From the NCBI GenBank assembly GCA_035533755.1, contig DATLTC010000026.1:1-64000 (forward strand): a DNA stretch of 64,000 nucleotides, in the 5' to 3' direction. The notes under the pieces are model-generated. The model saw nothing but the letters and a program-made list of their open reading frames with translations. It was not told where the DNA came from and ran no database searches. Source of the DNA: Gemmatimonadaceae bacterium (GTDB lineage Bacteria; Gemmatimonadota; Gemmatimonadetes; Gemmatimonadales; Gemmatimonadaceae). Positions within the stretch are counted from its first letter, which is position 1. Each line of letters begins with the position of its first letter. Below are positions 1 to 64,000 of the stretch, piece after piece. Both the position numbers and the translations under genes were made by a program.

Positions 1-615
1 GAGCAGGTCGGAGATGAGCACCACGAGGCCGCGCCGTTCGAGCAGCCGCGCGGCCTGTTCGAGGGCGGCGGGGGCGCTGGATGCGCGGCCGGCGCCGGCG
101 TCGTCGAGCGCGGCGACGATCCGCCGCCACTGGCCGTGGCGCCCGCGTGGCGGAACGGCGGTGCGCACGCGGTCGTCGAAGCGCACCAGCCCCACGGCGT
201 CGCGCTGCCGGAGCAGCAGCAAGGCGATGGACGCCGCGACGATCTCGGCGTAGGCCAGCTTGGTGAGCCGGGCCGTGTCGCGCGCACCGAACGCGCCGAG
301 CTGGGCGCCGCTCCAGACCATGGAGCGGCTGACGTCGAGCACGACCGTGGCGCGGAGGTTGGTCTCTTCCTCGTACTGCTTGATGACCAGGCGGTCGGCG
401 CGGGCGGCGATCTTCCAGTCCACGTGGCGCAGGTCGTCGCCGGGCAGATAGGGGCGGTACTCGGCGAACTCCACCGAGAATCCCTTGCGGGGCGAGCGAT
501 GGAGGCCGGCCATGAACCCGTCCACCACCCAGCGGGCAACGATTTCCACGTGGCCGAGCGCCGCGAGATGCGCGGGGTCCAGCAGGTCGGCGCGCGTGGC
601 GTGGGCAGTGTCCAT
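1..615 (-). CDS. DUF58 domain protein (3' end cut by window edge)
   Basis: The reading frame is open from an ATG at 615 to the window edge; 205 residues are visible and the C-terminus is missing. Residues 50-67 carry the DUF58 signature (F-x-x-Y-x-x-Y-x-P-G-D-D-L-R-x-x-D-W). Residues 94-98 read D-V-S-R-S, a MIDAS-like DxSxS of a von Willebrand A-like fold, followed by helix-rich sequence. DUF58 proteins are usually encoded next to MoxR AAA ATPases and VWA membrane proteins, which would lie outside the window to the left. No Shine-Dalgarno is visible before the ATG, so a start further upstream is possible. The biochemical role is unknown; an association with MoxR-type chaperone systems is family knowledge, not seen here. 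Confidence 0.85.
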   Translation of the reverse strand, partial: MDTAHATRADLLDPAHLAALGHVEIVARWVVDGFMAGLHRSPRKGFSVEFAEYRPYLPGDDLRHVDWKIAARADRLVIKQYEEETNLRATVVLDVSRSMVWSGAQLGAFGARDTARLTKLAYAEIVAASIALLLLRQRDAVGLVRFDDRVRTAVPPRGRHGQWRRIVAALDDAGAGRASSAPAALEQAARLLERRGLVVLISDLL

Positions 616-687
616 CGGGTCGCGAAAGCTAGACGGCGCGGCGGGATGGGTCAAATGGAGCGGGGCGTTTTCGGGCGCGTGTGCGGA

Positions 688-898
688 GCATCAAGAACGC
701 AGGGTTTCGCGCGGATGCTCCGGATGGGAGGGATGCTCCGGATCGAAGAACTCAGGGTGTGCTTGGCCGGGAGAGCTTCGTGCCCGGTGCACCCCTGGCG
801 CACCGATCTTGCCCCCGCAGCCCCCAAGCAGTTGGAGTTATCAGGAGCATCGGTCCAATCCGGAGCATCGGGATGAACCCCTGGGCTCTGGATGCCCG
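688..898 (+). repeat. Palindromic repeat element, copy A
   Basis: An imperfect ~211-bp inverted repeat. The left arm (688-757) holds two copies of a GGATGCTCCGGAT unit (around 712 and 731). The right arm (821-898) is its reverse complement, beginning CCCCCAAGCAGTTG and ending TCTGGATGCCCG. The central loop is about 60 bp. It shares arms and part of the loop with copy B (1362-1598) and with copy C (3549-3761, inverted). It occupies most of the otherwise gene-free stretch 616-967. Short open frames across it on both strands encode D-A-P-D peptide repeats, which are by-products of the repeat and not genes. Nothing else was recognised in 616-687 or 899-967. Confidence 0.85.
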
Positions 899-967
899 CC
901 CGGCGCAATGATGCGCGCCGCGGTGATTTGCTGGCATGATCCGCGAGCCCTCCCGCGATTTTGGGGC

Positions 968-1399
968 ATGACCCGCGAACCTCTGCTCCGCGAAGAAGTC
1001 ACCGGCTCGGTGATCGGCGCCTTTTTCGAGGTCTACAACACCCTCGGCTTCGGCTTTCTGGAGCACCTGTATGTCATGGCCCTGGAACGCGAACTGCGCG
1101 CCCGAGGACATCGGGTGAGTCGCGAGGTGTATGTGCCCGTGAGCTACAAGGGTGATCTCCTGGGCAAGCAGCGTCTCGACATGATCGTGGACGACGCGGT
1201 GGTGGTGGAGACCAAGTCCACGTACGAGCTGCACCGGGCCGCCACGCGGCAGGTGTACAACTATCTGCGCGCCACCGCCCTCGAGGTCGGACTGGTGCTG
1301 CATTTTGGCCCCACGCCAAAGTTCTACCGGATCGTTGGTCCGCAGAGCCGGCGTTCAGACGGGGATCCAGAACGGAGTGGTTCGCCCGGATGCTCCTGA
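968..1399 (+). CDS. GxxExxY protein, PD-(D/E)XK nuclease-superfamily fold
   Basis: A 143-residue protein of the GxxExxY family (PDDEXK_3). The name motif is G29-F-L-E32-H-L-Y35. A nuclease-like core follows: D71 in L-D-M-I-V, then E81-T-K83 on the next strand, matching D-(x)n-ExK. A conserved Q95-V-Y-N-Y-L helix precedes the last strand (VGLVLHFG). Family members average about 120-140 residues. No cellular role is established that I can cite; endonuclease activity is inferred from the fold. The ATG at 968 gives the expected N-terminus, T-x-x-V-x-G-A-F-x-E-V-Y. The last ~13 codons and the stop lie inside the left arm of repeat copy B, so the C-terminal tail after about residue 125 is repeat-encoded. 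Copy A lies 70 bp upstream. Confidence 0.88.
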   Translation: MTREPLLREEVTGSVIGAFFEVYNTLGFGFLEHLYVMALERELRARGHRVSREVYVPVSYKGDLLGKQRLDMIVDDAVVVETKSTYELHRAATRQVYNYLRATALEVGLVLHFGPTPKFYRIVGPQSRRSDGDPERSGSPGCS

Positions 1400-1598
1400 T
1401 TCAACGGATGCTCCGGATCTCGAAACCATGGGGGGCTTGGCGGGGAGATGTTCGTGGCCGCTGCAGCCGCGGCGCGGTGGGAAGACGCTGCCCCGGCAAA
1501 CCGGGTCTCCCCTCGGCAACCCCCAAGAGTTGCAGTTATCGGGAGCATCAGTTCGATCCGGAGCCATCCGGCTGAACCCCCGGGTTCTGGATGCCCGC
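1362..1598 (+). repeat. Palindromic repeat element, copy B
   Basis: A ~237-bp inverted repeat in the same orientation as copy A. The left arm starts at 1362 (GGGATCCAGAAC) and contains two 18-bp tandem units of the GGATGCTCCGGATC type. The right arm (about 1525-1598) starts CCCCCAAGAGTTGCAGTTAT and ends GGGTTCTGGATGCCCG. The loop contains GCTTGGCGGGGAGATGTTCG and, near its end, CCCCGGCAAACCGGGTCTCC. Both loop segments recur in copy C on the other strand. The stop codon of the GxxExxY gene (1397-1399) lies within the left arm. The element fills most of the space between that gene and lepA. Confidence 0.85.
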
Positions 1599-1732
1599 AG
1601 AGCGCGCCGCGCGACCGGCGCAGCTTGGATCGACCGCCCGGCCCGACTAACTTTGATGGTTACCCATCGCGCGCTCGGCTTCGCGTCGTGCGACCGCCGC
1701 GCATCGTGTTGTCGTCGCCAGCATCGAGCATC

Positions 1733-3532
1733 GTGGATCTCTCGCTCATCCGCAATTTCTGCATCGTCGCGCACATCGATCACGGCAAGTCCACGCTCGC
1801 GGACCGGCTGATCGAAGCCACCGGCATGCTGCAGAAGCGGGAGATGAAGCAGCAGGTGCTGGACACGCTCGATCTGGAGCGGGAGCGCGGCATCACGATC
1901 AAGCTCAACGCCGTGCGGATGTCGTACACGGCGCGCGACGGCAAGACGTACGAGCTGAACCTGATCGACACGCCGGGCCACGTGGATTTCACGTACGAGG
2001 TGTCGCGCTCGCTCAACGCCTGCGAGGGCGCGATCCTGGTGGTGGACGCGTCGCAGGGCATCCAGGCGCAGACGTTGTCGAATCTCTTCCTGGCCATGGA
2101 CGCCGGGCTCGAGATCCTGCCCGTGCTCAACAAGATCGACCTTCCGGGCGCCGAGCCCGAGCGGCGCAAGCAGGAGGTGCACGATCTGATCGGCGCCGAC
2201 CCCGACGAGATCCTGCTGGTGAGCGCCAAGGAAGGCATCGGCGTGCCCGAGCTGCTGGAGGAGATCGTGAAGCGGGTGCCGCCGCCCAAGGGCGACCGCG
2301 ACGGCCCGCTGCGCGCGCTGATCTTCGACTCGTACTACGACCGCTACCGCGGCGCCATTCCCAGCGTGCGCGTGGTGGACGGCGTGCTCAAGCCCGGCAT
2401 GAAGATCTTCTTTGCCAGCGGCAGTCGCGACGCGTACGAGGTGGCCGAGGTGGGCGTGAACCAGCTGCGCCAGGTGGAGACCGACTCGCTCGGACCGGGC
2501 GAGGTGGGCTACGTGGTGGCCAACGTGCGGTCGGTGAAGGAGACGCGGGCCGGCGACACGGTGATGGACTTCGAGCACCCCGCGGCGCAGGCGCTGCCGG
2601 GTTACCGGGACGTGCACTCGATGGTGTTCTCGGGGCTCTACCCCACCGACACCCAGCAGTACGAGACGCTGCGCGACGCGCTGGACAAACTCGTGCTCAA
2701 CGACGCGTCGCTGCACTTCGAGCCCGAGTCGTCGATCGCGCTCGGGTTCGGCTTCCGCTGCGGATTCCTGGGGCTGCTGCACATGGACATCGTGCAGGAG
2801 CGGCTGGAGCGCGAGTTCGATCTGGATCTGATCACCACCGTGCCCAACGTGGAGTACCACGTGTACCACACCGACGGCACCATGGAGCTGATCGAGAATC
2901 CGTCCAAGATGCCGGCCCCGGGCGTGATCGGGCGCATCGAGGAGCCGTACGTGAAGGCGCGCATCATGGCTCCGGCCGATTACATCGGCCCGATCATGTC
3001 GCTGGGCAACGAGCGGCGGGGCGTGTACAAGAACATGACGTACCTGGACCAGTCGCGCGTGGAGTTCGACTGGGAATTCCCGCTCGCCGAGATCATCCTC
3101 GACTTCTTCGACCGTCTCAAGACCATCAGCCGCGGGTACGCGTCGCTGGACTACGAGATGCTCGACTACCGGCCCAGCGACCTCGTGAAGCTGGACATGC
3201 TCATCAACGGCGACGCCGTGGACGCGTTCTCGGTGATCATCCACCGCGACAAGGCATACGAGTGGGGCCGCAAGATCGCCGACAAGCTCAAGGAACTGAT
3301 CCCGCGCCAACTGTTCGAGGTGGCCATCCAGGCGGCCATCGGCACCAAGATCATCGCCCGCACGTCGGTGAAGGCGCTGCGCAAGGACGTGCTGGCCAAG
3401 TGCTACGGCGGCGACATCAGCCGCAAACGCAAGCTCCTCGAGAAGCAGAAAGAGGGCAAGAAGCGCATGAAGCAGGTGGGCGCCGTGGAGATCCCGCAGG
3501 AAGCGTTCCTGGCCGTGCTGCAGGTGGATTAG
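1733..3532 (+). CDS. lepA: Elongation factor 4 (LepA), ribosome-associated GTPase
   Basis: LepA binds the ribosome and remodels tRNA positions during initiation/elongation; it acts in the cytosol and hydrolyses GTP. From a GTG at 1733 the product is 599 residues, the same length as E. coli LepA, and the N-terminus [10 protein letters not shown] aligns with the family. G1 is A-H-I-D-H-G-K-S-T (residues 13-21), followed by the switch sequence [14 protein letters not shown] (G3) and N-K-I-D-L-P (G4). The LepA-specific C-terminal domain ends [20 protein letters not shown], which is diagnostic. The frame is open further upstream, into repeat copy B, but that sequence is not LepA-like. Another GTG at 1706 is possible. 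No clear Shine-Dalgarno is seen. Confidence 0.97.
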
Positions 3533-3548
3533 CGGGGTGTGGCTGGCC

Positions 3549-3761
3549 GGCCTCCAGAACCGAGGGGATCGGCCGGAGGCTCCGGATCGCACGGATGCTC
3601 CCGATCAACTGCCAGTGCTTTGGGGGGCTCCGGAGGGGAGAGTCGGTTCGCCGGGGCTCCGGTGATCACGAAGATCTCGCCGCCGAAGCCCCCGAGTTAT
3701 TCATCCGGAGGATCCGTTCGATCCGGAGCATCCCTGCGAACCCCTGCGTTCTTGATGCCCG
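3549..3761 (-). repeat. Palindromic repeat element, copy C (inverted)
   Basis: A third copy of the palindromic family, between lepA and the glycosyltransferase gene. Read on the minus strand it begins GGGCATCAAGAACGCAGGGG, which matches the start of copy A almost exactly. Its minus-strand loop (GGCTTCGGCGGCGAGATCTT, then CCCCGGCGAACCGACTCTCC) matches the plus-strand loop of copy B. It is therefore inverted relative to A and B. Arms carry the same GGATGCTCCGGATCGAAC units. The gap 3533-3829 holds this element plus the promoter/leader described at 3799, and nothing else recognisable. Confidence 0.85.
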
Positions 3762-3798
3762 ACCTGCGTGCGTGATGCCCGGCCGGCCCCGCCGGGCG

Positions 3799-3833
3799 TA
3801 GATTGGCAGATGGCTCCGACCCCGCCCGCATGA
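3799..3833 (+). promoter_or_regulatory. -10-like box and 7-codon leader ORF before the GT9 gene
   Basis: TAGATT (3799-3804) resembles a -10 box. Five bases later an ATG (3810) opens a 7-codon frame encoding M-A-P-T-P-P-A. Its TGA (3831-3833) overlaps the ATG of the glycosyltransferase (3830) as ATGA. If transcription starts about 7 bases after the box, the mRNA would be nearly leaderless and the mini-ORF could couple translation to the main gene. No -35 match was found, so this is only a suggestion. Confidence 0.3.
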
Positions 3834-4846
3834 CCTCACTCGTGGTCCAAACCAGCTTTCTCGGCGACATGGTGCTCACCACGGCGCTGATCGCGGAGCT
3901 GGCCACGCGTGGCCCCGTGGACGTGGTGGCCACGCCGGCGTCGGCCCCGATGCTGGCCAACAATCCCCACGTGCGCCGCGTGATCGTGTACGACAAGCGG
4001 CGTTCGGCGCGCGGCATTCTCGGCTTCCGCCGCATGGCCGGCGAGATGCGCGCCTGCGGCGCCGACGCCGTGTACCTGGCGCAGGGCTCGGTGCGCAGCG
4101 CCGCGCTCGCCTTCGCCACCGGCGCCGCCATCCGCGTGGGCTTTGCCACCTCGGCCGGCCGCGCCCTGTACACCCGCGCCATTCCGTACCGCAAGGACCT
4201 GCACCACGCGGCGCGCCTCTGGCAGTTGGCCGGCGCCGACGGCGACCCAACCCCCGATCGCATCCGCCCGCGGCTCTACCCTGGGGCCGCCGAACGCGCC
4301 GCCGTGGACGCCCTGCTGGCCGGCGCGCCCGACGACGGGCGTCCGCTGGTGGCGCTGGCCCCGGGCAGCGTGTGGGCCACCAAGCGCTGGCCGTACTATC
4401 CGCAACTGGCCCGCGAGTTAGCTGCCGTGGCGCGTCTGGTGGTGGTGGGCAGCGCCGACGACCGGCTGCTGGCCGAGCAGATCGTGGCGGCGGCCGGCCC
4501 CGCCACCGTGGACGCCACCGGCGCGCTGTCGCTGCTCGCCTCGGCGGAGTTGATCGGGCGCTGCCGCGTGCTCGTGACCAACGACTCCGCGCCCCAGCAC
4601 CTGGCGTCGGCCATGGGCACCGCCACGCTGGCCGTGTTCGGACCCACCGTGCCGGCGTTCGGATTCGGGCCCCTGGCCCCCCTTTCATTGATATTGGAGC
4701 ACGGCGGGCTGGACTGCCGGCCCTGCGACAAGCACGGCCCGCCGGCCTGCCCGCTCGGGCACTGGAAATGCATGCGCGATCTGCCCGCAGGTGACGCGGC
4801 GGTGCGCGTTCGCCATCTTCTGTCCGTCCCCACCCAGCCCACATGA
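3830..4846 (+). CDS. Glycosyltransferase family 9 (heptosyltransferase-like)
   Basis: 338 residues. Family 9 enzymes (WaaC/WaaF/WaaQ type) transfer ADP-heptose to the inner core of lipopolysaccharide on the cytosolic face of the inner membrane. The N-terminus, L-V-V-Q-T-S-F-L-G-D-M-V-L-T-T, is the characteristic first strand and loop. The C-terminal donor-binding half has A-L-A-P-G-S-V-W-A-T-K-R-W-P, V-T-N-D-S-A-P-Q-H-L-A-S-A-M-G-T and a C-R-P-C-D-K-H-G-P-P-A-C-P segment typical of WaaF-like members. The ATG at 3830 was chosen because it sits just before the conserved strand; an in-frame TTG at 3803 adds nine non-conserved residues. The stop overlaps the next gene (ATGA). The exact acceptor cannot be told from sequence. 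Confidence 0.9.
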   Translation: MTSLVVQTSFLGDMVLTTALIAELATRGPVDVVATPASAPMLANNPHVRRVIVYDKRRSARGILGFRRMAGEMRACGADAVYLAQGSVRSAALAFATGAAIRVGFATSAGRALYTRAIPYRKDLHHAARLWQLAGADGDPTPDRIRPRLYPGAAERAAVDALLAGAPDDGRPLVALAPGSVWATKRWPYYPQLARELAAVARLVVVGSADDRLLAEQIVAAAGPATVDATGALSLLASAELIGRCRVLVTNDSAPQHLASAMGTATLAVFGPTVPAFGFGPLAPLSLILEHGGLDCRPCDKHGPPACPLGHWKCMRDLPAGDAAVRVRHLLSVPTQPT

Positions 4847-5832
4847 CCGCGAACTCGCGAGACCAATACATCGTCGGCGTCGACCTCGGCGGCACCAACG
4901 TCGTGACCGGCGCCGTATCCGTGGACGGCACCCGCACCTTTGGCGTGCGCTCCGTGCCCACCGAAGCCCAGGCCGGGGCCGAGGGCGTGGTGGACCTGAT
5001 CGTCGCCCAGATCGAGGCGACGATGGCCGACACCATGCGCGACGCCCATGTGCCGCGCGAGGCGCTGCTCGGCATCGGCATCGGCGCGCCGGGCCCGCTG
5101 GACCGCGAACGCGGGCTCGTGATCGTGGCGCCCAATCTGGGCTGGCGGAACTTCCCGTTGCGCGACCGCATCTCAAGCCGGCTGCACATGCCCGCCACGC
5201 TCGACAACGACGCCAACTGCGCCACCGTGGGCGAGTGGTGGCAGGGCGCGGCCCGCGGCGGCCGCCACGTGGTGGGGCTGACCATCGGCACCGGCATCGG
5301 CGGCGGGCTGATCCTGGACGGCAAGCTGTACCACGGCGCGTCGGACGTGGCCGGCGAGATCGGGCACACCACCATCGATCTCAACGGCCGCCACTGCAAG
5401 TGCGGCAACTACGGCTGCCTGGAGGCGTATGCCTCGGGACCGGCCATCGCCACGCGGGCCCGCGAGGTGCTGGTGCGCGAGGGCACCGAGTCGCTCATGC
5501 CGCTGATGGTGCAGGGCAATCTGGACCGCCTCACCGCGCAGACGGTGTACGATGCCGCGCAGCAGGGCGACGCGGTGGCGGACGAGATCGTGCGCGACAC
5601 CGGGCGGTATCTGGGCGCCGGCGTGGCCAACCTGCTCAACATCTTCAATCCCGATGTCGTGGTGGTGGCCGGGGGCGTGACGCACGCCGGCGACCGGCTG
5701 TTCGTGCCGCTCCGCGCCGAGGTGCGGCGCCGGGCGTTCGCGCCGGCCGTGGACGCGGCGCGCATCGTGCCCGGGGAGTTGCCCGGAACGGCCGGGGTGG
5801 TGGGGGCAGTGAGGACCTTCCTGAACCGCTGA
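4843..5832 (+). CDS. ROK-family sugar kinase (glucokinase-like)
   Basis: 329 residues, one ROK domain without an N-terminal DNA-binding domain, so a kinase rather than a repressor. The phosphate-binding loop is G-V-D-L-G-G-T-N at residues 12-19. The catalytic region is D-N-D-A-N-C-A, and the ROK signature contains G-E-I-G-H followed by the zinc site C-K-C-G-N-Y-G-C-L-E. The reaction expected is ATP-dependent phosphorylation of glucose or a related hexose or acyl-amino sugar; substrate is not resolvable. The start overlaps the stop of the glycosyltransferase by 4 bp. Another sugar-kinase-fold gene follows after 28 bp, so the operon may supply sugar phosphates for envelope glycans; that is inference. 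Confidence 0.92.
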   Translation: MTANSRDQYIVGVDLGGTNVVTGAVSVDGTRTFGVRSVPTEAQAGAEGVVDLIVAQIEATMADTMRDAHVPREALLGIGIGAPGPLDRERGLVIVAPNLGWRNFPLRDRISSRLHMPATLDNDANCATVGEWWQGAARGGRHVVGLTIGTGIGGGLILDGKLYHGASDVAGEIGHTTIDLNGRHCKCGNYGCLEAYASGPAIATRAREVLVREGTESLMPLMVQGNLDRLTAQTVYDAAQQGDAVADEIVRDTGRYLGAGVANLLNIFNPDVVVVAGGVTHAGDRLFVPLRAEVRRRAFAPAVDAARIVPGELPGTAGVVGAVRTFLNR

Positions 5833-5860
5833 ACCGCGCACTGCCGGAACAGCAGGGATT

Positions 5861-6826
5861 ATGAAGCTCGGCATCATCGGCACGTTCGTCTGGGACGTCA
5901 TCTACGGCCGCGACGTCCGCCAGGGCCCCATCGAGGAATGGGGGGGCGTGACGTACACGCTCAGCGGCCTGGATGCGGCGCTGGGCGACGACTGGCAGAT
6001 CGTCCCGTTGATCAAGGTGGGTTCCGACCTGGCCGAACGGGCCCGGGCGTTCCTGCGCACGCTGCGCCACGTGGCGCCCGACGCGGCGCTGGTGGAGGTG
6101 CCGTATCCCAACAACCGGGTGGAGATCCGCTACCACACCGAGGCGCGGCGCAGCGAATGGCTCACCGGCGGGGTGCCGGGCTGGACCTGGGCCGGCCTGC
6201 AGCCGCTGCTCCGCGATCTCGACGCCCTGTACATCAATCTCCTGGCCGGCTGGGAGGTGGACCTCGAGACGGCGCAGCTCATCCGCCAGCACTTCAAGGG
6301 GCCCATCTACTGCGATCTGCATTCGCTCATGCTGGCCCTGCAGCCCGACGGCCTGCGCACGCCGCGGCCGCTGCCCAACGTGCGGGAGTGGTGCGCCTGC
6401 TTCGACCTGGTGCAGGTGAACGAGGACGAGATGGCGCTGCTGGCCCCCGATCCGCTGGCGCTCGCGGCCACGGTGCTCGACGCCGGGGCGCGGTGCCTGG
6501 TGGTCACCCTGGGGGCCCGCGGGGCCGTGTATTTTGCCGCGCCGGACTTCGAACGGCTGGGGGACCTCCGCCGCCCCCGGCCGCTGGGGGCCATTTCCGG
6601 CCCGCTGCGCACCGAATTGGTGCCCACCGCGGTGTCAAGCCCCGCCGGCGGCGATCCCACGGGTTGTGGAGACGTGTGGGGGGCAACCTATTTCTCTCGG
6701 CTCCTCGCGGGTGATAAGTTGGGTGACGCCATCCGCGCGGCGCATCGCGCCGCGGGACGCAATCTCGAGCACCGGGGCGCCACCGGACTCGCGCACCACC
6801 TTCGAGGGGAATTCAGCGCCACGTGA
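5861..6826 (+). CDS. PfkB-family carbohydrate kinase-like protein
   Basis: 321 residues with a ribokinase fold. The N-terminus M-K-L-G-I-I-G-T-F-V-W-D and an early G-G-V-T-Y-T-L-S-G substrate-side motif are seen. The anion-hole/catalytic loop G-G-D-P-T-G-C-G-D-V-W-G-A lies near residues 264-276 and keeps the catalytic Asp of the family D-T-x-G-x-G-D pattern, with Pro before Thr. N-E-D-E-M-A-L-L (near 187) is the usual nucleotide-side N-x-x-E. Substrate unknown. The gene overlaps the following ATPase-type regulator by 4 bp (GTGA), an unusual partner for a sugar kinase, so a sensory rather than metabolic role is possible. Confidence 0.82.
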   Translation: MKLGIIGTFVWDVIYGRDVRQGPIEEWGGVTYTLSGLDAALGDDWQIVPLIKVGSDLAERARAFLRTLRHVAPDAALVEVPYPNNRVEIRYHTEARRSEWLTGGVPGWTWAGLQPLLRDLDALYINLLAGWEVDLETAQLIRQHFKGPIYCDLHSLMLALQPDGLRTPRPLPNVREWCACFDLVQVNEDEMALLAPDPLALAATVLDAGARCLVVTLGARGAVYFAAPDFERLGDLRRPRPLGAISGPLRTELVPTAVSSPAGGDPTGCGDVWGATYFSRLLAGDKLGDAIRAAHRAAGRNLEHRGATGLAHHLRGEFSAT

Positions 6827-7710
6827 CTACCGTCATCAATGTCCCGCCATCGCTCGACGACCAGTCGTTCGAGCAGGTGCTGGAGCAGCTGGCGCCGCTG
6901 CCTCCCGACGAGAAGATCCTGGTCGATGCCCGCCATTGCCGGTGGGCGTCGCCCTACGGGCTCACCGCCCTCCTGACGCTGGCCCAGACCCGCGAGGAGC
7001 GGCCGGGCTTTGCCGTGCCCGAAGCCGAGGACACGGCCGGGTACTGGGCCCGCGCCGACTTCTTCCGGTATGCGGCCGACCTCTACGAGATGCACGGCGC
7101 CGTGCCCAAGCGCACGGGCGGCGACTCGCGCGTGCTGCTCGAGGTCACCCCGGTGGCCAAGAGCGAGGACGTGCACGAGGTGGTGGACCGCATCCAGCAG
7201 AAGGCGCAGCAGATCATCGCCACCGAACTGAGCCTGGACGCCAAGGCCACGGTGGGGTTCGCGATGACGCTGTCGGAGGTGTGCCAGAACATCGTGGAGC
7301 ACGCCGGCCGCGGCGGGTGGGTGGCCGTGCAGGCCTACACCTGGAAGAAGCGGCTCGGCCGCCGCGTGGTGCAGATCGCGGTGTGCGACGCCGGCATCGG
7401 GTTCCGCAACTCCCTGGAGGGGGCGCCGGGCCGGGTGCGCGACGACCGCTGGGACGACGGCGCCGCCCTCGAGGCGGCCGTCATCCGGGGGGTGAGCCGG
7501 TTCCGCGACCCCGGCCGGGGGCAGGGCCTGTCGGGCGTGCGCCGCTACTGCGGCCGCTGGGAGGGCAAGCTGTCCATCCGCAGCGGCACGGCGCGTATTG
7601 CGCTCGTCCCCAAGTGGGACGAGGATGTTCCTCTGGAAGAAGACCTTTCCCCCTTTCCCGGCGCTCAAGTGCAGGTCACGATCCCCGAGCGCGCGGCGGC
7701 CAAGGAATGA
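6823..7710 (+). CDS. STAS-like plus HATPase anti-sigma-type protein
   Basis: 295 residues. The N-terminal ~90 residues (I-L-V-D-A-R-H-C-R-W-A-S-P-Y-G-L) look like a STAS-type beta-alpha sheet. The C-terminal half is a GHKL ATPase with N-box S-E-V-C-Q-N-I-V-E-H-A (about 151-161), G1 box V-C-D-A-G-I-G-F (about 187-194) and a G2-like G-R-G-Q-G-L-S-G-V (about 230). No dimerisation/phosphoacceptor His domain is present, which argues for an anti-sigma-factor serine kinase or related switch protein rather than a sensor kinase. The start is a GTG overlapping the PfkB stop. The next gene encodes a STAS-like protein that could be its antagonist partner, as in SpoIIAB/SpoIIAA systems (inference). Confidence 0.8.
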   Translation: MTTVINVPPSLDDQSFEQVLEQLAPLPPDEKILVDARHCRWASPYGLTALLTLAQTREERPGFAVPEAEDTAGYWARADFFRYAADLYEMHGAVPKRTGGDSRVLLEVTPVAKSEDVHEVVDRIQQKAQQIIATELSLDAKATVGFAMTLSEVCQNIVEHAGRGGWVAVQAYTWKKRLGRRVVQIAVCDAGIGFRNSLEGAPGRVRDDRWDDGAALEAAVIRGVSRFRDPGRGQGLSGVRRYCGRWEGKLSIRSGTARIALVPKWDEDVPLEEDLSPFPGAQVQVTIPERAAAKE

Positions 7711-8261
7711 ACCACATCGACCTCGGTTCGGTGCTGCGACAGACCGTTTCCGCCAACCTGTATTCCAATCTGGTCACGCGCCCCACGGGGGCCGCGGTCC
7801 GCAATCAGATCGAATTGCTGATGCGCGAGGCGCACGAGCGCACGCTCACCGTGCTCGACTTCTCGCACGTCTCGATGATGGACTTCTCGTGCGCCGACGA
7901 GGTGATCGCCAAGCTCCTGCTGCGCTACTGCGCCGAGAACCCGCCGCACGAGGCGTACTTCCTGTTCCGCGGCGTGACCGACGACCACTGGGAGGCCATC
8001 GAGACGGTGCTGGAGCGCCATGGGCTGGCCCTGGCCATCGAGCAGGAGGACGGGGTGCACGTGGTGGGTGTGCTCAGCGAGCGCGAGCGCCGGGCCTGGG
8101 AGGCGCTCAAGCGGCACGGGCGCGCCATGGCCGCGGACCTCACGGGCGAGATCGGCGAGGACGAGCCCCAGGTGCGCAGCACCCTCGACGGGCTGTGGCG
8201 CCGGCGGCTGCTCATGCGTCTGGATGAGCAGTACGTGGCCATTGGAGGCGACCGTGGATGA
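7707..8261 (+). CDS. STAS-like protein with C-terminal helix-rich tail
   Basis: 184 residues. Residues about 48-66 (V-L-D-F-S-H-V-S-M-M-D-F-S-C-A-D-E) match the STAS/anti-anti-sigma phosphorylation-site region, with serines in the position usually phosphorylated. The segment after about residue 125 (E-R-R-A-W-E-A-L-K-R-H-G-R-A-M-A-A-D-L) looks like a winged helix: helices, then a basic W-R-R-R-L-L. It may thus link partner switching to DNA or protein binding. The ATG overlaps the stop of the ATPase gene (ATGA), so the two are probably made in coupled amounts. Function beyond that is not known. Confidence 0.7.
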   Translation: MNHIDLGSVLRQTVSANLYSNLVTRPTGAAVRNQIELLMREAHERTLTVLDFSHVSMMDFSCADEVIAKLLLRYCAENPPHEAYFLFRGVTDDHWEAIETVLERHGLALAIEQEDGVHVVGVLSERERRAWEALKRHGRAMAADLTGEIGEDEPQVRSTLDGLWRRRLLMRLDEQYVAIGGDRG

Positions 8262-8559
8262 GCAGCTCCATCGTCCGTTGCGGGTGGCGCAGTTCATCGC
8301 CACGCGCCCGGGCGACGCGGCGCGCGGACCGGCGGTGTTCATGAACGCCGACGACGCGCGCAAGCGGCTGCTCTCCGACGGCGAGTTGGCGTGGGTGTAC
8401 GGCCCGCGCCGTCACGAGCTCGCCACCGTGCACCTCGATCCGGCCATGCCACGGGGCGATGTGGCGCTGCGCGATGTCGCCGGCGCGTCGCCCTCCGAGA
8501 TCGTCCGGGTGGTCAAGCCCGATCTGGATTCGCGCGGGCGCCCGCCCGCGTATGCGTGA
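8254..8559 (+). CDS. Hypothetical protein, 101 aa
   Basis: A GTG at 8254 is preceded by GGAGG (8244-8248) with 5-bp spacing and overlaps the end of the STAS gene, which supports this start. The product is a small, probably beta-rich soluble protein (R-V-A-Q-F-I-A-T-R-P-G-D, then H-E-L-A-T-V-H-L-D-P-A-M-P-R-G-D-V-A-L-R-D-V). The second half resembles double-psi beta-barrel segments, but I do not recognise a family. No signal peptide or membrane segment. Its coupling to the ATPase/STAS pair suggests it belongs to the same regulatory unit. Confidence 0.65.
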   Translation: MDEQLHRPLRVAQFIATRPGDAARGPAVFMNADDARKRLLSDGELAWVYGPRRHELATVHLDPAMPRGDVALRDVAGASPSEIVRVVKPDLDSRGRPPAYA

Positions 8560-8569
8560 GTCACTAACG

Positions 8570-9736
8570 ATGCCCAAGAGACAGCAGCGTCCCCTCGATC
8601 GCGCCTCGTTGCCGCTCCACGGCGGCGTGGAAGCGGGCGAACGCGACGTGGACGCGCCGGTGGTGCGGGCGCTGTACCAGTCGGTGAACTACATCCAGGA
8701 AGTGGGCTCCGGCGACGGGCTGCGCTACCCCCGCTACGGCAATGCGCCCAACGCCGAAGCGGTGCAGCGGCGCATGGCCGCACTCGAGGGCGCCGAGGCG
8801 TCGGTGCTGCTGGCCAGCGGCATGGGAGCCACGGCGTGCGCCCTGCTGGCCCTGCTCCGGCCGGGCGACCACGTCGTGGCCAGCAGCTGGATCTACGGCG
8901 GCACGCGCACGCTGCTCGAAACCGAATTCGCCTCGCTCGGCATCGAGGTCTCGCTGGTGGACCCGCTCGAGGTGCGCGTGTGGCGCCGGGCCATCCGCAA
9001 GAACACGCGCGTCGTGTTCCTCGAGACGCCGGTGAATCCCACCTGCCGCGTGCTCGACCTCAAGCCGGTGAGCTACATCTGCAAGCAGTCGGGCATCGCG
9101 CTGGTGGTGGACGCCACCTTCGCCAGCCCGATCAACTTCCGCCCCATCGAGCAGGACGCCGACGTCTCCATCCACTCGGCCACCAAGTACCTGAACGGGC
9201 ATCACGACGTGCTGGGCGGCGTGGTGTCGGGCACGGCGCAGTACATCGAAGAGGTGCGCCGGAAGATGATGGTCTGGGGGCAGGCCCCCGATCCGTTCGC
9301 CGCCTGGCTGCTGGAGCGCGGCCTCAAGACGCTGGACGTGCGCGTGCAGCGCCACAACGCCAACGCGATGCGCGTGGCGCAGTGGGCCGAAGGGTTCAAG
9401 GAGATTCGCCGGGTGCACTACCCGGGGCTGCCGTCGCACCCCGACCACGCCATCGCCAAGCGCACGCTCGACGGATTCGGCGGCATGATGGCCATCGAAG
9501 TGGGCGGCGGAGCGCGCGGCGTGGACCGCATGCTGCGCCGGCTGCGCGTGTTCCAGCATGCGCCCAGCCTGGGCGGCGTGGACTCGCTCATCTCCGAGCC
9601 GCGCCACACCTCGCACGCCAGCGTCAGCCCCGTCGAGCGCGCCAAGGCGGGAATCCCCGACGGATTCCTGCGGCTGAGCATCGGCATCGAGAGCGCCGAC
9701 GACCTGATCGCCGATCTCGAGCAGGCGTTGCGTTGA
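8570..9736 (+). CDS. Cys/Met-metabolism PLP-dependent enzyme (cystathionine lyase/synthase type)
   Basis: 388 residues of the trans-sulfuration family (fold type I PLP). The PLP lysine is K206 in S-A-T-K-Y-L-N-G-H. Other family marks are R-Y-P-R-Y-G-N near residue 52 (aromatic/Arg residues binding PLP phosphate across the dimer), A-S-G-M-G-A-T, F-L-E-T-P-V-N-P-T, and the C-terminal L-G-G-V-D-S-L-I-S-E-P and F-L-R-L-S-I-G-I-E. These fit cystathionine gamma-synthase, gamma-lyase or homocysteine synthase; the sequence does not decide which. The ATG at 8570 matches the usual N-terminus; an in-frame ATG at 8552 overlaps the previous gene and is an alternative. Confidence 0.9.
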   Translation: MPKRQQRPLDRASLPLHGGVEAGERDVDAPVVRALYQSVNYIQEVGSGDGLRYPRYGNAPNAEAVQRRMAALEGAEASVLLASGMGATACALLALLRPGDHVVASSWIYGGTRTLLETEFASLGIEVSLVDPLEVRVWRRAIRKNTRVVFLETPVNPTCRVLDLKPVSYICKQSGIALVVDATFASPINFRPIEQDADVSIHSATKYLNGHHDVLGGVVSGTAQYIEEVRRKMMVWGQAPDPFAAWLLERGLKTLDVRVQRHNANAMRVAQWAEGFKEIRRVHYPGLPSHPDHAIAKRTLDGFGGMMAIEVGGGARGVDRMLRRLRVFQHAPSLGGVDSLISEPRHTSHASVSPVERAKAGIPDGFLRLSIGIESADDLIADLEQALR

Positions 9737-9756
9737 CGGCGGCGGAAGCGGTCGGC

Positions 9757-10436
<680 letters not shown>

Positions 10437-10440
<4 letters not shown>

Positions 10441-11288
10441 GACGCACCGTCCGCGATGCCTCGGCGACGTTCAGTCGCGCCCCGCTGCTCAGCCTGCTCA
10501 GCATCACCACGATCGCGTTCTCGCTGTTCGCGTTCGGCCTGTTCGGCCTCGTGGCGCTCAACATCCGGGCCGCGCTGCAGCAGGTGGAGGAGCGCGTGGA
10601 GATCCGGGCCTTCGTGGCCGACGGCACCGACGCCCAGGCCATGGCGGCGGCGGCCGGCGACATCGCCGCCTTCCCCGAAGTGCAGAGCGTGGACCTGGTG
10701 TCCAAGTCGCAGGCGCTGGAACGGGCCCGCCACGAACTGGCCGAGTTCAAGGACGTGTTCGAGCCGGGCATTCTCCCCGCGTCCATCGACGTCCGCCTCA
10801 AGCCGGGCTTCCGCGATCCGGCCACCGTGCAGCGCGTGTCCGAGCGGCTCAAGAGCTACCCGTTCATCGACGACGTGCGCTACGGCGAGGACTGGCTGGT
10901 GCAGCTCTACCGGCTGCGCAACATCGCCGGCGTGTCGGGGCTGGCGCTCGGGCTGGCCTTTGCCGCCGTGGCCGTGATCATCATCGCCGCCACGATCCGC
11001 ATGGCGGTGCTGGCCCGCGCCGACGAGATCGCGATCATGCGCCTGGTGGGCGCCACCGACGGATACATCCGGCGGCCGTTCCTGCTCGAAGGATTCGTGA
11101 AGGGCGTGCTCGGCGGACTGCTGGCGCTGCTCTTCACGTGGATGGGCATGCACCTCATCGACCACTACCTGCACTTCCACACGGTGTTCTTCGATCCGGG
11201 GCAGGCCATGCTCGGCGTGGCCGCCGGCGCGCTCATCGGCGTGATCGGCAGCGCGGTGTCCGTGGGGAGGCACCTACGCGCGGTGTGA
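10437..11288 (+). CDS. ftsX: Cell division protein FtsX
   Basis: 283 residues, a permease-like inner membrane protein with four predicted membrane spans: one near residues 20-42, then a large periplasmic loop to about 160 (the region that contacts EnvC-type activators), then three spans (about 163-190, 220-242, 255-277). The FtsX/MacB-type core R-L-V-G-A-T-D-G-Y-I-R-R-P-F is visible. With FtsE it transmits ATP hydrolysis across the membrane to switch on cell-wall hydrolysis during septation. Start ATG overlaps ftsE (ATGA). Confidence 0.93.
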
Positions 11289-12481
11289 GGCGCGCCCTCG
11301 CCGCCGCCGGCATCGCCGTCGCGCTGGCGCTGGCCGCCCGCCCTGCCGGCGCCCAGCAGCAGTCGCAGACCGAGCAGAAGCTCCGGGCCCAGCGCGACAC
11401 GCTCGACCAGATCCGGCGCGAACGCGCCCAGCTCGAAGAGCGCATGCGCTCCCTGCAGGGCTCGGCCCACGACCTGTCCGAAGAGGTGGCCAACCTCGAC
11501 AGCCGCGCCGCCGCCACGGCCCGCATCGTCGAGACCCTGGACCACCAACTGGTGTCGATCGACTCCGATGTCACCGACGCCACGGGCGACCTGGTGCGCG
11601 CCGAGGACGACCTCACCGCGCAGCGCGCCGTGCTGCAGCACCGCCTCGTGGACATCTACAAGCGCGGCCCGCTGTTCACCTTCCAGGTGCTGCTGTCGGC
11701 GCAGTCGTTCGGCGACCTCGTGGCCCGCTACAAATATCTGCACCTCCTCACGCTGCGCGACCGGGCGCTGGTGAAGCACGTGGAGGACCTGCGCAATCAG
11801 GTGGGCATGCAACGCGACCGGCTGGTGGTGCTCCAGGACGCCGTGGTCCAGAACCGCAGCGACAAGCAGCAGGAGGAGTCGGAGTTGCGGTCGCTGGAGC
11901 ATCAGCGCCAACGCAGCCTGGTGTCGGTGCGGCAGCAGGTGACGCAGACCGAGGCCCGGCTGGCCGCGGTGCGCCGCGCCGAGTCGCAACTCACCAACAC
12001 CATCGCATCGCTCGAAGCGGCCCGGAAGCGAGCCGCCGCGGCGAGCCCGCGCGAGGCGCCCAGCCGGAGCACCATCACCACCGAGGACTACGGCAGGCTC
12101 GACTGGCCGGTAGAGGGCGAAATCCTCTATCCGTTCGGCCGGCAGGTGCAGTCCAACAACACCACCATCCGCTGGAACGGCATCGGCATCGCCGCGCCGG
12201 CCGGCACGCCGGTGCACGTGGTGGCCGCCGGCGAGGTGGTGAGCGTGTCGCAGCTGGGCCTGTACGGGCTCACCGTGATCGTGGATCACGGCGGCGGCGA
12301 CTATTCGATCTACGGATCGTTGCAGGCGTCGCGCGTGAAGCGCGGCGATCACGTCGTCCGCGACCAGGTGATCGGCACGGTCGGCATCTCGGACCCCGAC
12401 TTCCCCGCCCACCTCCACTTCGAGGTCCGCCGCCACGGCGGGCCCGCCGTGGACCCCACCACCTGGCTGCGCCGCCGATGA
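11285..12481 (+). CDS. EnvC-like murein hydrolase activator (degenerate LytM domain)
   Basis: 398 residues from a GTG overlapping the ftsX stop (GTGA). A signal peptide (about 1-23, ending R-P-A-G-A-Q) is followed by long coiled coil (about 28-245) and a C-terminal M23/LytM domain. The first zinc-ligand motif of active M23 peptidases (H-x-G-x-D) is replaced by W-N-G-I-G, as in EnvC (W-K-G-x-x), while the distal H-L-H is kept. It should thus be an activator of amidases rather than a hydrolase. Position directly after ftsEX matches the known FtsEX-EnvC pathway. It acts in the periplasm at the septum. Confidence 0.9.
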   Translation: MRRALAAAGIAVALALAARPAGAQQQSQTEQKLRAQRDTLDQIRRERAQLEERMRSLQGSAHDLSEEVANLDSRAAATARIVETLDHQLVSIDSDVTDATGDLVRAEDDLTAQRAVLQHRLVDIYKRGPLFTFQVLLSAQSFGDLVARYKYLHLLTLRDRALVKHVEDLRNQVGMQRDRLVVLQDAVVQNRSDKQQEESELRSLEHQRQRSLVSVRQQVTQTEARLAAVRRAESQLTNTIASLEAARKRAAAASPREAPSRSTITTEDYGRLDWPVEGEILYPFGRQVQSNNTTIRWNGIGIAAPAGTPVHVVAAGEVVSVSQLGLYGLTVIVDHGGGDYSIYGSLQASRVKRGDHVVRDQVIGTVGISDPDFPAHLHFEVRRHGGPAVDPTTWLRRR

Positions 12482-12687
12482 CCGTCGTCAAACGCTGTTC
12501 CGTGTGCTCCCGCTTCCGCGCCTACGAAGAGGGCGACCAGTTCTGTCTGGCCTGCGGGCATGAAGGGCTGGAATCGTCCTGCAGCTGCGGGCGAGTGTTC
12601 GACTTCGCCCTCCACGAAGCCGAGGGCGAGTTGCACTGTCCCCGGTGCGGCGCCTCGCTGCGCGGGCGCTCGGCCGACTTCGAGTGA
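12478..12687 (+). CDS. Small double zinc-ribbon protein
   Basis: 69 residues with eight cysteines in four pairs: C7-x2-C10, C23-x2-C26, C35-x-C37 and C54-x2-C57. This arrangement fits two zinc ribbons. No signal peptide or membrane segment. It overlaps both neighbours by 4 bp (ATGA at the start, GTGA at the end), so it is translated with the division and DNA-repair genes around it. Function unknown; zinc ribbons usually mediate nucleic acid or protein binding. Confidence 0.8.
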   Translation: MTVVKRCSVCSRFRAYEEGDQFCLACGHEGLESSCSCGRVFDFALHEAEGELHCPRCGASLRGRSADFE

Positions 12688-13580
12688 GCCCCCCGCGCGC
12701 CCGGCGCGCCCCGGCGCCCGCCGCCCCCGTGGAACTGCTCGGCGCCCACGTCTCGATTGCCGGCGGCACGGCCGAAGCGCCGCCTCGCGCCAAGGCGATC
12801 GGCGCCACGGCCATGCAGATGTTCACGAAGATGGCCAACCGCTGGGCCGAACGGAGCGTGGACGACGCCGAGCGCAAGGCATTCCGCGCCGGCCTCGCCG
12901 CCACGGCGGTGGGCGCCACCGTGGTCCACGACTCGTACCTCATCAACCTGGCCAGTCCCGACCCGACGCTGCGGCGCCGGTCGATCGAGAGTTTCGTGGC
13001 CGAGCTGGAGCGGTGCCAGGCGCTGGGCATCACCTACCTGGTGTCGCACCCGGGCAATTTCATGGACGAGCGGGGCGCCGGCGTGCAGCGCAACGCCGAC
13101 GCCATCACCGAAGCTTTGGAACGTGTGCCGGGCAAGACGGTACTCTGCATGGAGACCACGGCCGGCGCTGGCACGGTGATCGGCAGCACGTTCGAGGAAC
13201 TGGCCCTGCTGCTGGAGCTGGTGCCGGCCGCCCAGCGCAAGCGCATGGGCGTGTGCGTGGACACCTGTCACATCTACTCGGCGGGGTACGATCTGGTACG
13301 GGATTTCGACGGCGTGTGGACGCGGTTCGACGACGTGCTGGGGGCGCGGCGGTTGCGCGTGCTCCATCTGAACGATTCCAAGATGCCGTTCGACTCGCGG
13401 CGCGATCGCCACGAGCTGATCGCCGAGGGCACGCTGGGGGCGGCGCCGTTCCGCCGTCTCATGACCGACGATCGCTTTCGCCGCGTGGCCAAGGTGCTCG
13501 AGACGCCCAAGCTGGACGACGCCACGAAGACCGACCGCAAGATGCTCGCGCGACTGCGCCGCTATGCCGCCGGCCGCTAG
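12684..13580 (+). CDS. nfo: Deoxyribonuclease IV (endonuclease IV)
   Basis: A Zn-dependent AP endonuclease that cleaves 5' of abasic sites in base excision repair. The TIM-barrel marks are L-G-A-H-V-S-I-A-G-G at the N-terminus, S-H-P-G-N-F, M-E-T-T-A-G-A-G (Glu metal ligand), V-D-T-C-H-I-Y-S-A-G-Y-D and L-H-L-N-D-S-K. The GTG at 12684 (298 aa) overlaps the previous stop; a GTG at 12729 gives 283 aa, closer to the usual ~285, and starts right before the conserved L-G-A-H. Translational coupling favours the first, length the second. Confidence 0.93.
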   Translation: MSPPRARRAPAPAAPVELLGAHVSIAGGTAEAPPRAKAIGATAMQMFTKMANRWAERSVDDAERKAFRAGLAATAVGATVVHDSYLINLASPDPTLRRRSIESFVAELERCQALGITYLVSHPGNFMDERGAGVQRNADAITEALERVPGKTVLCMETTAGAGTVIGSTFEELALLLELVPAAQRKRMGVCVDTCHIYSAGYDLVRDFDGVWTRFDDVLGARRLRVLHLNDSKMPFDSRRDRHELIAEGTLGAAPFRRLMTDDRFRRVAKVLETPKLDDATKTDRKMLARLRRYAAGR

Positions 13581-13647
13581 CCCGACGCCGCGCGGCGGCC
13601 GCCGTTCCCTGGCGGTTTTGCCGGCCGCCGCGTAAAGTAGATCGGAT

Positions 13648-14004
13648 ATGCCCGCCCTGCTCCGCTCCGTGTCGAGACCCAGCTCCCTGTTCCGCCGCGC
13701 CGCACTCGTCGTGCTGCTGGTGTTCCAGGGCGCGTGGGCGCTGGCTCCGCTCTTCGAGCCGCACAACGACCGGTTGGGCGTGGTCCACGTGGAGAGCACG
13801 CACCCGAAGCACCCGTACATCCACAACGAAGCCACGTGCGCCGTGTGCGCCGTGCGCTCGCTGTACGCCGCGCCGCCGCAGCGGCCGGCGCCCGTGCTGC
13901 ACCTGGCGGCGGGCAATCCGGTGGACCGCTTCGATGCGGCAGCCGCGCCGCGGCCCGACCAGGACCCCACCAACCTCTCGCGCGCCCCGCCCCTGGTGAG
14001 CTGA
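13648..14004 (+). CDS. Small membrane protein with C-A-V-C motif, upstream of metal efflux genes
   Basis: 118 residues. One hydrophobic segment near residues 16-36 (R-R-A-A-L-V-V-L-L-V-F-Q-G) is a signal anchor. It is followed by a His-rich stretch (H-P-K-H-P-Y-I-H-N-E) and T-C-A-V-C-A-V-R-S-L, a Cys pair likely on the periplasmic side. The tail is Pro/Ala-rich and low complexity. I do not recognise a named family. Its position 86 bp before an HME-type RND efflux operon, together with the His/Cys ligands, suggests metal binding or sensing (inference). TAAAGT nine bases before the ATG could be a -10 box. Confidence 0.65.
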   Translation: MPALLRSVSRPSSLFRRAALVVLLVFQGAWALAPLFEPHNDRLGVVHVESTHPKHPYIHNEATCAVCAVRSLYAAPPQRPAPVLHLAAGNPVDRFDAAAAPRPDQDPTNLSRAPPLVS

Positions 14005-14089
14005 GACCACTGCGGCCTTCGGACCCGGCGCGCTCCCGTGCGCCTGCCGCAGTCGGTGTGTCCATCCCCAGACAACCTCCAGGAACAGC

Positions 14090-15391
14090 ATGCGAACTTC
14101 CATGTGGACGTGCGCATTGGTGTGTGTCGCCAATGCAGCGCTCGCCCAACAGGGGAGTCCGGCCACGGGCCGGGCTTCCGCCACCGATACCCTGCGCATC
14201 ACGCGCCGTCAGGCCGTGGCCACGGCGCTTCTCGCCAACCCTCAACTCGACGTGGCCCGCGAGCAGACCGCGCAGGTGCGGGCGCAGCGCGTGGAGGGGA
14301 TGTCCATCCCCCAGCCCGCCGCGATCGCCTCGCTCGACGACCAGACGCGGTTCCTCGGACTGGGCACCTCCACGTCGCGGAACATCGGCGTGGGGCTCCT
14401 CATTCCATTTCCCGACAAGATCCGGCTGCAGAACTCCATCGGCGTGGCCAACATCGGCGCGTCGCAGGAACAATACCGGCTGCTCCAGCAGCAGATCGCC
14501 GCCGCGGCCAGCCAGGCGTACGACGCGGTGCTGGTGGCCGAGTTGCACCGGCGCGACTTCACCGAGGCCCGCCGGCTGGCGGCCGATTTCCTGCAGAAGA
14601 CGCAGGCCCGGTTCAACGCCGGCACGGTGCCGCGTCTGGACGTGATCAAGGCGCAGGTGGATCTGGCGCAGGCCGAGAACGATCTCATCGGCAACGCCCG
14701 CGACGTGGCCAACGCGCTCTCGGGCCTCAACCGGGTGCTGGGCCGGTCGCTGGGCACGCCGCTCGCGCTGCTCGATTCGCTCGAGGTGCCGCCGCCGCTG
14801 CCCGACCTCGACGCCGTGGAGCAGACGGCGGAGCGCACCCGGCCCGAACTGGTGGCCCTGCAGCAGCAGGAGCTCGCCGCCAGGGCCAACAGCGCGCTGG
14901 TGCGCGAGCAGTCGTTCCTTCCCGACATCACGCTGTCGGGCAATCGCGATTTCAAGAGCGACCAGGGCACGCTGTATTCGGCCGGCCTGGCGTTCCCGAT
15001 CCCGCTGTTCTTCTGGCAGCATTCCAACGGCGACTACGCCGAGACGCACCACCGCGAGCTCGAACTCGCGGCCACGTATCGCGACACCCGCGCCGCCGTG
15101 GGGCAGGACGTGCGCACCTCGTATGCCAACGCCGACGCGGCCATGCGGCAGGTGGTCTACATCCGCGACCAGCTGCTGCCGTCGGCGCGCGAGGCGTATC
15201 GCGTAGCCACCGTGAGTTACGGGCTGGGCGGCCTGTCGGCGCTCGACGTGCTCGACGCCCGCCGTTCCCTGCTCGATGCCGAAAGCCAGTATGCCGATGC
15301 CCTCGCCGCCGCCAACTCGGCGCGCGCCGATCTCGAGCGCGCCGCCGGCGTGCCGCTGACCACGTTCGCCCCTGGAGCTCCTCGTGAGTAA
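14090..15391 (+). CDS. TolC-family outer membrane efflux protein
   Basis: 433 residues with a signal peptide ending A-A-L-A-Q (about 1-20). Two OEP repeats are visible as long helical coiled-coil segments (Q-V-R-A-Q-R-V-E-G, then D-V-I-K-A-Q-V-D-L-A-Q-A-E-N-D-L and the parallel D-V-L-D-A-R-R-S-L-L-D-A-E-S-Q-Y-A-D-A-L). It forms the trimeric outer-membrane channel of the tripartite pump encoded with the next two genes. AGGAA lies 5 bp before the ATG. The stop overlaps the adaptor gene's GTG. Confidence 0.92.
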   Translation: MRTSMWTCALVCVANAALAQQGSPATGRASATDTLRITRRQAVATALLANPQLDVAREQTAQVRAQRVEGMSIPQPAAIASLDDQTRFLGLGTSTSRNIGVGLLIPFPDKIRLQNSIGVANIGASQEQYRLLQQQIAAAASQAYDAVLVAELHRRDFTEARRLAADFLQKTQARFNAGTVPRLDVIKAQVDLAQAENDLIGNARDVANALSGLNRVLGRSLGTPLALLDSLEVPPPLPDLDAVEQTAERTRPELVALQQQELAARANSALVREQSFLPDITLSGNRDFKSDQGTLYSAGLAFPIPLFFWQHSNGDYAETHHRELELAATYRDTRAAVGQDVRTSYANADAAMRQVVYIRDQLLPSAREAYRVATVSYGLGGLSALDVLDARRSLLDAESQYADALAAANSARADLERAAGVPLTTFAPGAPRE

Positions 15392-16544
15392 GCGCTCTCT
15401 CGCGCCCGCGACGCTCGTCGCCGCCGCGTTCATCTCGCTTGCCGGCCTCGTGGCCGGCTGCACCTCGTCATCCTCGGCCAGCGAAGACACCACGGCGATC
15501 GTCAAGCCGTCCACCTTCAAGGTCACCGACGCCCAGCGCGCCCGGTTGCAGATCGTCACGCTGGCCGACACCACCTTCCGGCCCACGCTCGACGTCACCG
15601 GCACCGTGGCGTTCAACGGCGACTCCTCCACGCAGGTCATCGCGCCGATCTCCGGCCCCGTGGTGCGGCTGCTGGTGAACATCGGCGCCGTGGTATCGGC
15701 CGGGTCGCCGCTGGCCGCGGTCTCGTCGCCCGACTACGCCGCGGCGGTGGCCACCTATCGCAAGGCCGACGACGCCTCGCGCAACACGCAGCGCATCCTC
15801 AAACTCGACGAGCAACTGTTCGCCAACGACGCCCTGGCCCGGGCCGATCTCGACCAGGCGCGCACCGACGCCTCGTCGGCCGCGGCCGATCTGGACGCCG
15901 CCGTGCAGGGTCTCCGCGCGCTCGGCGTGGCCGACAGCACGATCACCGCCATCCGCACCGGCAAGCAGTCGGGCGAGGTGGAGGGCATGATCCGGTCGCC
16001 TATCGCCGGCGTCGTGGTGGAGAAGCTCATCACGCCAGGCCAGCTGCTGCAGGCCGGCGCCACGCCCACCTTCACCGTGGCCAATCTCAGCACGGCGTGG
16101 GTGATGGCCAGCGTGTATCCCACCGACCTCGACCTCGTGAGCAAGGGCCAGGCGGCGAGCATCATCACCGACGCCACCACCAGGCCGGTGCCGGGCCGCG
16201 TGGACTACGTGGCGGCGCTGGTGGATCCGGGCACCAAGGCCACCGCGGTGCGCATCGTGGCCGACAACCGCGCCCAACTGCTCAAGCGCGACATGTTCGT
16301 GCAGGTGCAGATCCACTCCAGCAGCACACGCACGGGGATCCTGATCCCCGCCGCCTCGCTGTTGCGCGACAACGACAACCTGCCGTTCGTGTTCGTGGCC
16401 CTGCCCGACGGCTCGTTCGAGCGGCGCCGCATCACGTACGGCTACCGCGTGGGCGATAGCTATCAGGCCACGTCGGGTCTGGCCGCCGGCGACAAGGTCG
16501 TGGCCGACGGCGCGCTCTTCATCCAGTTCGCGGAGAGCCAGTGA
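15384..16544 (+). CDS. RND efflux periplasmic adaptor (membrane fusion lipoprotein)
   Basis: 386 residues from a GTG. A lipobox (G-L-V-A-G-C26) marks a lipoprotein anchored to the inner membrane. The order barrel-sandwich, alpha-hairpin, barrel and membrane-proximal domain is seen: G-T-V-A-F-N-G-D-S-S-T-Q-V-I-A-P near residue 73, a hairpin at about 125-175, then I-R-S-P-I-A-G-V-V-V-E and T-P-G-Q-L-L-Q-A-G. This architecture is typical of CusB/CzcB-type adaptors. It links the TolC-like channel to the RND permease; the three genes overlap end to end. Confidence 0.92.
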   Translation: MSKRSLAPATLVAAAFISLAGLVAGCTSSSSASEDTTAIVKPSTFKVTDAQRARLQIVTLADTTFRPTLDVTGTVAFNGDSSTQVIAPISGPVVRLLVNIGAVVSAGSPLAAVSSPDYAAAVATYRKADDASRNTQRILKLDEQLFANDALARADLDQARTDASSAAADLDAAVQGLRALGVADSTITAIRTGKQSGEVEGMIRSPIAGVVVEKLITPGQLLQAGATPTFTVANLSTAWVMASVYPTDLDLVSKGQAASIITDATTRPVPGRVDYVAALVDPGTKATAVRIVADNRAQLLKRDMFVQVQIHSSSTRTGILIPAASLLRDNDNLPFVFVALPDGSFERRRITYGYRVGDSYQATSGLAAGDKVVADGALFIQFAESQ

Positions 16545-19500
16545 CCACGCCCATCGTACCTCCGGAACACGGGGCGGACGCGGCGCCGCCGTCGCGCATC
16601 AATCGCATCGTGCGGGCGGCGCTGGGCCAGCCGTTCCTGGTCGCGATCTTCGCGCTCACCCTCATCGGCCTCGGCGCCTGGTCGTTCTCGCGTCTGCCGG
16701 TGGACGCGTACCCCGACCTCTCGCCGCCGATGGTGGAGATCATCACGCAGTGGCCGGGCCACGCCTCGGAAGAGGTGGAGCGGCTGGTCACCGTGCCCAT
16801 CGAGACCGAGATGAACGGCGTCGAGAACCTCACCGTGCTGCGCTCGATCTCGCTGTACGGACTGTCGGACGTCATCATGACGTTCGCCGACAAGACGGAT
16901 CCGTACTTCGCGCGCCAGCGCGTGTTCGAGCGCCTGCCCAACGTGACCCTGCCCACCGGTGTGAGCGCGAGCGTGTCGCCGCTCTACTCGCCGTCGGGCC
17001 TCGTGTACCGCTACGTGCTCGACAGCCCCGACCGGTCGACGATGGAGCTCAAGGTCATCAACGACTGGGTGCTGTCCAAGGCCTACAAGGCCGTGCCCGG
17101 CGTGGCCGACATGTCGGCGCTGGGCGGCGAGACCATGGAGTACCACGTCGACGTCGATCCCACCAAGCTGGCCGGCGCCGGACTCTCCATCACCGACGTC
17201 GAGAACGCGCTCGGCAACAACAACGACAACGCCGGCGGCGGCTTCTACACCGAGGGCGGGCAGTTCTATTACGTGCGCGGCCTGGGCCGTCTGAAGACCA
17301 CCGAGGACATCGGCAACGTCGTGATCACGGTCAAGAACGGCGTGCCGGTGCTGATCAAGGACATCGCGACCGTGGACATCGGCCACGCGCCGCGCCTGGG
17401 CCAGTTCGGGTTCAACAACCGCGACGACGCCGTGGAAGGCGTGATCCTCATGCGCACGGGCGAGCAGGCGCAGACCGTGCTCAAGCGCGTGGAGGCCGAG
17501 ACGCGGCAGCTCAACGATTCGATCCTGCCCAAGGACGTCAAGGTCCATCCGTTCTACGACCGCAGCAGCCTGATCCATCTCACCACGCGCGTGGTGGAGG
17601 ACAACCTGCTGCGCGGCATCCTGCTCGTCGTCGTCATCCTCATCTTCTTCCTGTACGACGTGCGGTCGGGGTTGATCGTGGCCGTGGCCATTCCCGGGTC
17701 GCTGCTGTTCGCGTTCATCGTGCTCGACCTGCGCCACATCCCGGCCAACCTGCTCTCCATCGGCGCCATCGACTTCGGCATCCTGGTGGACGGCGCGGTG
17801 GTGATGGTGGAGAACATCTTCCGCCGGCTGGCCGAACGACGAGGCACGGAATTCTCCGTGCGCGAGGTGATCGCGCTCGCCGCCGCCGAGGTGGACCGGC
17901 CGATCGTGTACGCCATCGCCGTCATCGTGGCCGGCTTCCTGCCCATCTACGTGCTCTCGGGTCCGTCGGGCCGGCTGTTCAAGCCCATGGCCGACACGAC
18001 GATCGCCGCCCTTATCGGCTCGCTGCTGATCACGGTGCTCGTGCTCCCGCCGCTGTGCGCGTGGGGATTGCGCCGGGGGGTGCGCGAGCGCCGCAACGGC
18101 GTGTTCGAGTGGGTCAAGCGCGTGTATATGCGCGGACTCGACTGGAGCCTGGCGCACCGCGGCTGGGTGATGGGCGTGAGCGTCGCGCTGTTCGCGGTGG
18201 CGCTCGCCATGACGGCCTCGATCGGCGCCGAGTTCATGCCCAAGCTGGACGAGGGCGCGCTCTGGGTGCGGGCCACCATGCCCTACACGATCTCGTTTCC
18301 CGAGGCGGCCAAGTTCGCGCCCCAGATCCGCGGGATTCTCAAGTCGTTCCCCGAGGTCACCGACGTGGCCGACGAGCACGGCCGGCCCGACGACGGCACC
18401 GATCCCACGGGCTTCTTCAACATGGAGTTCTACGTCGGGCTCAAGCCGTACAGCGAATGGACGGGCCCGTACCACACGAAGCCGGAGTTGATCGCCGCCA
18501 TCGACAAGCGGCTGCGCACCTTTCCCGGCATCACGTTCAACTACACGCAACCCGCCGAGGACGCCGTGGACGAGGCCGAGACCGGCCTCAAGAGCGCGCT
18601 CGACGTGAAGATCTTCGGCGACGACCTCACCACGCTCGAAGCCAAGGGCCTCGAGGTGAAGCACGTGCTCGAGCACGTGCCGGGCATCACCCAACTCACG
18701 CTCGTGCAGGAGCTGGGCCAGCCGTCGCTCACCGTGCAGATCGACCGGGCCAAGCTGGCCCGGTACGGGCTGGGCGCCGGCGACGTGGACAATCTGATCG
18801 AATCGGCCGTGGGCGGGACTGCCGCCACGCAGGTGGTGCAGGGCGAGCAACTGTTCGACCTCGTCGTGCGCCTGCAGCCGCAGTTCCGGAGCACGCCCGA
18901 GGAGATCGGCAACATCCTCATCGCCACGCCCGACGGCAGCCAGATCCCGCTCCGCCAGGTGGCCACGCTCTCGATCGCCAACGGCGCGTCGTTCATCTAC
19001 CGCGAGAACAGCCACCGCTACATCGGCGTGCAGTTCTCCGTGCAGGGGCGCGACCTGGCCGGCGCCGTCAACGACGCCCGCGCCCGGGTGGCCAAGCAGG
19101 TGCAGTTCCCGGTGGGCTACCGCGCCGTGTGGGGCGGCGAGTTCAAGGACTACACGGCGTCGCGCGCTCAGCTGCGGATCGTGCTGCCGATCACCATCGT
19201 GCTCATCTTCCTGCTGCTGTTCTTCCTCTACGACAACTTCAAGTTCCCGCTCATCACCGTGGTCGGCGTGGTGCTGTCGGCGCCGTTGGGCGGGCTCGCC
19301 GCGCTCATGCTCACGGGCACGCCGTTCTCCGTGTCGTCGGGCATCGGGTTCCTGGCGCTGTTCGGCGTCTCGGTGCAGACCGCGGTGGTGTACATCTCGT
19401 ATGCCAACGAGCTGCGGCTGGGAGGCATGGCCATCGCCCAGGCCACCCGCGAGGCGGCGCTGCTCCGATTGCGCCCGATCATGATGACGGCGCTGGTGGC

Positions 19501-19672
19501 CGCGTTCGGGTTGTTGCCGGCGGCCATCGCCACCGGCGTGGGCACCGACTCGCAGAAGCCGTTCGCGCTCGTCATCGTGGGCGGCCTCTTCTCGCGACTC
19601 CTGATCAGCGTGTTCCTGATGCCGGTGCTGTATCAGATGGCGGCCCGGCCGGGCGATCAGCTGAAGGTGTAG
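16541..19672 (+). CDS. HME-family RND efflux permease (CusA/CzcA type)
   Basis: 1043 residues, the normal length for an RND pump. Twelve membrane spans in the 1+5+1+5 layout, with two large periplasmic loops. TM4 contains A-I-D-F-G-I-L-V-D-G-A-V-V-M-V-E-N, with the two acidic residues of the heavy-metal-efflux (HME) proton pathway. R-L-P-V-D-A-Y-P-D at about residue 49 is also HME-typical. It should export a transition-metal cation (Cu, Ag, Zn, Co, Cd or Ni) from cytosol/periplasm; the ion cannot be assigned. GTG start overlaps the adaptor stop. An intrinsic terminator follows 32 bp after the stop. Confidence 0.93.
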   Translation: MTTPIVPPEHGADAAPPSRINRIVRAALGQPFLVAIFALTLIGLGAWSFSRLPVDAYPDLSPPMVEIITQWPGHASEEVERLVTVPIETEMNGVENLTVLRSISLYGLSDVIMTFADKTDPYFARQRVFERLPNVTLPTGVSASVSPLYSPSGLVYRYVLDSPDRSTMELKVINDWVLSKAYKAVPGVADMSALGGETMEYHVDVDPTKLAGAGLSITDVENALGNNNDNAGGGFYTEGGQFYYVRGLGRLKTTEDIGNVVITVKNGVPVLIKDIATVDIGHAPRLGQFGFNNRDDAVEGVILMRTGEQAQTVLKRVEAETRQLNDSILPKDVKVHPFYDRSSLIHLTTRVVEDNLLRGILLVVVILIFFLYDVRSGLIVAVAIPGSLLFAFIVLDLRHIPANLLSIGAIDFGILVDGAVVMVENIFRRLAERRGTEFSVREVIALAAAEVDRPIVYAIAVIVAGFLPIYVLSGPSGRLFKPMADTTIAALIGSLLITVLVLPPLCAWGLRRGVRERRNGVFEWVKRVYMRGLDWSLAHRGWVMGVSVALFAVALAMTASIGAEFMPKLDEGALWVRATMPYTISFPEAAKFAPQIRGILKSFPEVTDVADEHGRPDDGTDPTGFFNMEFYVGLKPYSEWTGPYHTKPELIAAIDKRLRTFPGITFNYTQPAEDAVDEAETGLKSALDVKIFGDDLTTLEAKGLEVKHVLEHVPGITQLTLVQELGQPSLTVQIDRAKLARYGLGAGDVDNLIESAVGGTAATQVVQGEQLFDLVVRLQPQFRSTPEEIGNILIATPDGSQIPLRQVATLSIANGASFIYRENSHRYIGVQFSVQGRDLAGAVNDARARVAKQVQFPVGYRAVWGGEFKDYTASRAQLRIVLPITIVLIFLLLFFLYDNFKFPLITVVGVVLSAPLGGLAALMLTGTPFSVSSGIGFLALFGVSVQTAVVYISYANELRLGGMAIAQATREAALLRLRPIMMTALVAAFGLLPAAIATGVGTDSQKPFALVIVGGLFSRLLISVFLMPVLYQMAARPGDQLKV

Positions 19673-19704
19673 CAGCACGCCGGGGCTCGGCCCCGGCGGT
19701 CCGG

Positions 19705-19740
19705 AGGCCCGGCGATATCTCGCCGGGCCTTCGGTGTTTT
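19705..19740 (+). terminator. Intrinsic terminator of the RND operon
   Basis: A perfect 11-bp stem, AGGCCCGGCGA (19705-19715) with TCGCCGGGCCT (19720-19730), and a 4-base loop, followed by TCGGTGTTTT. It lies 32 bp after the permease stop and before maeB. Confidence 0.85.
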
Positions 19741-19794
19741 GCCGGTTGCCGGTGCCGGTGGGCGCTCCCCACCGCTAAGTTTGGTGTCCTGACC

Positions 19795-22107
19795 ATGACC
19801 AAACGCGAAGACGCACTCGAGTACCATCGGGAAGGACGCCCGGGCAAGATCGCCGTCGTTCCCACCAAGCCGCTGAGCAATCAGCGCGACCTCGGACTCG
19901 CCTACACACCGGGCGTGGCCGAACCCTGCCTCGACATCAAGGACGACCCCGACAAGGCGTACGAGTACACCGCCAAGGGGAACCTCGTCGCCGTGGTGTC
20001 CAACGGCACCGCCGTGCTCGGCCTCGGCAACATCGGGGCGCTGGCCGGCAAGCCGGTGATGGAGGGCAAGGGCAACCTCTTCAAGCAGTTCGCCGACATC
20101 GACGTGTTCGATCTCGAAGTGGGATCGGAGAACGCCGACGACGTGATCCGCTTCTGCCAGTTGCTCGAGCCCACCGTGGGCGGGATCAATCTGGAAGACA
20201 TCCGCGCGCCCGACTGCTTCTACATCGAGGAGACGCTCCGCCGGACGCTCTCCATTCCCGTGTTCCACGACGATCAGCACGGGACGGCGATCATCTCCGG
20301 GGCGGCGCTGCTCAACGCGCTCGAGATCCTGGACAAGGACATCGCCACCGTGCGCGTGGTGTTCTCCGGCGCCGGCGCCGCGGCCATCGCCAGCGCCGAG
20401 CACTACGTGCGCCTGGGGGTGAAGCGCGAGCACATCCTGATGTGCGACCGCAAGGGCGTGATCCACGCCGACCGCGATGCCAAGGATCTCGATCCGTACA
20501 AGGCACGATTCGCCGCCAAGACGGCGCTCCGCACGCTCGCCGAAGCGCTCGACGGCGCCGACGTGTTCGTGGGGCTGTCGGCCGCCGGCGCCGTGACGCC
20601 GGAGATGATCGCGAGGATGGCGCCGCGCCCGATCGTGTTCGCGCTGGCCAATCCGGTGCCGGAGATCCTGCCCGAGGAAGTGCGCTCGGTGCGCGACGAC
20701 GCGATCATCGCCACCGGCCGCAGCGACTATCCCAATCAGGTGAACAACGTCCTCGGCTTCCCGTTCATCTTCCGCGGCGCGCTCGACGTGCGGGCCACCG
20801 AGATCAACGAGGAGATGAAGATGGCGGCCACGCGCGCCCTCGCCGCGCTGGCCAAGCAGGACGTGCCCGACAACGTGGCCGCGCTCTACGGGCTGCGCGA
20901 CGTGAAGTTCGGCCCCGAGTACCTGATCCCGTTCCCGTTCGACCACCGGGCGTTGCTCTGGGTGGCGCCGGCCGTGGCGTGGGCCGCGGTGGCGAGCGGC
21001 GTGGCCAAGGAGTTCGTCGAGCTCGAGACCTACCGCGCGCAGCTCGAGGAGCGGCTCGGACGGGCCCGCGGGATCATGCGCGGACTCATCAATCGGGCCA
21101 TCCAGCGCCCCAAGCGCATCGTGTTCCCCGAGGGCGAGGAGCCCAAGGTCATCCGCGCCGCCTCGATCCTCGTCGATGACGGCATCGCCCAGCCGGTGCT
21201 GCTCGGCAATCGCGCCGTGATCGAGCAGACGGCCCAGAACATGGGCGTGTCGCTGGAGGACGTGACGATCGAGGACCCGGCCACGTCGGCGCTGCGCGAG
21301 GAGTACGCGCTGTTCCTGTGGCAGCTCCGGCAGCGCAAGGGCCTGTCGCTCGACGAGGCGCGGCGCCGCCTGTTCAACGGCAACTACTTCGGCTCGTGCA
21401 TGGTGGCGCGCAACGACGCCGACGGCCTCGTGTCGGGCGTCAATCTGCACTACCCGGAGACCATCCGGCCGGCGCTGGAAGTGATCGGCGCCCATCCCAA
21501 GGCGGGGATCGTGAGCGGCATGTACATGCTCGTCTTCCCCAAGCACGTGGTGTTCTGCGCCGACACCACGGTGAATCTCGATCCGACGGCGGAGCAGCTC
21601 GCCCAGATCGGGTACGCGGCCAGCCGCATCACGCGCACCATGGGCATCGTGCCGCGCATCGCGATGCTGTCGTACTCCAACTTCGGCTCGGTGCGCAGTC
21701 CCGACACCGTGAAGATGGCGCGGGCCGCGGAGCTCCTGCGCGAGCGCGATCCGTCGCTGGTCGTGGACGGCGACATGCAGGCCGACACGGCGCTCGACAT
21801 GCAGATCATGGCGCGCGACTACCCGTTCAGCGCCCTCACGCAGCCCGCCAACGTGCTCATCTTTCCCAACCTGAGCGCCGGCAACATCGCCTACAAACTG
21901 CTCATCCACCTGGGCGGCGCCACGGCCATTGGCCCGATCCTCGTGGGTATGCGACGCCCCGTGCACGTGCTCGAGCGCGGCGCCGACGTGCAGGACATCG
22001 TGAACATGGCGGCGGTGGCCGTCGTGGACGCGCAGGAACGCTCGCGGCCCACCCCCGCGGCCAAGACCGCCGACGAACCCGATCCGACGATCTTCTCGAG
22101 GATTTAG
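19795..22107 (+). CDS. maeB: NADP-type malic enzyme with C-terminal phosphotransacetylase-like domain
   Basis: 770 residues, matching MaeB (about 760). The malic enzyme part (about 1-425) includes [21 protein letters not shown] (metal/substrate site), [10 protein letters not shown] (NAD(P) Rossmann loop) and [14 protein letters not shown]. The second part (about 435-765) is Pta-like: [11 protein letters not shown] and [15 protein letters not shown]; in MaeB it is regulatory, not catalytic. Reaction: malate + NADP(+) to pyruvate + CO2 + NADPH. pckA starts 1 bp after its stop, so the two are probably co-transcribed. Confidence 0.95.
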
Positions 22108-22108
22108 C

Positions 22109-23713
<1,605 letters not shown>

Positions 23714-23752
23714 ATCGACGCGGGCCCGGCCCGCCGTCGTTCTCTCCCCATC

Positions 23753-25027
23753 ATGCGCACTCTCCGCGACCCCCTCTGGAACACCATCGCCGTCGAGCCG
23801 TTCGCGCTTCGATTGGTGGACACCCCGCAGTTCCAGCGGTTGCGCAACGTGCGCCAGCTCGGCCTGGCCCATCTGGTCTATCCCGGTGCCACGCACACGC
23901 GGTTCGAGCATGCGCTCGGCGCGTATCACCTGGCTCGGCGTGCGCTGGCCCTGCTCGACGAGGGCGGATTCCTGGATGACGCGCTCCGCACCGAGGCCGG
24001 CGTGGTGCGCGCCGCCGCGCTCCTGCACGACATCGGCCACTACCCGTTCTCGCACGCGCTCGAGGAGATCGGCGCGCTGCACCATGAAGAGGTGGCCCGT
24101 CCACTCGTCACCGGCGGCGCCATCGGCGCCCTGCTCACCGCCGAACTCGGCGCCGACGCGCCGGCGCGCGTGATCGCGCTCATTCGCGGGGAGAGCGCGA
24201 GCCCCCTCCAGGGGCTGATCTCCGGATCGCTGGACCTGGACAAGATCGAGTACCTGCGGCGCGATGCGTTCATGTGCGGCGTGGCCTACGGCGAGATCGA
24301 CGCCGACCGGCTGCTCAATTCCATGACCGTGGTCACCGATCCCGAGACCGGCGCGCGGCGGCTGGGCATCGTCGAGAAGGGGCTGGCGGCGCTCGAGTCG
24401 CTGCTCTTTGCCAAGTACCAGATGTACCGCAACGTGTACTGGCACCACGCCGTGCGCAGCGCGACGGTCATGTACAAACGCCTCGTGGCCGACGCGCTCC
24501 ACGCCGGTTCGCTGGATGCCGGCTCGCTGGCGGCATTCACGGACGAGGCGTTGCTCGCCGAGCTGGCGCGCCGTCATCCGTCGGCCCTGCTCGACGGACT
24601 GCGCGAGCGGCGCCTGTACAAGCGCTCGTTCGAGTGTCCCGCGGCGCAGCTTTCCGGCGACGAATGCGAGTGGATTGCCGAGGACCCCGCGCTCGTAGCC
24701 CGCGTGGAGGCGGCGCTGGCGCGCGAACTCGGCCTCGCCCCCGGCGAGTTGCTGCTGGACTATCCCGTGAAGACGCAGATGCTGGGACTCGACATCCCCG
24801 TGCTGCGCCGCGATGGGTCGGTGCGCCGCCTCACTGCGCAGGGCTGGGCGGGCGCCATCGATCTGCCCAAGCTCAGCGAGGAGCTCTACCGGTCGGCGCG
24901 GTGGCTGCGTGTGTTCACGGCCAATCGCGCGGCGATCGCGCCGGAGCCATTGCTGGGGCTGCTGAGGCGCTCGGGGGACGAGGTGCGGGCGATGGTGGAG
25001 AGCGGGAACCGCCTCTTGACGCGGTAG
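23753..25027 (+). CDS. HD-domain phosphohydrolase (SAMHD1/dNTPase-like)
   Basis: 424 residues. N-terminal D-T-P-Q-F-Q-R-L-R-N-V-R-Q-L-G and G-A-T-H-T-R-F-E-H-A-L-G precede the HD pair A-L-L-H-D-I-G-H-Y-P-F-S-H (about 90-102) and S-L-D-L-D-K-I-E-Y-L-R-R-D, the fourth metal ligand region. This set is typical of deoxynucleotide triphosphohydrolases and SAMHD1-like proteins. The substrate is not proven. The TAG stop lies inside a GGTAGGACG repeat (see 25023). Confidence 0.88.
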   Translation: MRTLRDPLWNTIAVEPFALRLVDTPQFQRLRNVRQLGLAHLVYPGATHTRFEHALGAYHLARRALALLDEGGFLDDALRTEAGVVRAAALLHDIGHYPFSHALEEIGALHHEEVARPLVTGGAIGALLTAELGADAPARVIALIRGESASPLQGLISGSLDLDKIEYLRRDAFMCGVAYGEIDADRLLNSMTVVTDPETGARRLGIVEKGLAALESLLFAKYQMYRNVYWHHAVRSATVMYKRLVADALHAGSLDAGSLAAFTDEALLAELARRHPSALLDGLRERRLYKRSFECPAAQLSGDECEWIAEDPALVARVEAALARELGLAPGELLLDYPVKTQMLGLDIPVLRRDGSVRRLTAQGWAGAIDLPKLSEELYRSARWLRVFTANRAAIAPEPLLGLLRRSGDEVRAMVESGNRLLTR

Positions 25028-25103
25028 GACGGTAGGACCCGTAGGACGGTCGTTGGTAAACGGCGTCCCGCAGTCATCCGTCCTGCTCCCCTACCGTCCT
25101 ACC
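25023..25103. repeat. Inverted repeat of GGTAGGACG units between convergent genes
   Basis: GGTAGGACGGTAGG at 25023-25036 is repeated as its exact reverse complement at 25090-25103. A further GTAGGACG copy (25041-25048) lies beside the left arm, and CCGCCCTACC extends the right. The stop codons of both convergent genes (TAG at 25027, TAG of the minus-strand 58-aa gene at 25091-25093) fall within the arms. The structure could act as a two-way terminator or be a repeat element inserted between the genes. Confidence 0.7.
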
Positions 25104-25267
25104 GCCCTACCTCGCGCTTCCGCCAGCTTCCTCGCGATGCCGCGATAAAACGCCGCGTCCTCGGGCTTGCCCTGCTCCTCGAGGCTCATCGCCGAGAGTT
25201 CCAGCGCGTACAGGATGTTCCCCAGATACAGCTCGGCCACCGAGGCGACCGTCTCCGCGTCAGACAT
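25091..25267 (-). CDS. Small protein, 58 aa, coupled to PP2C gene
   Basis: ATG at 25267 lies inside the last codons of the PP2C gene (8-bp overlap), which suggests translational coupling. The product is acidic at the N-terminus and probably helical: V-A-E-L-Y-L-G-N-I-L-Y-A-L-E-L, then A-F-Y-R-G-I-A-R-K-L-A-E-A-R. Its last residues, G-R-A-V-G-R, are encoded by the GGTAGGACG repeat. No known family. The coding-like helix and overlap support it being real; it might be an adaptor for the phosphatase (inference). Confidence 0.6.
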   Translation of the reverse strand: MSDAETVASVAELYLGNILYALELSAMSLEEQGKPEDAAFYRGIARKLAEARGRAVGR

Positions 25268-26060
25268 GCGCGTCCGACGCCGCCGTCATCTCGCCGGTGG
25301 TGGTCTCGGCGCGCGTGTCCTCGGTCGATTCCACCTGGACCACGATCGCGGTGATGTTGTCCAGCCCGCCGCGGCCGTTCGCCTCGGCAATCAGCGCATG
25401 CACCTTGCGCTCGGGCACCGTGCGCGCCATCAGCAGCTGCTGCAGCCGCCGGTCGTCCACCATGCCGGTGAGTCCGTCGCTGGCCACGAGAAACACATCG
25501 CCCACGTGCGCGTCGCCCACGTAGACGTCGGCCTCCACGTCCGGGCTCGCCCCCACACAGCGGGTGATGACGTTGCTGTAGGGATGGTAGCGGGCCTGCT
25601 CCGGCGTCAGGTTGCCCAGGTCCACCTGCTCCTGCACGTACGAGTGGTCCTTGGTGAGCTGGATGAGGGCGCCGTCGCGCAGCAGGTAGACGCGGGAATC
25701 GCCCACCTGGCCGATCATGTACCGGGAGCCGGACAGGAGGAGCACCGAGGCCGTGGTGCCCATGCCCTGCTTGTCCACCTCGGTGAGCGTGCGGTCGTGG
25801 ATGGCGCGATTGGCGTGCTGGAGCGCCTGCCCCACGCGCCGCGGCGACTCGGAGGACTGGAGATCCTGCACCGCCCCCAACTCGCGCACCACGATCTGCA
25901 CCGCCATCTCGCTGGCCACTTCGCCGGCGGCGTGCCCGCCCATGCCGTCGGCCACCATGAACACGCCGCGCGTGTCGCTCATGTCCACGGCGTAGCTGTC
26001 CTCGTTGCCGGACCGGATCATGCCCACATCCGTCCGCGCGGCGTGCAGCAGCCTGACCAT
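25260..26060 (-). CDS. PP2C-family Ser/Thr protein phosphatase
   Basis: 266 residues, a stand-alone bacterial PP2C (Stp/PrpC-like). Metal-binding motifs are R-S-G-N-E-D-S-Y-A (about 16-24), V-A-D-G-M-G-G-H-A-A-G-E, A-S-D-G-L-T-G-M-V and G-L-D-N-I-T-A-I-V-V. It should dephosphorylate Ser/Thr-phosphorylated proteins in the cytosol. ATG 26060 has A-A-G-G-G-G just upstream and shares one base with the stop of the FHA gene (TGATG). It is followed by a coupled 58-aa gene. A Ser/Thr kinase is encoded at 49.9 kb, not nearby. Confidence 0.94.
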   Translation of the reverse strand: MVRLLHAARTDVGMIRSGNEDSYAVDMSDTRGVFMVADGMGGHAAGEVASEMAVQIVVRELGAVQDLQSSESPRRVGQALQHANRAIHDRTLTEVDKQGMGTTASVLLLSGSRYMIGQVGDSRVYLLRDGALIQLTKDHSYVQEQVDLGNLTPEQARYHPYSNVITRCVGASPDVEADVYVGDAHVGDVFLVASDGLTGMVDDRRLQQLLMARTVPERKVHALIAEANGRGGLDNITAIVVQVESTEDTRAETTTGEMTAASDAHV

Positions 26061-27361
26061 CACCCCTTCAGTCGGTAGAGGACGGCGCCGCCCACGACGA
26101 CCAGCGCGAGAAGGATCCACACCCACATCGGGACGCCGCGCTTCGTGGCGGCGGGCGCGACCGACGCGCGATCGGACGGCCGCGTGGCGATGCGCCGCGT
26201 GCCCTTGCCGGCGTCCGAGGGCTGGGCCACCGGACGGAACCGCATCTTGATGCCGCCAAACCGCAGGTCGGGCGCGCCATCGAGCCGGCGCTCCCCTTCC
26301 ACGCGGGTGCCGCCCACGTACGTCCCATTGGTCGAACCGGCGTCCACCACGTACCACCCGTCGTCGCGCAACTGCAGCTTGGCGTGCGAGTCGCTCACAC
26401 TCTCGTCGGCCAGCACGATGTCGTTGTGCGGGCCGCGTCCCACATGGGTGAGCGAGGCGCGCACGTCGAACGTCTGGCCCTTGCCGGGTCCCTCGTTGGC
26501 CATCTCGAGCACGGCCAGCACCGGGCGGAGCACCGGCGCCGGCGCCGCGGTGGGCGCCGGCGTGGGCAGCGTGGTGGGCTCCTGCGACAGGGGCGCCGGC
26601 GCGGGACGCGAAGCGACCGGCGCAGGCGCCGGCGGAGCGGGCGTGGGCGCGACGGGCGGCGGCGCGGTGGGAGCGGCAGGGGCGGCGACCGAACGGGCGA
26701 TCGGCGCCACGTCGGCATAGAAACGGAACTCCTCGCTTCCCACCCGGATCACGTCGGCGCGCGAGAGCAGCTTGGTGCCCGACACGCGCTCGCCATTCAC
26801 GAACACGCCGTTGGTGCTCTGATCCGTGAGCACGTAGCCGGTCTCGCCGGGACCGAGGCGGGCATGCACCCGCGACACCTCGCTCTGCGCCACCACCACG
26901 TCGTTGCCGGCGTCGCGCCCCATCGTGATGCCGCTATCGGCGATCGCGTATTCCTTGCCGTCCACCAGCGACACCAGACGGCCGCCCGTGGCGGCGGTGG
27001 CGCGTGCCGGACCGGCGCGCTTGGCGGCGGCGATCTCGGCGATCTCCGCCGCCGAGACGTACTGGGTGGCGCCCGCCTTCCTGTCCTCGGAGTACTGCAG
27101 TTCCACGCCGGCGATCTCCACCTTGTCGCCGTGCATGAGAGGCGTGGGTTCGGCCCCCAGCGCCACGCCGTTCACCTTCACGGCGCTGCCGCCGCCGGCG
27201 CGCCGGATGATCGCCTGGTCGTCGGCCCCGAGGTCCAGCACCGCCTGCACGCCCAGCGACGCGTCGTCGCTGACGCGGACGTCCGCGTCAGGGCCGCTGC
27301 CCAGCCGCGTCTGTCCGCGCTTGAGCGGATGCTGTACGTCGTGAACCTGTATGACCGGCAT
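26060..27361 (-). CDS. Triple FHA-domain membrane-anchored protein
   Basis: 433 residues. Three FHA-like domains: a degenerate one at about 10-95 (G-S-G-P-D-A-D-V-R-V-S-D-D), a canonical one at about 135-220 (M-G-R-D-A-G-N-D-V-V-V, S-R-V-H-A, T-N-G-V-F-V-N-G) and a third at about 300-380 (V-G-R-G-P-H-N-D-I-V-L, S-D-S-H-A-K, S-T-N-G-T-Y-V-G-G). A Pro/Ala-rich linker separates the second and third. A basic stretch and one membrane span (V-P-M-W-V-W-I-L-L-A-L-V-V-V-G) end the protein. FHA domains bind phosphothreonine, so it likely docks targets of a Ser/Thr kinase at the membrane, opposite the coupled phosphatase. Confidence 0.9.
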   Translation of the reverse strand: MPVIQVHDVQHPLKRGQTRLGSGPDADVRVSDDASLGVQAVLDLGADDQAIIRRAGGGSAVKVNGVALGAEPTPLMHGDKVEIAGVELQYSEDRKAGATQYVSAAEIAEIAAAKRAGPARATAATGGRLVSLVDGKEYAIADSGITMGRDAGNDVVVAQSEVSRVHARLGPGETGYVLTDQSTNGVFVNGERVSGTKLLSRADVIRVGSEEFRFYADVAPIARSVAAPAAPTAPPPVAPTPAPPAPAPVASRPAPAPLSQEPTTLPTPAPTAAPAPVLRPVLAVLEMANEGPGKGQTFDVRASLTHVGRGPHNDIVLADESVSDSHAKLQLRDDGWYVVDAGSTNGTYVGGTRVEGERRLDGAPDLRFGGIKMRFRPVAQPSDAGKGTRRIATRPSDRASVAPAATKRGVPMWVWILLALVVVGGAVLYRLKG

Positions 27362-27379
27362 GAGGACTCGGTGCGACGG

Positions 27380-27420
27380 TCGAAAAGGACGGAACGCGGC
27401 GCGCCCGGAAGGCGCGCCGC
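27380..27420 (-). terminator. Intrinsic terminator of the ABC exporter gene
   Basis: A perfect 10-bp stem, GCGGCGCGCC (27396-27405) with GGCGCGCCGC (27411-27420), and a 5-base loop. On the minus strand it is followed by GTTCCGTCCTTTT. It lies between the ABC exporter stop and the FHA start, which separates the two as transcription units. Confidence 0.75.
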
Positions 27421-27444
27421 GCGGCATACGGCGTTGGGCAGAAA

Positions 27445-29301
27445 CTACCCCAACACCCCCGAAGCTGGCAAGCGCTCGGAGCCGCCGTGCGCTGGGTCAC
27501 CGCCGCCGGCCTGAAGCCGATACAATCGCTCGTACAAGCCCCGGCGCGCCATCAGCGCGCGGTGCGCGCCCCGCTCCACCACCTGGCCGTGGTGCAACAC
27601 CAGGATCTCGTCCGCGTCCACGATCGTGCTCAGCCGGTGGGCGATCGCGATCGTGGTGCGGCCGGCCATCAGCTCGGCCAGCGCGCGCTGGATGTCGGCC
27701 TCGATCTCGCTGTCCACGGCGCTCGTCGCCTCGTCGAGCACGAGCACCGCGGGATCGGCGGCGATCGCCCGCGCGAACGACAGGAGCTGCCGCTCGCCCA
27801 CGCTCACCGACCCGCCCCGCTCGCCCAGCGGATGCGCGTAGCCGTCGGGGAACCGGCGGATGATCCGGTCGGCGCCCACGCGCGCCGCCGCCCGCGCCAC
27901 CTCGGCATCGGAGAGCCGCGACGACAGCCGGATGTTGCCGGCCACGTCGCCGGCGAACAGGAAGATGTCCTGCTGCACGTAGCCGATCAGCGACCGCAGC
28001 GTGTCGGTCGGGATGCGCCGCGTGTCCACGCCGTTCACGGTGATGCGTCCGCGCTGCGGCTCGTAGTAGCGCAGCAGCAGGTTCACGATCGTAGTCTTGC
28101 CGGCGCCGGTGTGGCCCACCAGCGCCAGGGTCTGGCCCGGACGCGCCTCGAAGCTCACGCCCTTGAGCACCCAGCGCAGCTCGGATTCCGGCGTGCCCGG
28201 CGCATCGTACGAGAACCAGACGTCCTCGAACGCGATCGTCGCCGACCGCGCGCCCTCGAGCGTGGGCGCGGCCTCGCCGCCCGCGCCGCCGAGCGCTTCG
28301 GGCTCGTCGAGCAGGTCGAAGATCCGCTCCGAAGCCGCCATCGCCTGCTGCAACGTGTTGAACTTGTCCGAGAGATCCTGCAGCGGCTGGAAGAACCGCC
28401 GCACCAGCTGCAGGAACGCGGCCACGGTGCCCACGGTGAGCACGCCGAACTGCACGCGGTGCGCGCTCGCCACGATCAGGCTGGCCAGGGCCACCGTGGT
28501 GAGCACTTCGATGGCCGGAAAGTACACGGCGTAGTACACGATCGACCGCAGGTGCGCGTCCAGGTGCCGCGCGTTGAGCCGCTCGAACTCCGCGGCGTCC
28601 GGCCGCTCCATGCCGAACAATTGCAGGATCCGCATCCCGGTGATGCGCTCCTGCAGGAACGCATTGATCCGGGCCAGTCGCGTCCGGATGTCGCGGTACG
28701 ACGTGCGCACCGCGCGCTGGAAGAGATGCGACGTGAGATAGACGAACGGGATCACCCCGAACGCGGCCAGCGCCAGCCGCCAATCGGTGATGATCATCAT
28801 CACGCCGATCGCGGCGAGCGTGAACAGATCCCCCAGCCCCGCCACCACCCCGGCCGTGAACAGCTCGTTGAGCGACTCCACGTCGGCCGTGGTCCGCGTG
28901 ACCAGACGGCCCACGGGGGTGCGGTCAAAGAATCGGATGGGAAGCCGCTGCAGGTGCGCGAACAGGTCGTCCCGCAGGTCGCGCATCACGCGCTGGCCCA
29001 GCAGGCTGGTGAACATCGTGTCGCCGAACTGGGCCAGGAACGCCGCCCCCAGCGACGCCGCAAACAGGACGGCGGCCCGGGTGGCCATCGCCGCGTCGTG
29101 GTTGGGCAGCGCCACGTCGATCACGCGCTGCGTGAGCAGCGGCCCCACCAGCTGCAGCAGGCCGTCGAGCATGAGCAGCACCAGCGACGCCGCCACCAAC
29201 CATCCGTACGGCCGCACGTAGCCCAGCAGCCGCCGCATCAACCGCCAGTCGTACGACTTGCCCAGCGCGTCTTCGTCGTGATATGCGGCGGCGTCCGTCA
29301 T
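27445..29301 (-). CDS. ABC exporter, fused membrane and ATPase domains (MsbA/MdlB-like)
   Basis: 618 residues. Six membrane spans in the N-terminal half, with F-F-D-R-T-P-V-G-R-L-V-T-R-T-T-A-D-V-E coupling region. The ATPase has Walker A G-H-T-G-A-G-K-T-T, a C-loop written S-V-G-E-R-Q-L-L (the L-S-V-G-x-R-Q form), Walker B V-L-V-L-D-E-A-T-S and A-H-R-L-S-T-I. It is a half-transporter that would work as a dimer in the inner membrane. Substrate unknown: lipids, drugs or peptides are possible. It is divergent from uvrA with 55 bp between the starts. Confidence 0.92.
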   Translation of the reverse strand: MTDAAAYHDEDALGKSYDWRLMRRLLGYVRPYGWLVAASLVLLMLDGLLQLVGPLLTQRVIDVALPNHDAAMATRAAVLFAASLGAAFLAQFGDTMFTSLLGQRVMRDLRDDLFAHLQRLPIRFFDRTPVGRLVTRTTADVESLNELFTAGVVAGLGDLFTLAAIGVMMIITDWRLALAAFGVIPFVYLTSHLFQRAVRTSYRDIRTRLARINAFLQERITGMRILQLFGMERPDAAEFERLNARHLDAHLRSIVYYAVYFPAIEVLTTVALASLIVASAHRVQFGVLTVGTVAAFLQLVRRFFQPLQDLSDKFNTLQQAMAASERIFDLLDEPEALGGAGGEAAPTLEGARSATIAFEDVWFSYDAPGTPESELRWVLKGVSFEARPGQTLALVGHTGAGKTTIVNLLLRYYEPQRGRITVNGVDTRRIPTDTLRSLIGYVQQDIFLFAGDVAGNIRLSSRLSDAEVARAAARVGADRIIRRFPDGYAHPLGERGGSVSVGERQLLSFARAIAADPAVLVLDEATSAVDSEIEADIQRALAELMAGRTTIAIAHRLSTIVDADEILVLHHGQVVERGAHRALMARRGLYERLYRLQAGGGDPAHGGSERLPASGVLG

Positions 29302-29341
29302 GCGGCGAATGCTAGCCCGTTCGCCCGCGGGCGGTCAACGC

Positions 29342-29347
29342 TAGATT
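29342..29347 (+). promoter_or_regulatory. -10-like box before uvrA
   Basis: TAGATT ends 9 bp before the uvrA ATG (29357). A start site 7-9 bases after the box would make the mRNA leaderless or nearly so. No -35 match is visible; the call rests on recurrence of this spacing at several genes in the window. Confidence 0.35.
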
Positions 29348-29356
29348 CCCCCCCGC

Positions 29357-32212
<2,856 letters not shown>

Positions 32213-32263
32213 GCGGCGATTCCGTTGACTTCATCGCCCCGCCGAATAGCTTTCATCGACCAT

Positions 32264-32337
32264 TCCCCAGTAGCTCAGTTGGTCAGAGCATCCGACTGTT
32301 AATCGGAGGGTCGTAGGTTCAAGTCCTACCTGGGGAG
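32264..32337 (+). tRNA. tRNA-Asn(GTT)
   Basis: A 74-nt cloverleaf. Acceptor TCCCCAG (32264-32270) pairs with CTGGGGA (32330-32336), discriminator G. D-arm GCTC...GAGC, anticodon arm CCGAC-TGTTAAT-CGG with anticodon GTT, T-arm GTAGG-TTCAAGT-CCTAC. CCA is not encoded. No integrase or repeat of its 3' end was found nearby. Confidence 0.97.
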
Positions 32338-32350
32338 CCTGATCTTTGGC

Positions 32351-32382
32351 GAACGGGGCCGCTCACACGAGCGGCCCCGTTC
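32351..32382. terminator. Strong hairpin after tRNA-Asn
   Basis: A perfect 14-bp stem, GAACGGGGCCGCTC (32351-32364) with GAGCGGCCCCGTTC (32369-32382), and a 4-base loop. It lies between the tRNA and the convergent pilin-like gene. No U-tract follows on either strand, so it may terminate weakly in both directions or act as a processing/stability hairpin. Confidence 0.6.
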
Positions 32383-32407
32383 GCGTTCGGCCCGGCCGGC
32401 CGGCGGC

Positions 32408-32893
32408 CTATTGCAGGCCGTACACGATGAACGTGTAGTCCTGCGTGTCGTTCTGCCCCCACTGGAAGTGCGGTAGCGGCAATTTCTCCATCACGAGCGC
32501 GCCCAACCGCGCGTTTTTGGTCTGCATCGTGATCCCGATGATTGTCTGCGATGTCGTCTGGCCGCCAACGCTCTGATAGAACGTCCAGTTGTTGTACTGG
32601 AGCGTGTAGTCGCCCTTGATGAATGAGTAATTGGCCCCCAAGTCGGGTCTGAAGGCATCCGGCACCTGCCCCATCGCCGCTGTGGGCGGCAGGCTCGTGG
32701 AGTCGGTGGGAGCCGCCGCCAGGTAGCTGTTCACCGCCTGTTGCACGTATTGGATGTCGCTAACGGCCGCCGTCGCCTTGGCCTGATTGATGAAATCTCC
32801 CGTCTTCGGAATCATGATCCCGGCCAGGATCGCGATGATCGTCATCGACGCCAGCAGTTCGATGAGCGTGAACCCCCCGCGCCGGCGCCTCAT
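32408..32893 (-). CDS. Type IV pilin-like / pseudopilin protein
   Basis: 161 residues. A short basic leader M-R-R-R-R-G-G is followed by F-T-L-I-E-L-L-A-S-M-T-I-I-A-I-L-A-G, the class III prepilin signal: cleavage after G7, Glu at mature position 5, then a hydrophobic helix that anchors and assembles the subunit. The rest is a globular head with D-T-Q-D-Y-T-F-I-V near the end. It would be processed by a prepilin peptidase encoded elsewhere. Major pilin, minor pilin or general-secretion pseudopilin cannot be separated. ATG overlaps the stop of the preceding gene (ATGA). Confidence 0.88.
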   Translation of the reverse strand: MRRRRGGFTLIELLASMTIIAILAGIMIPKTGDFINQAKATAAVSDIQYVQQAVNSYLAAAPTDSTSLPPTAAMGQVPDAFRPDLGANYSFIKGDYTLQYNNWTFYQSVGGQTTSQTIIGITMQTKNARLGALVMEKLPLPHFQWGQNDTQDYTFIVYGLQ

Positions 32894-33459
32894 GGCGTCT
32901 TCGAGGGCGTAGACGACCTCACCACATCCAGCGCGTTCCGCAGGAACTCGTCCGTGGACCCGGTGGAGTAGTAGATGATCGGGTGGTCCGACTCGTACCG
33001 CAGGCTGAACGACGTGTCGGTGAGCGGAACGTATTTCACACTGTCCATCCTCGCGCCCACCTGTGACAGCGTCGCCGGCACGACCCCGAACTCCTCCCGA
33101 TACTTCAGGATCTGCTGCGCCAGCAGGAACATCGCGAACCGCATGTCCGGGTCGTGCGTGGCCGCCACCACGTCGGGATCCACCTGCGGCCCCCAGATCC
33201 ACGCCGGCTTCACCGCCCACGAATACAGGGCAAAGATGAACGAGGCCAGGGTCAACAGCGGAATCCATACCCGCGGCCGCGGCAGCACCAGCGGCGTGGG
33301 CTTGGAGACCTTGATCACATAGTCCATCACCTCGGCCAGCATCTGCGCGCGGTCGAGCGGCGTGGACGCCAGCTCCGCCTCGGGCAGGTGGACCCGGGCC
33401 GGAGGGGCGGATGCAGGGGAGGGCGGCGGGCCCTCGTTGGTGGGTGGGATCAAGGACAT
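32890..33459 (-). CDS. Hypothetical single-span membrane protein paired with pilin
   Basis: 189 residues. A Pro-rich cytosolic N-terminus and an amphipathic segment ([14 protein letters not shown]) precede one span ([17 protein letters not shown]). The periplasmic part contains [16 protein letters not shown] and [13 protein letters not shown], similar in style to pilus-assembly accessory proteins. No named family recognised. The ATG at 33459 was chosen; a GTG at 33468 is also in frame. It overlaps the pilin gene by 4 bp, so a role in the same machine is likely. Confidence 0.75.
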
Positions 33460-33646
33460 CGGGCTCACGGCGTTGCGAACGGCATCACGTCGGAGGGGCC
33501 GGCAGACGCATCAACGGTTCCGTTGCCGAAACAATAGGCCGCCCCGCCCTCCCACGAAAGCCCCGCTCCACGGTGGAGCATCCCCGCCGCCTGGCCTATA
33601 TTTCCGCGCGCACCCTCCGTGCACCCACTCAACTCGGGTCCCCGTC

Positions 33647-34189
33647 ATGCCCCCTGCGCGCGCGCCCCGCTCCACCACCCCTCGCGCCCCGGCGCCGTGG
33701 GTGGGCGTCATCATGGGCAGCAAGTCCGACCTCGTGCACATGCGAGCCGCCGCCGAGACGCTCGCCGCGCTCGGAATTCCCCACGAGGTGCGCGTGGTGT
33801 CCGCCCATCGCACCCCGGACTGGATGTTCGAGTACGCCGCCGGCGCCGAAGCGCGCGGGCTCGAGGTCATCATCGCCGCCGCCGGCGGCGCCGCGCACCT
33901 GCCGGGCATGGTGGCCAGCAAGACCATCCTCCCCGTGCTCGGCGTGCCCATTCCCGCCACCACGCTCAACGGACTCGACGCGCTGCTCTCCATCGTGCAG
34001 ATGCCCAAGGGCGTACCCGTGGGCACGCTCGCTATCGGCGAACCGGGGGCCGTGAACGCCGCCCTCCTCGCCGCCGCGATCGTCTCGCAGAACCGCCCCG
34101 ACGTGCGCAACCGTCTGCGCGCCTGGCGCGAACGCCGCACCGCCGACGTCCTGCTCGACACCGACCTCCGAGCCCACCTCGGTAAATGA
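33647..34189 (+). CDS. purE: N5-carboxyaminoimidazole ribonucleotide mutase PurE
   Basis: 180 residues, class I Pur[11 protein letters not shown] (phosphate/CO2 loop), [20 protein letters not shown] and [10 protein letters not shown] are all present. It converts N5-CAIR to CAIR in purine synthesis. A ~20-residue basic, Pro-rich N-terminal extension precedes the core; the ATG at 33647 is the only nearby in-frame ATG. TATATT at 33597-33602 could be a -10 box. purK overlaps by 4 bp. Confidence 0.96.
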
Positions 34190-35325
34190 CCGTCATTCGC
34201 CCCGGCGCCACCATCGGCATTCTCGGCGGCGGGCAGTTGGGCCGCATGACGGCGCAGGCCGCGCGCACCATGGGGTTCTCCGTCCAGGCGCTCGATCCCG
34301 ATCCCGAGTGCCCCGCCCGCCCCGTGGTCGATCGCCTCATCACGGCGGCGTTCGACGACGCCGCCGCGGCCGCGGAACTGGCCCGCGGCTGCCAGGTGGT
34401 CACGCTCGAGATCGAGCAGATCGGCGCCGCCGGCCTCGAAGCCGCGCTGCACTTTGCGCCCGTGCGCCCGGCGCCCGCGATCATCGCCCACATCCAGCAC
34501 CGCGGCCGGCAGAAGGCCTGGCTCACCGAGCACGGGTTCCCCGTGGGCGACTACCGCGACGTGCGCTCGCCGGCCGACATGGAACAGGCCATCCGCGACC
34601 TCGGGCCCTGCTTCGTGAAGTCGTGCCACGGCGGCTACGACGGCCGCAGCCAGGTGCGCGTGCACGCCGTGGAGGCCTGCGCCGATGCGTGGCGCGCCCT
34701 CGGGGAACGCCACGCGGTGGCCGAGCGCGCGCTCGACCTGGCCATGGAGATCTCGGTGCTGGTGGCACGGCGCCCGTCGGGCCAGACGGTGGCGTATCCG
34801 CCCGCCCTCAATCACCACACCAATCAGGTGCTCGCCTGGTCGGTGCTGCCGGCGCCGATCCCCGGCGATCTCGCGGCGCGCGCCCAGGACATCGCGCTCG
34901 GCATCGCCCGCGCCATGAACATCGAGGGCCTGCTCGCGGTGGAACTGTTCGTCACCGGCAACGGCCAGCTCCTGGTCAACGAGCTGGCGCCGCGTCCGCA
35001 CAACTCGTATCACGCCAGCGAGCGCGCGTGCCCCACCAGCCAGTTCGAGCAGCTCGTGCGCGCCGTGTGCGATCTGCCCCTGGGCGACGTGCGCATCGTG
35101 GAACCGGCGGCGATCGTGAATCTGTTCGGCGACCTGTGGCAGGGCGGCCAGCCGCCGGACTTCACGCCGGCGCTGGAGCTGCCCGGTGTACGCCTGCACC
35201 TCTACGGCAAGAAGACCGCGCGACCCGGCCGCAAGATGGGCCATCTGTCCGCCACCGGGCCCACGCCGGAGACGGCGCTCTCCAACGCGCGCGCCGCGGC
35301 GGCGCGCGTCGGCCTCGTCATCTGA
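34186..35325 (+). CDS. purK: N5-carboxyaminoimidazole ribonucleotide synthase PurK
   Basis: 379 residues, an ATP-grasp enzyme. [12 protein letters not shown] opens the protein; further marks are [23 protein letters not shown] and [10 protein letters not shown]. It makes N5-CAIR from AIR, bicarbonate and ATP and hands it to PurE, encoded just before with an ATGA overlap. One oddity is [12 protein letters not shown], where most family members have K-T-R-x-G-G-Y-D-G-K. Confidence 0.95.
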
Positions 35326-35338
35326 CCGGGACGCACCC

Positions 35339-36583
35339 ATGAACGTGCTCGTGCTCAACTCCGGGTCGGCCACGCTCAAGTTCCAACTCGTGCGCACCGA
35401 CGCCGAGCGCATGCGCGACAACCGCGACGAGAAGCTGGCCCGCGGCAGCGTGGAGCACATCGGCGGCGAGGCGGTCTACACGCTCACCGTGCCCGGCCGG
35501 CCGCCCGTGCGCGGCACGGTCGCGGCCCGCGACCACCGCGCGGTGCTCGACTTCCTGATCAACTGGATGGCCGGCCCCGACTCGGGCGTGGACATCGACA
35601 CCGTGGCGTCCATCGAAGCGGTGGGCCACCGCGTGGCCCACGGCGGCGAGCGCTTCCGGCTGTCGGTGCGCATCGACGACGAGGTGCAGCGCGCCATCGA
35701 GGACACGATCGACCTCGCGCCGCTGCACAATCCCAGCAACCTCAAAGGCATCGCCGCGGCCCGCGCCGTGCTCGGCGCGGGGATTCCGCAGGTGGCCGTG
35801 TTCGACACCGCGTTCCATCACACCCTCCCCGAGCGCGCGCACCTGTACGCCATTCCGTACCAGCTCTACCGCCGCCACCGCGTGCGCCGGTACGGCTTTC
35901 ACGGCACGTCGTACCGCTACGTGTCGTGGCGTTACCGCCAGCTCACCGGGCGCACCCGCGAGCAGACCAGGATCATCGCCCTCCACCTGGGCAACGGCTG
36001 CTCGGCGTGTGCCATCAACGCCGGCGACTCGATCGATACCTCGATGGGGTTCACGCCGCTCGAGGGGCTCATGATGGGCACCCGCTCCGGCGACCTCGAT
36101 CCCGCGATCCTCGATTACATCGCCGGCAAGGAAGGGCTCACCCTCAGCGAGGTCGAAGGGCTGCTCAACAAGCAGTCGGGATTGCTGGGCATTTCCGGAC
36201 TCACCAACGACATGCGCGAACTGCTGGCCGAAGCCAGCGAGCACGACGACCGCCGGGCCAAGCTGGCCATCGATCTGTTCTGCTATCGCGTGCGCAAATA
36301 CATCGGCGCCTACCTCGCCGCGCTGGGCGGCGCCGAGGCCATCGTGTTCGCCGGCGGCATCGGCGAGAACGCGGCCACGGTGCGCGCCCAGATCTGCGAT
36401 GGGCTGGCCTGGCTCGGCGTGGTGCTCGACGCCGACCGCAACGCGGCCACCGTCCACGGCGCCGAAGGGCGCATCAGCGCGCCCGATTCACGCGTCGAGG
36501 TGTGGGTGATCCCCACCGACGAGGAACTGCTCATCGCCCGCGACACCGTGCGCGTGGTGTCGGGGCTCGAGACGCACTCCTAG
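35339..36583 (+). CDS. ackA: Acetate kinase
   Basis: 414 residues, family length about 400. [11 protein letters not shown] (the usual S-S-S is here S-A-T), [23 protein letters not shown] and L-G-N-G-C-S and F-A-G-G-I-G-E-N are visible. Acetate + ATP to acetyl phosphate + ADP, reversible. It starts 13 bp after purK, so the three may be co-transcribed. No pta is adjacent. uppS converges 10 bp downstream. Confidence 0.94.
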
Positions 36584-36593
36584 CCCGCGCCGG

Positions 36594-37334
<741 letters not shown>

Positions 37335-37338
37335 GCGC

Positions 37339-37746
37339 TCAGCCCTCGCGGGTGGCCCGGATCAGGGCCTCCATGTGTCCCAGATAGCGCTCGAGCGCGC
37401 GGCGCCCCGCCGTCGTGAGCGCATAGTGCGTCTTGGGAATGCGGCCTTCGAATGCCTTGGTGCACGTCACGTAGCCGGCCTCTTCCAGACGGCGCGCGTG
37501 CACGCTCAGGTTGCCGTCGGTGGTTTCCAGCAGCGCCTTGAGATCGTTGAAGCTCAACCGCTCGTTCACCGCCAGCGCGCTCACGATGCCCAGCCGCATC
37601 CGCTCGTGGATCAGCCGATCGAGCTCCAGCGCGCTCCCCGGCTCGTCGCGCGCCTTGCCGCGCACGGCGCTCAATCCGGGCTGGGCGCGGCGTCCGCCCC
37701 GCCCGCGCTCGGCGTCTTCCTTGGGAACCGCGCTGTGCTTAGCCAC
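37339..37746 (-). CDS. Winged-helix transcriptional regulator (PadR/MarR-like)
   Basis: 135 residues from a GTG with GGAGG 4 bp upstream; a TTG at 37761 is less likely. A basic, low-complexity N-terminus (~40 residues) is followed by a winged helix: L-D-R-L-I-H-E-R-M-R-L-G-I-V-S-A-L, L-S-F-N-D-L-K-A-L-L-E-T-T-D-G-N-L-S-V-H and the wing with Y-V-T-C-T-K-A-F-E-G-R-I-P-K-T-H-Y-A-L-T. This is the small regulator type usually encoded next to a membrane protein it controls, as here (8-bp overlap). A candidate operator is at 38393. Confidence 0.88.
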   Translation of the reverse strand: MAKHSAVPKEDAERGRGGRRAQPGLSAVRGKARDEPGSALELDRLIHERMRLGIVSALAVNERLSFNDLKALLETTDGNLSVHARRLEEAGYVTCTKAFEGRIPKTHYALTTAGRRALERYLGHMEALIRATREG

Positions 37747-38353
37747 CGTGCCTCCGCGCAATCAGAGAACCGAAAACGATGTGGAGCCCGCCGAACCCCG
37801 CGATCAGGAGCCCGGTTCCCCACGACGGCGGCGCGAACAGCGCCACCGTGCCCACGCCGATGAATGCCGCCCCCATCACCGGCACGATGCGCACCGAGTA
37901 CGCACCCGCCGCGATCACCCCCGCGCCATACAGCAACATCCAGACGGCGGGCAGCAACCCCTCCATGCCGCGCAGCACGCACGCCACGGTGAGCGCCGCC
38001 CCCACGAGCATCGCCGGCGCGAACGCCAGCACCAGCTTCTGCCCCGGCCCCGACAGCAGCGGCACGTTGGCCGAACGCGCCTTGCGCGACGTGGCCCACG
38101 CCGAGATGCCGCCCGCCACCGCCGCCTCCGCCATCCAGATCCCCACCCACCGCTGCGGCGTGGGCTGGCCCGCCGCCACCACCGCCGCCACCACCGCGCT
38201 CACGCCGATGATGACCTCCCCCCAGCCGGACACGGCCGTGAACGTGGCCGCGCGCTCCATCGTCTCGCGGATGAACCGCAGGTTGTCCATCGCCCGCCGA
38301 TGGACGTCGGGCGGCGGCACGGCTGGCCGCTGCGGGGGCGCCGAGGTTGGCAT
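37739..38353 (-). CDS. Four-span membrane protein paired with wHTH regulator
   Basis: 204 residues; a start at 38365 would add four. A Pro-rich N-terminus, then A-M-D-N-L-R-F-I-R-E-T-M-E-R-A and four predicted membrane spans (about 60-80, 90-108, 130-150, 155-195). The helix before the first span is typical of small proteins co-encoded with PadR-like regulators. No enzymatic motif. Unit order is membrane protein, regulator, uppS. Confidence 0.75.
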   Translation of the reverse strand: MPTSAPPQRPAVPPPDVHRRAMDNLRFIRETMERAATFTAVSGWGEVIIGVSAVVAAVVAAGQPTPQRWVGIWMAEAAVAGGISAWATSRKARSANVPLLSGPGQKLVLAFAPAMLVGAALTVACVLRGMEGLLPAVWMLLYGAGVIAAGAYSVRIVPVMGAAFIGVGTVALFAPPSWGTGLLIAGFGGLHIVFGSLIARRHGG

Positions 38354-38392
38354 ACGGTGTATCATGGCGTCGGCGGGCAGGGTTGGCAAGTA

Positions 38393-38407
38393 CTTTGCAT
38401 TGTAAAG
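38393..38407. promoter_or_regulatory. Candidate operator of the wHTH regulator
   Basis: CTTTGCATTGTAAAG is an imperfect palindrome (6 of 7 pairs) about 40 bp upstream of the membrane protein start and 100 bp from holB. On the minus strand it contains TACAAT, a good -10. A regulator bound here would cover that promoter. Autoregulation is inferred from position only. Confidence 0.45.
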
Positions 38408-38494
38408 AGCGGCGGGGCCGGGCGCGTTCATCCATACCCCAACACCCGCCGATCGGCCGCCGCGCCACCTCATCCCACACCGCCCCCGCCGCGG

Positions 38495-38500
38495 TATCTT
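38495..38500 (+). promoter_or_regulatory. -10-like box before holB
   Basis: TATCTT lies 6 bp before the GTG of holB (38507). This spacing predicts a transcript starting at or within a base or two of the start codon, that is, leaderless translation. No -35 box was identified. Confidence 0.4.
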
Positions 38501-38506
38501 CCCGGC

Positions 38507-39583
38507 GTGTCCATCGTTCCGCTCTTCGGCCACGCCGCCCTCCGCCACCGGCTCGACGCCGCGCTCCGCCGCGGCGCGCTTCCCGGCAGCCTCCTGCTCC
38601 ACGGACCGGCCGGCGTGGGCAAGCAGCGCCTGGCCCTCTGGCTGGGCCAGGGCCTCCTGTGCTCGGCCACCGCGGAGCGCCCCTGCGGCCAATGCCAGCA
38701 CTGCCGCTACGCGCTCGCGGTGGCGCACCCCGACCTCCACTGGGTCTTCCCCCGCCCGCGCCTCAAGGACGGCGGCGCCTCGTCCGATGACGTGAATGCC
38801 GACTACGCCGACGCGATCGCCGAGCGCGTGGCCGCCGGCGGCCTGTACGCCGCCCCGAGCGGCAGCGAGGGAATCCACGTGGCCACGGTGCGCACCCTCG
38901 TGCAGGCCGCCGCGCTCGCGCCGGCGATGGCGGCCCGCAAGGTGTTCATCATCGGCGACGCCGAGCGCATGGTGTCGCAGGAAGGCGCCGACCAGGCGGC
39001 CAATGCCTTCCTCAAGCTCCTCGAGGAGCCGCCCGCCAACACGAACATCATCCTCACCACGAGCGAGCCCGGCGCGCTCCTCCCCACCGTTCGCTCGCGC
39101 GTCATCGCGCTCCGCGTGCCCCGGCTCAGCGACCGGGACATGGACCAGTTCCTGGGCGATCCACGCGTGGCCCAGCACCTCCAGTCGCTCTCGCTCCCCG
39201 CCGAGCGCGACGACCGCCTGCGCATTGCCCACGGCGCGCCCGGAGCGCTGCTCGCCCAATCGGCGTTGGGCGACGCGCTGGCCCGCGCCCGCCGCCTGCT
39301 CGATGCCGCCACGCGCGGCGACCGCGCCGACCGCATGCGGGTGGCATTCATCCAGGGCAGCACCAAGGCTCGCGGCGAGTTCGCCGACGCCCTCGACGCC
39401 CTCACCACCCTCCTGCACGACCGCTCGCACCAGGCGTCGGCGCGCTCCGATGAGTCCGCCGCGCTCGGCGCGGCGCTCGCCGTGCAGGCCGTGGAACGCG
39501 CCAAGGAACTCACCGCCGGCAACGCCAATCCCCAACTCGTCACCTTCACGCTTCTGCGTGAACTGGAGGCCGTACTCCGATGA
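38507..39583 (+). CDS. holB: DNA polymerase III delta' subunit
   Basis: 358 residues. An AAA+ clamp-loader subunit: [10 protein letters not shown], Walker [10 protein letters not shown] (about 32-40), a four-Cys zinc site ending C-G-Q-C-Q-H-C, and [14 protein letters not shown] followed by L-L-P-T-V-R-S-R. The loader opens the beta clamp on primed DNA. GTG 38507 sits right before the conserved region and 6 bp after a -10-like box. moaC overlaps the stop by 4 bp, an unrelated neighbour. Confidence 0.9.
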
Positions 39584-40059
39584 CCGAGCGACTGTCGCAC
39601 GTGGGGCCCGACGGCGACGCGCGCATGGTGGACGTATCCGCCAAGCCCGTCACCGCCCGCGCCGCCCGCGCCTCCGGGAGCATCCGGATGCAACCGGCCA
39701 CCCTGGCCGCCATCCAGGCCCAGTCCCTCAAGAAAGGGGACGTCCTCGGCGTGGCCCGCGTGGCTGGCATCATGGCCGCCAAACGCACCGCCGACCTGAT
39801 CCCCCTCTGCCACCCCCTGCCCCTGGACGACGTGCAGGTGAGCCTCACGGCCGACCCCTCCCTGCCGGGCATTCGCGCCGAAGCCACCGCGCGAACCACG
39901 GGCCGCACGGGGGTAGAAATGGAGGCCATCGTCGCTGTCAGCATTTCGCTGATCACGGTATACGACATGGCCAAGGCCATTGACCGGACGATGACCATCG
40001 GCGAGGTCGCCCTCCAGGAAAAAACAGGTGGACAAAGAGGGGACTGGTCCAGAGGTTGA
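39580..40059 (+). CDS. moaC: Cyclic pyranopterin monophosphate synthase MoaC
   Basis: 159 residues. [27 protein letters not shown] and T-V-Y-D-M-A-K-A are the family blocks; the catalytic Lys/Asp lie in the last. With MoaA it makes cPMP, the first molybdenum-cofactor intermediate. ATGA overlap with holB. No other moa/moe gene is in the window. Confidence 0.95.
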
Positions 40060-40084
40060 TGCCGGGGCCCAAGTCGTTTATAGT
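40056..40084 (+). promoter_or_regulatory. Sigma-70-like promoter for the lytic transglycosylase
   Basis: TTGATG (40056-40061), a 17-bp spacer and TATAGT (40079-40084). The likely start is near 40091, which leaves a leader of about 48 bases before the ATG at 40139. It overlaps the last codons of moaC. Confidence 0.65.
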
Positions 40085-40138
40085 CAGGAAGGCGGCAGGA
40101 TCGCCAGAAGAACCTAAGTTCCTGCAATCAAAGACTTT

Positions 40139-40846
40139 ATGCGCGATCTAACTGGCACGTACGTGCACCGGGGAGACGCCATCCGACGCCGCCGTCGGAT
40201 GAAACGTTTGCTCGCGATTGCTGGCGCTGGAGCTGCCGCGGCAATCATCCTGGTGCTCTATCCGTCTCCGTCCACCGACCTGGCGCAGGCCGCCGTGGTG
40301 CGGCACGAGCGGTCTTCGGCCCCGCTCAGCGAGACCGCGTCCCTCCGGGGTCAGCTCGCCAGCACCCAGGGCCAGTTGAACTACCTCCAGCAACGGCTCG
40401 ACCGCGCAAACGAGATCATCACCTATTCCGGGCGCTACGGTGTCTCGGCCGATCTCACGGCCAAGATCTACGACGTGGCGCTGGCCGAGGGCATCGACCC
40501 GGAGCTGGCCTTCCGGCTGGTGAATCTCGAGAGCGACTTCAACCCCAAGGCCGTGAGCCAGGCGGGGGCCGTGGGCCTTACGCAGCTCATGCCCGCCACG
40601 GCGCGCTTCTATCAGAAGGGCGTGCGGGCCGACCAGCTGCTGGACCCGGAGCTCAACCTGCACATCGGGTTCCGGTATCTCCACACGCTCGTCGAGCAGT
40701 ACAGCGGCAAGATCGACCTCGCCCTTCTGGTCTACAACCGTGGCGAGGTGGCGGTCCGCACGGCCACCGCCGAGGGCCGCAACCCGACCAACGGGTACGA
40801 CCGCATCCTGATGAAGGGCTACAAGGGCCCCGGCGTCATCGACTGA
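40139..40846 (+). CDS. Membrane-anchored lytic transglycosylase (SLT domain)
   Basis: 235 residues. A basic N-terminus and one span (about 24-42) precede a short coiled coil (S-L-R-G-Q-L-A-S-T-Q-G-Q-L-N-Y-L) and a family-1 SLT domain. The catalytic Glu is E131 in V-N-L-E-S-D-F-N-P; G-A-V-G-L-T-Q-L-M-P-A-T-A and L-L-V-Y-N-R-G-E complete the domain. It would cut glycan strands of peptidoglycan in the periplasm. An internal start at M21 (40199) is possible. A clear promoter lies just upstream. Confidence 0.9.
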   Translation: MRDLTGTYVHRGDAIRRRRRMKRLLAIAGAGAAAAIILVLYPSPSTDLAQAAVVRHERSSAPLSETASLRGQLASTQGQLNYLQQRLDRANEIITYSGRYGVSADLTAKIYDVALAEGIDPELAFRLVNLESDFNPKAVSQAGAVGLTQLMPATARFYQKGVRADQLLDPELNLHIGFRYLHTLVEQYSGKIDLALLVYNRGEVAVRTATAEGRNPTNGYDRILMKGYKGPGVID

Positions 40847-40871
40847 CCGGTGCCGGGGCGCCGCCGCGGCG

Positions 40872-42407
40872 CTACCGGCGTTTGGCCTTCGCGGGTTTCT
40901 TCTTCGCCGCCGGATGCGCGGCGGCCCGCCGCGCGGTGCCCGACACGATCAGGGTCTGCCCGATGAGGATCACGGGGCGATGCAGGCCGTTGAGTTCCAT
41001 CAGATGCCTGACCGTGGTGTGGTAGTGCAGGGCCAGCCGCCCCAGCGTGTCGCCCTTGCGCACCACGTATCGGCCGCCGGCCGTGGAGTAGCGCTCGATG
41101 GACGGATCCGGAATGGAGCGCGCGGCCGCCACCACGACCCTGGTGGGCACCAGCACCTCCTGGCCCGGCACCAGGTGCCCGCTGCGGTAGTGCTTCACGC
41201 GCGGATTGAACTCGGCCAGGTCGCGCGCCGTGAGGTCGTGCTTGCGGGCAATGGTCTCGAAATACTGACCCGACTTGGAGCGCACGTACTCCGCGCCCAC
41301 GCGGTCCGATCGGGGGAGTGCGGAGAACAGGCTGTCGAATGCGGCGCGCGACCCCAGCGGAATGCGCACCTCCAGCGAATCGTCCGGTGGGGCCATCCCC
41401 CGCAGGACCTGCGGATTCAGCGACTGTACCACGGCCACGGTGGTGCCGCTGGCCCTGGCGATCGCCGCCAGGGGCGTGAGCGGCGGCACGCGCACCGAGT
41501 CGTAGACGAAGGCCGACTCGGGCTTGATGTCCATGCCGTAGCGGCGCGGATCCTTGGCCACGAGGGCGGCGGCGATCAGTTGGGGCACGTACTCGCGCGT
41601 CTCGCGGCGCAGGTAGTCCTTGTCGGCCAACTGGAAATACAGATCGTTGCCCGTGGTGTCCTGGAAGTCGTCGGCGTAGCGGGCCAGGCCGCGCGAGATG
41701 CGTCCCGGCCCGCCGTCGTACGCGGCCGCGGCCAGATAGAAGGAACCGAACTGGTCGTTCAGCTCCTTGAGAAAGTGCGCCGCGGCGGCCGTCGACTTCA
41801 CGGGATCGCGCCGCTCGTCAATCCACCAGTCCACGCGGAGCCCTTCGCCGCGCGCCGTGGACGCCATGAACTGCCACATCCCCACCGCGGCCGCCTTGGA
41901 GTACGCGTTGGGGTCGAAGCCGCTCTCGATGAGCCCCAGGTAGTACATGTCTTCCGGAATCCCGGCGGCGCGGAACGTGGCGCGGATCATCGGCTCGTAC
42001 CGCGTGCCGTCTTCCAGACGCTGCGTGATGTGCTCCCTGGCCGTCCCGGTGAACATCGACACGTAATGCTGCACGCGATCGCGGGTCTCGTACGAGCGCA
42101 CGTCGAGGTCCCAGGTGGGCTTGGCGGGGCCGGCGGCGGGAGCGACGGCGGAATCGCCGAACATCTTGGAGGCGCTGGTCGCCACCTCGCTGTCGCTGAC
42201 CGTGGCCGAGTCGGCAGCGGCGGAATCGGCAGCCGTGCGCGCTGCTGGCGGAGCGGCCGTTGCGCCCGGGACGAGGGCCGGCGTCGCGGCCGGCGGACCT
42301 ACGGCCGGGGGCGCGGGATCGGGCGCCGGGCCCGGCGCGGGCGCAAGATGCTGCGCGCACGCGGCCAGCGCGAACGCGGCCACGAGTGCGGAGGCAGTGC
42401 GTTTCAC
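40872..42407 (-). CDS. MltD-like lytic transglycosylase with two LysM domains
   Basis: 511 residues from a GTG at 42407. A lipoprotein signal ends L-A-A-C (Cys ~17), followed by a Pro/Ala-rich linker (to about 75). The SLT domain has the catalytic Glu in G-L-I-E-S-G-F-D-P-N-A, then V-G-M-W-Q-F-M, and A-A-A-Y-D-G-G-P-G. Two LysM motifs follow (about 375-420 and 445-490; the second is Y-V-V-R-K-G-D-T-L-G-R-L-A). This is the MltD layout: a peptidoglycan-binding membrane-bound transglycosylase. The tail is Lys-rich. An ATG at 42455 is in frame but gives no signal peptide directly at the N-terminus. Confidence 0.9.
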   Translation of the reverse strand: MKRTASALVAAFALAACAQHLAPAPGPAPDPAPPAVGPPAATPALVPGATAAPPAARTAADSAAADSATVSDSEVATSASKMFGDSAVAPAAGPAKPTWDLDVRSYETRDRVQHYVSMFTGTAREHITQRLEDGTRYEPMIRATFRAAGIPEDMYYLGLIESGFDPNAYSKAAAVGMWQFMASTARGEGLRVDWWIDERRDPVKSTAAAAHFLKELNDQFGSFYLAAAAYDGGPGRISRGLARYADDFQDTTGNDLYFQLADKDYLRRETREYVPQLIAAALVAKDPRRYGMDIKPESAFVYDSVRVPPLTPLAAIARASGTTVAVVQSLNPQVLRGMAPPDDSLEVRIPLGSRAAFDSLFSALPRSDRVGAEYVRSKSGQYFETIARKHDLTARDLAEFNPRVKHYRSGHLVPGQEVLVPTRVVVAAARSIPDPSIERYSTAGGRYVVRKGDTLGRLALHYHTTVRHLMELNGLHRPVILIGQTLIVSGTARRAAAHPAAKKKPAKAKRR

Positions 42408-42413
42408 CTCTCC

Positions 42414-42419
42414 ACTATA
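42414..42419 (-). promoter_or_regulatory. -10-like box before the MltD-like gene
   Basis: On the minus strand TATAGT is followed by six bases (GGAGAG) and then the GTG start. The spacing fits a leaderless transcript; the GGAGAG could alternatively be a badly spaced ribosome site for a longer mRNA. Confidence 0.4.
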
Positions 42420-42462
42420 AGGACGGCGCGCGACAAGGTCTAGCTCCGCGAACATGGAACTT

Positions 42463-42468
42463 TAGATT
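42463..42468 (+). promoter_or_regulatory. -10-like box before rpiB
   Basis: TAGATT is followed by seven bases and the rpiB ATG (42476), again the spacing of a leaderless mRNA. It is divergent from the MltD-like box 44 bp away, so both promoters share a 68-bp intergenic region. Confidence 0.4.
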
Positions 42469-42475
42469 GAACCGC

Positions 42476-42928
42476 ATGATCGTCGCGCTCGGAACGGACC
42501 ACGGGGGATTCGCGCTCAAGGAGCGCGTGGCGCGCGCGATCGCGGCCTGCGGGCACGAACTGCTCGATTGCGGGGCTCAACGGCTCGATCCAGGGGATGA
42601 CTACCCGGATTTCGCGCATGCCGTGGCCCTGGCCATCGGCGACGGACGCGCCGAGCGTGGCGTGCTGATCTGCGGGAGCGGCGTGGGCATCTCGGTGGCC
42701 GCCAACAAATTTGCCGGCGTGCGGGCCGCGATCTGCCACGACACCTACGCGGCCCGTCAGGGCGTGGAGGACGACGCCATGAACGTGCTGTGCCTGGGCG
42801 GCCGCGTGATCGGCCCCGAAGTGGCGGCGGAGCTCGTGGCGGCGTTCCTCGGCGCGCAATTCAAGGAACTCGCCCGCTATGTGCGTCGGCTGGACAAGGT
42901 CAAGGGGTTCGAGGGCGGCAGCGCGTAA
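42476..42928 (+). CDS. rpiB: Ribose-5-phosphate isomerase B
   Basis: 150 residues. G-T-D-H-G-G-F-A-L-K-E at the N-terminus, D-D-Y-P-D-F-A, the catalytic Cys in I-C-G-S-G-V-G-I-S-V-A-A-N-K and A-I-C-H-D-T-Y-A-A-R define RpiB/LacAB. It interconverts ribose 5-phosphate and ribulose 5-phosphate (or a related sugar such as allose 6-P). Single-gene unit; the next gene converges. Confidence 0.93.
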   Translation: MIVALGTDHGGFALKERVARAIAACGHELLDCGAQRLDPGDDYPDFAHAVALAIGDGRAERGVLICGSGVGISVAANKFAGVRAAICHDTYAARQGVEDDAMNVLCLGGRVIGPEVAAELVAAFLGAQFKELARYVRRLDKVKGFEGGSA

Positions 42929-42946
42929 GCGCGCCGCGTCGCACCG

Positions 42947-43204
42947 TCAGCCGTCGTCGCGCTCGAGCCGCGTGTAGCCCAGCGCTCCGCTCGGGCAGCG
43001 GTCGATCGTGGCCGCGATGTCGTCGGCGCCGGCCTCGTGCACGTGCACCCACGGGCGGGATCGCGGGCGGAACACGCGGCCCAGCGACCGCGCGCAGATG
43101 CCCGAATGTTGGCACACCACCGGATCCCAGTGCACCACGATGCCGTCGCCCACGTAGTCCCGCCGGCCCGGCGCCGACCGCTCGTCCCCTGCTTCGGTGT
43201 CCAT
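42947..43204 (-). CDS. Divergent 4Fe-4S ferredoxin-like protein (Fer4_19)
   Basis: 85 residues. V-H-W-D-P-V-V-C-Q-H-S-G-I-C-A-R is the divergent mono-cluster pattern, in which one of the usual first Cys is His; a final C-P-S-G-A-L supplies the last ligand. The Fer4_19 family also carries the Y-x-D/x-I-V-V-x-x-D start seen here. GGAG lies 8 bp upstream of the ATG. Electron transfer role inferred from family; partner unknown. Confidence 0.85.
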   Translation of the reverse strand: MDTEAGDERSAPGRRDYVGDGIVVHWDPVVCQHSGICARSLGRVFRPRSRPWVHVHEAGADDIAATIDRCPSGALGYTRLERDDG

Positions 43205-43412
43205 CGTGTGGTCTCCTGGCGCGCCGCTGCGCCGCGCCTCGGGGTTCCAGGGCAATCTACGACGGCCGGGAAGCCCCGCCACCGCCGCCCGGCGCCCGCC
43301 GTGTAGCGGACCGCGCGTTCTGCTGATAGCTTCGTCGCGCCGGGAGAATGCGACGCCGTTTCTCGCGGCCCCCACCGTCCCCTTCCGTCCCATCATCACT
43401 GGAGTTCCCGGC

Positions 43413-45086
43413 ATGTCACGAACGCATCGTGCGGGCGGCGCCGAGGCGCCCCGTCGCATTCCCCGGATCGCGAGTCGTGCACTGATCGCCTTGATCGTGG
43501 GCGGAGTGTTGGCGGTTCCGCAGCCTGCTGCCGCGCAGAGCGGCGGCCGCGCGGGGCGCGGCGGGCGCGGCACCGGCGCCGAGAGCGAGGGCGGGCCACG
43601 CGCCGCGCGGGCTGCGGCCGGGTTGCGCGACACCGCGATGGGCAATCCCGAGCGCGTGATCGCCATGACCGAGGTGCCGCCGGTGGTCACGCACCACACG
43701 ATCACGGTGAACGGCCAGACCATCGCCTACACGGCGTACGCGGGCATGCTGCCCATTCGCAACACCACCACCGGCGTCACCGAAGGCGGGATCTTCTTCG
43801 AGGCGTACGTGAAGGACGGCCAGAACCCGTCCACCCGTCCGCTGTCGTTCATCTTCAACGGCGGGCCGGGCTCGTCGAGCGTGTGGCTGCATCTGGGCGC
43901 CTTCGGCCCCAAGCGCGTGCGCCTGGCGCCGGACGGCGAGTCGGGGCCGCCGCCGTACACGTACGAGGACAACCCGAACACGCTGCTCGACCAGACGGAC
44001 ATGGTGTTCATCGATCCAGTGGGCACCGGCTACAGCCGCGCCGCGTCGCCGCAGCTGGGCGAGAAGTTCTGGGGGCTCAACGAGGATCTGCAGACGGTGG
44101 GCGAGTTCGTCCGCCTGTATCTCACGCGCTACAACCGCTGGAGTTCGCCCAAGTTCCTCATGGGCGAGAGCTATGGCACCACGCGCGCCGCGGGTCTCTC
44201 GGGCACGCTCGCCGACGCCGGCATCGTGGTGAACGGCGTGGTGCTCATCAGCACCGTGCTCGACTTCGAGGCGTCGTCGCAGGCCAAGGGCAACGACATC
44301 GGGTTCGTGAACTTCATCCCGACGTACGCGGCCACGGCCTGGTACCACAAGAAGCTGGCGCCAGACCTGCAGGCGATGCCGGTGGCCAACGTGGCGGCGA
44401 TGGCCGAGCAGTGGGCGTCGGGCGAGTACGCGTCGGCGCTGTACCAGGGCGCGCGGCTCCCGGCCGCCGACCGCCAGAAGGTGGTGGACGACATGGCGCG
44501 GCTCACCGGGCTCTCCAAGGACGTGATCGCGCGCAGCGACCTGCGCGTGCCGCTCAACGAGTTCGATCAGGAACTCATGCGCGACCAGGATCAGGTGGTG
44601 GGACGGCTGGACGGGCGGTTCACCGCGTACGCGCTCACCGGCACCGGTGGGCGGGGCGGCGGCGGCGTGGGCGATCCGAGCGAGGTCAACATCCGCAATT
44701 CCTTCACGCCGGTGCTCACCTCGTACCTGACCAACGAGCTCGACTACAAGATCGACGATCTCTACTACATCCTCGGCGGCGGCATCGGCCGCTGGCCCTT
44801 CCCCGTCACCAACGGCTACGCGAGCGTGACGCCCAACCTCGAGCGCGCCTTCGCCAAGAATCCGTGGATGAAGCTCTACGTGGCCGAAGGCTACTACGAC
44901 GCGGCCACGCCGTACTACGCCGTGGAATGGACGCTGGCGCACCTCAATGTGTCGCCGGAAGTCCGCCGCAACGACATCACGGTGGGCCGGTTCACCGCCG
45001 GACACATGGTGTACATCGACCAGCCGTCCATGACGCGGTTCCGCGCCGATCTCACCAAGTTCATCGACTCGGCCGTGCGCCATTGA
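43413..45086 (+). CDS. Secreted serine carboxypeptidase, S10 family
   Basis: 557 residues. Signal peptide (about 1-37, ending P-A-A-A-Q), a Gly/Arg-rich stretch, then the S10 core: F-N-G-G-P-G-S-S-S (oxyanion hole), D-P-V-G-T-G-Y-S, nucleophile Ser in M-G-E-S-Y-G-T-T, Asp in Y-Y-D-A-A-T-P and His in F-T-A-G-H-M-V-Y. It would release C-terminal amino acids from peptides outside the inner membrane. GGAG lies 8 bp before the ATG at 43413. The extended frame upstream is non-conserved. Confidence 0.92.
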   Translation: MSRTHRAGGAEAPRRIPRIASRALIALIVGGVLAVPQPAAAQSGGRAGRGGRGTGAESEGGPRAARAAAGLRDTAMGNPERVIAMTEVPPVVTHHTITVNGQTIAYTAYAGMLPIRNTTTGVTEGGIFFEAYVKDGQNPSTRPLSFIFNGGPGSSSVWLHLGAFGPKRVRLAPDGESGPPPYTYEDNPNTLLDQTDMVFIDPVGTGYSRAASPQLGEKFWGLNEDLQTVGEFVRLYLTRYNRWSSPKFLMGESYGTTRAAGLSGTLADAGIVVNGVVLISTVLDFEASSQAKGNDIGFVNFIPTYAATAWYHKKLAPDLQAMPVANVAAMAEQWASGEYASALYQGARLPAADRQKVVDDMARLTGLSKDVIARSDLRVPLNEFDQELMRDQDQVVGRLDGRFTAYALTGTGGRGGGGVGDPSEVNIRNSFTPVLTSYLTNELDYKIDDLYYILGGGIGRWPFPVTNGYASVTPNLERAFAKNPWMKLYVAEGYYDAATPYYAVEWTLAHLNVSPEVRRNDITVGRFTAGHMVYIDQPSMTRFRADLTKFIDSAVRH

Positions 45087-45114
45087 CCGCCCACTTTCAC
45101 GAGACGAGCCACAG

Positions 45115-45624
45115 ATGACCACCGCGGAACTGATCGGCGGCGTGCTCGTGCGCGATCTGCACGGGCTGCGCCGCGAACTCGAAGCGTACGACGACGAAGC
45201 CGACATCTGGCGCCTCACCCCCGCCATTCCGAACTCGGCGGGAACGCTGACGCTCCACCTGGCCGGCAACCTGCGCCACTTCGTGGGCGCGCTCCTCGGC
45301 GGCACGGGCTACCTGCGCCATCGCGACGCCGAGTTCGCCACGCGCGATGTTCCGCGCGTTGAACTGTTGCGGGAGATCGATCTGGCGTGCGCCGAGATCG
45401 GCGCCGTGACGGCGCGGCTCACCGAGCCCGAGCTCGCGCAGACCTTCCCGCAGAGCGTGTCGGGCCACCAGGTGTCCACGGCCGACATGCTCATCCATCT
45501 CGCCACGCATCTCACCTTCCACCTTGGCCAGGTGGACTACCACCGCCGCCTGCTCGGCGGGAGCACCCGATCCATCGGCGCCGTGCCGCCGTCGGAACTG
45601 CGTTCGGCCACGCCGGCCGCGTGA
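45115..45624 (+). CDS. DinB-family metal-binding protein
   Basis: 169 residues forming a four-helix bundle. Probable metal-binding histidines are in T-L-H-L-A-G-N-L-R-H (about 47-55) and H-L-A-T-H-L-T-F-H-L-G-Q (about 127-138), the usual DinB H...HxxxHxxQ pattern. Some family members are bacillithiol or mycothiol transferases; here no substrate can be given. It follows the S10 gene by 28 bp and may be in its operon. Confidence 0.85.
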   Translation: MTTAELIGGVLVRDLHGLRRELEAYDDEADIWRLTPAIPNSAGTLTLHLAGNLRHFVGALLGGTGYLRHRDAEFATRDVPRVELLREIDLACAEIGAVTARLTEPELAQTFPQSVSGHQVSTADMLIHLATHLTFHLGQVDYHRRLLGGSTRSIGAVPPSELRSATPAA

Positions 45625-45643
45625 TCGCGCGCGGGGGCGCGCC

Positions 45644-46108
45644 ATGACCGGGTTCGAGCCCGTCGATCCGGCGTTCGAGCAGCGGGTGCGCGACAGCTTC
45701 GCGCGCCAGAGCTTCATGGCCACGCTGGGCGCCTCGCTCGCGGTGGTGCGGCCCGGCGAGGTGGCCATCGAGTTGCCGTTCCGCCACGCGCTCACGCAAC
45801 AGCACGGATTCCTGCACGCCGGCGTGGTGTCGTCGGTGGTGGACTCGGCGTGCGGCTACGCGGCGCTCACGCTGATGCCGCCCGGCGCCGCCGTGTTGAG
45901 CGTGGAGTTCAAGGTGAACATGCTGGCGCCCGCCGCCGGCCGTCGATTCGTGGCCGTGGGCCGCGTGCGCCGGGCCGGCCGCACGATCACCGTGTGTGAG
46001 GGGGAGCTGCGCGCCCACGACGGAGACGCCGCCGGCGAGGGCACCCTGGTGGCCCTCATGCAGGGCACGATGATGACCGTCCGCGACCGCCCCGGGCTCA
46101 CCGACTGA
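45644..46108 (+). CDS. PaaI-like hotdog thioesterase
   Basis: 154 residues. H-G-F-L-H-A-G-V-V-S-S-V-V-D-S-A-C-G-Y-A-A contains the hotdog-fold catalytic Asp and the HxGxxxxxxD pattern; L-S-V-E-F-K-V-N-M-L-A-P-A is the second conserved strand. It hydrolyses an acyl-CoA thioester, substrate not known. It starts 19 bp after the DinB gene, with a G-rich stretch before the ATG. Confidence 0.88.
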   Translation: MTGFEPVDPAFEQRVRDSFARQSFMATLGASLAVVRPGEVAIELPFRHALTQQHGFLHAGVVSSVVDSACGYAALTLMPPGAAVLSVEFKVNMLAPAAGRRFVAVGRVRRAGRTITVCEGELRAHDGDAAGEGTLVALMQGTMMTVRDRPGLTD

Positions 46109-46171
46109 CCACGCCGCGCCGCGCGCCCGGCGGATGGGGTATCTTCCAGTAGCCACCCCGAGGAGCGCACG

Positions 46172-46456
46172 ATGATCGCCGACGACGCCGAGACCCGATT
46201 GCCGCTCTCGATGAACGACGCCATGACGCTCGTGCGCTACGCGGTGAGCGTGGAGGCCGCGTCGGCGCGCGAGGCGGAGACCCACGAGAATACGGCCGCC
46301 ATTCGCAAGCTGGCGCGTCGCATCCAGAACGAGGCCACCACCGGCGCCTCCGGCGCATATACCGCCGCCGACGTGGCGATGGTCCAAGCGGTGAGCGCGC
46401 AGCTCGGGCCCTCCGCGGAGCGCATCATCGCCGCGCTGCGCGCCCGCGTGGGATAG
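46172..46456 (+). CDS. Hypothetical helical protein, 94 aa
   Basis: GAGGAG lies 7 bp before the ATG and TATCTT is at 46141-46146, so the gene has its own signals. The sequence is entirely helix-prone (A-M-T-L-V-R-Y-A-V-S-V-E-A-A-S-A-R-E-A-E, A-A-I-R-K-L-A-R-R-I), soluble, no Cys. No family recognised. An imperfect hairpin follows directly after the stop. Confidence 0.65.
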   Translation: MIADDAETRLPLSMNDAMTLVRYAVSVEAASAREAETHENTAAIRKLARRIQNEATTGASGAYTAADVAMVQAVSAQLGPSAERIIAALRARVG

Positions 46457-46488
46457 CCGCCCCCGAGGATTTTCCAAATCCCGGGCGG
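46457..46488 (+). terminator. Imperfect hairpin after the 94-aa gene
   Basis: Outer stem CCGCCC with GGGCGG and inner stem GGATTT with AAATCC around a 3-base loop. It starts one base after the stop codon. No U-tract follows, so termination is uncertain. Confidence 0.4.
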
Positions 46489-46546
46489 TGGGATAGGTTG
46501 GACGGGTGCCCCGCGCACCGATCCACCTTTCACCACGGGCTGTCCC

Positions 46547-47431
46547 ATGAACTTGTCGGACCCGCTTCGCGAACTGCTCGGTTTCATCGGCCAGTATCTC
46601 TCCCTCGGCGTCATCGGCCTCCGGTATGGTGTGCTCGGGCGCGCGCTCGGTCGCCCCGACGCCGACGCGCCGCGCACCACGATCTTGACCATCGCCTCGC
46701 GGCGCGCCGCCGGCGTCGGGCTGGTGGGCATGCTGCTCGCCACGGGCCTGCTGGCGGCAGGGATCGCGCGCGTGATGGCGGAGCGCCACCTCGCGCTCGC
46801 CACCATCCTCACGGCGGGCCAGGGCGAGACGGGAGTGCGGCTCGTCCTCGCCGCGCTGGCCATCGTCGGCTTCCTGCTCGCGCTGGCGCGCGTGCCGGCC
46901 GGCTGGCCGCTGGCCGGATTCGCCACCGTGGCCGCGGCGCTGGTGAACATCCTCAGCCTGCACTGGCAGACGCTGGTGAATCCGGTGCACGTGCTCGCCG
47001 GCTCGCTCTGGATCGGCACGCTGTTCGTGCTGATGACGATCGCGGTGCCCGCGGTGCTGGGCAGCGATCAGACGCACGAGGACAAGGCGCTCACCATCGC
47101 CGATCTCATCAATGCCTTCTCGCCCCTGGCCCTGATCTCGGTGGCCGTGCTCGTGCTCTCGGGCGTGGTCACCGCCGTGCGCCACCTCAAGTTCGTGGCG
47201 GCGCTCTGGACCACCTCGTACGGCATCGCGCTGGTCGTCAAGCTGTGCGTGGTGGCGATCGTGCTCGCCCTGGGCGCCTGGAACTGGCGCCGCGTGCGGC
47301 CGTCGCTCGGCACGCACGCCGCGTCGGCCAAGATCCAGCGGTCGGCTCGCCTCGAACTCGCGTTCGCCGGCCTCGTGCTGCTCATCACGTCGGTGCTGGT
47401 GAGCCTCCCCAGCCCGCGGCTCCCCAAGTAG
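46547..47431 (+). CDS. CopD-like multi-span membrane protein
   Basis: 294 residues with about eight membrane spans. The block S-L-H-W-Q-T-L-V-N-P-V-H-V-L-A-G-S-L-W-I-G-T-L-F (about 137-160) matches the copper-resistance CopD/YcnJ domain, including the conserved His and W-x-G. CopD-type proteins take part in copper import or handling; function here is by family. It ends 6 bp before the convergent acyl-CoA synthetase gene. Confidence 0.8.
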   Translation: MNLSDPLRELLGFIGQYLSLGVIGLRYGVLGRALGRPDADAPRTTILTIASRRAAGVGLVGMLLATGLLAAGIARVMAERHLALATILTAGQGETGVRLVLAALAIVGFLLALARVPAGWPLAGFATVAAALVNILSLHWQTLVNPVHVLAGSLWIGTLFVLMTIAVPAVLGSDQTHEDKALTIADLINAFSPLALISVAVLVLSGVVTAVRHLKFVAALWTTSYGIALVVKLCVVAIVLALGAWNWRRVRPSLGTHAASAKIQRSARLELAFAGLVLLITSVLVSLPSPRLPK

Positions 47432-47437
47432 CGCGGG

Positions 47438-49609
47438 TCAGCGCGCGGGGGCCAACCGCACCCGCGCGTCCAGGGCCATGGCGCCGCCCCCCTGCGCCAA
47501 CAACGGATTCACGTCCAGCTCGAGGATCTCCGGCTGGTCCAGCGCAAGCTGGGCCAGCCGCCGCAGGACATCGGCGATCGCCGCGAGATCGGCCGGCTCG
47601 GTGCCCCGCGCGCCGGTGAGGATGCCGAGTCCGCGGATGCCGCGCACCATCTCGTTGGCCGTGCGGCGGTCGAGCGGCGCGATCCGGAACACCACGTCGC
47701 GCAGCACCTCCACGAACACGCCGCCCAGCCCGAACATGACCAGCGGTCCGAACGTGGGATCGCGCACCACGCCGGCGATCGTCTCGTGGCCGCCCTGCAC
47801 CAGGCGCTGCACGAGCACGCCGTCGACGCGCGCATTGGGCGCGTGCGACGCCACCGCCGCCATGATCTCGTCGAACGCGGCGCGGGCCTCGGCCGCCGAC
47901 CGCACCCCGAGACGCACGCCGCCCACATCGCTCTTATGGATCACGTCGCGCGAGACGATCTTGAGCGCCACCGGAAAGCCGAGCGCGCACGCCGCTTCAG
48001 CCGCGGCGTCGGCCCCCGTGGCCAGCGTAGCCTGCGCCACCGGAATGCCGTACGCGGCCAGCACCTGCAGCGCGTCGAATTCGCTCAGGTGCTCACGCCC
48101 CTCGGCCAACGCGCGGCGCACGATGGCGGCCGCCGCGTCGCGATCCACGGGCAGCGCCACCGCCGGCTCCGGCTCCCGCGAGATCCAGTCCCGGTACCGA
48201 TTGAGCGCCGCCAGCGCGCGGGCCGCCGATTCGGGAAACACGTACGCGGGAATCCCCGCCGCGTGCAGCTCGGCGCGCCCCTCCGGCAGTCCGCGGCGGC
48301 CCATGAGCACCGCCAGCACCGGCTTGTCGCGATTGGTGCGCGCCGCCTCGGCGATCGCCTGCGCCACCGCCTCCTGCTCCGAATTGAGCGGCGGAATGAA
48401 GATCGGCAGCACGGCGTCCACGGCAGGATCGGCCAGGAACGCGGTCACCGCGCGCCGGTAGCCGTCGGGCGTGGCCGACGCGATCATGTCCAGCGGATTG
48501 CGGATCGACGCCTCGGGCGGAAACAGCGGCCGCAGCGCGTCCACCGTCTGCGCGCTCAGCTCCACCACGTCGAGGCCGGCCGCGTCGAGCGCGTCGGCCG
48601 CCAGGATCCCCGGCCCGCCGGCGTTGGTGACGATGGCCGTGCGACGCGACCGCGGCAGCGCCGTCACGCCCAGCGCCATCGCGATGTCGAACAACTCCTC
48701 CACCGACGCCGCCCGCAGCACGCCGGCCTGCGCCAGCAGCGCGTCCACCGCCGTGTCGCTAGCCGCGAGCGCGCCGGTGTGCGACCACGCGGCCCGCGCG
48801 CCCGCCCGGGAGCGCCCCGACTTCACCACGACGATCGGCTTCTGCCGCGTGATCCGCGAGGCGATCTCCAGGAACTTTCGCGGATTCCCGAAATTCTCCA
48901 CGTACATCAGGATCACGCGCACGTTGTCGTCATGCTCCCAGTGCTCGAGCAGATCGTTGCCGCTCACGTCGGCCTTGTTGCCCACCGACGCGAACTGCGC
49001 GATCCCGATGCCGTACTCGCGCGCGTAGTCCAGCACGCTCACTCCCAGCGCCCCCGACTGCGACACGAACGCGGCGTGGCCCGTGGGCGGCATGCCGGGC
49101 GCGAACGTGGCGTTCATCGAGATGCCGGGATGCGTGTTGATCACGCCCATGCAGTTGGGCCCCATCATGCGCATGCCGTGGCGGCGCACCTGGTCCACGA
49201 GCGCGCGCTCGAGCGCCGTTCCGTCGCCCCCCACCTCGCGGAATCCGGCCGAGATCACCACCAGCCCGCGCACGCCCATCGCGCCGCATTCGTCCGCCAC
49301 CTCCAACACCGATTCCTTGGGCACGCAGATCACCGCCAGGTCGGGCGGCTCCGGAAGGTCCGACACCGAGGGCACCGCTCGCACGGAACACACGGCGCGC
49401 GCCTTGGCGTTCACCGGGTATACGGCGCCGGTGAACCCTTCGGTGATCAAATTGGTCAATAACTGGTGGCCGATCGTCCCCGGCGTCCGCGACGCCCCCA
49501 CCACGGCGATGCTCCGGGGCGCGAGGATCGGCCCCAGCGACGGGGCCTGCGGCACCGGCGATTCAGGGGCCGGCGTCTGGCCCGCATTCGGGTTCTCGGT
49601 AACCGGCAC
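47438..49609 (-). CDS. ADP-forming acetate--CoA (acyl-CoA) ligase, fused alpha-beta subunits
   Basis: 723 residues. Order: CoA-binding Rossmann domain (I-A-V-V-G-A-S-R-T-P-G-T-I-G near residue 33), succinyl-CoA-ligase-like domains with the phospho-His region around W-S-H-T-G-A-L-A, and a C-terminal ATP-grasp (F-P-V-A-L-K-I-V-S-R-D-V-I-H-K-S-D-V-G-G-V). It converts acyl-CoA + ADP + Pi to acid + ATP + CoA, or the reverse. The GTG at 49609 follows GGAGGAG. No GNAT domain is fused, so this is not a Pat-type acetyltransferase. Confidence 0.92.
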   Translation of the reverse strand: MPVTENPNAGQTPAPESPVPQAPSLGPILAPRSIAVVGASRTPGTIGHQLLTNLITEGFTGAVYPVNAKARAVCSVRAVPSVSDLPEPPDLAVICVPKESVLEVADECGAMGVRGLVVISAGFREVGGDGTALERALVDQVRRHGMRMMGPNCMGVINTHPGISMNATFAPGMPPTGHAAFVSQSGALGVSVLDYAREYGIGIAQFASVGNKADVSGNDLLEHWEHDDNVRVILMYVENFGNPRKFLEIASRITRQKPIVVVKSGRSRAGARAAWSHTGALAASDTAVDALLAQAGVLRAASVEELFDIAMALGVTALPRSRRTAIVTNAGGPGILAADALDAAGLDVVELSAQTVDALRPLFPPEASIRNPLDMIASATPDGYRRAVTAFLADPAVDAVLPIFIPPLNSEQEAVAQAIAEAARTNRDKPVLAVLMGRRGLPEGRAELHAAGIPAYVFPESAARALAALNRYRDWISREPEPAVALPVDRDAAAAIVRRALAEGREHLSEFDALQVLAAYGIPVAQATLATGADAAAEAACALGFPVALKIVSRDVIHKSDVGGVRLGVRSAAEARAAFDEIMAAVASHAPNARVDGVLVQRLVQGGHETIAGVVRDPTFGPLVMFGLGGVFVEVLRDVVFRIAPLDRRTANEMVRGIRGLGILTGARGTEPADLAAIADVLRRLAQLALDQPEILELDVNPLLAQGGGAMALDARVRLAPAR

Positions 49610-49871
49610 ATCTCCTCCATGGGGTTGCACGGATGGGCGCGTGGCAGGCAATGTGAGGAGAGTAGCCCACGGGCGCCGTCGGCGAAACGGCGGATCCCGT
49701 GTGGGCAATCCGACGACACCGCGCGGGAACAAAAGGGGCACGCGGCGCGTATGTTCAGAGCAGCGGTAACGCCGCGCTTTCTGCCCGCGGAGCGTATACT
49801 CTGACAGTGGCATCGACGAGCGCGAACGGGGTCGGGTGCGCCACCCGCACGCGTACGGCACTCTACCATTC

Positions 49872-52301
49872 ATGACTGAAATCCGCGACGCGCTGCAACA
49901 TACGCTGGGCCCCACGTACACCGTCGAGCGCGAACTCGGCGGCGGCGGCATGTCGCGTGTGTTCGTGGCCTTCGACCAGGCGTTGAGCCGGCGGGTTGCG
50001 GTCAAAGTCGTGTCGCCAGAGCTCGCGGCCGCCGTGTCGCTCGATCGGTTCACGCGCGAGATCCTCGTGGCCGCCACGCTGCAGAATCCCCACATCGTGG
50101 GCGTGCTCACGTCGGGCGAGGTGGACGGCCTGCCCTACTTCACGATGCCGTTCATCGAAGGCGAGTCGCTCCGCGCGCACATGATGCAGTCGGGGCCGAT
50201 GCCGGTGCGCGAGGTGGTGACCATCCTCCGCGACGTGGCCCGCGCGCTGGCCTACGCGCACGAACGCGGCATCGTGCATCGCGACATCAAACCCGACAAC
50301 GTGCTCCTCGCCTCGGGCTCGGCGATGGTCACGGATTTCGGCGTCGCCAAGGCCGTGCTCTCGGCCCAGCGCGCCGCCAGAGCGCCGGCGTCCAGCTTCC
50401 TCACGCAGGTGGGCACCACGGTGGGCACGCCGGCCTACATGGCGCCCGAGCAGATCGCCGCCGACCCCGACGTGGACGGCCGCGCCGACATCTACTCGCT
50501 GGGCGTGATGGCGTACGAGATGCTGGCCGGCGGCCCGCCGTTCGCCGCCCTCACGCCCCAGGCGCTCCTCGCCGCGCACTTCTCCCAGACGCCGCGCCCG
50601 CTCGGCGACATCCGGGCCGGGCTGCCCCCGCGGCTCGTGGCGTTGATCATGCAATGCCTGGAAAAGGACCGCGACCACCGCCCGCAAACGGCACGCGAGA
50701 TCGTGAATGCCCTGGAGGATCCGAGCGTCGTCAGCGACGGCGCCGTGGCCACCCTCAGCATGCCGCGCAGGCGGCGGCGCCGCGTCGCCGCCGCCCTCGT
50801 CACATTGGTGGTCGTGGCGGCCGCGGTCACCGGCGTCGTGCGCAGCCGCCGCACGCCACTCATTCCCCCCGCCACGCTGGCCGCCGACTCCACCCAGACG
50901 CACGCCGTGCTCGTCGTGCCGTTCGTCAACCTGAGCGCCGACTCCACCGACGCATACCTGGCCGACGGCATCACCAGCGAACTCGTGAGCGAGCTCACCC
51001 AGCTGCCGGGCCTGCGCGTGGCCCTCCGCGCTCCCGCCACCGTGGGACCCAACCAGTACCCCACCGAGCAGGAACTGGGCGCCAAGTACCACGTGGGGTA
51101 CGTGCTCGAAGGCACCGTGCAACAGGACGGCACGCGCCTGCGCATCACCGCCCGCCTGGTCAGCACCGCCAGCGGATTCTCCGTGTGGGCCGACGTCTTC
51201 GATCGCACCATGCGCGACATGTTCGCGGTGCAGCAGGACATCTCCTCGTCCATCGTCCAGGCCCTCGAGCCACAGCTGGGGTCGTCGCCGCGGGCGCTGG
51301 CGGACCGCGGCACCAAGGACGACACGGCGTACCAGGCCTACACCATCGCCACCGGCTACGTGAGCCGACGCGGCGCCCGCGCCCTGCACCGGGCCATCGA
51401 CACCCTGAGCAGCGCGCTCCTCCGCGACTCCACGTTCGCCAAGGCATACGCGCTCAAGGCGCGGGCGTACTCGCTGCTCCCGCTCGACGAGACCAACCCC
51501 GCCGACTCCGCCGTGGCCCGCGGCATCGTGGCCGCCACGCGCGCCATCGCCCTCGACAGCACGCTGGCCGATGCCTACGAAGCCCGCGCCGCGCTGTACA
51601 ACGCCGCCTTCCGGTGGACCGACGCCGAACGCGACTACCGCAAGGCCATCTCCATCGATCCGCGCAACGCCGCCTCGTACCTGGGCCTGGGCCAGAACCT
51701 GCTCGTGCAGGGCCGGGTGACCGAGGCGGTGGCCGAACTGCGCCGCGCCACGGTCCTCGATCAGACGTCGGCCACCACTCTTGCCGCCTACGCCGTGGCC
51801 CTGGCCATTTCCGGCAACCATGCGCGCGCCCTGACCGCGGCACGCGGTGCCCTGGTACTGGACTCCGCGATATACAACCCGCACCTGGCCCTCGGCATGG
51901 TGTACCTGTTCGGCGGGGACGCCGACTCGGCCCTTGCCCCGCTCGAGGCGGCGCGTCGCCTGGCCACCCTGCGGCACCCGGCGTCCAACGCGGTATCGAA
52001 CATGCTGGCCTATGCGTACGCCAAGGCGGGCGATGCGCAGCAGGCCCGGTCCATCGCCGACGCGGCGGCCAAGGCCAAGAGCCCCGATGCGGCGCTCACC
52101 GCTGCCCACGCCATGTTGGGATTGGGCGACACCACGGCCGCGCTGCAGGCGCTCCAGTCGGCGGCCAGGGACCGCGCGCCACAGTTCAGCCTCGAACCGT
52201 TGCGGGCGCCGATTTTCGATCCCATCCGGTCCAGCCCGCAGTTCCTGGCGGTGCTGCGGTCACTGGGGCTGCCAGCCACCCTCGGCCAACCCACGCAGTA
52301 G
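49872..52301 (+). CDS. Membrane Ser/Thr protein kinase with TolB/FlgO-like and TPR regions
   Basis: 809 residues. Kinase domain about 12-285: G-G-G-G-M-S-R-V-F, V-A-V-K-V-V, H136-R-D-I-K-P-D-N, T-D-F-G-V-A, Y-M-A-P-E-Q. A basic stretch and one span follow (about 308-328). The extracytoplasmic part starts with V-L-V-V-P-F-V-N-L-S-A-D-S-T and Y-L-A-D-G-I-T-S-E-L, a TolB-N/FlgO-like domain, then about eight TPR-like repeats. The layout is seen in several soil phyla, where it may sense or scaffold envelope proteins. All catalytic residues are present. TATACT at 49795 may be the -10. Confidence 0.92.
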   Translation: MTEIRDALQHTLGPTYTVERELGGGGMSRVFVAFDQALSRRVAVKVVSPELAAAVSLDRFTREILVAATLQNPHIVGVLTSGEVDGLPYFTMPFIEGESLRAHMMQSGPMPVREVVTILRDVARALAYAHERGIVHRDIKPDNVLLASGSAMVTDFGVAKAVLSAQRAARAPASSFLTQVGTTVGTPAYMAPEQIAADPDVDGRADIYSLGVMAYEMLAGGPPFAALTPQALLAAHFSQTPRPLGDIRAGLPPRLVALIMQCLEKDRDHRPQTAREIVNALEDPSVVSDGAVATLSMPRRRRRRVAAALVTLVVVAAAVTGVVRSRRTPLIPPATLAADSTQTHAVLVVPFVNLSADSTDAYLADGITSELVSELTQLPGLRVALRAPATVGPNQYPTEQELGAKYHVGYVLEGTVQQDGTRLRITARLVSTASGFSVWADVFDRTMRDMFAVQQDISSSIVQALEPQLGSSPRALADRGTKDDTAYQAYTIATGYVSRRGARALHRAIDTLSSALLRDSTFAKAYALKARAYSLLPLDETNPADSAVARGIVAATRAIALDSTLADAYEARAALYNAAFRWTDAERDYRKAISIDPRNAASYLGLGQNLLVQGRVTEAVAELRRATVLDQTSATTLAAYAVALAISGNHARALTAARGALVLDSAIYNPHLALGMVYLFGGDADSALAPLEAARRLATLRHPASNAVSNMLAYAYAKAGDAQQARSIADAAAKAKSPDAALTAAHAMLGLGDTTAALQALQSAARDRAPQFSLEPLRAPIFDPIRSSPQFLAVLRSLGLPATLGQPTQ

Positions 52302-52352
52302 GCGTTGCCCGCTGCCAGTCGGCGGGCGCGAAACGTCCCCCCAGAATGCACC

Positions 52353-52408
52353 ATGCCCCGCCCGACCTGAGGTCGAGCGGGGCATTGGACGGGCCGCCGA
52401 GGCGGCCC
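52353..52408. terminator. Two adjacent hairpins between convergent genes
   Basis: First hairpin 52353-52385: ATGCCCCGC with GCGGGGCAT plus an inner CGACC/GGTCG stem. Second 52391-52408: GGGCCGCC with GGCGGCCC, 2-base loop. They lie between the kinase stop (52301) and the minus-strand cold-shock gene stop (52421) and probably end transcription from both sides, though neither has a clear U-tract. Confidence 0.6.
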
Positions 52409-52420
52409 AACGCAGCCGTG

Positions 52421-52633
52421 TTAGTTGCCGAGCTTGGTGACGTTCTCAGCCGCCGGGCCCTTCTGGCCCTGCACGACGTCGAACTCAACCTTCTCGCCTT
52501 CGGCCAGCGACTTGAAGCCGCCGCCCTGGATGGCCGAATGATGCACGAAGCAATCCTTCTGGCCGTCCGCGGGAGTGATGAAACCGAAGCCCTTGGCGTC
52601 GTTGAACCACTTGACAGTGCCGGTCGTACGCAT
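52421..52633 (-). CDS. Cold-shock protein (CspA family)
   Basis: 70 residues, the normal length. A single OB-fold with RNP1 K-G-F-G-F-I and RNP2 [16 protein letters not shown] starts the fold. It binds single-stranded RNA/DNA and keeps transcripts unfolded. The predicted promoter is about 200 bp upstream and the leader contains an intrinsic terminator (52748-52778), so regulation in the leader is likely. The Cys in place of Phe/other at RNP2 is a minor variant. Confidence 0.97.
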
Positions 52634-52747
52634 GGTGGAACCCCTAAATGTGTGGTGTGTCGGAGTCCGGTGATGCCGTACTGGCCGACGTACCTGGTGT
52701 GTTCGTGAATGACGCCATCACGATGGCCTCCCGAAGGAGCTCCCTGA

Positions 52748-52778
52748 AGAAAAAAGGACCCGCATGCTGCCGGGTCCT
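52748..52778 (-). terminator. Intrinsic terminator inside the cold-shock gene leader
   Basis: On the minus strand: stem AGGACCCG (52778-52771) with CGGGTCCT (52762-52755), 8-base loop, then six U and CUUC. It lies between the csp promoter (52830-52858) and the csp start (52633). It should produce a ~74-nt terminated RNA unless read through, so it may be an attenuator, or the end of a separate small RNA. Confidence 0.7.
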
Positions 52779-52829
52779 CGTCCGCCCCAGGGATGTCCGA
52801 CGCCGGACGGCGCCGTTACTGCATCCTCA

Positions 52830-52858
52830 ATGATAGCATACTTCGCGCCGCTGCACAA
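52830..52858 (-). promoter_or_regulatory. Sigma-70-like promoter for the cold-shock leader
   Basis: On the minus strand TTGTGC (52858-52853), 17-bp spacer, TATCAT (52835-52830). Predicted start near 52823; leader to the csp ATG about 190 nt. The stretch 52634-52987 holds this promoter, the leader with its terminator, a small hairpin CCATCGTGATGG (52716-52727) and, above 52860, only G-rich sequence with no recognisable gene. Confidence 0.7.
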
Positions 52859-52987
52859 TTGGCAACCTGGGGGCGGCCTTTGGGGGGCGTGGGGGGCCCC
52901 GGTTGGGGGGGGGCGATCCGTGCGGCCCCAACCTATTGAGCCGGCACGGGGTCGATCTCGCTTCATGAAAGTGGGTAGCTTCATCCC

Positions 52988-54037
52988 ATGGCTCCGCCGC
53001 GCGCCCCCTCGATGCCGCCGGCTTCACACACGGCCGGAGCGGTGCCCAGCCCCACGGCACCGGGCCGCGCGAGGACCGTGCTCGGCCGGTTCCTGCGCGT
53101 CGCGGTCTCGTTGGCCACCATCGTGCTCCTGGTGGTGGCCGCCCGCCATGTGCAGTGGGGAGTCACCTGGCGGGAGATCCGAACGGCGTCGCCGCAACTG
53201 CTCGTCGCGGCCCTCGTCGTGAACCTCGTCTCGCTGGCGCTCAAGGGCGTGCGGTGGTGGCTGTTCCTGCGACGCGTCGGCGCGCCATCGTTTGGGTTGG
53301 CGCTCAAAGCGACGTTCGCGGGAGCGGGGCTCAACAATGTGCTGGTGGCCAACGGAGGCGAGGCGGCGCAGGTCGTCTTCGTGGCGCGCGCGACGCACGT
53401 GAGCCACTCCAAGGTGCTCGCCACCCTCACGCTCGACCGGTTGACCGGATTCGTGGGGTACGTGTTGGTGGTGGTGCTGGGCCTCTGGGTGCTGCCGCTG
53501 CCCGGGGAGGTAGCGCGCTGGCGGCCCGAGGCCACGGCCACCCTCGCCGCCCTCGCCGCGTTGATGATCGTGCTGTATCGCATGGACATCGGCGAAGGGC
53601 TTGCCGCGACGGGCGGCCGGCGCTTCGAGAAGCTGCGCGGGCACGGCAGGACGTTCATGCACACCATCTCGCACCTGTCCACCGGGGCATCGATCGTACA
53701 AGCGCTGCTGTTGTCGGTGGGATCGTGGGTGCTGCAGATCGCGACGTTTCATCTGACGGCGGCGGCGGTGCACTTTCCCATCACCCTCACGGGGTCGGTG
53801 GCCGCGGTGATCGCGGTGAACCTGGGATTCGTGGTGCACCTGACGCCGGGGAACGTGGGCCTGTTCCAGGCGCTCTACGCCGCGGCGGCCGTCGCGTTCG
53901 GCTTCAATCAGAGCGCCGCGATCGCGGTGGCCATCCTCATCCAGGCGCAGCAGATCCTGCCGGTGACGGTGATCGGGATCGCGTTGGCGCCGGAATTCAT
54001 CTTCAAGCGGCACCGACCGCTCGACGCCGCCCTATGA
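52988..54037 (+). CDS. Lysylphosphatidylglycerol synthase-type flippase-like membrane protein (UPF0104)
   Basis: 349 residues with about eight spans. The family blocks N-L-V-S-L-A-L-K-G-V-R-W-W-L-F-L, N-N-V-L-V-A-N-G-G-E-A-A-Q and V-V-H-L-T-P-G-N-V-G-L-F-Q-A-L-Y are seen. It matches the membrane part of MprF/AglD/YbhN proteins and lacks the soluble synthase domain, so it may move or modify lipids. Its stop codon is directly adjacent to that of the EAL gene (convergent; the end coordinates overlap by 6 bp). Confidence 0.85.
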   Translation: MAPPRAPSMPPASHTAGAVPSPTAPGRARTVLGRFLRVAVSLATIVLLVVAARHVQWGVTWREIRTASPQLLVAALVVNLVSLALKGVRWWLFLRRVGAPSFGLALKATFAGAGLNNVLVANGGEAAQVVFVARATHVSHSKVLATLTLDRLTGFVGYVLVVVLGLWVLPLPGEVARWRPEATATLAALAALMIVLYRMDIGEGLAATGGRRFEKLRGHGRTFMHTISHLSTGASIVQALLLSVGSWVLQIATFHLTAAAVHFPITLTGSVAAVIAVNLGFVVHLTPGNVGLFQALYAAAAVAFGFNQSAAIAVAILIQAQQILPVTVIGIALAPEFIFKRHRPLDAAL

Positions 54038-55360
54038 CGGGATCGCACGCGCCGGCCGCGCCTTTCCCCTGACCGGAAGCGCCGCCGGACGGCCGATCAG
54101 GTACCCCTGCACCAGCTGCACGCCGAGTTGGGTCACCGTATCCAGCTCCTCCGGCGTTTCGATCCCCTCGACGATCATCGGGATCCGGGCGTCGGCGCAG
54201 AAGCCCACCATGGCCTTGAGGAGCTCCAACTTCACCCGGTTGTGCCGCGCCTCGCGCGTGAGCTCCATGTCGAGCTTGATGAAGTCGGGCTCGATCATCG
54301 ACACGATGCGCAGCCCCGAATACGCGGACCCCACGTCGTCCATGGCGAACTTGAGGCCGCACTGCTTCACGATCTGCACGGCTTGTCGAAAGGTCTGGAA
54401 GTCGGCGATCGCGGCATGTTCAGTGATTTCGAAAACGATCTGCGACCTGCGACGCGCCGGGATGGACTCCATGAGCCTGGGATCGAAGATCGAACTCGGC
54501 TCCATGTTGATGAACAGAAGCTGATCGGACTCCAGCTTGCCGATCGAGCGCACGGCGTTCCCGCGACACACGGCATCGAGCTTGACGACCAGGTCGGCCT
54601 CATAGGCGATCCGGAAGAGCACGTCCGGCGAGGTGAATTCCCCCTTCGGCCCGCGGCTCAGCGCCTCGTACCCGAGCACGCGGTGGGAGCGGAGGTCGAG
54701 GATGGGCTGGAACTGCGTGATGAGGCGGCGGCCGGTGAGGATCGCCCGCAGCTTGCGCGCCCGCCGCCGCACGAGTTCGTGTTCCTCCGACGTCGCGTCG
54801 GCGAGCGCCTCGTCGATGGTGCGATAGATCAGCCGCTCCAGCCGGACCGCGGGATCCTTCTTCATCATCGCCGCGCCGATGAAGTAATTGAACCGGTAGA
54901 CCAGGTCCGGATGCAGGGTCTTCGCGACGTGGGCGTCGAGCCGCTCGGCGATGCGCGCCTTGATCATCAGCAGATCGCTGAACTTGAACGTCCTCGCGGT
55001 CCGGGCCGGCGACAGCATCAGGATGAACACGTTTCCGTTGATCGTGAGCTCGGCGAGCGCATCGTCCTTTCGCAGCGATTCGTCCTTGATCTCCCTGAGC
55101 GCATGGGCCACCCCGCGGACGATGCCGTCGAAGAGCTCCCAGCCGTACACATCCTCGAGTTTCGAGAACCGGGCGATGTTGACCGTGAGAATGCCCACCG
55201 TCTTGCGGCTACGGAGCGCCTCCTCCACCTGCCGCACGAACAGCGGCAGCCCGGGGAGCGCGGTGACGGGGTCGAACAGCAGTTCGCCCGCGCTCATGCC
55301 ACCGGAGTTGCGCAGCACGTGCTTGAGCAGTTGGCGCTGGAGCCCCTGTTCTCTGGCCAC
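54032..55360 (-). CDS. c-di-GMP phosphodiesterase (degenerate GGDEF + EAL)
   Basis: 442 residues from a GTG at 55360 preceded by GGAGGAGGGAGC; a TTG-initiated longer frame would run through a tandem repeat and has no ribosome site. A GGDEF-like fold (about 35-195) has no GGDEF motif (L-T-I-N-G-N-V-F there). The EAL domain (about 215-435) retains E-A-L in G-Y-E-A-L-S-R-G, N in F-I-N-M-E-P, E-I-T-E-H, D-D in A-M-D-D-V-G-S, K in I-K-L-D, E in E-G-I-E-T and V-Q-G-Y. All catalytic residues are there, so it should hydrolyse c-di-GMP. Soluble. Confidence 0.9.
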   Translation of the reverse strand: MAREQGLQRQLLKHVLRNSGGMSAGELLFDPVTALPGLPLFVRQVEEALRSRKTVGILTVNIARFSKLEDVYGWELFDGIVRGVAHALREIKDESLRKDDALAELTINGNVFILMLSPARTARTFKFSDLLMIKARIAERLDAHVAKTLHPDLVYRFNYFIGAAMMKKDPAVRLERLIYRTIDEALADATSEEHELVRRRARKLRAILTGRRLITQFQPILDLRSHRVLGYEALSRGPKGEFTSPDVLFRIAYEADLVVKLDAVCRGNAVRSIGKLESDQLLFINMEPSSIFDPRLMESIPARRRSQIVFEITEHAAIADFQTFRQAVQIVKQCGLKFAMDDVGSAYSGLRIVSMIEPDFIKLDMELTREARHNRVKLELLKAMVGFCADARIPMIVEGIETPEELDTVTQLGVQLVQGYLIGRPAALPVRGKARPARAIPS

Positions 55361-55375
55361 GCTCCCTCCTCCGGT

Positions 55376-55415
55376 CCGCCGACCCGCCGACCCGCCGACC
55401 CGCCGACCCGCCGAA
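55376..55415. repeat. 8-bp tandem repeat (CCGCCGAC) upstream of the EAL gene
   Basis: Four perfect copies and a fifth differing in the last base, starting 16 bp upstream of the phosphodiesterase GTG. On the coding strand the unit reads GTCGGCGG. Copy-number slippage could alter spacing of the promoter or leader. The gap 55361-55637 otherwise shows no gene. Confidence 0.8.
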
Positions 55416-55637
55416 CACCCTATGCCGTTGCGGGCGAGTGAATATGCGTCTTTGCGCAAGGCGCTCACCAGGGCGTCGAGTTGCGCCCGCCCGGGCGATG
55501 TGCGACGTTTGGGGCCCAATCGAGTCAAATCGTCCGAACCGTGCTGACGGTGGCGATCGGTGTCACGACGAGCGCCAGGCTGTAGCCCGGCGGTGCCTTC
55601 ACCCCCGACCTGGACGGCGACCTTGGCTCATGACGGA

Positions 55638-56216
55638 ATGTCCCCGATCGACCAGCCGCCGGACTCGTGGCTGGTGCGGCTGTCGGAATCCAGGGGCAAT
55701 TACTGGGCGACGTACGCGATGGACCTGTCGCTGATGCTGTTTTTCCTGGCGTGGGACGTGCTCCGCCTGCGTGTGGGCGGCATCGAGATCGCGGGGTTGT
55801 TCGTGGCCGGCGTATTCGCGTGGACGTTCTCGGAATACGTCTTTCACCGCTGGGTGTACCACGTCCCGGGCCTGGCGATCACGCGCCGGGGCCACGACCG
55901 GCATCACGAGAATCCCACGGCGTACATCGCCATGCCGTTCATCGTCACGCCGATCCTGTTCGTGCCCCTGCAGCAGTTCGTGGCCACGGGCCTCGGCGTA
56001 CACGGCTTCTCGGCACTGCTCGCCGGATGGTTTGCGGGGTTCGTGGGCTACAGCTTCTTCCATCACAGCCTGCACCACTACAAGCTGCCGTTCGCCTGGT
56101 ACCGGCATCTCCAGTCCCAGCATCGCATCCACCACGCCATTCCGGAAGTGAACTTCGGCGTGACCATGCGATACTGGGACCGGCTGTTCGGGACGGCGTT
56201 CTCGAAGCAGGCGTAG
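55638..56216 (+). CDS. Sterol desaturase/fatty acid hydroxylase-family membrane protein
   Basis: 192 residues with four spans. The di-iron histidine motifs are F-H-R-W-V-Y-H (about 75-81), H-D-R-H-H-E (about 92-97), F-F-H-H-S-L-H-H (about 142-149) and Q-H-R-I-H-H (about 165-170). It should hydroxylate or desaturate an acyl chain or sterol-like lipid. The ATG at 55638 is the likely start; longer upstream frame is non-conserved. tRNA-Lys follows 117 bp later. Confidence 0.88.
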   Translation: MSPIDQPPDSWLVRLSESRGNYWATYAMDLSLMLFFLAWDVLRLRVGGIEIAGLFVAGVFAWTFSEYVFHRWVYHVPGLAITRRGHDRHHENPTAYIAMPFIVTPILFVPLQQFVATGLGVHGFSALLAGWFAGFVGYSFFHHSLHHYKLPFAWYRHLQSQHRIHHAIPEVNFGVTMRYWDRLFGTAFSKQA

Positions 56217-56333
56217 GGCGGGCCCCGCGCGTCGGTCGCGCAAGCGTGGGCGTAGCTCCCGCCGTCAGCCGTTCCCTGCCCCGTTTACCCGAGTTGTGTA
56301 GTTCTTTTCGATGTGCGAAGTTTGCTGCATCAC

Positions 56334-56406
<73 letters not shown>

Positions 56407-56429
56407 CTCGTCGTCTGGCGACCGTGGCC

Positions 56430-57167
56430 TCAGAGGGCCGGCGGCAGACGGCTCCAGTTGGCCACGAACGCAAAGCGATCGCCGCGCACCTCGCTGTGCC
56501 GATACTCCACCGGACGGTCGCCGGCAAACGCCACCCGCTCCACCACCAGGATGGCTTCGCCCCGCGGGAGCGCGAGCAACTTGCGCACGGGGGCGCCGGG
56601 CAGCGCGGCACGGATCCGCTCCGTCCCGCCGGTGACGCGCACGTTGGCCAGGCCGGCCAGCAGTTCATACAGCGAGCCGCGGCCAAGGTCCGCCCGCAAC
56701 AGGGCATCGCCGGCATCGGCGACGATCCACGAATCGTCCAGGGCGAGCGGCTCGTCCCCCGCAAAGCGGATCCGCTGGATGTGCACCAGCCCGGTGCCTG
56801 GCGCGAGGCCCAGGCGTGACGCGGCCTCCCCGTTGCGCTCCAGCGCCTGGCGCTGGACCAGGGAATGCTCGGCCATCCCCTTCCCGCTGATCGATGCGGC
56901 AAGGCTGTAGAATGGCGCGATGGATTGTTCGAGTTCGGCGGCCACCGGCAGCCGGCTGCCGCGTCCGCGCTCCCGCTCCACCAGCCCATCGGCCTGCAGC
57001 CGCGCGATCGCGGCGCGCGCCGTGTGCCGGCTCACGCCGTAGCTGCGGACCAGTTCGGCATCGGTGGGAAAGCGATCCGCGAACTCGCCCGAGGCGATGC
57101 GGGCACGCAGCAGGGCTTCCAGCTGCGCCCACAACGGCATCGGACTCTCGCGGTTCAGCGCTTCCAT
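56430..57167 (-). CDS. GntR-family regulator with UTRA sensor domain
   Basis: 245 residues. Winged helix about 10-75 (L-E-A-L-L-R-A-R-I-A-S-G-E-F, F-P-T-D-A-E-L-V-R-S-Y-G-V-S-R-H-T-A-R-A-A), then a UTRA/chorismate-lyase-like ligand domain (about 85-240, H-I-Q-R-I-R-F-A-G-D-E-P). HutC/FarR subfamily. Expected to bind a palindromic operator and be released by a small ligand. It is the last gene of the TauE-DUF1634-GntR minus-strand operon, 11 bp after DUF1634; a strong candidate operator lies upstream of the operon (58525). The gene converges on tRNA-Lys. Confidence 0.93.
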   Translation of the reverse strand: MEALNRESPMPLWAQLEALLRARIASGEFADRFPTDAELVRSYGVSRHTARAAIARLQADGLVERERGRGSRLPVAAELEQSIAPFYSLAASISGKGMAEHSLVQRQALERNGEAASRLGLAPGTGLVHIQRIRFAGDEPLALDDSWIVADAGDALLRADLGRGSLYELLAGLANVRVTGGTERIRAALPGAPVRKLLALPRGEAILVVERVAFAGDRPVEYRHSEVRGDRFAFVANWSRLPPAL

Positions 57168-57178
57168 GAGCCGTCCGA

Positions 57179-57583
57179 TCAGTGAATGAACAGCAGCGAC
57201 CCCAGGGTCATCACGAGCACGAGAAAGGTGACGCTGGTGTAGAGCACGTCGTGCTCTTCGAACGCGAACAGCACCATCGCCGTGAACACACGAAGGATGG
57301 GCGTGAGCACGAGCACGAAGATGCCGAGTTCGAGCCACGCGAATCCCTGGAGGGTCATGATCCCCTGGCGCAGCGCGGCGAAGTTGAGGTCGAAGGTCTT
57401 GGTCTCCATGATGTGCCGCGTCAGCCCGCCATGGACGAACGAGAGGACCAGGCCCACGAGCAGGATGACCACGCTCGCCACCACGCCGATCCGCAGCACC
57501 CAGCTCGAGACGTCCTCGATGGCAATGCGATCTTCGTGGCGGACCGGACCGGCCGCGCCGTGGGTCGTGTCGTCGACAGTCAT
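57179..57583 (-). CDS. DUF1634 membrane protein
   Basis: 134 residues, three spans (about 28-52, 75-98, 112-132). W-V-L-R-I-G-V-V-A-S and L-V-L-T-P-I-L-R-V-F match DUF1634, a family nearly always encoded directly after TauE/SafE permeases. It shares one base with the TauE stop (TGATG). Its role is probably an accessory subunit of that exporter (inference). Confidence 0.88.
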   Translation of the reverse strand: MTVDDTTHGAAGPVRHEDRIAIEDVSSWVLRIGVVASVVILLVGLVLSFVHGGLTRHIMETKTFDLNFAALRQGIMTLQGFAWLELGIFVLVLTPILRVFTAMVLFAFEEHDVLYTSVTFLVLVMTLGSLLFIH

Positions 57584-58440
57584 CAGAGTACCCCCAGTCC
57601 GCGAACGAGCATCTGTCCCCCGATCAGTGCGAGCGCCACCGCGAACACCAGGCGGATGTGGTTGTTGGACATCCGCTCCATCAGCTTGGTCCCGGCGAAC
57701 GCTCCCACGAGGACCCCGGTGGCCACCGGCGCGACGACGAAGGGAAGCACCAGCCCGCGGTTGAGATAGACGCCGGACGCCGCCGCCGCGGTCACGCCGA
57801 TCATGAAGTTGCTGGTGGCGGTGGACACCTTGGACGGCACTTTCATCGCGATCTCGTGCGCCAGCACCTTCACCACGCCGGCGCCGATGCCGAGGAGCCC
57901 GGAGACGATGCCGGCCACGAACATGTAGCCCGAGGCCAGCGGGATGCCCGTGACGTGGTAGGTGACCTCGCGATTGAGGCGCTTGTCGAAGTACGAGCCG
58001 TCGAGGCGGAGCCGGCGGGCCATGGCATCATCCACGACGCCCTCGGGCAGTTCCTCGCCGAACTTGCGAAAGATCGGGATGAGCGAGGTCAGGAGAGTGA
58101 TGCCGAACAGGATGGAGAGCCAGTTCACCGGGATGTAGGGGGCGAGGAGCGCGGCGCCGATGATCGCCCCCAGTGCGGTGAACACCTCCAGGAACATGGC
58201 AATGCGGATGTTGGTGATGCGGTCCCTGACGTACACGGCGCCGGCGCCGCTCGAGGTGGCGATCACCGAAACGATGCTGGCGCCGATGGCATACCGGATG
58301 TCCATCCCCAGGAACACGGTGAGCACCGGGACGATGATCACGCCGCCGCCGATGCCGGCGATGGACCCGAGAACCCCGCCGGCGATGGAGGCCCCGAACA
58401 CTTCCACGAGAAAGGTGAACGCAGACATCTCGCCAGTCAT
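57583..58440 (-). CDS. TauE/SafE-family permease
   Basis: 285 residues, about eight spans. G-S-I-A-G-I-G-G-G-V-I-I-V-P near residue 27 and G-L-L-G-I-G-A-G-V-V-K-V near 178 are the two family repeats. These proteins move sulfonates, sulfite, sulfoacetate or other organic anions across the inner membrane. ATG 58440 has GGAGG 10 bp upstream; an in-frame GTG at 58449 is too close to that site. Substrate unknown; it may be the ligand of the co-encoded GntR regulator. Confidence 0.9.
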   Translation of the reverse strand: MTGEMSAFTFLVEVFGASIAGGVLGSIAGIGGGVIIVPVLTVFLGMDIRYAIGASIVSVIATSSGAGAVYVRDRITNIRIAMFLEVFTALGAIIGAALLAPYIPVNWLSILFGITLLTSLIPIFRKFGEELPEGVVDDAMARRLRLDGSYFDKRLNREVTYHVTGIPLASGYMFVAGIVSGLLGIGAGVVKVLAHEIAMKVPSKVSTATSNFMIGVTAAAASGVYLNRGLVLPFVVAPVATGVLVGAFAGTKLMERMSNNHIRLVFAVALALIGGQMLVRGLGVL

Positions 58441-58524
58441 GATCGGCACAGCCTCCGGTACCGCGGGCAGCGGGTGTCACGAGCATCCGGCAGGAGCGGA
58501 GGTGCGCAGGGGGAGCAATTGTCA

Positions 58525-58548
58525 TATTGTCCGTACATACGGACAATA
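58525..58548. promoter_or_regulatory. Operator-like palindrome upstream of the TauE operon
   Basis: A palindrome with perfect 11-base arms, TATTGTCCGTA and TACGGACAATA, separated by CA. It lies about 85 bp upstream of the TauE start, in the divergent region before 58686. Length and symmetry fit a GntR dimer site, and a GntR regulator is encoded in this operon. Minus-strand TTGTCC in the arm could double as a -35. Confidence 0.6.
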
Positions 58549-58599
58549 GTAGGGCGTCTCCCCGCCGCACGCAAGCCGGCTCGCAATGGCCGGCCGGGG

Positions 58600-58642
58600 A
58601 GCACGTGCTTGACACCGCAGGGACTGTATACAATTGTTGTAT
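58600..58642 (+). promoter_or_regulatory. Second symmetric region with TTGACA before the 58686 gene
   Basis: AGCACGTGCT (58600-58609, perfect palindrome) overlaps TTGACA (58609-58614), a perfect -35. ATACAA-TTG-TTGTAT (58628-58642) is a further symmetric site, and TACAAT in it is 14 bp from the -35, too short for a normal promoter. This may be an activator-dependent or repressed promoter of the downstream gene. Confidence 0.4.
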
Positions 58643-58685
58643 CAGAGTCCGCGAATGGATTCCACCGGCATCCCCGGGAGCCCCC

Positions 58686-59555
58686 ATGCTGCGACCGATG
58701 CGCCCGCGATTCCCACCCCTTGCCGCCTGGCTCGCGGCGGCCGGCGCACTGGTCATCGCCTCCCGCCCGGCCCGCGCCCAGGCGGACACCGCCCGCGCAG
58801 CCGCACGGCCCGACACCAGCGCCACCCGGCCTGTGCACTTCCGCGTACTCGGCGTGTTCGACGAGGAGACCGGCGAACCGATCGAGGGCGCCGACGTCTC
58901 GGACATGCTCACCCACCTCACCACGCGCACCACGAAGACCGGAACGGCCGCGGTCTTCTTTGCCGACACCGGCGGCACGGTGGTCACGATCAAGAAGCTG
59001 GGATACCAGCCCGCGCTCCTGGCCGTCCCGATGTCGTTGGCCGACTCGACGCCGGTCACCACGACGCTGCTCCGCATGGGACACCTGCTGCCCACGATCG
59101 TCGTCGTGGGCGGCCATGCCGTCTGGCTCGGGAAGAGCGACACCAGCACGACGCTCCGGCGCGACGGCTTCTACGAACGACGTCTCACCAGCGCCGCGCC
59201 CTCCACGGCATTCATCACCGGCGACAAGATCCAGGGGCTGATGCTGGTGTCCGACGCCCACTACTTCGGGCGCGGCATCTGTGAGGGCAACGTCTACATC
59301 GACGGCGTGCACGTGCTCCTGCCGCGGCGCACGGGACACGTCCTGAACGAGGGGATCGACGCCCTGGTCAGTCCGTTCGACGTCGCCGGCATCGAGACGT
59401 ACACGACCACGGACCTGCCGGCCGGCGCGCCCCATACCGACCCGGGCGCGGGAGCGCTGGACATCGGCGCCAGCATGGCGGCAGCTGCCATGGCAAACGC
59501 CTCGGGAACCATCGCGTCATCGGGCTGCGTGACCTTCATCTGGCTCACGCGCTGA
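58686..59555 (+). CDS. Secreted protein with carboxypeptidase-regulatory and plug-like domains
   Basis: 289 residues. Signal peptide about 1-33 (ending R-P-A-R-A-Q). Residues about 50-120 look like a CarboxypepD_reg-like beta-sandwich: V-H-F-R-V-L-G-V-F-D-E-E-T-G-E-P-I-E-G-A-D-V, then I-K-K-L-G-Y-Q-P. The rest contains a TonB-plug-like stretch, V-Y-I-D-G-V-H-V and G-I-E-T-Y, but no barrel follows. Such pieces are common at the N-terminus of SusC-type receptors; here the protein ends before a barrel, so it is not a receptor itself. Function unknown. SusC/D genes lie 1.6 kb downstream on the other strand. Confidence 0.75.
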   Translation: MLRPMRPRFPPLAAWLAAAGALVIASRPARAQADTARAAARPDTSATRPVHFRVLGVFDEETGEPIEGADVSDMLTHLTTRTTKTGTAAVFFADTGGTVVTIKKLGYQPALLAVPMSLADSTPVTTTLLRMGHLLPTIVVVGGHAVWLGKSDTSTTLRRDGFYERRLTSAAPSTAFITGDKIQGLMLVSDAHYFGRGICEGNVYIDGVHVLLPRRTGHVLNEGIDALVSPFDVAGIETYTTTDLPAGAPHTDPGAGALDIGASMAAAAMANASGTIASSGCVTFIWLTR

Positions 59556-59568
59556 GCCGACAGGCGGG

Positions 59569-60999
<1,431 letters not shown>

Positions 61000-61096
61000 C
61001 GTCGCTCCGAGGTTGCATGATGCTCGCAGCGCGACGCGCCCGCGTCAACCCGCCACTGCAAGTGACCGCGGCGGCGGCGCTGCCGCGCGGGAAACG

Positions 61097-61130
61097 AACG
61101 TGGGGGGCGACCATCGTCGCCCCCCACGTT
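61097..61130 (-). terminator. Hairpin terminator after the SusD gene
   Basis: A perfect 15-bp stem (61097-61111 with 61116-61130, AACGTGGGGGGCGAC and its complement) with a 4-base loop. It is 47 bp after the SusD stop on the minus strand, followed by CGTTTCCC. The gap 61000-61176 contains nothing else. Confidence 0.7.
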
Positions 61131-61176
61131 CCCAGCATCCCATCGTGCCGCTCACCACGCGGCCCGTCCCGAGGGA

Positions 61177-62574
61177 TCAGGCGTTGCGGTCGATGCACCC
61201 CGTGAAGTTGGGATTGCTCTTGTCGACGTCCGGTACGGGGAAGTTCACGTCCGTGCCGTAGGTGCCGTTCTTGAAGAAGACGCCGGTGGGGAACACGTTG
61301 TCCTGCGTCAGGTGGTACTGCCTGATGAGCCGGCGCTGATCGCCCATCCTGATCCCGCGGCCGAACTGCCAGAAGGCCTTCTCGCGGAAGAACAGGGCCC
61401 GCGCGTCGGTGGCGTTCCCCGGCGTGGCGAGTGCGGTCATGACCGGCACCTTGTACACGCCGAGCGTCTGCGTGCTGGCCCGCAGCGCATTCAGGATCAC
61501 CATCATCCCCGGGATGTCTCCCGCCTGCAGCTTGGCCTCGGCTTCCACCAGCCGCGCGTCGATGCCCGACACGATCACGTTCGGGTCGTCCCGGCCCCAC
61601 AGCGCCTGACCGACGTACGCCGTGGCGCCGTCGAACGACTTGGTGGCGAAGTTGTTCGTGGCTCCGGTCACGGGCACGCGAGGATCGCCGGCCGACGCGA
61701 ACGGCAGCGCATTCTTGATGATGTTCGTGGCGCCGTTCACGATGTCGAAGCTGTCACCCACCGTATACCGGCGCACGTTGGTGGTCATGATCCAGATGTC
61801 GTTGTCCTGACTGGTCTGGGCGTACGTCATCGTGAATTGGTAGTTGGTGGGAACGCCGGCCACCGCGGCCGCGGCCTGCGTGAACTGGCCCAGATCCACC
61901 AGATTGCGCGCCTTGGCGATGGCCGCCGCGTTGTGGATCTGCACGCTGAACGCGTCGGTGCCGGTGGTCAGCGCCAGCGCCGAATCGAAGTGCGTGCCGG
62001 CCACGGTGAACACGGCCTGGTTGGTGAGGGGCTGCGTGTAGTTGGGCGAGCCGTTCACCGTGTAACCGAGCGCGATGCCGTTGCAGAAGAACTCGCCCAG
62101 TTGCATCTCGGTGTAGCCGAGCAGGAAGTACATCTGCCCGGTTTCCGACGGCGTGCCCGGCACGTACTGCTGCAGCGCGAGGATCGCGTCCTGGATGCCG
62201 CCGCGGGCCTGCTGCATGGTGGTGTACGCCGGGGAGACCACCGCGTCGTTGGACTGCACGTTGCGCTGGTCCCACGAGTTGCGCTGGGAGAAGGTGTCGC
62301 CCGACTTGTACTCGTCGGTGAACAGGCCCGTCTCCAGCACCATGTTCTCCTGGTTGTTGTTGCCGCCGCCCACGGTCCAGTCGCGGAAGCGGCCCAGGGC
62401 GCCGGTGCGTAGCGCTTCGGCGCCCGTGACGCCCACCACGTCGGACGGACTGATGACACCGGGCTGCTGCGGTTGCAGCAGCTGCTTGTTCATGTCACAG
62501 GCGCCCACCAAAGTCAGCCCGAGTCCGACCGCAACCGCGACCGTCCATCGAGCGCGATCAATATGGCTCTTCAT
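61177..62574 (-). CDS. RagB/SusD-family outer membrane lipoprotein
   Basis: 465 residues. The lipoprotein signal ends L-V-G-A-C26. The body has SusD marks: P-G-V-I-S-P-S-D-V, TPR-like helices, L-V-E-A-E-A-K-L-Q-A-G-D, N-A-L-R-A-S and A-L-F-F-R-E-K-A-F-W-Q-F-G-R-G. SusD lids bind ligand over the SusC barrel on the cell surface. It starts 22 bp after the SusC stop, so the two form the usual pair. Ligand may be glycan, peptide or other; no glycosidase is adjacent. Confidence 0.92.
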   Translation of the reverse strand: MKSHIDRARWTVAVAVGLGLTLVGACDMNKQLLQPQQPGVISPSDVVGVTGAEALRTGALGRFRDWTVGGGNNNQENMVLETGLFTDEYKSGDTFSQRNSWDQRNVQSNDAVVSPAYTTMQQARGGIQDAILALQQYVPGTPSETGQMYFLLGYTEMQLGEFFCNGIALGYTVNGSPNYTQPLTNQAVFTVAGTHFDSALALTTGTDAFSVQIHNAAAIAKARNLVDLGQFTQAAAAVAGVPTNYQFTMTYAQTSQDNDIWIMTTNVRRYTVGDSFDIVNGATNIIKNALPFASAGDPRVPVTGATNNFATKSFDGATAYVGQALWGRDDPNVIVSGIDARLVEAEAKLQAGDIPGMMVILNALRASTQTLGVYKVPVMTALATPGNATDARALFFREKAFWQFGRGIRMGDQRRLIRQYHLTQDNVFPTGVFFKNGTYGTDVNFPVPDVDKSNPNFTGCIDRNA

Positions 62575-62596
62575 GAGAGTATCGTCCTCGAAGGAA

Positions 62597-64000
62597 TCAG
62601 TAGTGGAGATTGAGGCGCAACGTGAAGTACGTCGGCGGCGCCGTGGTCGAGAAGGTGTTCTGCACGTCGCCGGTGCCGGTGCCGGAGCTGTTGTAGTTCT
62701 CTTCCGGATCGACGCCCGTGTACTTGGTCCACAGGTGGAGGTTGCGGGCGCCGAGCGTGAGGTTGGCGCTCTCGGCGTGGCCGAGGAAGCGGGTCACGCG
62801 GCGCGGCAGATTGACCACCGCCGACACCTCGCGCAGGCGCCAGAACTGGCCGTTGTCCAGGTAGCCTGCGCCCGTGGACGGATTCTGGTAGCGGAGCGCG
62901 ACCAGGCGCGCCTGATCCCACAGCGCCGACTTCTGGTTGGACTCGGTGTAGCAGGAGTTGGTCTGCTGGCAATAGAACGACGTCGTGGCGTTGTACAGGC
63001 TGTAGCCGCCCTTGTAGTCCAGCAGGACGTTGATGCGCACCAGCCGGTTCAACAGGTCGAATCCGTTCTGCAGCGACACGATATCGCGCGGCTGCGACGA
63101 TCCCATGTACGAGAAGTTCGGATTCACGGTGACTTCGCTGGTCGAGATGTAGCCGTCCTTGTTGGCGTCGCTCCAGGTATAGGTGCGATAGAACAGCGCG
63201 TTCACCGGCAGGCCGATGGTGTCGCGGATGGAGCCGGTGCCGATGGTGGGATAGGGCTTTCCCGTGGATGGATTGGTGCCCAGCGACACCACCTTGTTGC
63301 TGTTGTGCGAGGCGGTGATGGTCACGTCCCAGCCGATCTGGTGCAGGTCCACGAGCTGCGCATTGACCGTGGCTTCGACGCCGTCGTTCTTGACCGACGC
63401 GATATTCGCGATCACGCTGGTGGTGGACGGCGCCGCGTTGGGCGCGATCGGCAGGTTGATGAGCGCGTCCCTGGTCTGCTTGCTGTAGTACGTCAGCTCC
63501 AGGTTCAGGCGGCTGTTCCACATCCGCGCGTCGAACCCACCCTCGAACTCCGACGATTTCTCGGGCTTGAGGTTGGCGTTGCCGAGTGCGTTGGCCCGGA
63601 GGCCTGGTGTGTCCACGCTGTTGATGTTGACCGTGGAAGCCGTGAACGTCTGCAGCGACGACGTGGCGCCGGGCTGCACGCCCGACGCGCCGTAGGCGCT
63701 GCGCAGCCGGAACTGGTCCAGCCACGAGAACTTGGGGAAGAACGACTCGTCGGACAGGATCCACGAGACGCTCGCCTTGGGATAGATCACGCGCTGGAAG
63801 TTGGTGCCGAACGCGCTGTTCTGGTCGGTGCGCACGGCCAGGGTGACGAACAGCCGGTCGCGCAGCGATGCCTGCTCCTGGATGTACAGCCCCAGCGTCT
63901 TCACGGCCGTGGCCGGGATGTTGGAGGCGCTGAGCACCGCGGCCGCGCCCACCGTCTGGGCGCCCGGCGGCAGCTGCGAGCCGCTGGCGCTGGATCCGTC
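62597..64000 (-). CDS. SusC-like TonB-dependent outer membrane receptor (5' end cut by window edge)
   Basis: 467 C-terminal residues are visible; the signal, plug and first barrel strands lie beyond 64000. The visible part is alternating beta-strand sequence with R-L-R-S-A-Y-G-A-S-G-V-Q-P-G, L-K-P-E-K-S-S-E-F-E-G-G-F-D (the SusC/RagA barrel hallmark) and a C-terminal strand ending L-R-L-N-L-H-Y, with the terminal aromatic used by the BAM insertion machine. It would import ligands bound by the SusD partner, powered by TonB-ExbBD. Confidence 0.92.
   Translation of the reverse strand, partial: DGSSASGSQLPPGAQTVGAAAVLSASNIPATAVKTLGLYIQEQASLRDRLFVTLAVRTDQNSAFGTNFQRVIYPKASVSWILSDESFFPKFSWLDQFRLRSAYGASGVQPGATSSLQTFTASTVNINSVDTPGLRANALGNANLKPEKSSEFEGGFDARMWNSRLNLELTYYSKQTRDALINLPIAPNAAPSTTSVIANIASVKNDGVEATVNAQLVDLHQIGWDVTITASHNSNKVVSLGTNPSTGKPYPTIGTGSIRDTIGLPVNALFYRTYTWSDANKDGYISTSEVTVNPNFSYMGSSQPRDIVSLQNGFDLLNRLVRINVLLDYKGGYSLYNATTSFYCQQTNSCYTESNQKSALWDQARLVALRYQNPSTGAGYLDNGQFWRLREVSAVVNLPRRVTRFLGHAESANLTLGARNLHLWTKYTGVDPEENYNSSGTGTGDVQNTFSTTAPPTYFTLRLNLHY

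Follow-up and report, generated by a model that had tools for sequence, protein, structure and literature searches.

A conserved promoter and intrinsic terminator ahead of a putative translation switch in the csp leader of Gemmatimonadota

Background

Is the transcription of a cold-shock gene cut short within its own leader? The question is raised by a csp gene located in a stretch of 64,000 nt, referred to as the window, which is contig C26 of a 3.2-Mb genome from the Gemmatimonadota. In a preliminary description of this DNA, a promoter giving a leader of about 190 nt and a terminator with six U residues within that leader were noted. Attenuation or a separate small RNA of about 74 nt was proposed, in contrast to cspA leaders acting on translation. 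In E. coli, csp leaders switch translation and Csp proteins melt terminators. To our knowledge, an intrinsic terminator has not been described in the leader of any csp gene. A literature search also revealed no such case in full text, which is weak evidence, since subscription journals were mostly outside its coverage.

Results and discussion

Promoter and terminator in the csp leader

The elements of the leader are listed in Table 1. Downstream of csp, a convergent gene for a Ser/Thr kinase-TPR protein is found and upstream a divergent LPG_synthase_TM gene (52988-54037, plus strand), but no co-directional partner. With this arrangement of neighbours, the terminator is not attributable to another co-directional gene.

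The promoter and the leader, extending from the predicted start near 52823 to the csp start at 52633, were located as first described. The -35 region is a poor match, and a simple promoter scanner gives no call there. Likewise, the terminator is present where it had been placed: the predicted start lies about 44 nt ahead of its hairpin, and 117 nt remain from the terminator to the csp ATG; an RNA terminated at this site would be about 74 nt long. The hairpin, with six G-C pairs among its 8 bp and a predicted energy of -16.5 kcal/mol including adjoining pairs, is G+C-rich and directly followed by the U-tract, as expected for a candidate intrinsic terminator. A terminator scanner detected one site between 52000 and 53500, but shuffled versions of the same region yielded 0.9 sites, so that the single sequence alone is little proof. 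A stricter detector found three sites in the whole window on both strands, at 19701 (plus), 25496 (minus) and 52754 (minus). Terminators consisting of hairpin and U-tract are therefore very rare in the window, which suggests that other modes of ending transcription dominate.

Table 1 Features of the csp locus in the window
Feature	Positions	Strand	Description	Basis
csp promoter	52830-52858	-	-35 TTGTGC 52858-52853; 17-nt spacer; -10 TATCAT 52835-52830; predicted start ~52823	read directly
5' segment of leader	52779-52823	-	~44 nt ahead of terminator; CCAG and GUUCC motifs enriched	sequence variable in relatives
Intrinsic terminator (predicted)	52750-52778	-	8-bp hairpin AGGACCCG(GCAGCAUG)CGGGUCCU, 8-nt loop, 52778-52755; U6 52755-52750	sequence, scanner, conservation
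Hairpin P2	52728-52739	-	small hairpin, CUCC(UUCG)GGAG	sequence; region variable in relatives
H-type pseudoknot (predicted)	52703-52727	-	S1 GCCA 52727-52724/UGGC 52717-52714; S2 UCGUGA 52723-52718/UCACGA 52708-52703; loop 3 of 5 nt	descriptor, covariation
Hairpin P4 (proposed ON state)	52659-52689	-	GUCGG 52689-52685/CCGAC 52663-52659; inner CGG 52678-52676/CCG 52670-52668	part of model R1
Anti-start element	52673-52681	-	GUACGGCAU; can pair with AUGCGUAC of csp (52633-52626), leaving one G bulged	minimum-free-energy fold, duplex energy
Anti-Shine-Dalgarno element	52662-52666	-	ACUCC within P4	predicted SD pairing
Shine-Dalgarno (SD) sequence	52641-52645	-	AGGGG (AGGAGU in most relatives)	sequence; leader alignment
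csp	52421-52633	-	cold-shock protein, 70 aa; first 15 bases join the proposed OFF pairing	Pfam CSD PF00313, 110.2 bits, E 4.3e-32

Conservation of the terminator and its promoter

Upstream regions of csp genes from across the Gemmatimonadota yielded 157 distinct leaders. The counts given here are not independent events, since the genomes are related and several leaders were retrieved with the model described below or with a query from the window csp. A terminator was scored if a hairpin of less than -12 kcal/mol followed by a U-tract was located 20 to 200 nt upstream of the ATG. By this criterion, 81 of the 157 leaders contain a terminator, at a median distance of 125 nt from the ATG, compared with 0.8 in dinucleotide shuffles; about half of the leaders are without one. 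The background density in DNA flanking the csp loci was 0.045 terminators per strand-kb, corresponding to about 0.008 expected per leader, and among csp leaders of other phyla terminators were detected in four out of 57. Conservation upstream of csp orthologues had been named as a check on the first observation, and it is borne out by these numbers.

The hairpins themselves are also maintained. Their positions are paired in 86-100% of the leaders (94-98% for the first six), each with a variety of pair types. There is covariation between the arms, and the U-tract is preserved, usually as a run of four to seven. In seven leaders (L116, L010, L032, L120, L144, L038, L161) the terminator lies less than 80 nt from the ATG. 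Since these leaders mostly lack the pseudoknot and P4 described below, the terminator is retained independently, adjoining the ribosome site.

A different arrangement is found in L153, L155, L157, L132, L169 and L044, which belong to another class of csp paralogues, mostly encoding VHYS proteins. Their leaders are short and lack a terminator; ahead of the SD sequence, the hairpin is of a variant form, UUGUCGGGGUACGG..UUCCGCUCCCUAGACAA. A tandem csp pair with identical leader elements is present in L218:403-1058 (G146:C53).

Promoters were searched with the pattern TTGnnn-N15-18-TAnnnT at most 110 nt upstream of the hairpin. Such a promoter precedes the hairpin in 62 of the 81 terminator-bearing leaders (2.3 in shuffles, maximum 7), and its position relative to the terminator is conserved between the window and its relatives; the estimated start is a median of 42 nt ahead of the hairpin. 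Between terminator and ATG, a second promoter was found in only one of the 81 leaders, which is the chance level (1.3). The case considered as a refutation in the preliminary description, transcription of csp from a second promoter between 52748 and 52634 combined with an unconserved hairpin, is thus argued against. Because a conserved terminator follows a conserved promoter and no second promoter intervenes, premature termination, resulting in attenuation and/or an RNA of about 74 nt, would be the natural reading of these leaders. It is well supported by the sequence comparisons, and to this extent the original proposal is upheld.

Alternative explanations for the hairpin

The transcript bounded by promoter and terminator has a fitting size for a small RNA, and it could be a stand-alone RNA of about 74 nt acting in trans, with csp being expressed by incidental read-through. 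Short motifs in the 30 nt ahead of the hairpin would agree with this: among the 81 terminator-bearing leaders, CCAG is present in 28 (9.5 after shuffling) and GUUCC in 14 (3.6). There is also a sequence bias in the terminator arms: 28 hairpins have GGACC in their 5' arm, none in their 3' arm. Apart from these short motifs, however, the 5' segment varies in sequence, its conservation being low, and has little structure (mean z -0.46). No copies of it were detected elsewhere in the genome, where a leader query matched only itself and, with its 3' part, one other csp leader, and the terminators studied were all found via csp genes. A trans-acting RNA of this kind is considered unlikely.

The U-tracts bear on another explanation, in which the hairpin acts as a pause site or as a stabilizing structure at the RNA 5' end, all transcripts read through, and the translation switch alone matters. 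In 18 of the 81 hairpins the uninterrupted U-run that follows comprises just zero to three residues. Moreover, high csp expression is needed at some point, and control of E. coli cspA is mainly exerted on translation and decay. On the other hand, 63 of the 81 hairpins are directly followed by four to eight U residues, in G+C-rich genomes with few such sites, and a U-tract would be superfluous for a stabilizing hairpin. We assign a rather small probability to this possibility.

Intergenic regions are the usual location of terminators, and the hairpin could serve transcription from upstream, the csp promoter being located behind it. This is very improbable, since the upstream neighbour is divergent, the promoter lies ahead of the terminator in 62 leaders and after it in one, as expected by chance, and the region behind the terminator is a conserved leader. 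A chance hairpin in a single genome, conceivable from the 0.9 sites the scanner expects in a single region, is refuted by the conservation across the phylum (81 of 157 against 0.8). As judged from the leader sequences, the observation made in the window is confirmed as genuine and beyond chance.

Search for an anti-terminator

Premature termination being the preferred reading, the means by which the terminator might be controlled were of interest. The preliminary description had suggested folding the leader for a mutually exclusive anti-terminator, but this expectation was disappointed. In the 81 leaders, the 5' segment paired with the terminator arm no better than in shuffles and, if anything, more weakly, with 27 leaders exceeding their own shuffle mean. 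Anti-terminators drawn by eye, CCAG with CUGG and GUUCC with GGGGC, were rejected, their energies being no better than those of shuffles. A stem enclosing terminator and U-tract is striking in the genus of the window, but it is not general (own -8.0 versus swapped -7.5, p 0.32). A leader peptide starting at the ATG at 52719 was also discarded; this ATG falls within the pseudoknot, and most relatives have another sequence in its place (GUGAGGGC). As no anti-terminator beyond chance was detected in the 5' segment, control of read-through would be passive or exerted in trans.

Structures downstream of the terminator

In relatives, the interval between terminator and pseudoknot, which contains P2 in the window, has slightly more structure than shuffled sequence (mean z -0.87). 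Further downstream, pseudoknot and P4 are visible in an alignment of 40 leaders. A pseudoknot descriptor matched 100 of the 157 leaders, compared with 12-23 in shuffles, and changes on both sides were observed at five of the six S2 pairs. S1, which was not a pair within the covariance model, was tested by swapping loops between leaders: at least 3 bp are formed in 74 of 87 leaders, but in 58.5 with swapped loops (maximum 65 in 500 trials), and at least 4 bp in 40 leaders versus 23.8 in the same control. While S1 is GCCA/UGGC in the window, GCCC/GGGC is found in most relatives. Two interleaved helices supported by covariation are thus present, as predicted for an H-type pseudoknot.

The covariance model of the downstream part, R1, matches the window at 52631-52731 with 68.7 bits. 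Its four helices are paired in 79-97% of 91 distinct model-aligned sequences, and in 15 of the 21 pairs both partners vary; none of 500 shuffles and none of the slid versions scored as high. R1 was detected in 168 of 298 Gemmatimonadota genomes. All 41 matches inspected precede csp, one of them a csp pseudogene, and none is found in the context of another gene. The pseudogene, L203 (G001:C239:16381-16484), has suffered a big internal deletion leaving 26 aa, and terminator, pseudoknot and P4 are all retained. No significant match was obtained in 63 csp loci of other phyla. A weak one is located exactly ahead of csp in the Planctomycetota MAG DHS20C15 (L049:1412-1501; 17.1 bits, E 0.11), where a pseudoknot can be drawn with other letters (ACC/GGU, CGCGGA/UCCGCG); transfer or a deeper origin is possible. 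Among Rfam families, no match to the leader was found. RF01766 gave 57.1 bits for 52400-52771 including csp, below its gathering cut-off of 78, and no match without the coding sequence. The leader is a structured RNA family without an Rfam entry.

In P4, seven of eight pairs of the outer helix show changes on both sides (91 distinct sequences). If the csp start is included in minimum-free-energy folding, a longer structure displaces P4 from 5 to 50 C. ACUCC then pairs with the SD sequence, GUACGGCAU with AUGCGUAC, and GUCGG (52689-52685) with CCGGC of csp (52623-52619), which is the proposed OFF state. With the csp start included, the mean pairing probability of ACUCC with GGAG of the SD sequence was about 0.8 in 49 relatives at all temperatures. 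The anti-start duplex has an energy of -15.6 kcal/mol compared with -11.2 for synonymous csp recodings, the own sequence being stronger in 89 of 97 cases. Within P4 the letters GUA and CAU are unpaired, and their conservation requires a second partner, as in the OFF pairing, or another reason. The pair between codon 2 and P4 is retained in 62 of 63 aligned leaders. A change of A to G in P4 is linked to CGU to CGC in codon 2 (72/4 versus 5/6, Fisher p 1.5e-4), a value uncorrected for relatedness and derived from partly kin sequences. In the genes nearby, only seven of 145 Arg codons are CGU; part of the conservation of codon 2 could stem from a bias toward CGU in genes of high expression. According to sequence and folding model, P4 and the SD/AUG pairing may constitute a bistable translation switch, with a logic like that of cspA in an unrelated sequence. 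Since the leader holds this putative switch and the pseudoknot in addition to the terminator, the contrast to cspA leaders acting on translation, implied in the preliminary description, is not supported.

Proposed mechanism

Conserved in the leader sequences are the promoter, the terminator, the pseudoknot, P4, and the anti-start pairing. It appears fairly probable that they form a csp-specific leader of the Gemmatimonadota with control at two levels, first by attenuation and then by a translation switch. At the first level, transcription would start about 190 nt upstream of csp, the terminator would end part of the transcripts in vivo after about 74 nt, and csp mRNA would be produced by read-through only. 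Read-through would most likely be set by hairpin and U-tract and be modulated in trans, Csp itself being the likeliest candidate. As Csp belongs to a family altering intrinsic termination, self-control is plausible. The sign of such a feedback would differ depending on the precedent, termination being weakened in E. coli and apparently favoured in B. subtilis. Cold stabilizes the terminator hairpin, which alone would lower csp expression in the cold, and a factor acting in trans must therefore be assumed for cold induction.

At the second level, the read-through mRNA would contain the pseudoknot, presumably with a regulatory role, followed by P4. In the ON state, self-folded P4 would conceal ACUCC and GUACGGCAU, leaving the ribosome site exposed; in the OFF state, the RNA would be refolded so that ACUCC pairs with the SD sequence and GUACGGCAU with the first bases of csp. 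In equilibrium folding, the predicted occlusion of the SD sequence is nearly constant from 5 to 50 C, so that a thermosensor would need kinetic control. P4 would be transcribed first, and if refolding is slowed by cold, new mRNA should stay ON, a direction of the temperature effect suggested by the E. coli cspA precedent. A more far-reaching proposal would be a phylum-wide leader of attenuator, pseudoknot, and start-codon-masking switch, in which Csp acts on its own terminator and/or pseudoknot for autoregulation and temperature is read at elongation and translation. We regard this as a tentative and rather doubtful extension.

If true, the leader would be a compact and widespread system with an attenuator potentially controlled by the csp product itself, and autoregulation of Csp by antitermination would become directly testable. 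It would also represent an RNA family absent from Rfam in the Gemmatimonadota, a phylum in which RNA regulation is almost unstudied, and the anti-start pairing would account for the retention in csp of CGU, an otherwise unusual synonymous codon, at least for the part not due to codon preference in highly expressed genes.

Comparison with known systems

At 37 C, the 5' UTR of E. coli cspA pairs with the coding region in a helix that makes up the closed form, and RNA transcribed in the cold adopts the open form (PMC9947658). The leader described here resembles this thermoregulator (RF01766) as a long csp 5' leader with a proposed exchange of open and closed forms masking ribosome site and coding start. 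It differs in not matching the RF01766 model and in having a predicted H-type pseudoknot and an intrinsic terminator. For cspB and cspG of E. coli, Rho-dependent premature termination occurs in the 5' UTR or early ORF (PMC7815308). Transcription of csp would be cut short in both cases, but here by an intrinsic hairpin with U-tract, and phylum-wide. The order of promoter, leader, terminator, and gene is shared with attenuators based on intrinsic terminators, whether controlled by riboswitches, leader peptides, or proteins. Unlike these, the csp leaders analysed here revealed no overlapping anti-terminator, no aptamer upstream of the terminator, and no conserved leader peptide. With respect to a factor in trans, E. 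coli CspD weakens intrinsic termination at sRNA terminators (PMC9765468) and CspA, CspC, and CspE of E. coli act as anti-terminators (PMC4347634), whereas CspB and CspD of B. subtilis appear to favour termination (PMC8307031). The csp product encoded in the window belongs to the same family as these E. coli anti-terminators, a family whose B. subtilis members apparently have an effect of opposite sign.
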